Virus record (IMG/VR): IMGVR_UViG_3300030450_000679
Coordinates: 1-26,092 of that record
Direction: 5' to 3' (one strand)
DNA length: 26,092 nt
DNA from: a virus
The position numbers and the translations under genes were made by a program. The notes beneath the pieces are model-generated. The model did not search any database and was not told where the DNA came from. It saw nothing but the letters and a program-made list of their open reading frames with translations. How positions within the stretch are numbered: the first letter of the stretch is position 1; every line of letters starts with the position of its first letter. Positions 1 through 26,092 of this stretch are shown piece after piece.

Positions 1-225
1 CTAAAAATAGAGGCAGATAGGAACATCTTGTCGAAACAGGATGTACTTTCTGTTGACTACCACACTGCGTATCACGTAATGGGTACTAAGTGGGTAGATG
101 CTGGTGACAACCCAACAAATGCTAATTTAGCTACTGCTAATAAGTGGGAAGCTACTTATGACATTGATTTAGTCCCTGCTGTTCAGATCACAGTTAACAC
201 ACCACTTGATACTTCTACTATTTGA
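1..225 (+). CDS. Probable major capsid protein, C-terminal end (5' partial)
   Basis: The frame is open from base 1 and gives 74 residues before TGA at 223-225; the gene starts upstream of the window. The fragment has the look of a phage major capsid C-terminus: a DRN..SKQD stretch, VDYHTAYHVMGTKW, then NPTNANLATANKW, and a closing beta-rich segment with QITVNTPLD. Capsid identity is inferred from this pattern and from position: the next genes are head-tail adaptor, stopper, neck and tail terminator, which normally follow the major capsid gene. An ATG-like TTG at 28 is internal and is not a start. A strong terminator follows about 180 bases downstream, as expected for a very highly expressed gene. 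A head decoration or other virion protein remains possible. Confidence 0.72.
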   Translation, partial: LKIEADRNILSKQDVLSVDYHTAYHVMGTKWVDAGDNPTNANLATANKWEATYDIDLVPAVQITVNTPLDTSTI

Positions 226-402
226 TTTATAGTGGTTAGTGAGAGAATTGAGATCAGGATCAGCGTGTCCCTCTTTACTCACTTACTAAACTCTTTTAGA
301 ATGAGCTTGAATGACTCGAAGATGTTTTAACTAGCATCTTTCAACCCGAAAAAGATTTACTCTTTCTGTGGGATGACGGTTCTAAAAGGGTTTAAATACT
401 AA
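226..402 (+). other. Non-coding stretch with weak hairpins after the capsid gene
   Basis: No convincing gene lies between the capsid stop and the next terminator. A clear small hairpin is present: AAGATGTT at 319-326 pairs with AGCATCTT at 333-340 (one G-T pair). A weaker AGTGAG/CTCACT pair lies upstream in the first half. This could be a structured 3' untranslated region or processing site for the capsid mRNA, but nothing shows its function. Confidence 0.35.
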
Positions 403-430
403 AAAAGCCTCACTTTCGAGTGGGGCTTTT
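403..430 (+). terminator. Intrinsic terminator after the capsid gene
   Basis: A 12-bp stem is visible: bases 403-414 pair with 419-430 around a TTCG tetraloop, with one G-T pair. The stem ends in GGGGCTTTT and starts in AAAAGCC, so it should act in both directions. It separates the capsid gene from the head-completion genes. Confidence 0.88.
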
Positions 431-469
431 GTATGACGCTACAATAAGAATAATGTTTGAGAAATAAGC

Positions 470-1012
470 GTGGCAGCAACTATTTCAGCCACTTTGAAAG
501 GTGCAAGTTCTAATAGTTATGTCACTTTGGCAGAAGCTAATAGTTACTTTGAGACTTCTCCTGATGATTCAACGTGGACTAATAAAACTGATGATCAGAA
601 AAATAGGGCATTAATTTCTGCTACTCGTTGGATTGATAGTTTGAATTATTACGGTGATCGATGTGATGAAGGTCAAGCATTGAAATGGCCTAGAAATAAT
701 TTAGAAGTTGATGATGTTGAGATGGTTTGTACTGCGATACCAAATAACATCAAATATGCACAATATGAATTAGCAAGAGCATTAGCAAATGACACTGATG
801 CAATGACAGGGAATAAGGGGACAGAAGGTGTTGTACAAGAAATAGAAGTGGAGATGGGTGACTTAAGGGAAAAAAAGAAATATAACCAAAGCAGTCTTGC
901 TAATGGGTCAGTTAACAATGTATTTGATGTTTTCCCTTGGCTCCAGTCTTATCTCGGTGCTTATTCTCTTGGTGGTTCAGGTGGTTACCAAGTTAGAGTT
1001 GTAAGAGGTTAA
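470..1012 (+). CDS. Head-tail adaptor, DnaT-like / HK97 gp6-like family
   Basis: 180 residues from a GTG start; no strong Shine-Dalgarno is visible upstream. The N-terminal part carries the signature of the phage family often labelled 'DnaT-like ssDNA-binding': SYVTLAEANSYF near residues 16-27, then a helical ALISATRWID stretch and a QALKWPR motif around residues 69-75, followed by a helix with IKYAQYELARAL. In other phages this protein sits just after the capsid gene and acts as the first head-tail adaptor, on the portal ring. The C-terminus (LGGSGGYQVRVVRG) is Gly-rich and ends in a basic tail, which is common in the family. It is the first gene of a closely spaced rightward set; only 2 bases separate it from the next gene. 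The adaptor role is from family knowledge plus position. Confidence 0.75.
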   Translation: MAATISATLKGASSNSYVTLAEANSYFETSPDDSTWTNKTDDQKNRALISATRWIDSLNYYGDRCDEGQALKWPRNNLEVDDVEMVCTAIPNNIKYAQYELARALANDTDAMTGNKGTEGVVQEIEVEMGDLREKKKYNQSSLANGSVNNVFDVFPWLQSYLGAYSLGGSGGYQVRVVRG

Positions 1013-1014
1013 TC

Positions 1015-1392
1015 ATGGCAAAAATAGATGATGTTTTTGGATCAGTCCCTGCAAGTATTCTTAGTACTTGGGGTCAAACATTAACTTTTGTTAAAAGCAC
1101 AACTCCTAAAACATATAACCCAACGACGGGAGCTGTCACTGGTTCGGATACAAGTGTCAGTGTGAAAGGAGTAATTACAACAGTTAGTTCTAGTGAAGAT
1201 GAGGGTTTATATCAAACGACTGATGTAAAGATCATTATTGGAGCGAATGAATTAGGAAATTATTATCCAACGGAAGCAGATCGTGTTCAATATCCACAAG
1301 CAGGAGTAACGAGAGAGGGAAAGATTATTAATATTCAAACAGCGAGAGGAGATAATCCTATATTTCATACATTGATCGTGAGGCCACAGTAA
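1015..1392 (+). CDS. Head closure / stopper protein (head-tail joining)
   Basis: 125 residues, ATG start two bases after the upstream stop. The order of motifs fits the small beta-barrel head-closure proteins (SPP1 gp16 / HK97 gp7 type): an N-terminal helix, TLTFVKSTTPKTYNPTTGAVTGS (a strand-turn-strand with the usual 'YNPTTG' turn), a central VKGVITTVSS strand, a TTDVKIIIGANEL segment and a final strand ending HTLIVRPQ. These proteins plug the portal channel until the tail is attached. The next gene starts inside the stop codon (TAATG), so translation is probably coupled. The call is by pattern and place; sequence conservation in this family is low. Confidence 0.7.
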   Translation: MAKIDDVFGSVPASILSTWGQTLTFVKSTTPKTYNPTTGAVTGSDTSVSVKGVITTVSSSEDEGLYQTTDVKIIIGANELGNYYPTEADRVQYPQAGVTREGKIINIQTARGDNPIFHTLIVRPQ

Positions 1393-1982
1393 TGGCAGCA
1401 GCACCAGGAAAACAACTTAGGAAGATGAGTCGTGATCTCTTGAAAATTGTCAATGAGTTAACGAGACATACTGCTGTTGAAGTTATGAATGATTTAGCGG
1501 AAAAAGGACCAGAATGGGATGGAACATTTAAGAATAGTTGGATAGCGGTTCCTGTTGGGAGATTAGGTGCTTCTGGTTGGACGGGTGGTTCTTATCCGTA
1601 CACAGTTAATGATGTTCCTAACCTGACGACAACAAATCTTTCTGAGATGAGAAGAGTTACAAAGTTTACAATTGAAAATATCCAACCTTATGCCCCATAT
1701 GCTTTGGATTTAGAAGAAGGTAAATTTACTTATCCTAATTTTCCCAGACGAGATAAGAGGCTTCATCCGAAAGGAAAAGTTGTAAAGAAAGGGACTAGAG
1801 ATACAAGTAGAACAACTTTAAGAGGAGATATAAGTGGTGGTCCTCCAAAAGTAGGAAGACCTGCTAAAGGTTCAGGTCAATCAAGGATTACAGCAGAATT
1901 AGATTGGTATAAAACTTATATTAAAGGTGGTGCAATGAAAAAAGCTATGGTTCGTGGTGTTAAAGCTGGATTTAAAGTATGA
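1392..1982 (+). CDS. Neck / tail completion protein, HK97 gp10-like
   Basis: 196 residues, starting in the TAATG overlap with the previous stop. The N-terminal helix is followed by GPEWDGTFKNSWIAVPVG, which matches the 'PVDTG.L..SW' turn of gp10-like tail completion proteins; YAPYALDLEEGKF near residues 100-112 matches their conserved 'YA..lEyG' motif. Compared with typical members of about 130-150 residues it is longer, because of a basic, Gly/Thr-rich insertion around residues 115-165 (KGKVVKKGTRDTSRTT onward). It ends in a basic helix. The stop overlaps the next start as ATGA. It would join the head stopper to the tail terminator. The insertion's role is unknown. Confidence 0.68.
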   Translation: MAAAPGKQLRKMSRDLLKIVNELTRHTAVEVMNDLAEKGPEWDGTFKNSWIAVPVGRLGASGWTGGSYPYTVNDVPNLTTTNLSEMRRVTKFTIENIQPYAPYALDLEEGKFTYPNFPRRDKRLHPKGKVVKKGTRDTSRTTLRGDISGGPPKVGRPAKGSGQSRITAELDWYKTYIKGGAMKKAMVRGVKAGFKV

Positions 1983-2410
1983 ATTATCAATCAATCCGAG
2001 CACAAGTAGAGAACCCTTTGTTAACTGCTTTTGGGGCTTTAGATCCTGCTGTCCCTGTTTATTTCGACAACATTACGGCTGCACCTTTAAACAGTACAAC
2101 TGAATACGTTAGGGTTAATATTACTTTTGGGGTGACGAACGAACCAACACTAGGTTCTAGTGTTGATAATGCTCAAGGAGCAATCATCATTAGATCTTTT
2201 ACGGCAAAAGGTAATGGTCCAGCTAGAAATCAAGTTTTAGTTAATACTGCTGTTGATGTTTTAGAGACGTTAAATAATGGAACAAAAGGCACAACTGGAA
2301 CTTATGTAAAGATAGGTGCAATTGAAGGTCCAACTTTTTCTACGACAGAAGATGCTCCTTTATTTATGAGTACGATTGACACTTCATTTGTGGCAACAGT
2401 TTTAAGTTAA
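1979..2410 (+). CDS. Tail terminator protein (DUF4128-like)
   Basis: 143 residues, ATGA overlap with the neck gene. Recognisable family features are the early VPVYFDNITAAPL segment near residues 25-37, followed by EYVRVNITFGVTNEP, then AQGAIIIRSFTAKGNG and a helix with NQVLVNTAVDVLETL. These correspond to the phage tail-terminator fold (lambda gpU type; 'phage tail terminator-like' family), which caps the tail tube and stops its growth at the set length. The gene lies directly before the major tail protein, as expected. The 43-base gap before the next gene is very AT-rich. Confidence 0.75.
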   Translation: MNYQSIRAQVENPLLTAFGALDPAVPVYFDNITAAPLNSTTEYVRVNITFGVTNEPTLGSSVDNAQGAIIIRSFTAKGNGPARNQVLVNTAVDVLETLNNGTKGTTGTYVKIGAIEGPTFSTTEDAPLFMSTIDTSFVATVLS

Positions 2411-2453
2411 AGAATTACACGCTAATCTATATATAAATTTCTAAAGCAGCCTC

Positions 2454-3224
2454 ATGGCCGTTACATGTTTATCTGGCACATCAGGTGCTCTCTATTACAA
2501 ACCTGCTGGAACTAAAGGAACCTTTGGTACTGGTGATGTCACTATTGGGACAGAAACGATTGTAGTAGAAACCTATTTGAATTTAAAAGTAGGTGATCCC
2601 GTCAAGTTTGAAGTGATAAATTCTCAAACAGGAGGATCAGGCACAGGTACACTCCCTGCTGGTTTATCTGCGGGTACAACTTATTACGTTATTCAATACA
2701 CTGCTGCATCTGGAGCGTTAAAGGTTTCAGCTTCTGCCGGTGGTTCTGCTGTTGACCTTACTGACGTTGGTACTGCTGCATCTCCTAATGAGTTTCAGGT
2801 TTACTATGCTGATTATGAATCAGTTTCTCAAGTCAGAGAGTGGAGTTTTGAAATTGAAAGAGCTGAAATTGATGTAACAACCATTGGTTCTGCTCCTGGT
2901 CAATACGTTCCATTTAGAAACTACATCGCTGGATTTGGTGATGGTTCAGGCTCTGCTACTACTTACATGACTAACGAAGACACAGCGTTATCAAACAGAA
3001 TGATTGAAGACGTTCTTCAGCGTCAGCAAGTTGGTGCTGGATTTAAGCTTTACATTGACCGTGTATTTAGTGGTGGAACATTAAGTGACACATTGAGTCG
3101 TTCAATCAGTTTTGACGCAACATTGACTTCTGCTTCTTTAGGTGTAACTCCTGATGATGCTCAGGCCGTTACTGTTAACTTCCGTCCGGCTGGAGTACCT
3201 TCTTTTGACTTTAGTAAGTCATAG
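2454..3224 (+). CDS. Major tail (tube) protein
   Basis: 256 residues. The first ~35 residues and residues ~125-256 form the tube-type part: VREWSFEIERAEIDVTTIG followed by an aromatic and Gly-rich strand (FRNYIAGFGDGSGSATTYM), and a closing VTVNFRPAGVPSFDFSKS. Residues about 37-112 look like an inserted module of the type seen in several phage structural proteins (LKVGDPVKF, GTLPAGLSAGTTYYV, SGALKVSASAGG). The gene stands alone between an AT-rich gap and a strong terminator, which fits a protein made in high copy. The same REWSF-type motif recurs in the proteins at 11872 and 12292. The major tail protein call rests on fold-like pattern, length and place between tail terminator and chaperone. 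Confidence 0.8.
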   Translation: MAVTCLSGTSGALYYKPAGTKGTFGTGDVTIGTETIVVETYLNLKVGDPVKFEVINSQTGGSGTGTLPAGLSAGTTYYVIQYTAASGALKVSASAGGSAVDLTDVGTAASPNEFQVYYADYESVSQVREWSFEIERAEIDVTTIGSAPGQYVPFRNYIAGFGDGSGSATTYMTNEDTALSNRMIEDVLQRQQVGAGFKLYIDRVFSGGTLSDTLSRSISFDATLTSASLGVTPDDAQAVTVNFRPAGVPSFDFSKS

Positions 3225-3253
3225 AATCGTAACTGGGAAAAAATGTTCAACCG

Positions 3254-3277
3254 ACCCCGTTTTGTACGGGGTTTTTT
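3254..3277 (+). terminator. Intrinsic terminator after the major tail protein
   Basis: ACCCCGT at 3254-3260 pairs perfectly with ACGGGGT at 3266-3272 around a TTTGT loop, and a run of six T follows (3272-3277). This is a textbook rightward terminator, 30 bases after the tail protein stop. Confidence 0.93.
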
Positions 3278-3295
3278 ATTGTTTATTAGGTTAGA

Positions 3296-3320
3296 ATGAT
3301 AATGTATTAATTTTTATCAT
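3296..3320 (+). promoter_or_regulatory. Inverted repeat overlapping the chaperone start codon
   Basis: ATGATAA at 3296-3302 is the exact reverse complement of TTATCAT at 3314-3320, with an 11-base AT-rich spacer. The right arm contains the first two bases of the chaperone ATG (3319). It could be a small operator or a weak hairpin covering the start codon; with one G-C pair the hairpin would be marginal. Chance occurrence in AT-rich DNA is quite possible. Confidence 0.25.
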
Positions 3321-3681
3321 GACATCTAGTCTTAAAACATCTAAATCATTTATGAGGGCAATAGATCGTTTAAAGAAAGCAGCAAATTTAGAAGCTACAA
3401 AAAAAGAAGTTAAACTTTCTGATGGATCTATTTTTGAGATGTGGGTAGCACCATTAACGATGGCAGAAAGAGAAAGGGCACAAAGAGGAGCTAAGTCTGA
3501 TGATGCAAATGAATTTGCTTTAAGACTGTTAATTTCTAAGGCACAAGATGAAGGTGGAACAAGATTATTTAAAGTGGGAGAAATAGATGTTTTAAAGAAT
3601 GAGGTAAAGGATGCTGACTTACAGAAGTTGATGTTGGCTGTGTTAACAGATGATGAGGATGCTTTAGACCCAAAAGACTAA
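3319..3681 (+). CDS. Tail assembly chaperone, unshifted (gpG-like) form
   Basis: 120 residues, ATG start. It begins with a basic helix (SFMRAIDRLKKAA), then a strand pair around VKLSDGSIFEMWVAPLTMAERERA, then alternating acidic and basic helices ending LTDDEDALDPKD. The size, the 'W..PLTMAERE' segment and the place between major tail protein and tape measure gene fit the phage tail assembly chaperones, which coat the tape measure protein before tube assembly. A slippery site sits three codons before the stop and the -1 frame stays open for 62 further codons, so this is the short form of a two-product gene (see the overlapping entry). No Shine-Dalgarno is obvious. Confidence 0.82.
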   Translation: MTSSLKTSKSFMRAIDRLKKAANLEATKKEVKLSDGSIFEMWVAPLTMAERERAQRGAKSDDANEFALRLLISKAQDEGGTRLFKVGEIDVLKNEVKDADLQKLMLAVLTDDEDALDPKD

Positions 3682-3863
3682 GCGAAGAGATAAGAAAAGA
3701 TAATTTATTAATGCTTCAGTTTGGGATAGCGAAGGAGTTAGGGAAGTCTTTATCTGAGATACGGCAAATGACGGTAGAAGAGATTATTGGATGGTCAGCT
3801 TATTTCCAAGTGTTAAACGAAGATCAAGAGAAAGAAATGCAAAAAGCTCGAAGACGTAGGTAA
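3319..3863 (+). CDS. Tail assembly chaperone, -1 frameshifted (gpGT-like) fusion
   Basis: Slipping back one base at 3669-3675 (frame GAC CCA AAA GAC) replaces the stop at 3679 with a frame that runs without interruption to TAA at 3861. The product would be about 181 residues: 119 from the first frame plus 62 new ones starting RLSEEIRKDN. The added part has the look of T-type domains: a helix LLMLQFGIAKELGKSLSEIR, then MTVEEIIGWSAYFQVL, then a highly charged end KARRRR. That region has no start-to-stop gene of its own, which supports its use as an extension. In lambda-type phages the G/GT ratio is fixed by the same -1 slip, and the T part recruits the major tail protein. Sequence evidence is strong; the efficiency of slipping cannot be seen. 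Confidence 0.85.
3655..3675 (+). promoter_or_regulatory. Programmed -1 frameshift site with upstream Shine-Dalgarno-like element
   Basis: The heptamer C CCA AAA at 3669-3675 fits the X XXY YYZ rule in the frame of the chaperone. A GAGG at 3655-3658 lies 10 bases upstream, about the distance at which internal Shine-Dalgarno elements stimulate bacterial -1 slips. I saw no clear stem-loop just downstream. Confidence 0.78.
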
Positions 3864-3888
3864 TATGGAATGAGTTAGGAGGAAAGTT

Positions 3889-6522
3889 GTGGCATCGGCA
3901 CAGGCTCAAATAGAAGTTGTTGTAAAGAATTTAAGATCTTTAGATAAAATTGAAAGAGCCTTAACAAAAATAACTAGTCAAAATGACAAATTAATTGCAA
4001 GCTTAGATAAAGTTGTTGGTTCATTAAGCAATATAGAAAAAGCAGTTGTAGGGGTAGGGAAAGCATCTACAAATTCACAGAAACAATTAGCAGGATCAAC
4101 AACTCAAACAACTAAATTATTAAAAGGACAAGTTAGTAAATGGTATGGAATTAAACAAGCAGTAAATTCAATTCTTGGTGCATTAGGGAATGTTGGGTTA
4201 GCTGCTTTTAACTTCAACAAAGAGATGATGAAGACATGGCAGTTGACCATGAAATTGCAGAAGTTTAAAAAGAATTTATATGTTGATTATTTTGCAGAAT
4301 CAAAAGCACCTTTATCTGAATTAACTAAGATAATTAGTAATTTACAAAAAGAATTAAGTCAATATCATTCTAGTCAAATGAGACTAGTAGGTGGAGATGA
4401 AAAGGCTATTGATGTAAAAAATCAATTAGCAGGTGCATTAAGAGAACAATCTATTGAACAAGCTAGAATTAATAATCTTTTAAGAGAAGCACAAGGTATT
4501 ACTCAACTAGGCCCAGGAGGTAAAGGAAGAGGTTTTGGCAGTCGTTTTGTTAATACTCCAGAAATGGAATCCGCAAAAGCTAGAGATCGAAGTATTAGAC
4601 AAAGAGCTGCTGAAACCAGGCAAGCAAGAATGATTGCGGATGGGCCGTACAAAGACTCTCCTACTGGTTCAGCATGGAGTCCTTCTCTTTCGAGAGAAAG
4701 TCAAAGACTTATCAAATTAGATTCTGAATTTAAAAATCTACCAACTGTAAAAGCAGTTAGACAACTCAAGGCTATCGAACAAAAAAGGTTACTGATACAT
4801 AAGAGAAATCTTAGAGCGAGTGAAAAATTAAATAAAATGGCACAGGCTCAAGGAATGGTTGGCAGCACAGGGTTTACTGCTGCTCAATATGGGCCTCAAC
4901 CTTTGCCATTAACAATGGCAGAACAATTAGGTTTTGGGCAAAAAGGTAGAGCTAATCCTCAAGGAGTATTTGCAAGTAGAGGAGGTATGGGAGGTCGAGT
5001 TAGAGGTGCTGGTAGTAGTGCTTTGATTGGTGGTGCTTTCCCATTCTTATTTGGTCAAGGAGGTGCAAGTGCAGCAGGTGGAGCTTTAGGTGGTGCTGCT
5101 GGTGGCTTTTTAGGAGGAGGATTAGGTTTTGGATTATCTCTTGTTGGTACGGCTATTGGCTCTGCGATAGAAAAGTTTGACAAATTAAATGAAAAAATTG
5201 CTGTTGCCAATGGAAGAATGAAGGCAATGGGTTTTGAGTCGGAATTTACAAGACAAGAAATAGAAAAGATGGCTAAATCATTAAAGATAACTAAAGACGA
5301 AGCTGTTCAAGCTGCGAGTACTTTTGCACGTTTTGGGAAAGAAAGAGCATTAACGTTGGGAGGATTTTTTGGAGCAGACACGGCTGGATTTGATGCTGTC
5401 GCAAAGGTTAGAGATCAAGCAAGTGCTTTAGCTGCTATACAAACACTTTCTAAAGATATAAGTTTTGAAAAACAAAAAGAATTGATTGCTTTAGTAAGAA
5501 CAAATACGGCTGCTCAAATACAAATCAAATTGCAGACAGTTTTATTAGAAGTACAACAACTGAAGAAAATTGAATTAATTAAAGAAATAAGTTTACGAGA
5601 AAAAATACTTAACATAACAAGACGTACTTGGAATGTTATTTCTCAATTTACTACTCCTGGTTTAATGATTGCTGGCGAGACTCCTGGTCAAAGAGTCGAA
5701 AGACAACTTAAGGAGGCAGAAGAACAATTTGCAAAAATGAAAGCATTAATAGATGGTGCAATGGCTGAAATTGGTAGTGTTGATACTAATATTAATCTAA
5801 TTAGCAATTTTGATAAATTACCTGAAGTTATTCGTCAGACAGAAGCTGAACTTATAAAATTAGAAGACCCAATGTTCCAAGTGATTGAAGCTTCAAAAGC
5901 AATTAGTGGAGCATTTAAGGAATCATTTAGAGAAATAATTAGTGGAACAACGAGTGTTCAAGAAGCATTTGCAAGGATGTTCCAACGTATTGCAGATCAT
6001 TTCTTAGACATGGCAGCACAAATGGCTGCCACTCAGTTACAGAAAGGACTATTAAGTATATTTTCTAATTTTGGTAGTCCTTCTGTAGGAACTCAGGTAG
6101 GTAATATGATTGGAACTTTTGGAGAAGGAGGGCATGTCGCAAATGGCATTAAATCTTTCTCTACAGGAGGTTTAGTCACTAGACCTACTATTGGCCTCGT
6201 AGGAGAAGCTGGAGAGGATGAATATATTATTCCTTCCTCTAAGATGCAAGGAGCAATGGAGCGTTACTCAGCAGGTGCCAGAGGTCAAGCAGTCATCCCT
6301 GGTGGTGGAACGGTTGCTTCTGGTAGTGGTGTTAGTAGCGCACCAACAACAGTGAATTACACAGGTCCAGTATTATCGTTTAACTCTGAAGCTTATGTTC
6401 CAAAATCTGCTATTCCTGAAATCATTAACAGTGCTGCAAGACGAGGAGCTGAAGAAGGGCAATCAAAGGTCTTTAGTCAGCTCAAAAACTCTCGTAGTCG
6501 ACGTTCAACGATAGGTTTATGA
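3889..6522 (+). CDS. Tail tape measure protein
   Basis: 877 residues from GTG, with the best Shine-Dalgarno of the window (AGGAGG at 3877-3882, six bases before the start). The N-terminal ~130 residues are predicted coiled coil (IERALTKITSQNDKLIASLDKV...). A Gly/Ala-rich hydrophobic stretch at about residues 372-425 (SSALIGGAFPFLFGQGG onward) is the membrane-active type region common in tape measure proteins. A long helical part follows, and near residues 760-781 there is the classic C-terminal motif GGLVTRPTIGLVGEAGEDEYIIP. The protein sets tail length and is ejected into the host envelope. At ~1.5 angstrom per helical residue, 877 residues would suggest a tail of very roughly 130 nm; this is a rule-of-thumb estimate. 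It follows the chaperone gene and overlaps the next gene by ATGA. Confidence 0.92.
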   Translation: MASAQAQIEVVVKNLRSLDKIERALTKITSQNDKLIASLDKVVGSLSNIEKAVVGVGKASTNSQKQLAGSTTQTTKLLKGQVSKWYGIKQAVNSILGALGNVGLAAFNFNKEMMKTWQLTMKLQKFKKNLYVDYFAESKAPLSELTKIISNLQKELSQYHSSQMRLVGGDEKAIDVKNQLAGALREQSIEQARINNLLREAQGITQLGPGGKGRGFGSRFVNTPEMESAKARDRSIRQRAAETRQARMIADGPYKDSPTGSAWSPSLSRESQRLIKLDSEFKNLPTVKAVRQLKAIEQKRLLIHKRNLRASEKLNKMAQAQGMVGSTGFTAAQYGPQPLPLTMAEQLGFGQKGRANPQGVFASRGGMGGRVRGAGSSALIGGAFPFLFGQGGASAAGGALGGAAGGFLGGGLGFGLSLVGTAIGSAIEKFDKLNEKIAVANGRMKAMGFESEFTRQEIEKMAKSLKITKDEAVQAASTFARFGKERALTLGGFFGADTAGFDAVAKVRDQASALAAIQTLSKDISFEKQKELIALVRTNTAAQIQIKLQTVLLEVQQLKKIELIKEISLREKILNITRRTWNVISQFTTPGLMIAGETPGQRVERQLKEAEEQFAKMKALIDGAMAEIGSVDTNINLISNFDKLPEVIRQTEAELIKLEDPMFQVIEASKAISGAFKESFREIISGTTSVQEAFARMFQRIADHFLDMAAQMAATQLQKGLLSIFSNFGSPSVGTQVGNMIGTFGEGGHVANGIKSFSTGGLVTRPTIGLVGEAGEDEYIIPSSKMQGAMERYSAGARGQAVIPGGGTVASGSGVSSAPTTVNYTGPVLSFNSEAYVPKSAIPEIINSAARRGAEEGQSKVFSQLKNSRSRRSTIGL

Positions 6523-7088
6523 GTATTACAACTTTAGTTACATTTATACGCATAACAGATTCTTCGGGACGTGGAAAATTTGGGTATCAGAATGCGAAGA
6601 GGAATGATACCAGTACCCCTTTAACAAATGAATCAAGAGATATAGAAACAATTAAATATAACAAAAATCGATCTTCGTTTGAGGGCAATACAATTAATTT
6701 TCAGTCAAAAGGGGCTGGAAAAGCTGGAATCTATTGGTATTTACCTTTTATATATCAAGGTGCTGCTAAAAACAGATCAGGAGACAATATAGAAGCAAGT
6801 TTAGTTTTTGCTAATAATATTTTAGCAATGAATAGAGCACGAGAAGCTGTAAAAGAGAAATGGCATGTAGAGGTAAGTGTTTGTATTGCTGATCCTATGA
6901 CTTTGGATATTCAGAGAATTTTAACTTCTGATTATTGGTTAGTTACCTCAATGACTTATGATTTTGAGACTATAGAGGTTTTGCTAAGTTCAGGTATTGA
7001 TGCTGTAGGTTCCAATGCTCCGACTAGGGTCTTAACAAGTTCAATGGTTGGATCGTTACCTACAAGTGGACGTATTCAAAATATATGA
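6519..7088 (+). CDS. Minor tail / tail-tip protein (lambda M-L position)
   Basis: 189 residues, ATGA-coupled to the tape measure gene and to the next gene. It holds a strand-rich centre (SSFEGNTINFQSKGAGKAGIYWYLPF), then a NRAREAVKEKWHVEVSVCIADP segment and DYWLVTSMTYDFETIEVLLSSGIDAVG, ending in a Thr/Ser-rich tail. The WLV..M.YD.E.I.V.LSS.IDA run is typical of tail-tip hub proteins that follow the tape measure gene (DUF1833 or lambda gpL-like). I cannot place it in one named family with certainty. Between tape measure and NlpC/P60-like genes it takes the place of lambda M and L together. Confidence 0.6.
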   Translation: MSITTLVTFIRITDSSGRGKFGYQNAKRNDTSTPLTNESRDIETIKYNKNRSSFEGNTINFQSKGAGKAGIYWYLPFIYQGAAKNRSGDNIEASLVFANNILAMNRAREAVKEKWHVEVSVCIADPMTLDIQRILTSDYWLVTSMTYDFETIEVLLSSGIDAVGSNAPTRVLTSSMVGSLPTSGRIQNI

Positions 7089-7486
7089 ACCCTATTGATT
7101 TAATTGGCTTACCTTACCGTTTAGGTGCTGATCCATTAAAAGGGTATAAAGCGGCTGATTGTTTAACATTATCAAAAGCAGTTTTAAAGCATTACGGTAT
7201 TAAAAGTCCCTGTCCTACTAGAGATTGGTATAGACGATTAAAGAGGAATGATTATTCAATTTTTAGAGAACAATTAGAGTTATGGGGAATCAAGACAGAA
7301 CGTCCTAAGATAGGTACTGTTGGCCTATGTAAAGCGAGTACAGGTTATGGACTGGCAGTTTATTTTGAAAACGGATGGCTGAACATAACTTCATACGAAG
7401 GGTCGGCGGTGACATGGAGCCCCGAAGAGGCCTTGCAAGTCGAAGAATATTATTACCCTCGGAAGTCGAACTTTGTAATGTCTTAG
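7085..7486 (+). CDS. NlpC/P60-like tail-tip protein, catalytic His apparently missing
   Basis: 133 residues, ATGA overlap with the previous gene. The N-terminus LIGLPYRLGADPLKGYKAADC matches the start of NlpC/P60 cysteine peptidases ('GipYrwGG..p..G.DC'), with the putative nucleophile Cys26 (TGT at 7160-7162). Members at this position (lambda gpK) sit at the tail tip and can cut peptidoglycan during DNA entry. The usual second motif, His-x-Gly-(Ile/Leu), seems to correspond to GYGLAVYFENGW at residues 87-98, where Gly87 stands in the His position; there is no His after residue 36. The fold is likely kept, but activity is doubtful. The last 73-112 bases also code for the start of the J-like gene. 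Confidence 0.68.
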   Translation: MNPIDLIGLPYRLGADPLKGYKAADCLTLSKAVLKHYGIKSPCPTRDWYRRLKRNDYSIFREQLELWGIKTERPKIGTVGLCKASTGYGLAVYFENGWLNITSYEGSAVTWSPEEALQVEEYYYPRKSNFVMS

Positions 7487-10400
7487 GTTTATCAGAAGAG
7501 GAGTATTGGTTTTTTGTAGATAAGACAGCAAGTTATAACGGTCAACGATCAGAAGCTTATGATTTAGTACCTGATATTCAAGCGACTGGTTTAGAGGCTT
7601 GGGCAATTCAGTTAATTGTAGGAGTTGTATTTACGGTTGTCTCTTATTTGATGACACCCAAGCCAAAAGAACCTAAGACACCTCCTTCCTTCAGGACTGC
7701 GGATAAGACAGGTCAAAAAAGATTTTCTCCTCAATCTGGTTTTGATTCGGTACAAGAATTAGCAGAATTGGGAGAGACTATTCCGTTGATCTTTACAAGA
7801 AGGGAGGGAAATCATGGAGGGATACGTGTTAGTACCAAATTGATCTGGTCCCAAATGTTGAGTCATTGGTCTGGACAGCAGTTGAGGGGTTTATTTTTAA
7901 TTTGTCAAAGTGAACTTGAAAGTAACCCTGATTTTGCTGGTTATGCCATTGGTGATACAACTTTAGCGAATTATATGAATGCGAAATTAGCTATATACGG
8001 CAAGATTCAAGGAGGAAGGATTAAAGATGTAGACAAGTATCCTGAAGGTTCTTTATCAACAACTAATACTCCAATAGATGTCTTTTCAGTTTATTCAGAT
8101 TATCTCGTAGATTATTCTCCAGATATTGTTAGTGGAACTCGTACACCTTCTAGTCAATCTGAATTCGGAGCTTTTGCACCAATGCCGAATGGTATGAGGT
8201 TTATGGTTCCTTATGAATTGATTTTAAAGGGCGATGATGCATCCAAGCAAACCAAGAAGGATATTAATAAGAAGAGGAAAAAAGTAGAGACGTATTTCCC
8301 TCGATATGCTGGAACGACGTATGTTTACACGAAAGGTGGGGGTACTGCCTCCCGTCCTGATTTTGGTAGCCTCAGCATTACAGAAGGAGATAAAGTTGGA
8401 TACTTAGTACAGGGTGTGGACCCTGCAAAAGAGGAGAATTTTGATACAGAATTTAATCCCTGGGGGATGGATGATGTTAAATCTTCTATTGATTCAGAGA
8501 GAATCACAATAGATAATAATTTAGCGATAGGTGATTCTTATTTAATTGGGACTGCTCTGGGTGTTTGTAGAACGATTCATTATACAAAAGGGAGTAACAT
8601 TTGGGTTCCCGATGCAGGAATTGATATTGAAGCTAAGTTTGAAGTTACGGAAGGTTTGGGCACTATAACTGCTCCTGGGCTTACCTTCGATGAAGAAGGT
8701 AATGAGGTAAGAATGTCAAGGCAAACTTTTGGTCCTTCGGACGTTTATATTATTCAAAGAGCAGCATTAGGAACTGTTTCTAATAATACGAAGTGTGATA
8801 CAACAGAAATAGGGATTAAATCAACAGTATGGAAGCAAATTACTGGTTTCCCTAATGTTAATAGTCATCCTGGTCATGTTCGTTATGGAGAAGGTGGAAC
8901 CGTTAGGAATTATGAGAAAGATAATGGAAGCATATCATTAGGTCAGATATCAAAATATATTACTCGTTATAGTTTTTTCAGATTACAGGGTCGGATAGCA
9001 GGTGCGTATCCGATGGAAGAATGGAAATACATAGATGGGGGTATTCCTTTTGCCGTTAAAGGGAATACTCCTCAACCTCAATATAATTTTATTCGTATTA
9101 ATCATTCAAGTTCTTATCAATATGAATTTAGATTTGTACCTTATCCAGGTAATCGTATAAAAAGCAAGTTGTCTCCTACAAGTTTAGTTTCTATTCGACT
9201 ATTTCAAAAGGATGCTTTATCTGGGATTGAGAATAGTAATGATATATTTGATGTTTATTATTCTGGGAAATTATCTTATTTAGCTGGGAATTCTGCCAGT
9301 AATCCTGAGTGGTATTTAGGTGATATTCCTGAAGCTGATTTAGATCAATCTCGTGTAGTAGGTTTTGGTCAGAATCATAATGGTCCAGGTATTCCTACTG
9401 TTAAAGGATGGGCTCATGTGGCGACGAGAAAATTCAAAGAAGAGGAAGGTGACGGCCTTTCTAATTTGCCCAGTGATCCTTTTACTGGTGCTCCAAATCC
9501 TAACTACAAGCCAGACCCAATCATCAACGGAGTCACATGGAAATACGACAATACCTGGAGTAAAGGAACTTCAATAAAGACAAATTTTTATTGGAGTGGT
9601 GAGCTAAAAGGTACGTTGAATGTTTACAAGAGAAGCTCGAGAACGTCGTATGGAGTTATCTTTAATGTTGGAGCTTCTGGTCTTCCAGCAGAAACAGATT
9701 TGCAATGGCCTGAAGGGTATGTAGGTATTTCAGATAATGAGATATATTCTGTTGTTGGAGAAGATGGGAAACAGTATCGAATAGGAGGAGTGGTATCAAA
9801 GACTGATTATAAGGCTCCGGAAGAAGCGCATATAGCACAATATGAATGGGGTTATGTAGAAGAGGAACACAAGGAATCTTATAAAGATATCGCTACTACG
9901 GCAGTTAGTGGATCTGGGAGTGGTTTAACATTAGAAGTCAGGATTTACAAAGGAGACAAGAGGATAATCGGGTGGTTTGTGATGGATGGTGGAAGTGGGT
10001 ATCAGACAGGAGATGAGGTTGAATTTACCATGCCTGATCGTCCCGAAGAAGTAGTGAGAACTATGGTTTTAGCTGTTTCGGGTACGTTAGTTGAAGATCA
10101 ACCGTGGCCTGTTGGCAACAATCTAAATCCATATGATGCTATCTCTGACCATGTGTTATTTGATGCTGAACGTTCGAGTCACTTGGACGGTCCAGAGCAT
10201 CAAATTGTATATGTAAATGAGCAGCATAAAGCTTCTAATCTTCCTATTAATTATCCAGAACTATCATATGTTGGGTTATGCCTGAATAGTTCTAAAGAAT
10301 GGACTTCGTTTTCTCAATTTTCAGCGTATATAAAGAAAGGAATAAAGATAGAGAGATTAGTTAAGGATAAGGTAGATGTTACTATTTTAGGACGTGAAGT

Positions 10401-11433
10401 CTCTTTAATCCCTACTGAAGCAAGTAATTTATTTCCTGAGATTGCGTATGCATTATTAACAGATACTAGATTAGGTGCTGGCAAATTAATTGGAGTGAAT
10501 TCGGTTGATAGAGAACGGATGGAAATTGCAGCTAAGTTCTGCGAAGCTAATAAATTTTATTGGGACGGGGCAATTACAGAGCCACAGAATTTAAGGGAAT
10601 TTATATTCCAAATGGCCGGATATTGTCTTTTAGATTTTACTATTTTAGGAGGTAAATTCTCTTTAATCCCTTCTGTTCCTTATAAGACTGATTATACAAT
10701 CGACAGATCTGCTATATTTGGTGGTACAGGTAATTTAAGAATAAAAGCATTATTTACGGACGGTAATATTAAAAATCTAAAAGTAAGTTTTCTTCACCCT
10801 GAAGAAAGACAACTTTTTAAAGGACGTGCTGTGTATAGAAGTGAAACGGAGAATGGTTTCCCAGAAACAAAGGTAGTCGATTTAAGATTATCGACAGAGG
10901 GTTCAGATGAAGATCCTGTTGAGACATTTGATATGTCTTCTTTTTGCACGTCTTCTGAACATGCACTTGCTTTTTTACGTTATGCCCTTCGTGTTAGAGA
11001 ACGAGTTGATCATGGAATTGTTTTTGAAACAGCACCACAATTTGCGATGTCATTAGCACCTGGGGATTATTTTAGGCTTTATTCAGAAAGCACTCATACT
11101 AGTCGATTTGAAAATGGTTCTATTAGTTCTGATGGCACAGTGCAATCTATAGGGAAGTCGGTTATAACAGATGAAGCTATCTATTATTGGAATTCTGACT
11201 TAGAAGAGGTGAAAGAGACGACTTTAACGGTAGTAGATGGGAGAACTGATAAGGCTGAATTATTTAACAGTGTGTTTACGATAAAGAAACAAAATAGATC
11301 AGATCGTGTTTATAAAGTTGAATCATTAACTTATAGTGAGGATGGATTAATTGAAATTGCGGGTAGTCATACTCCTCTAACGGATATAGGATCATTAGCT
11401 ATTCTAGAATGGACGGAATCTGATTTTGTTTGA
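7414..11433 (+). CDS. Tail tip attachment protein, J-like central fibre/hub
   Basis: About 1339 residues from ATG 7414; an in-frame ATG at 7375 would add 13 residues and deepen the overlap with the previous gene. An AAGGG lies 11 bases before 7414. After an N-terminal domain (LPSEVELCNVLGLSEEEYWFFV) comes a hydrophobic segment AWAIQLIVGVVFTVVSYLM ending in TPKPKEPKTPPS, then FDSVQELAELGETIPLIFTRREG, a common opening of phage tip proteins. The last third carries the J signature: FPEIAYALLTDTRLGAGKLI, EAAKFCEANKFYWDG-type segment, FIFQMAGYCLLDF..GGKFSLIP, then a beta-rich VVDLRL/APGDYFRLY region. The protein probably ends the tail and contacts the receptor. The middle ~600 residues, beta-rich and aromatic, look unlike lambda J and may be specific receptor domains. 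The stop TGA overlaps the next ATG. Confidence 0.8.
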   Translation: MEPRRGLASRRILLPSEVELCNVLGLSEEEYWFFVDKTASYNGQRSEAYDLVPDIQATGLEAWAIQLIVGVVFTVVSYLMTPKPKEPKTPPSFRTADKTGQKRFSPQSGFDSVQELAELGETIPLIFTRREGNHGGIRVSTKLIWSQMLSHWSGQQLRGLFLICQSELESNPDFAGYAIGDTTLANYMNAKLAIYGKIQGGRIKDVDKYPEGSLSTTNTPIDVFSVYSDYLVDYSPDIVSGTRTPSSQSEFGAFAPMPNGMRFMVPYELILKGDDASKQTKKDINKKRKKVETYFPRYAGTTYVYTKGGGTASRPDFGSLSITEGDKVGYLVQGVDPAKEENFDTEFNPWGMDDVKSSIDSERITIDNNLAIGDSYLIGTALGVCRTIHYTKGSNIWVPDAGIDIEAKFEVTEGLGTITAPGLTFDEEGNEVRMSRQTFGPSDVYIIQRAALGTVSNNTKCDTTEIGIKSTVWKQITGFPNVNSHPGHVRYGEGGTVRNYEKDNGSISLGQISKYITRYSFFRLQGRIAGAYPMEEWKYIDGGIPFAVKGNTPQPQYNFIRINHSSSYQYEFRFVPYPGNRIKSKLSPTSLVSIRLFQKDALSGIENSNDIFDVYYSGKLSYLAGNSASNPEWYLGDIPEADLDQSRVVGFGQNHNGPGIPTVKGWAHVATRKFKEEEGDGLSNLPSDPFTGAPNPNYKPDPIINGVTWKYDNTWSKGTSIKTNFYWSGELKGTLNVYKRSSRTSYGVIFNVGASGLPAETDLQWPEGYVGISDNEIYSVVGEDGKQYRIGGVVSKTDYKAPEEAHIAQYEWGYVEEEHKESYKDIATTAVSGSGSGLTLEVRIYKGDKRIIGWFVMDGGSGYQTGDEVEFTMPDRPEEVVRTMVLAVSGTLVEDQPWPVGNNLNPYDAISDHVLFDAERSSHLDGPEHQIVYVNEQHKASNLPINYPELSYVGLCLNSSKEWTSFSQFSAYIKKGIKIERLVKDKVDVTILGREVSLIPTEASNLFPEIAYALLTDTRLGAGKLIGVNSVDRERMEIAAKFCEANKFYWDGAITEPQNLREFIFQMAGYCLLDFTILGGKFSLIPSVPYKTDYTIDRSAIFGGTGNLRIKALFTDGNIKNLKVSFLHPEERQLFKGRAVYRSETENGFPETKVVDLRLSTEGSDEDPVETFDMSSFCTSSEHALAFLRYALRVRERVDHGIVFETAPQFAMSLAPGDYFRLYSESTHTSRFENGSISSDGTVQSIGKSVITDEAIYYWNSDLEEVKETTLTVVDGRTDKAELFNSVFTIKKQNRSDRVYKVESLTYSEDGLIEIAGSHTPLTDIGSLAILEWTESDFV

Positions 11434-11840
11434 TGGCTGTAATTAACTTTCCTTCTACAGCACCTAGTAGCAGGTCTTTTGTCGCAGGGAGTTATCCTCA
11501 AACTATTTTTGAAGCTCAAAATGGTACGAAAAGTATTATTCGCTATGGGAATAAAGCGGTTAATGCACAATTATCTCTGGGTTTTACCAATGTAAGTGAT
11601 GATGTTGCTAGCGATATTCTTTCGAACTATTCCTCAGTAAATAGCAATTGGGATTATATTAGTTTTGGAGCTACAAATGGTTTGCAAGGTATAGAGGCTT
11701 CAATATTACGAACTCAAATAGCAAATGGTAATAGCAACAGTTTAAAATGGAGATACGATGGACCTCCACAAGTCGTTAGCGTACAACCAGGAATCAATAA
11801 TGTTTCCTGTAAATTTGTAGCTTGCTTCGATGGGGACTAG
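11433..11840 (+). CDS. Small minor tail protein, conserved cyanophage-type
   Basis: 135 residues from the ATG at 11433, which overlaps the upstream stop as TGATG; a TTG three bases earlier is less likely. The sequence has the pattern of a small structural protein: FPSTAPSSRSFVAGSYPQ, then NGTKSIIRYGNKAVNAQLSLGFTNV, a helix VASDILSNYSSVNSNWDYISF, and at the end LKWRYDGPPQVVSVQPGINNVS. I recall similar proteins next to tail genes of marine cyanophages, without a defined function. Its place between the tip protein and two tube-like proteins argues for a tail part. Confidence 0.6.
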   Translation: MAVINFPSTAPSSRSFVAGSYPQTIFEAQNGTKSIIRYGNKAVNAQLSLGFTNVSDDVASDILSNYSSVNSNWDYISFGATNGLQGIEASILRTQIANGNSNSLKWRYDGPPQVVSVQPGINNVSCKFVACFDGD

Positions 11841-11871
11841 AATAAAGCAAAGGTTTTTTTAATCAGGGAAA

Positions 11872-12291
11872 ATGTCTCAGTTTTACTCAGGGCAGGATGG
11901 GATTTTAAAAGTAGATGGCGAGACTGCTGGGAAGGTACGTTCTTGGTCTTTTACTGCTAGTCAATCTGTTCTTGAGACAACTTCTTTAGGAGATAAGAAT
12001 AGGACTTTAGAACCTGGAGTTAGGAGCTTAACAGGTAGTTGCAGCCTTTATTATTATAATGATGCTGCTAATGTTGTTAGTGATCTTCTAGGAAAAGTTA
12101 GTAGCTCAACTAGTAGTACGAGTATGACAACCGCATCGATGGAATTGAATATGACTAAAGGTGGAACGACAAAGAAGTTAGTTATGGATGTATTTATTAC
12201 AAGTTACGCAATGAATAATTCCCAAGGTGAGATTAGTGCTGCTGACGTTAGTTTTGAAGCTACAGGTGCGCCAACAACTCAATCAATGTAA
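11872..12291 (+). CDS. Tail tube-domain protein, second paralogue
   Basis: 139 residues. Opening with MSQFYSGQDGILKVDGE, it goes on to KVRSWSFTASQSVLETTSLGDKNRTLEPGVRSLTGSCSLYYY, which is the motif order of phage tail tube proteins: a W-S-F strand, an ETTSLGD turn, then a Gly-rich strand ending in aromatic residues. The C-terminal part (KLVMDVFITSYAMNNSQGEISAADVSFEATGAP) is the usual closing strand set. It resembles the tube part of the major tail protein at 2454 and the centre of the next gene. It may be a tip- or fibre-adaptor ring built on the tube fold. The next ATG follows its stop directly. Confidence 0.65.
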   Translation: MSQFYSGQDGILKVDGETAGKVRSWSFTASQSVLETTSLGDKNRTLEPGVRSLTGSCSLYYYNDAANVVSDLLGKVSSSTSSTSMTTASMELNMTKGGTTKKLVMDVFITSYAMNNSQGEISAADVSFEATGAPTTQSM

Positions 12292-13155
12292 ATGACTGTT
12301 TATTTTGGATCGACTGGTTATGTTGAGTTAAAGAGAAATGCATCTGATTCGTTTGAAACGAATTTAGATCCTGCTGATGTCAATACTACTAAGAAACGGT
12401 TCAGTGTTAATTTTGCGGCGGGTGCAATATTAACAGGAGATCAGATATCAATTGAAACGGTAGATGGTTCAACATTAGAACTTGTTCAAGGTCATACTCA
12501 TCCAGACGGAAGATGGTATGTATACATAGATGATATGGGTGGGATGAAATTATATGATTCTTTTGGACCATCATTAGCAGGAGAAACAGCACAAGCTCTG
12601 ACGCTTGTAACGCCTTCTTCTTCTAAACAGATCACGATAAGAGCTGGTTCTTCAAGATATAGAACCTTAGCAAAGGTTAAAGATTTTGAGTTAACAACTA
12701 CAAGAGAAAATATCAATATAAATGTTTTGGGTGAGGAATTTAAAAGGCAATATGAGAATGGATTAATTTCTGGTCAAGGGAATCTAAATTGTCTTTGGCA
12801 GCATCGATCTTTTCAGGGGGATACTATTAATATCCTTCAACCTGAATTCCCTGTTTATTTGTCGCAATTACTGGTTCGTGTAAAACAAGGTTCAGATTTT
12901 CAAGGTCGATTTTTTATTTACCATGAACCTTCTGTCAGTCAAAACAGTGTCTGGTACGAATGTGATTGTGTTGTCACTAATGTTGCTATTACCGTTCCAG
13001 CAGCAGGAGTAGTTGAATCAAGAATTGAATTTGTATCTAATGGAGATATTGCTTTGCGTAATGGAAGACCTCCAGCTTATTTACTTTTAGAAAATACAGA
13101 TAGGATATTGCAAGAGGATGGAGAAGGTATTCTACTTGAAGACCCAACCTCTTAG
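12292..13155 (+). CDS. Tail tube-fold structural protein, third paralogue
   Basis: 287 residues; ATG directly after the previous TAA. Residues ~36-120 form an insertion-like module (FAAGAILTGDQISIETVDGS, GRWYVYIDDMGGMKLYDSF). A tube-like core follows from about residue 127: LAKVKDFELTTTRENININVLGEEFKRQYENGLISGQGNLNCLW. The protein ends with a region ADNGRPPAYLLLENTDRILQEDG-like (actual start NGRPP), a 'LLLEN...LLEDP' end that I associate with phage tail or fibre-linked proteins. It precedes the two fibre genes and is probably a collar or adaptor at the tail tip. Function is inferred from pattern and place. Confidence 0.62.
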   Translation: MTVYFGSTGYVELKRNASDSFETNLDPADVNTTKKRFSVNFAAGAILTGDQISIETVDGSTLELVQGHTHPDGRWYVYIDDMGGMKLYDSFGPSLAGETAQALTLVTPSSSKQITIRAGSSRYRTLAKVKDFELTTTRENININVLGEEFKRQYENGLISGQGNLNCLWQHRSFQGDTINILQPEFPVYLSQLLVRVKQGSDFQGRFFIYHEPSVSQNSVWYECDCVVTNVAITVPAAGVVESRIEFVSNGDIALRNGRPPAYLLLENTDRILQEDGEGILLEDPTS

Positions 13156-13190
13156 AATGTCTTTAAAGGTTTTAATCATGCGAGGTAGCT

Positions 13191-15668
13191 GTGGCTGATC
13201 TACAAATTACGCAATTACCAAGTATTGCGTCAGGAAGTGTTGCAGCAACCGATCCAATAGCACTAGCGGATGTTAGTGCGAGTGAAACCAAAAAGGTCAC
13301 TGTTAAAGATTTAATTGCGAGAGGAGTTGCTGTTATTGATGCAGCAACGATTCCTGCTACGGCACTTAGTTATCCATTAACAGCCGGACAAATTGTTACA
13401 GCGACACTTGCTGACAACGCAGTCACAGCAGTAAAAATAACTGATGCAACTATTACTGGTGCGAAGTTAGCTAATGATACGGTCACAGCAACACAGATAG
13501 CTGCAAATGCTATTGGTTCAAGTGAATTAGCAGATAATTCAGTAGATACAGCAGCTATTGTTGATGCGAATATAACGACAGCAAAGCTTGCAGCTAATGC
13601 GGTTACAACAGCAAAGATTACGGACGCTAATGTTACTTATGCGAAGTTAAGTTTAAGTGATGGAGATATACCTGGAGCAAAGATTGCAACGGGTGGGATA
13701 ACAGCGACACAGATAGCAACTAATGCCGTTACTGCGACAGAATTAGCAGACAACGCTGTTGATACAGCAGCACTTGCAGCCAATGTGGTTACTGCTGCAA
13801 AGATTGCTAACGACACAATTACTGCTACACAAATAGCAACAAATGCGATTACCGCCTCTGAGTTAGCTGACAATGCGGTAGACACAGCAGCCATATCAGA
13901 TACAGCAGTAACTACAGCAAAGATTACTGATTTAAATATTACGACAGGGAAATTAGCTGCTGGTGCTGTTACAGACGCAAAGATTACTAATACAACAATT
14001 ACTTATGCGAAATTAAATCTGAGTGATGGTGATATCCCTGGTGCGAAAATTAATTCTGATTCAATTACTGCAACTCAAATAGCTGCTAATGCTATTACAG
14101 CAAGTGAGCTAGCAGATAATGCTGTAGATACTGCTGCTCTTGCTAATGTTTCTGTCACTGGAGCGAAGATAGCGAATGACACAATTACAGCGACACAAGT
14201 AGCTGCCAATGCAATTGGATCATCTGAATTGGCTGATAATGCTGTTGATGCTGGGGCAATAGCAAGTAATGCAGTAGTAACAGCAAAAATATTAGATTCA
14301 AATATAACAACAGCCAAGATCAGTAATTTAGCTGTAACAGCAGCTAAAATTGCTGATAATACTATTACAGCTACTCAAGTTGCAGCCAATGCAATAGGGT
14401 CTAGTGAACTTGCTGATAACGCAGTAGACACGGCGGCTATAGCAGATTCATCTGTCACGGATGCCAAAGTTGCCAGTGGTGTTTCGGGTTTAAAAATAAC
14501 TAATGGAACGATTACAGCAGCGAAGTTAGACACTTCTACTCTTGATCGTTCGTTAAATGTTTCTGGAAATAATTTAGGTATTAATAATGTTGTTTCTGGT
14601 GGAGCATCAGCACGTAATGGAATTACATATAACAACGAAGGCTTAATTACCTCGACTGCTGCCTTGGTTGCAAGTGATATTCCTGAAGCGACTACTACAG
14701 CAGTAGGAGGAGTATCAATTCCTTCAGCAGGGGGATTGTCTGTAACAGCTTTAGGTGCGTTGTCAATTACTAATGCAGTCACAGCAGGGACAACATCAGG
14801 GATAACCTTTAATGCTCATGGACAAATCACAGGAACAGTGGCTTTGGCTGGTGGAGACTTACCAATTGCAACGACGAGTGTTATAGGAGGAATCAAGGTG
14901 CCAACAGCTTCGGCACCTGTAACAGTTGATGGGAATGGGGTTTTATCTCTTGCCGATAGTGGAGTATCTAGTGGAACTTATGGCAAAGTTACTGTTTCAA
15001 GCAAAGGAATAGTTACAGCGGGAACGAATCTTGCTGTTTCTGATCTTCCAGGTTTACCTGCTTCAAAGATTACTAGTGGCACCTTTGGAAGTGCTTATAT
15101 TTCTGACAATGCAGTCACAATGGACAAGATCGACAGTAATGCGATCTCGTTTATTCAAGAAGCACAACCTGATATAACCAATCTTCCTACAGGTGTCTAT
15201 TGGTTACAAGAATCATCGGGGCAGCTACGAATATTCAATGGAAATAGCTGGTTCGCAGTTGGATTTGGACGATTAGCAGAAGAAAATCTCAGGTACGTTG
15301 GTACTTTCAATGGCACAAACGGTGTTATTGGAACGTTAACGACATTTGGTACGTCGGCAGGTTTAACAGCAGGAGTGGCATTGCCTGCTGGAACTGCTGC
15401 CTTGACTGGATGTTATGCAGTATGTACTACGGCGGGTAATGGGGTAGGAGTTGTAAGTGGCGTAAGTTTCACAGTAGGAGATTGGGCCATGTGTAATGGT
15501 CTTGTGGGATGGGTAAGGGTTGATATTAATGCTGGCGATGCTCCAACTATTGGATTAGATGGATTGAATGATGTGACTATTTCAAGTGCAGTTGCAGGAC
15601 AATTTTTAGAGTTACAAACAGGGGGAACTTGGAATAATGTCTCTGAAATTTCCGGTGGAACTTATTGA
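13191..15668 (+). CDS. Repeat-rich tail fibre protein
   Basis: 825 residues from GTG (GAGG at 13182-13185 gives a suitable ribosome site). The N-terminus MADLQITQLPSIASGSVAA...DLIARGV is a common phage fibre-attachment opening. Residues ~70-440 are an imperfect array with six copies of an ELADN(A/S)VD unit, alternating with ITATQIA.NAI and VT.AKI.D units, and two copies of a YAKL.LSDGDIPGAKI linker. This suggests a long trimeric shaft. From ~445 a Gly/Ala/Ser-rich beta region follows. The end contains WLQESSGQLRIFNGNSWF and an RYVGTFNGTNGVIG...VGDWAMCNGLVGWVRVD module seen in many phage fibres. Likely a side tail fibre. Long open frames on the opposite strand here are by-products of the repeats. 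Confidence 0.82.
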   Translation: MADLQITQLPSIASGSVAATDPIALADVSASETKKVTVKDLIARGVAVIDAATIPATALSYPLTAGQIVTATLADNAVTAVKITDATITGAKLANDTVTATQIAANAIGSSELADNSVDTAAIVDANITTAKLAANAVTTAKITDANVTYAKLSLSDGDIPGAKIATGGITATQIATNAVTATELADNAVDTAALAANVVTAAKIANDTITATQIATNAITASELADNAVDTAAISDTAVTTAKITDLNITTGKLAAGAVTDAKITNTTITYAKLNLSDGDIPGAKINSDSITATQIAANAITASELADNAVDTAALANVSVTGAKIANDTITATQVAANAIGSSELADNAVDAGAIASNAVVTAKILDSNITTAKISNLAVTAAKIADNTITATQVAANAIGSSELADNAVDTAAIADSSVTDAKVASGVSGLKITNGTITAAKLDTSTLDRSLNVSGNNLGINNVVSGGASARNGITYNNEGLITSTAALVASDIPEATTTAVGGVSIPSAGGLSVTALGALSITNAVTAGTTSGITFNAHGQITGTVALAGGDLPIATTSVIGGIKVPTASAPVTVDGNGVLSLADSGVSSGTYGKVTVSSKGIVTAGTNLAVSDLPGLPASKITSGTFGSAYISDNAVTMDKIDSNAISFIQEAQPDITNLPTGVYWLQESSGQLRIFNGNSWFAVGFGRLAEENLRYVGTFNGTNGVIGTLTTFGTSAGLTAGVALPAGTAALTGCYAVCTTAGNGVGVVSGVSFTVGDWAMCNGLVGWVRVDINAGDAPTIGLDGLNDVTISSAVAGQFLELQTGGTWNNVSEISGGTY
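13395..14535 (+). repeat. Array of coding repeats in the tail fibre
   Basis: The encoded units (ELADNAVDTAAI, ITATQIAANAI, VTTAKITD) recur about every 20-60 residues, and the SDGDIPGAKI linker occurs at about 13655-13690 and 14020-14055. The DNA of the copies differs at many third codon positions, so they are old or selected to diverge, not a recent expansion. Confidence 0.75.
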
Positions 15669-15705
15669 AGTACCTGAAAGAAGTCAAGTGAGCTAAACTC
15701 TAAGT

Positions 15706-15721
15706 ACCTATGGATATAGGT
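15706..15721 (+). other. Small hairpin between the two fibre genes
   Basis: ACCTAT (15706-15711) and ATAGGT (15716-15721) are exact reverse complements around GGAT. No T-run follows, so it is a poor terminator. An AAGTACCT octamer is present twice in this gap (15668 and 15702). The gap may hold a promoter or processing site for the second fibre; this cannot be decided by eye. Confidence 0.3.
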
Positions 15722-15750
15722 GTCCATCGCTTGTATAAGCACTAGAGATT

Positions 15751-18750
15751 ATGGCTATTAAGATCACGCTGAAAAACAGCGTCGTACAGGATTCTGTTCC
15801 TACTACAACTCATTTGCCGACGGTAGGAGAACTAGCGGTTAATGCAAATATAAATAGTATTGGTGGCTATATGAGAGCCAGTGATAACAGCATTGTAAAG
15901 ATATTTGGGCCTGGATCTCTTTCGACTCCGGCAGCGACAACAACAACAGCAGGTATTGCAGAATTAGCAACTTCTGGTGAAACCACGGCAGGAACAGATG
16001 CGGCAAGAGTTTGTACTCCTGCAGGTGTTAAGGCTGTTACTGACGCAGAACGAACCACATCAAATAGCACATATTTAGCTAAGGCTGGTGGAACGTTAAC
16101 TGGAGTTTTAGCTGCGACTGCTGGAAGCAATTCAGCCGCATCTATTCACTTTGGCGATACAGATTCAGGAATCTATGGTGGTACAAATACAGTTTCTTTA
16201 ACTGCTGGTGGTACTCAGGGCTTAACTCTTAATAGTGATGGGTATGTGAATGTTCCTACAAGATTAGGTGTAGGAGTCGCAAGTCCTGCGGTAGCTTTTC
16301 ATATCAATTCTGGGGCGACAAATGAATGTGCGAGATTTGAAAGTAGTGATACGGAAGTTACTCTTGAATTCAAAGATACAACTGGTACGGCGACTTTAAA
16401 AAGTAGAGATGATTTCAGATTCGGGAATAGTACAGGTGAATTAGCTAGGGTAGACGCTTCAGGTCGATTACTTGTTGGTCTTACTTCTGCAAGAACTTTA
16501 AATCCTAGTCATATTCCTCCTTTTCAAATTGAAGGTAATACTGCTACAACTTCATCTATTTCAACGATAAATAATATAAACCAAACAGGTGGTCCTTCTG
16601 TCTGGCTTGGCAAGAGTAGAGGAGCTGCTTTAGGAGGGGTTGTAACTGTTCAATCTGGAGATGAGTTAGGTTCTATTTTCTTTAATGGTGCTGATGGAAC
16701 AGATATTGCAAGCATTGGTGCGTCAATTGTTGCCAAATCGAATGGAACAGTTGCAGGTAATAGAATGCCTGGTGAATTGGTGTTTGCTACAACAGCAGAT
16801 TCAGCAGGTTCAGTTACACCTACAACACGACTAACAATTGATAATGCAGGAAAAGTAATAATCGGAACTGGAGATGACATCCAACTCTGGCATGATGGAT
16901 CAACGTCTCCAGCTACGTCAATAATAAAAAATAATACTGATAATCTTCATATAAGAAGTGGTGGTAATATTACTCTTCAAAATAAAGCTGCTACTGAAAC
17001 ATTTGCTAATTTCGCAGATGGGGGAGCTGTAGACCTTTATTTTGATAATGGCCTTAAGCTTTCCACACTAAGCACTGGTGTAAGTATAACGGGGAGCTTA
17101 GGTATAGGAACAACTACTACTAATGCATCAGATAGCTTCACTATTGTAGATCCAGGGAATGCCTTCATGTCTCTGAGATCAGATGCAGAAGCGGATGGAA
17201 ATTCTCAAGTATTTGATTTTGCTGTTGGAACAGGTGATAGAGCAAGTACTAATGTAGTATCTTCAATTACATCTGCAATTCCTTCAGGATCTGCTGCTGG
17301 AGGTACTTTAAAAGGTTATTTAGCGTTTTTTACAAATGCTGGAGATAATTTACAGGAGAGGCTACGTATTACTTCTGCTGGAGAAAGCATATTTTATGGA
17401 AGCGTCGAGTTAGGAGATTCTAAAGAGTTAAGACTAGGTGCTAGTCAAGATCTGAAGCTTGTGCATGACGGAAATAATAGCTACATCAACCATAATGGAA
17501 CTGGTGACTTTTGGATTCAAGCTCAAGGAGCCGATGAGAACCTTTGGTTAAGAGCTAAAGATGATGTATACATACAAACTAATGACAGTGAGAACGCAGC
17601 TAAATTTATAAAAAATGGAAAGGTAGAGTTATTTTACGATGGATCTTCCAGATTAGAAACTAATAGCGAAGGGGTGAAAATTGATGGTGTTCTAGAGATG
17701 TTAGACAATAAACGTATTCAATTAGGTACAAGTGATGATCTTCAGTTGTACTCAGATGGGTCTGATAGTTACGTATTAAATACAACTGATACTGACCTTA
17801 TTATTAGGAATACTGGTAATGCTGGTATTGAAATTGCCAATCAAAATAGTTTTCCAATAGAGTTAAAAACAAATGCAGAGACAGCAATAAAGTGTAACGC
17901 AAATGGATCTGTAGATCTATATCATGATAATTCTCCGCGTCTTATCACTACGGCCGGAGGAGTAACTATTACAGGCTACGATGCCAATGACGGTACGATT
18001 ATCAAAGGAGATCTTAGGTTAAGTAAACAGGGAGAAACGGCTACAAGAATAAAATGGGATGGTTCCGACGGTACTGTTGGACAGTTAGAGCTTTTTGATG
18101 ATGTAAAACTTACGTTCGGTGCCGACTCAGATTTAGAAATTTCACATGATGGAACAAATAATAGTATTAAATCCACTACTGGTCACGTAAATTTATACTT
18201 GCCTACTGGTAAAGCATTCTCAGTAGGTAATTCAGATTTCACCGAGGATATATTTAGAGCTACAGAAGGGGGATCCGTACAGCTCTATCACGACAATTCA
18301 GAAAAGTTACTTACGGACGCCAATGGAATACAGGTAAAAGATCGAATAACTTTTGGCGTATCTAATAACACTGTTGTATTGGACTTTCAAATAGCCAGTA
18401 CACAAAGGGGTTATATTAATGTCCTAGAAACTGGTACAACTTACAGTACAAGTTCTGATTATCGTCTAAAAGAAAATGAAGTATCTATAACTGATGGAAT
18501 TGCGAGACTGAAGACATTAAAGCCTTATAGATTTAACTTCAAAGATATACCATCCAAGATTGTCGATGGATTCTTCGCACATGAGGTAACACCAGTAGTT
18601 CCAGAAGCGGTAAGTGGAGAGAAAGATGGAGAGCAAATGCAAGGCATGGACTATGGACGTATTACACCTTTGTTAACTGCTGCATTACAGGAAGCTATAG
18701 GGAAAATAGAGATTTTAGAATCAAAAGTAGCAGCATTGGAGGGTACGTAA
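15751..18750 (+). CDS. Tail fibre with C-terminal S74 intramolecular chaperone domain
   Basis: 999 residues. Residues 1-55 are an attachment-type N-terminus with VGELAVNANINSIGGYMRASDNS. Residues ~57-96 match the phage tail fibre repeat (TTTTAGIAELAT..ETTAGTDAARVCTPAGVKAV), and FGDTDSGIYGG follows at ~134. The body has repeated units of the type DL.L.HDG.NSYI... followed by G.V.LYHDNS.RL.T...GV.I, at least four times. The C-terminus from residue 902 is a peptidase S74 domain: SDYRLKEN with the Ser902/Lys907 pair (TCT at 18454, AAA at 18469), LKPYRFNF, GFFAHEV, and a final coiled coil IGKIEILESKVAALE. Such domains trimerise the fibre, then cut themselves off just before the Ser. Likely a receptor-binding fibre. 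Confidence 0.88.
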   Translation: MAIKITLKNSVVQDSVPTTTHLPTVGELAVNANINSIGGYMRASDNSIVKIFGPGSLSTPAATTTTAGIAELATSGETTAGTDAARVCTPAGVKAVTDAERTTSNSTYLAKAGGTLTGVLAATAGSNSAASIHFGDTDSGIYGGTNTVSLTAGGTQGLTLNSDGYVNVPTRLGVGVASPAVAFHINSGATNECARFESSDTEVTLEFKDTTGTATLKSRDDFRFGNSTGELARVDASGRLLVGLTSARTLNPSHIPPFQIEGNTATTSSISTINNINQTGGPSVWLGKSRGAALGGVVTVQSGDELGSIFFNGADGTDIASIGASIVAKSNGTVAGNRMPGELVFATTADSAGSVTPTTRLTIDNAGKVIIGTGDDIQLWHDGSTSPATSIIKNNTDNLHIRSGGNITLQNKAATETFANFADGGAVDLYFDNGLKLSTLSTGVSITGSLGIGTTTTNASDSFTIVDPGNAFMSLRSDAEADGNSQVFDFAVGTGDRASTNVVSSITSAIPSGSAAGGTLKGYLAFFTNAGDNLQERLRITSAGESIFYGSVELGDSKELRLGASQDLKLVHDGNNSYINHNGTGDFWIQAQGADENLWLRAKDDVYIQTNDSENAAKFIKNGKVELFYDGSSRLETNSEGVKIDGVLEMLDNKRIQLGTSDDLQLYSDGSDSYVLNTTDTDLIIRNTGNAGIEIANQNSFPIELKTNAETAIKCNANGSVDLYHDNSPRLITTAGGVTITGYDANDGTIIKGDLRLSKQGETATRIKWDGSDGTVGQLELFDDVKLTFGADSDLEISHDGTNNSIKSTTGHVNLYLPTGKAFSVGNSDFTEDIFRATEGGSVQLYHDNSEKLLTDANGIQVKDRITFGVSNNTVVLDFQIASTQRGYINVLETGTTYSTSSDYRLKENEVSITDGIARLKTLKPYRFNFKDIPSKIVDGFFAHEVTPVVPEAVSGEKDGEQMQGMDYGRITPLLTAALQEAIGKIEILESKVAALEGT

Positions 18751-18767
18751 CCCGTAATTCTCAATGC

Positions 18768-18802
18768 TTATCTAACATTTAAACTTTTATTATCTAACAT
18801 TT
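18768..18802 (+). repeat. Tandem 13-base direct repeat upstream of the coiled-coil gene
   Basis: TTATCTAACATTT occurs at 18768-18780 and again at 18790-18802, a 22-base period close to two helical turns. It fills most of the gap between the fibre stop and the next ATG (18807). A protein-binding or promoter role is possible but not shown. Confidence 0.5.
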
Positions 18803-18806
18803 TCTT

Positions 18807-19049
18807 ATGTCTACATTAATTGAACGCAGAGATGCACGTAAGGTAGAAGCTCAAGCTTTAGCTGATACTTTTAATACTTGTAAGCAAGAGATAGATAAGT
18901 TAAAGAAAGAAATTCAACAGAAAGAGAATGAGAATGCACAAGTTTATTCTGATTTCACTGTTAAGAATGCACAATATGCAGAGTTAGAACAGATGATAAA
19001 AGAAGAAGAAGGAATAGCTGTTGACACTGAAGCTCCTCAAGAGGGCTAA
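18807..19049 (+). CDS. Small coiled-coil protein, unknown function
   Basis: 80 residues, ATG. Almost the whole protein is a charged helix: RRDARKVEAQALADTF, then EIDKLKKEIQQKENENAQV and YAELEQMIKEEE with heptad-like spacing of Leu/Ile/Val, and an acidic end. I do not recognise a family. It follows the S74 fibre gene at 56 bases and precedes the duplicated pair at 19074 and 19397, so it may help fibre folding or belong to the virion. That is inference from place alone. Confidence 0.6.
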   Translation: MSTLIERRDARKVEAQALADTFNTCKQEIDKLKKEIQQKENENAQVYSDFTVKNAQYAELEQMIKEEEGIAVDTEAPQEG

Positions 19050-19073
19050 ACTCTAACTAAACGATTAAATTCA

Positions 19074-19394
19074 ATGGCAATTGTTAAAACTTGGGAAGTG
19101 AACACGATGGAGCGTGACATTTCCGACGGACATGTGAATAAGGTTATCTATCGTGTAAAGGCGATTGATGATTCTGATAACACAGAAAAAGAAGGCACAA
19201 GACAAACAGGTTCAGTAACTTTCACTAAGCCTTCTAGTCTCCCCTCTGATTTTAAATCTTACGATTCTTTAGATGCTGCTACTTGCATTGGTTGGGTGAA
19301 GTCTGCTTTAGGAACTGACAGTGTTGCTGCTGTAGAAGCTGCGATTGATACTGCTTTAACTCCTGCTACAACTGCTGTTGGTAAGCCTTTCTGA
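19074..19394 (+). CDS. Conserved small protein, first copy of a tandem pair
   Basis: 106 residues. The line-up WEVNTMERDISDGHVNKVIYRV at the start, GSVTFTKPSSLPSDF in the middle, and CIGWVKSALGTDSVAAVEAAIDTAL near the end recurs in the next gene. The fold looks like a small beta sheet plus a C-terminal helix pair. I recall such proteins in marine cyanophages with no assigned role. It is two bases from the next gene, and probably in the same transcript as the fibre genes. Confidence 0.65.
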   Translation: MAIVKTWEVNTMERDISDGHVNKVIYRVKAIDDSDNTEKEGTRQTGSVTFTKPSSLPSDFKSYDSLDAATCIGWVKSALGTDSVAAVEAAIDTALTPATTAVGKPF

Positions 19395-19396
19395 TT

Positions 19397-19699
19397 ATGG
19401 CAACTACATCTTGGGGTCTAGCTAATACAGACTATGACCTTAGTGATGGGTTTGTTCATACAGCCCATTACACAGTTCAAAGAGTTGATGGTATTTATTC
19501 AACTTCTGCTTACGGGAGTTGTTCTTTAACAAGACCTGAGACTCTTTCTACGAGAACTGATCTTACGATTTCAGAAATCATTGAGGATGTAAAACAAGTC
19601 CTTGGATCTGACAAGGTAATAGCTATTGAGAATGCTTTGATTTTGCGAATTTCTGAGAAGAAAACTCCAACTCAAGGATCTTTCGTTCCTTCGACTTAG
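19397..19699 (+). CDS. Conserved small protein, second copy of a tandem pair
   Basis: 100 residues, ATG two bases after the previous stop. It is clearly related to its upstream neighbour: WGLANTDYDLSDGFVHTAHYTV matches the first copy's opening, GSCSLTRPETLSTRTDL its middle, and EDVKQVLGSDKVIAIENALILRI its helix. Both end in a Thr-Pro-rich tail. By-eye identity is about one third, so the duplication is old and both copies have been kept. Function unknown; a virion part or fibre-associated protein is possible given the neighbours. Confidence 0.65.
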   Translation: MATTSWGLANTDYDLSDGFVHTAHYTVQRVDGIYSTSAYGSCSLTRPETLSTRTDLTISEIIEDVKQVLGSDKVIAIENALILRISEKKTPTQGSFVPST

Positions 19700-19705
19700 T
19701 TAAAT

Positions 19706-20038
19706 ATGATTCGTAAAATTCTTGATGCTGTAGCTTGTGTAGCACTTTTGTTAAGTGCTTCATTAGCAGGGGGCTCTTTTGTTCTATATAAATATGTAAG
19801 TTCTCCTCAATTTGAAGAACAGGTGAAGAAGAAGATAATGAAAGAGATCAAACTCCCTGGACTTTCTGGCCCTGCTCTCCCTACTGGTCCGTTAACACCC
19901 GATCAACAGAAAAATGAGAAAAAGAAAGCGGTAGGTGTTCCGTTTATACCGATTACTCATAACAAACCTTTTCCTAGTTGCAGATGTATAAATGAAGAAA
20001 AACAAGTATTTGGAGATTCATTTAAACAGGTATTTTAG
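19706..20038 (+). CDS. Small membrane-anchored or secreted protein
   Basis: 110 residues, ATG six bases after the previous stop. Residues 1-30 form a signal-anchor: a basic start MIRK, then LDAVACVALLLSASLAGGSFVLYKYV. A charged helix EEQVKKKIMKEIKLPG follows, then a Pro-rich part (LSGPALPTGPLTPDQQ) and a Cys pair near the end (PSCRC). No cleavage site is compelling, so it is probably anchored with the C-terminus outside or in the periplasm. I do not recognise a named family, although small 'MIRKILDAVA' proteins of this design occur in cyanophages as I remember them. Confidence 0.62.
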   Translation: MIRKILDAVACVALLLSASLAGGSFVLYKYVSSPQFEEQVKKKIMKEIKLPGLSGPALPTGPLTPDQQKNEKKKAVGVPFIPITHNKPFPSCRCINEEKQVFGDSFKQVF

Positions 20039-20052
20039 GTGAAGGAAGATGA

Positions 20053-20757
20053 ATGAGTGAAATACAAAGTATAGGAGTGGAGCCTATTCATATTTATTCA
20101 ATTGAAGTACCTGTTGTTAATATTCCAAATGTTCCAATTAGTACTCCGATAGGTTTCCCAATAATTGAAATGCCTTGTGTTAAAGCAAGACCTAGTATTG
20201 AAAATAATGCTTTATTAGATAACGATCCAGAAAGAAATTTAATTTTGTGTCCTGCACAGACACCAAGCTATGAACCTATGGATTTTGTAGCAGCGGAAAT
20301 TGTACCCATACTTGATGAAGAACCACAACGATACGAAGAACCAGAGACACCTCCAGCACCAGAAGTACCAGAAGCAGTCCCAGAAGCTTGCCCTCCTGAT
20401 GGCGCACCCGAAGTTGGGACAAAGGTTGAAGAAGGAACTAAACAGATTATCAAGTATGAATTGATAGGAAATCGTTGTGTAACTAGATATAAAAAATTAA
20501 ATGTTCAACAACAAATAATTGATGCGATACCCACGGTTCCTGCGGTAATAAAAACTGGCTCAATAACTTTGGTGGCTACCACTGCGGCATTGAGTACTCC
20601 ACTGCTTTTGAAGGCTGTTAAACCGATTATTAAACAGGTAGTGAATAAAATTAAAAAGATATTAGGTAAGAAAATAAAACGACCAAACCTATCAGAAAGA
20701 AGGACTAATTCTTATCGAGAGAAACGGGGTTTACCTCCTTTGAAGGAGAAGAAATAA
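20053..20757 (+). CDS. Pro-rich protein with basic, hydrophobic C-terminus (possible virion protein)
   Basis: 234 residues; an AAGGAAG stretch just before the ATG serves as ribosome site. The N-terminal part is low-complexity and rich in Pro, Ile and Val (VEPIHIYSIEVPVVNIPNVP). An acidic Pro/Glu run follows at residues ~93-120 (EEPETPPAPEVPEAVPEACP). Then IIKYELIGNRCVTRYKKLN gives a small beta part, and near residues 168-190 there is a hydrophobic stretch (GSITLVATTAALSTPLLLKA) followed by a very basic tail. Proteins of this design are found in cyanophage structural regions; the function is not known to me. Its last 53 bases overlap the end of the leftward gene that stops at 20705. Confidence 0.6.
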   Translation: MSEIQSIGVEPIHIYSIEVPVVNIPNVPISTPIGFPIIEMPCVKARPSIENNALLDNDPERNLILCPAQTPSYEPMDFVAAEIVPILDEEPQRYEEPETPPAPEVPEAVPEACPPDGAPEVGTKVEEGTKQIIKYELIGNRCVTRYKKLNVQQQIIDAIPTVPAVIKTGSITLVATTAALSTPLLLKAVKPIIKQVVNKIKKILGKKIKRPNLSERRTNSYREKRGLPPLKEKK

Positions 20758-21358
20758 GATGCCTATGTGGTAAAACTTGACCCATTTTAGGTTTTACTAC
20801 AACGTCTTCACAAAGTTTGTAGTAAGGAGAATTAGGAGCAAATTCAATTCCTTGTAACTTTAATTTTCCACATTCACGTAGTTTTGCGATGATGTAATCT
20901 AACTTTTTATTATCAATTAGTTGCTGTTGATGTTCTCCCTGTAATTGTGCATTTTTTAAACATCGTTTTTGAAATCTTTTATCAAGTGGCATACTAAAAG
21001 TTAAACTTGCTCCAACGTTAAGTGAGAAATTATCCTTCTGTCCTGTCCGTGTTTGTTGATAGTATAAAATGTCGCCTTCGTCGCTATAGACTGGAGAGTC
21101 ATAGAGGTATTCTCTAGGTTTTTGGAACGTATGTGAGTCAGTTATAAATGGTGAAAATGTTAACATTGGCCCCTGACATACAACACCACCTCCATATTGG
21201 TTTTGTATAAGATTCCCTTGTAAAGTTTGTATTGCCATGTTAGTTAAACTGGCTGATGTATTAGCTACTGGTGCTGCTGTTTGTGAAGTATTAGCTAAGG
21301 CACTTGACCCACTGAATAATATTATTGCGAGAACACTGAAACCGTTTCTGTGACCGAT
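20705..21358 (-). CDS. Secreted protein of the leftward cassette; start codon unresolved
   Basis: The frame carries a clear signal peptide, HRNGFSVLAIILFSGSSALA, with cleavage expected before NTSQ. The mature part has MAIQTLQGNLIQNQYGGGVVCQGPMLTFSPF, a beta segment DNFSLNVGASLTFSMPLD, a helix DYIIAKLRECGKLKLQG and a Cys near the end (YYKLCEDVVV). I remember this pattern from secreted proteins of T4-like cyanophages. No ATG, GTG or TTG lies in frame just upstream: the first is an ATG at 21493, 45 codons earlier and deep inside the neighbouring gene, and the next inside is at 21238, after the signal peptide. The coordinate given (ATC codon) marks the minimal signal peptide, not a proven start. 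The C-terminus overlaps the convergent rightward gene by 53 bases. Confidence 0.6.
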   Translation of the reverse strand: MGHRNGFSVLAIILFSGSSALANTSQTAAPVANTSASLTNMAIQTLQGNLIQNQYGGGVVCQGPMLTFSPFITDSHTFQKPREYLYDSPVYSDEGDILYYQQTRTGQKDNFSLNVGASLTFSMPLDKRFQKRCLKNAQLQGEHQQQLIDNKKLDYIIAKLRECGKLKLQGIEFAPNSPYYKLCEDVVVKPKMGQVLPHRHLISSPSKEVNPVSLDKN

Positions 21359-21756
21359 TCGAGTGTGGTAACACGATCTATTCGAGTTTGGTTGGATAGC
21401 CCTGGCCCAATGTAACTTTCTGCGTACTGGAACGCTTGACCTGGATTGGCAATTGTGACGTTGGGTTTGCTTGTTAGATCTGCACCAGTCCATGTGTAAC
21501 TCACTCCGTCAATCGTTTGGGACGTTTGTTCTGGAGGCGGTGAAATAGTCGCACCATCAATAGTAAGATTCGTTCCATTGAGCGTATAAGTATGCCCAGT
21601 GTTGAAATCATTAGAGACAATAGTTTCAGTAACATTTTGGGTGGTACGTGTAGTGGATGACATTTGGCCGCTAGTAAAGTTAGGAACGACTGGCACTGCT
21701 ATGACTGACTTTTGCCAGCTATTTAGTATCAGCAATAACAGCAAATATCGTTTCAT
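21322..21756 (-). CDS. Secreted protein, conserved cyanophage type
   Basis: 144 residues. A typical signal peptide opens the protein: MKRYLLLLLILNSWQKSVIA, then VPVVPNFTSGQM. The mature part is Thr/Ser/Asn-rich: TTRTTQNVTETIVSNDFNTG, YTLNGTNLTIDGATI, IDGVSYTWTGADL, and ends ESVTETVSVFSQ. I recall this arrangement from secreted cyanophage proteins next to the one described above. The ATG overlaps the stop of the 31-residue ORF (ATGA). Its end overlaps the reading frame of the downstream secreted protein. It would be exported to the periplasm, outer membrane or exterior of the host; the function is unknown. Confidence 0.68.
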   Translation of the reverse strand: MKRYLLLLLILNSWQKSVIAVPVVPNFTSGQMSSTTRTTQNVTETIVSNDFNTGHTYTLNGTNLTIDGATISPPPEQTSQTIDGVSYTWTGADLTSKPNVTIANPGQAFQYAESYIGPGLSNQTRIDRVTTLESVTETVSVFSQ

Positions 21757-21848
21757 TTATTTATATTCATATAATGCATATACATGAAAAAATTAAAAAC
21801 TAATAAAAGAATAACTAGAGTTGCACAAATAAGAATTGGAACGTGCAT
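21753..21848 (-). CDS. 31-residue single-span membrane peptide
   Basis: This short ORF fits its neighbours exactly: its ATG (21848-21846) shares a base with the upstream stop (TAATG), and its TGA (21755-21753) overlaps the downstream ATG (ATGA). It encodes MHVPILICATLVILLLVFN followed by FFMYMHYMNINK, one continuous hydrophobic helix with a small polar, slightly basic end. The double overlap is hard to explain for a non-coding gap and argues for a real, translationally coupled gene. Such single-span peptides can be pinholin-like, chaperone-like or toxin-like; nothing here decides which. Confidence 0.68.
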   Translation of the reverse strand: MHVPILICATLVILLLVFNFFMYMHYMNINK

Positions 21849-22333
21849 TACTTGACAGTGACTGACGTAATAACAGAACCCGTTGCTACAGATCCAGAAT
21901 TTCCTGCGACTATAGAAACAGCCCCCGCCGTAGTTATCGTTGCAGCAAGATCACCCGCTGTCCCTGGGGCATGAGACGTGATATCGGAGAAGTTAGGAGC
22001 AGAACCAGTAGTGACAGCAGAACCAGCTAGGGGGTCTGCTTGATTAAATGATTGGCTAAAACTGAAACTCTCACCAGAACTTGCATTCTGAGTTGCTAAA
22101 ACTGTCCCAGGGCTATAGACCCCTGATGAAATCGTTCCATTCGATATTCGACCAGCATCGTCACCGATTTGAACATCCACTCCTGTGCCAGAGGCACTGA
22201 AAGAACTTCCGATCCTTTCAGCTTGTGTTATTCCAGCAGTAACGCTCAGTTGAGCTGAACTGGTGATGGTATGTGTCAAATCTGCGTTAGCAGAAGGAGC
22301 CGCTAGAAATAGCAGCAGGAAAAGTTTCTTCAT
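21848..22333 (-). CDS. Secreted Ser/Gly/Ala-rich protein, conserved cyanophage type
   Basis: 161 residues. The signal peptide MKKLFLLLFLAAPSANA ends in an Ala-x-Ala site before DLTHTITSSAQLSV. The mature protein is poor in charge and rich in Ser, Thr, Gly and Ala, with repeated GS.S/SG.S patterns (SSFSASGTGVDVQIGDD, SSGESFSFSQSFNQADP) and a beta-type end AVSIVAGNSGSVATGS. I recall 'DLTH.I.SS.QL.V' proteins of cyanophages with unknown function. The ATG overlaps the upstream stop (ATGA), and its own stop overlaps the start of the 31-residue peptide, so the set is translationally coupled. Confidence 0.68.
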   Translation of the reverse strand: MKKLFLLLFLAAPSANADLTHTITSSAQLSVTAGITQAERIGSSFSASGTGVDVQIGDDAGRISNGTISSGVYSPGTVLATQNASSGESFSFSQSFNQADPLAGSAVTTGSAPNFSDITSHAPGTAGDLAATITTAGAVSIVAGNSGSVATGSVITSVTVK

Positions 22334-22668
22334 AAAATTAATTTTCCACTTTGAGGGTCTATCTTTTTACCACTTATAGGATCTGTTTTGCCCTTATCAG
22401 GAATTGGAGGAGCCTTCTGTGGGCCTAACTTCCCTCCACTGCCACCACCATTCTTAGAAGGGGCAAGGCCGAACGCAGCTAAACTTCCAGAAAAGACACT
22501 GGCAATAAAAGTTGGATCAAAATCAAGTATCTTCTGACCATTTGGCAATCTAACGTACGAAAAAGTTAAGAGCGATGCGCTCCAAATCAACACGATTAAT
22601 TTAACTAAATCGCCAAGCCATTCCCTATCCTGTTCTTTCTTTCCTTCTACTTGTGTATCTTCTTCCAT
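22330..22668 (-). CDS. Two-span membrane protein, holin-like topology
   Basis: 112 residues, first gene of the leftward cassette. A charged start (MEEDTQVEGKKEQDREW) precedes a first helix LVKLIVLIWSASLLTFSYV at ~residues 22-40, a short polar loop with LPNGQKILDFDP, and a second helix TFIASVFSGSLAAFGLA at ~53-69. The end is basic and Gly/Pro-rich (KNGGGSGGKLGPQKAPP, then a duplicated P.SGK.I/L motif). Two spans with charged ends are compatible with a class II-type holin, but also with other small membrane proteins. The following secreted genes are joined to it. The divergent gene at 22716 is also membrane-anchored. Confidence 0.6.
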   Translation of the reverse strand: MEEDTQVEGKKEQDREWLGDLVKLIVLIWSASLLTFSYVRLPNGQKILDFDPTFIASVFSGSLAAFGLAPSKNGGGSGGKLGPQKAPPIPDKGKTDPISGKKIDPQSGKLIL

Positions 22669-22715
22669 AAAGGCATAGGTAAAGATACAGTAAGCCTACA
22701 CAATAAAGGTTAAAG

Positions 22716-22904
22716 ATGCCTCAAGAACTGTTAGCAGCACTGGTCGGGGCAGCTATTTCTGGAGCGTTAATGGTTTTATCGAACCAAACAAATAAGAGGC
22801 AGAGAGATATACGTGAAATTTTCCATCGTTTAAACGCTATTGATAAGGAAATTGCTACTCTTACAGCAACTAAGAGAGATCCAAACGGATGGAGGAAAAG
22901 ATAG
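22716..22904 (+). CDS. Small membrane-anchored coiled-coil protein
   Basis: 62 residues, ATG, divergent from the leftward cassette across a 47-base gap. Residues 4-23 are a membrane helix (ELLAALVGAAISGALMVLS), followed by a basic turn NKRQRD and a helix IREIFHRLNAIDKEIATLTATKR with heptad-like Ile/Leu. The topology is N-terminal anchor with a cytoplasmic or periplasmic coiled coil. Small phage lysis accessory proteins can look like this, but no family is recognised. Its last 16 bases overlap the next short ORF. Confidence 0.55.
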   Translation: MPQELLAALVGAAISGALMVLSNQTNKRQRDIREIFHRLNAIDKEIATLTATKRDPNGWRKR

Positions 22905-22972
22905 CAATGGCTAAGGCCAGAATTAAGGAACTAGAAACATTAATAAAACATTGGGAAAAACAAAACCCCTAG
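22889..22972 (+). CDS. 27-residue charged helix ORF
   Basis: A short ORF overlaps the end of the previous gene by 16 bases and encodes MEEKIAMAKARIKELETLI followed by KHWEKQNP. It reads as one amphipathic helix. A GGATGGAGG context gives little ribosome-site help, so translation would depend on coupling. Its stop codon is part of the hairpin at 22965-22993. A small helix of this kind (ending LWEKQ or similar) seems familiar from cyanophages, but I cannot verify that. Confidence 0.45.
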   Translation: MEEKIAMAKARIKELETLIKHWEKQNP

Positions 22973-22993
22973 CGTCCTCTAAGAGCCAGGGGT
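22956..22993 (-). terminator. Leftward intrinsic terminator
   Basis: Arms 22965-22973 and 22985-22993 form a 9-bp stem on the minus strand with one G-U pair (an A-C mismatch on the plus strand). On the minus strand it is followed by TTTTGTTTTT (22965-22956). It is well placed to end the leftward 37-residue ORF at 23168-23055. On the plus strand no T-run follows. Confidence 0.7.
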
Positions 22994-23054
22994 CTTGATA
23001 ACAATCGCATCCCACTGCGTTGATTAATAACTAAGCTTGCAGCCTCCTAATAAA

Positions 23055-23168
23055 TTACGATTTAACCTTAACTAGTTTTATTCTGTTATTCAATAAGTAA
23101 GCTCTCTCAATCTGTCTTCTCTTCTCAAGGCAATGTGAACAAAAACATAAAATGTCTTTTGGTTCCAT
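23055..23168 (-). CDS. 37-residue Cys-cluster peptide
   Basis: The ORF encodes MEPKDILCFCSHCLEKRRQ then IERAYLLNNRIKLVKVKS. Three Cys plus a His (C-F-C-S-H-C) near the start followed by a basic helix suggest a metal-binding or nucleic-acid-binding peptide. AGGA lies three bases before the ATG, which is close for a ribosome site. It lies alone on the minus strand in an otherwise empty 275-base gap and is followed about 60 bases on by a good leftward terminator. I do not recognise the family; the terminator is the main argument that it is transcribed. Confidence 0.42.
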   Translation of the reverse strand: MEPKDILCFCSHCLEKRRQIERAYLLNNRIKLVKVKS

Positions 23169-23200
23169 TATCCTGCTAAATTAATTTTTGGTTGTAACAG

Positions 23201-23236
23201 AAAAACCTCCCTCTGAATTGCACTTCTAGGGAGGTT
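23201..23236 (-). terminator. 9-bp hairpin: leftward terminator or Shine-Dalgarno-covering stem
   Basis: AACCTCCCT at 23204-23212 and AGGGAGGTT at 23228-23236 pair perfectly over a 15-base loop. On the minus strand the stem is followed by TTTTT (23205-23201), giving a leftward terminator. On the plus strand the right arm holds AGGGAGG, the only Shine-Dalgarno-like sequence before the ATG at 23248, 13 bases away. Confidence 0.6.
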
Positions 23237-23247
23237 CGTCTGGGTGT

Positions 23248-23463
23248 ATGGGGTTCACCAAACCAAATGTAACGGTTCACAACAGCATTGCAATGATGGC
23301 TTACGATTCAAAATGGCTAGAAGAAGACCGTCAAAGGGTCTTAGATATGGAGCGTTGGTACGTTTTTGATGGTCGTCACAGACCTGACAATCCTATGCAT
23401 GGCTTATACACTGGATTAGCTGATAAAGGTAAACAACTAGATGAAGAATACTGCTACTCCTGA
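23248..23463 (+). CDS. Small conserved hypothetical protein
   Basis: 71 residues from ATG 23248; internal ATGs at 23293 and 23296 would give a 55-56-residue protein starting MAYDSKWLEEDRQR, which looks like a more natural N-terminus. The core DSKWLEEDRQRVLDMERWYVF is a charged helix, followed by DGRHRPDNPMHGLYTGLADKG. I remember similar short proteins in cyanophages, without a function. The upstream Shine-Dalgarno-like AGGGAGG lies within a 9-bp stem. The last 23 bases overlap the next gene. Confidence 0.55.
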   Translation: MGFTKPNVTVHNSIAMMAYDSKWLEEDRQRVLDMERWYVFDGRHRPDNPMHGLYTGLADKGKQLDEEYCYS

Positions 23464-23755
23464 TCCTGGTAGTTTAGACGAACAATTTGTTTTACTAGAT
23501 CAACTGATGGAACCTCCCACAGTTGAACAAGAATTAGAGTTAGAGAAGAAGATTTTATGGTTCACAGAAGGAGCTACAAAAGAACAATTAGTTAAACATT
23601 GCGAGTCAGTAGAAAGAAGTTTTTTTCATCAATCACAGTTCACTGCTAATTGTTTAAAAGAAATAGCCAGATGTAAGGCTAAGATTGCTTGTTTAGAAAA
23701 TCCTGTAAGACAACCTACATTTAAAAACTGGTTAAGAAAGATATTTGATCTATAA
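23441..23755 (+). CDS. Hypothetical protein, helical
   Basis: 104 residues, ATG, overlapping the previous gene by 23 bases. It is mostly helical and acidic in the first half (SLDEQFVLLDQLMEPP, VEQELELEKKILWF) and basic at the end (NWLRKIFDL). Four residues of a Cys/His set occur in the second half (HCESVERSFFH, NCLKEIARCKAKIACLE), but their spacing is not a known metal site. No family is recognised. A strong terminator follows at 23780, so it ends this rightward unit. Confidence 0.6.
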   Translation: MKNTATPDPGSLDEQFVLLDQLMEPPTVEQELELEKKILWFTEGATKEQLVKHCESVERSFFHQSQFTANCLKEIARCKAKIACLENPVRQPTFKNWLRKIFDL

Positions 23756-23779
23756 TTTTGTTGGGTAAGCGATTTACTT

Positions 23780-23816
23780 ACAACCTCCTGTTTTAGGCGG
23801 CGGGGGGTTGTTTTTT
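23780..23816 (+). terminator. Rightward intrinsic terminator between convergent genes
   Basis: ACAACCTCC (23780-23788) pairs with GGGGGTTGT (23803-23811), one G-T pair, followed by six T (23811-23816). The loop is 14 bases. It ends the rightward unit 25 bases after its last stop and touches the stop of the convergent zinc-ribbon gene. Confidence 0.88.
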
Positions 23817-24057
23817 AATGTAAATGATCTAGAGAGACGAACTCTGCATTAGAACCGTTTTTACCTATCCATTTGACTTCTTTGGTTCTTATTACTACTT
23901 CTGGGTACTGCATCGTATACCAACGATGGTTGCAGACATAGCAATGCCTACGTCTGATCACAGCATTAGTTTTTTCGTCTCTCTTAGTGCATACAACTCT
24001 AGTTTTGAAGATAGAGCATTTAGGGCAGGGGGAACAGGCACGAATTGAGTTTGTCAT
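23815..24057 (-). CDS. Stand-alone NrdR-type zinc ribbon protein
   Basis: 80 residues. The two Cys pairs CPKC (11-14) and CYVC (39-42) have exactly the spacing of the NrdR repressor zinc ribbon, where the inner cysteines are 25 residues apart. The surroundings match as well: FKTRVVCTKRDEK corresponds to the 'T.V.DSR' strand, and IRRRHCYVCNHRWYTMQ to 'RRRR.C..C..RFTT.E'. NrdR itself is ~150 residues, with an ATP-cone after the ribbon; here only ~30 residues follow, so nucleotide sensing is absent. It may bind DNA at NrdR boxes or compete with the host repressor to raise nucleotide synthesis; that is inference. Its ATG overlaps the upstream stop (TAATG). Confidence 0.72.
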   Translation of the reverse strand: MTNSIRACSPCPKCSIFKTRVVCTKRDEKTNAVIRRRHCYVCNHRWYTMQYPEVVIRTKEVKWIGKNGSNAEFVSLDHLH

Positions 24058-24197
24058 TATCCGAATCCTTTAGTGCTTTTATTTACTTTGATCCGTACTC
24101 TTACTTTTTTAGGAATACGAGGAGCATTGAAATCTCTCGATTGACGTACATTAAAATCGCTTTCTGATCTAGTATCAGGGAGGTGTTTTTCAGCCAT
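24057..24197 (-). CDS. 46-residue basic protein
   Basis: An ORF of 46 codons fills the gap between two accepted leftward genes exactly: its ATG (24197-24195) follows the upstream stop with no spacer, and its TAA shares a base with the next ATG (TAATG). It encodes MAEKHLPDTRSESDFN, then VRQSRDFNAPRIPKKV and RVRIKVNKSTKGFG. It is basic, with a likely beta-type RVRIKV end, and no known domain. The perfect fit in the operon is the main evidence. Confidence 0.6.
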   Translation of the reverse strand: MAEKHLPDTRSESDFNVRQSRDFNAPRIPKKVRVRIKVNKSTKGFG

Positions 24198-24407
24198 TTA
24201 GGGTGCAGGGGTAAGGATGTGTTGAGCGTGTTCCGACCGTCTTTTATCGGGCCATTTCACTTCGTAGTAATAACAAATTCGTTTTCTAGAATCTAATTTT
24301 TCTTTAACTTTGATAATCGTTCCTACCTTTGGTTCGATTTTTAATGATATTCCTGTGTTTCTTTTTTTATTTACTTGATCATTGATTTTGTACTTGGGTG
24401 AGGGCAT
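24198..24407 (-). CDS. Small SH3-like basic protein
   Basis: 69 residues. MPSPKYKINDQV.., VGTIIKVKEKLD and ICYYYEVKWPDKRRSEHAQHILTP suggest a small SH3/KOW-type barrel, as in cyanophage proteins that begin 'MPSPKF..GD.V' as I recall them. Its exact role is unknown; nucleic-acid or protein binding is possible. The first 29 bases overlap the end of the upstream gene, and its stop touches the next ATG. Confidence 0.58.
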   Translation of the reverse strand: MPSPKYKINDQVNKKRNTGISLKIEPKVGTIIKVKEKLDSRKRICYYYEVKWPDKRRSEHAQHILTPAP

Positions 24408-24576
24408 TTTTTTTTAAATAGAGTGCTACTAATTTTTTTTTACTTCTATGAGCTTTTGAATCAGCTAAAAATCTTAGTTGTTTGCTCGGTAGATCTAAAA
24501 GAAACCTTTTAAATCCGTCATAAGGTTTTGGACTTCTGTATACAAAACCTGATCCAATCCAGTCAAGAAATTTCAT
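24379..24576 (-). CDS. Hypothetical small basic protein
   Basis: 65 residues, ATG 4 bases after the upstream stop. It starts MKFLDWIGSGFVYRSPKPYDGF and continues with KRFLLDLPSKQLRFLADSKAHR and a basic helix (SKKKLVALYLKKN). Its first part, rich in aromatic residues, and its basic second half do not match a family that I know. It lies in a run of closely spaced leftward genes and overlaps the next one by 29 bases. Confidence 0.52.
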   Translation of the reverse strand: MKFLDWIGSGFVYRSPKPYDGFKRFLLDLPSKQLRFLADSKAHRSKKKLVALYLKKNALTQVQNQ

Positions 24577-24580
24577 CTGT

Positions 24581-24898
24581 TCATTTTATTTCGTTGCTAA
24601 TTTTATCTGGAAATCCTGCTGATAATTGTATTGTGTAATCTTTAAGATCACTCCAACTCCGTCCTTCCACTCCTTCTATATTAAGTTCGCCATCACTCAG
24701 GATAGGAATTAAAGTAACGCATATATTAGTAAGTTCAGAACTTATTGATTGATCTTTGTCATCATCCCAGTAAGGTTCAAGATCAATATAAAAATCATAA
24801 ATACGATAAGTTATTTCTTTCCCTTCTTTAGTTTTTTTAAAAACAAATGCTCCTTTTAAGGAATCAAGTGTTAAAGCGGATTCGTCGTGAAGTTTCAT
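24581..24898 (-). CDS. Hypothetical acidic protein
   Basis: 105 residues. The first half looks like beta strands (GAFVFKKTKEGKEITYRIYDFYIDLEPYW) followed by an acidic patch DDDKDQ. The second half has TNICVTLIPILSDGELNIEGVEG and a final helical part KDYTIQLSAGFPDKISNEIK. No named family is seen. It lies 65 bases after the previous leftward gene; that gap holds only a lysine-rich 15-codon frame and T/A-rich sequence. Confidence 0.52.
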   Translation of the reverse strand: MKLHDESALTLDSLKGAFVFKKTKEGKEITYRIYDFYIDLEPYWDDDKDQSISSELTNICVTLIPILSDGELNIEGVEGRSWSDLKDYTIQLSAGFPDKISNEIK

Positions 24899-24963
24899 AG
24901 TTTTTTTGAATGAGGATTAGTTTTTTAGTTTGTTATCTTTTTTCTTTGGCTTTTTTGCGAGCA

Positions 24964-25227
24964 TCAACTCTGCCATTCCTGTCGAGTCTTCACTCGTCGA
25001 AGAACAGCATCTCGCCATTCTATTTCGTCTTTTTCTTTTAGTTGTTCATATTCAGAGCAAACTTCTTGAATAAAATTTAAAATTAATTCCTTTGTAAAGG
25101 CACTAACTTTTTTATTCAGGGCATCTTCAACGTATCTAACATAAAATTCACCTTGAGCAGAAGGTAGAAGGATTTGAACCATATACTTTCCATCCTGTTT
25201 TCTTGGTTGTAAGTGTTTAGGCATCAT
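24964..25227 (-). CDS. Hypothetical protein, possibly DNA-replication-region type
   Basis: 87 residues from the first of two adjacent ATGs (25227 or 25224). KHLQPRKQDGKYMVQILLP opens with a beta hairpin, then FYVRYVEDALNKKVSAFTKELILNFIQEVCSEYEQLK forms helices and a charged end DEIEWRDAVLRRVKTRQEW. I recall short proteins with the KVSAFTKELILNFI.EV segment in cyanophages, but have no function for them. It heads the next leftward gene set after a 44-base AT-rich gap that may hold a promoter. Confidence 0.55.
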   Translation of the reverse strand: MMPKHLQPRKQDGKYMVQILLPSAQGEFYVRYVEDALNKKVSAFTKELILNFIQEVCSEYEQLKEKDEIEWRDAVLRRVKTRQEWQS

Positions 25228-25271
25228 CTATTCGTTCAATTGTTACTCGTATATTAAACAAGAACACTTAA

Positions 25272-25538
25272 TTAATCCCATTCGACCTCCTCTGCTAAAC
25301 GTGCGAAGCAATAGAGAGAATTTAGACTGTCTATTTTTCTTTGAATTTGTGCTGATTTTTCTTGATTGCCAAAAGATGCAGCTTGGTCTGTTATACAGAT
25401 TTTGTGGCATTCTTTAATGCGCTCAGAAGGATAACGTGCCAAATCTTTTGTAGCTTCAGCATACTCACGTCCAATAATTACGTTAATTAATTGCTTTAAA
25501 GATCTGTAAATTTCTGTTTTTGTTGTTGGGTCGTTCAT
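25272..25538 (-). CDS. Hypothetical helical protein
   Basis: 88 residues from ATG 25538. This start is chosen because it overlaps the upstream stop as ATGA and has GGAGG seven bases before it; the longer frame from 25565 would add nine residues and run further into the upstream gene. The protein is helical: TKTEIYRSLKQLINVIIGREY, a basic middle RYPSERIKECHKICI, and a final EKSAQIQRKIDSLNSLYCF. Two or three Cys are scattered, with no metal-site spacing. No family is recognised. Confidence 0.58.
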   Translation of the reverse strand: MNDPTTKTEIYRSLKQLINVIIGREYAEATKDLARYPSERIKECHKICITDQAASFGNQEKSAQIQRKIDSLNSLYCFARLAEEVEWD

Positions 25539-25987
25539 CCTTTTGCCTCCATTTTTTGTTGCCATGATTGAGCTAGTTTTTCTTTTGGAGTTACTCCGTC
25601 AAAATTAGATAGTTCCTGATCTGTAGGCTCATAATCAAAACAATTTTCTGCTTCTTTTACATATTCATCAATGATGTCATGTAAAAAACGTATTTCTTGA
25701 TCAGGCATATATCTTTTTTGATCTTCTTGATTCATTTCATCAAGTTCTTCTGTAATCTCACCAGCCCTTGCTGTAAAACAAATCCATTGCTTTGCTTGTG
25801 CTTTTAATCCAGCAGTGATTGTCGACAATGCTTTACGAAGTTCTCTTGCGTGAACGTGAGGATTATGATTAATAAAAGTTTCTGTCTGAATACTATGGTT
25901 AATAGCTTGATCACAAATTTTGATTAAAGATTCTAGTTTTTCAACTTCGATAGAAACTTTAGGAGAATAAGATTGGGTTGTTTTCAT
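25535..25987 (-). CDS. Hypothetical acidic helical protein
   Basis: 150 residues from ATG 25987. The open frame goes on upstream to 26089, but a strong leftward terminator lies at 26018-25994, and the residues it would encode there (GHFCPLFFKP) are not protein-like, so the ATG at 25987 is the better start. The protein is helical and rich in Glu, Gln and Lys: VEVEKLESLIKICDQAI, HARELRKALSTITAGLKAQ, and RFLHDIIDEYVKEAENCF. It contains two His-rich short parts (NHNPHVHA). Function unknown. Its stop is ATGA-coupled to the next gene. Confidence 0.6.
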   Translation of the reverse strand: MKTTQSYSPKVSIEVEKLESLIKICDQAINHSIQTETFINHNPHVHARELRKALSTITAGLKAQAKQWICFTARAGEITEELDEMNQEDQKRYMPDQEIRFLHDIIDEYVKEAENCFDYEPTDQELSNFDGVTPKEKLAQSWQQKMEAKG

Positions 25988-25993
25988 TGGTTT

Positions 25994-26018
25994 AAAAAAG
26001 AGGGGGCAAAAATGCCCC
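25994..26018 (-). terminator. Leftward intrinsic terminator
   Basis: On the minus strand GGGGCA (26018-26013) pairs with TGCCCC (26008-26003) around a TTTT loop, and TTTTTT (25999-25994) follows after a CTC. It ends a leftward gene just upstream and lies directly before the ATG at 25987. Confidence 0.85.
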
Positions 26019-26027
26019 TGTATTGGT

Positions 26028-26092
26028 TTAGAAATCAGGTTGAGTATTCCTTTCGATTTTTCTAGGACTGATATTGCCATAGCAACCATATC
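26028..26092 (-). CDS. C-terminal end of a leftward gene (partial, tentative)
   Basis: On the minus strand one frame enters from the right edge of the window and ends with TAA at 26030-26028, ten bases before the terminator stem. It gives 20 residues ending NISPRKIERNTQPDF. The position of stop and terminator fits a normal gene end. The other open frame (through 25987) is less credible. Too short for any functional call. Confidence 0.42.
   Translation of the reverse strand, partial: YGCYGNISPRKIERNTQPDF

Follow-up and report, generated by a model that had tools for sequence, protein, structure and literature searches.

A lambda-type G/GT tail assembly chaperone pair, probably produced by programmed −1 ribosomal frameshifting on C_CCA_AAA, in a marine phage some of whose relatives use other slip sites

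The frameshifted tail assembly helper has long been known from phage lambda, in which genes G and T precede the tape measure gene, overlap over a short distance, and give rise to gpG and gpGT by a −1 tandem slip on a heptamer of the X_XXA_AAR type, namely G_GGA_AAG. In lambda, the GT protein joins the tape measure to the major tail protein, and the proportion of G to GT is important (PMC5009743). The locus analyzed here, which belongs to a marine phage and lies in a 26,092-nucleotide stretch of DNA (referred to as the window), shares with lambda this gene order, the short overlap, and the type of −1 site, and its T domain falls into the same PHROG (337) as lambda gpT. On the other hand, its slip site is C_CCA_AAA in place of that of lambda, its T part is shorter (62 residues versus 144 codons annotated for lambda T), and its G belongs to PHROG 20784/344, whereas lambda G belongs to PHROG 42. 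The HK97 tail assembly chaperone (2OB9) is the top PDB match of the predicted G fold (E 6e-4, probability 1.0) but, with 17% identity and a TM-score of 0.46-0.5, it is a distant relative.

Two cyanophage isolates carry comparable pairs. In KBS-S-2A, G (AGH57689.1) and T display 60 and 54% identity to those of the window, gene order is the same, and T is also in the −1 frame, but the slip site is A_AAA_AAC and is followed 7 nt downstream by a covarying hairpin. In S-2L, the "putative tail assembly chaperone" (QQG31339.1) shows C_CCA_AAG at the equivalent junction, and T again lies in the −1 frame. However, its G is only 43% identical, its genome is GC-rich, and its 0-frame stop lies far downstream, compared with ten nt in the window and a slip-to-stop distance of at most 52 nt in all CCCAAAN loci. 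The T part is unannotated in both genomes (2842-3018 in KBS-S-2A and 2839-3009 in S-2L). The features of the window that bear on this comparison are as follows.

2454-3224, + strand: probable major tail protein gene, so named from its position only, with no family match
3253-3281, + strand: intrinsic-terminator-like hairpin (ACCCCGT-TTTGT-ACGGGGT) with a run of T after it, in the gap separating G from the probable major tail protein gene
3319-3681, + strand: G, tail assembly chaperone, 0-frame product of 120 aa (open reading frame, phrog_20784, phrog_344, predicted fold)
3654-3656, + strand: TGA in the −1 frame, upstream bound of the slip region
3655-3658, + strand: GAGG, Shine-Dalgarno (SD)-like, ten nt 5' of the slip site, probable stimulator
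3669-3675, + strand: slippery heptamer C_CCA_AAA, read as CCC AAA A after a −1 slip (kept in near loci; junction codon choice)
3675-3863, + strand: unannotated −1-frame T domain of 62 codons closed by TAA, predicted to be present only in the GT fusion
3889-6522, + strand: tape measure protein gene with a GTG start (phrog_12798, tail length tape measure protein, 6e-6)

The G gene ends with the codons GAC CCA AAA GAC TAA (stop at 3679-3681), which gives the C terminus ...DALDPKD*. Because the TGA at 3654-3656 closes the −1 frame upstream, a slip into T is confined to the overlap 3657-3681, and past this TGA the −1 frame is open as far as the TAA at 3861-3863. The sole in-frame X_XXY_YYZ within the overlap is C_CCA_AAA at 3669-3675, in the correct register, and the post-slip reading would be CCC AAA AGA CTA AGC, i.e. 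..DPK-RLSEE.., continuing for 62 codons to ...KARRRR*. C_CCA_AAR occurs once in 6,547 in-frame codon positions of + strand genes, exactly at this junction, and CCCAAA[A/G] has a single copy on the + strand of the whole 26-kb window. The first-pass annotation had described 3682-3888 as a region without a gene, together with this heptamer, the 62-codon frame that it opens, and a GAGG ten bases upstream. Each of these is found in the sequence, and no open reading frame of at least 60 aa is listed in that region.

Two scans with the G and T of the window retrieved 133 near IMG/VR loci (window included) in which both parts are present. The heptamer is CCCAAAA (86) or CCCAAAG (47), T occupies the −1 frame, and exactly ten nt separate the first C from the 0-frame stop TAA in 133/133 of these loci, which are not independent samples since they, like the more distant ones below, were found by similarity to the G/T of the window or to relatives of its G. 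Neither the heptamer nor the −1 frame has thus been lost in any near relative. In many of them, the −1 stop adjoins the slip site (TGACCCAAAATCCTAA), so that a slip has 16 nt in which to occur. Three added scans from distant G sequences led to a wider set of 366 loci with both parts, 318 of which are distinct (217 with T in the −1 frame and 101 with T in the +1 frame). As codon conservation measured on loci chosen for CCCAAA is circular, we replaced it by a junction defined by its residues. In the 167 −1 loci with P-K/N at this junction, the Asp before Pro is coded by GAC in 166/166 and the Pro codon is CCA in 163/167, compared with 22% GAC and 39% CCA in the remainder of G.

CCCAAAA and CCCAAAG are not named as G-T sites of phage tail genes in the literature that we searched (open library); slip sites of this kind are reportedly listed by Xu et al. 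2004. In Escherichia coli, C_CC.A_AA.G is the most efficient of 64 heptamers, reaching 54% with the IS3 pseudoknot, and both C_CC.A_AA.A and C_CC.A_AA.G promote more than 0.1% shift without any stimulator (PMC4066793). These heptamers are identical to those of the clade of the window, tested with IS3 and IS911 stimulators in a context and host that differ from those of its phage (PMC4066793). By this measure, the slip site of the window is strong rather than exotic, so that its initial description as an unusual proline/lysine variant has to be revised: few sites promote slipping in E. coli as efficiently as CCCAAAR.

The conservation of the upstream GAGG is less complete than that of the heptamer. 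Indeed, GAGG was found 8-14 nt upstream in only 103/156 distinct CCCAAAN loci and was missing from about one-third. This leaves room for frameshifting to occur as proposed with GAGG playing no role, the SD-like sequences being a by-product of acidic codons, as the region encodes D/E runs, and of shared descent. To this can be opposed a comparison with 300 simulations in which codons were redrawn synonymously and amino acids kept. SD-like cores 8-14 nt upstream are present in 25/38 CCCAAAN representatives versus 15.2 expected, and in 15/19 representatives of the clade of the window versus 7.4 expected, with 0/300 simulations as high in either case, although this null assumes independent sequences and, the representatives being related, overstates significance. 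Moreover, the excess is clear only 5-14 nt upstream, with no clear enrichment at control distances. Considering that GAGG is more frequent than codon usage predicts though not invariant, it is likely to be a stimulatory element, and we regard its having no role as possible but somewhat doubtful.

Downstream of the slip site, sliding-window z-scores, RNAalifold, and pair counting revealed no conserved 3' hairpin in the clade of the window. Its consensus energy is −0.37 kcal/mol (19 representatives) and the folding z of the window itself is about −1.1, in keeping with the earlier impression that there is no clear stem-loop. In contrast, KBS-S-2A-like loci with AAAAAAC/A have a hairpin starting 7 nt past the slip site, in which 88.8% of cells are paired (33-55% in slid controls and 36% for the same columns in the clade of the window) and which shows 14 double changes versus a shuffled mean of 6.5 (0/500). 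Mean downstream folding z is −2.45 for AAAAAAN/GGGAAAG loci versus −0.77 for CCCAAAN loci (Mann-Whitney, 6e-5), and the difference is also seen relative to the CCCAAAA loci of the same clade (Mann-Whitney, 0.001). Since A_AA.A_AA.C supports slipping with low efficiency in E. coli (PMC4066793), a coherent reading of this comparison is that the strong CCCAAAR would need no hairpin, whereas the weak AAAAAAC would have acquired one.

Next, we consider how T could be translated otherwise. In 147 relatives, the T frame is stop-free in its first 30 codons whereas both other frames are full of stops, and substitutions by T-codon position are 419:225:737 in the first 12 T codons, upstream of the internal ATG. 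This pattern indicates that selection at the protein level acts on T codons starting at the slip, ahead of any start codon. T might instead be a separate gene, translated by re-initiation or from an internal start (e.g. ATG 3711) after the G stop, considering that its frame begins beside this stop and that many near relatives have an ATG 30 nt further on. However, codons 5' of this ATG are already under T-frame selection; the ATG is absent in relatives such as L110 and L134 and, in the first conserved stretch, in 30/217 −1 loci and 76/101 +1 loci; and 202/211 −1 loci have no ATG, GTG, or TTG in the T frame near the junction. Selection ahead of the ATG and the missing start codons count against re-initiation, which also has no need of a conserved GAC-CCA, and we consider it very unlikely. 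It is even harder to credit that GT results from transcriptional rather than ribosomal slippage. The slip site does contain a short A run, but runs of four (window) or three (CCCAAAG relatives) are too short for polymerase slippage, whereas the C triplet and the codon register, needed only for tandem tRNA slippage, are kept. Equally implausible is a frame break reflecting a decayed remnant or a sequencing error, a reading that no observation favored, as 147 near relatives have zero T stop codons and T is in frame with G in 0/366 loci, from independent samples and isolate genomes, which rules out a one-frame gene with a sequencing error.

The frameshifting proposed for the window concerns two proteins whose families are recognizable. 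G matches phrog_20784 (2e-31) and phrog_344 "tail assembly chaperone" (3e-4), the latter also matched by 6/7 relatives, and the fold behind the 2OB9 match was predicted with a pLDDT of 76. T alone has a predicted fold with a pLDDT of 94, similar to a portion of the tail assembly chaperone of a Rhodobacter phage. The T of the window matches phrog_337 only weakly (2e-3), but 7/10 family members match (best 1.8e-7), compared with 4.7e-7 for lambda T, so that kinship with lambda gpT, carried by the matches of relatives, is weak but concordant. Pfam returned no family at threshold, with nothing for the G and T of the window and one weak Phage_TAC_13 match for relatives. A PDB sequence search gave nothing useful, an Rfam search no RNA family, and a G profile search of GTDB genome contigs no relative.

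The pair lies between the tape measure gene, assigned by PHROG, and the probable major tail protein gene, assigned by position and by named relatives: gene order is as in MED4-184 and S-2L, whose equivalent of 2454-3224 is an annotated major tail protein. The strong terminator-like hairpin ahead of G is found in the same place in 26/110 representatives versus 0/114 control stretches, with both stem sides changed yet still matching in relatives. It may make transcripts of G, T, and the tape measure gene scarcer than those of the major tail protein. Farther downstream, 13191-15668 is an 825-aa open reading frame, probably that of a tail fibre, in which imperfect repeats of the ITATQIAANAIGSSELADNAVDTAAI type recur many times, and 15751-18750 is a 999-aa open reading frame ending with RLKENEVSI..., which by eye resembles the C-terminal intramolecular chaperone of tail fibres.

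Taken together, the conserved site and frame, the selection on T, the fold match of G, and the PHROG 337 common with lambda gpT strongly suggest that the window encodes a lambda-type G/GT tail assembly chaperone pair produced by programmed −1 ribosomal frameshifting (probability about 0.94), in support of the G-T reading first proposed from the sequence. The majority of ribosomes would read G through to the TAA ending at 3681. In some ribosomes, prolyl-tRNA on CCA and lysyl-tRNA on AAA would move back in tandem to CCC and AAA (3669-3675), and translation would continue for 62 codons to give GT. Slipping probably depends on the intrinsically strong heptamer, with help from the SD-like GAGG upstream of it, rather than on a 3' hairpin. 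By analogy with lambda, the tape measure protein would be coated jointly by G and GT, with the T part recruiting the major tail protein and the slip rate fixing the GT:G ratio.

In the wider set, an in-frame X_XXY_YYZ is found inside the overlap in 211/217 distinct −1 loci. Their slip sites are CCCAAAA/G/C (156), AAAAAAC/A/G (49), GGGAAAG (6), CCCCAAG (4), and CGCAAAG (2), whereas the 101 +1 loci have AAAAGC (98), AAAAGT (2), or AAAAGA (1). In four distinct loci (L267, L278, L284, and L287), GAC CCC AAG replaces GAC CCA AAR. A −1 slip on this sequence would keep the Pro pairing (CCC to CCC) and place lysyl-tRNA on CAA, which makes P-site slippage before A-site decoding possible. MED4-117 and MED4-184 have T in the −1 frame and an overlap, TAACGCAAAGGAATCCTAA, without X_XXY_YYZ, containing only the A_AAG-like CGCAAAG. 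In +1 loci such as MH327491 (AG-345-A17; about 2838-2848), the overlap is often only xTA/xTG AAA AGC TAA, and many have, upstream, AAGGAGGT (at about 23 nt), GAGG (at 14 nt), and GGC-TAAA-GCC.

The AAAAAAC/A relatives with a covarying hairpin and the +1 relatives indicate that slip site, stimulator, and direction all change within the family. The +1 loci are scattered over several places in the tree, parsimony requires at least four frame changes, and some +1 loci share 76-78% identity in G and T with −1 loci, compared with only 36-40% with the main +1 group. At least one reversal of slip direction is certain. Repeated reversal is likely, although, in an AU test, a single +1 clade remained acceptable (p 0.13), so that repeated origin of +1 loci, or reversal, is not established by this test. 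On balance, we lean slightly toward the view that the family always frameshifts and has repeatedly swapped the means of doing so, i.e. a −1 slip on the strong CCCAAAR, accompanied by an SD-like element but not by a hairpin, a −1 slip on the weaker AAAAAAC, accompanied by a covarying 3' hairpin, or a +1 slip on AAAAGC, and that slip direction was reversed at least twice in phages that still share 75-78% identity in G and T.

The phage of the window thus appears to add a member to the known class of lambda-type G/GT pairs, and several hundred relatives would likewise make a longer second version of the chaperone. The analysis supplies the missing T gene part in a large, mostly unannotated cyanophage-related group, including isolates such as KBS-S-2A. 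Its most useful result is the swapping of sites, stimulators, and direction, which makes the family a natural experiment on slipping by bacterial ribosomes, in which a strong site without a hairpin can be compared with a weak site with one, and −1 with +1, in otherwise matching genes.
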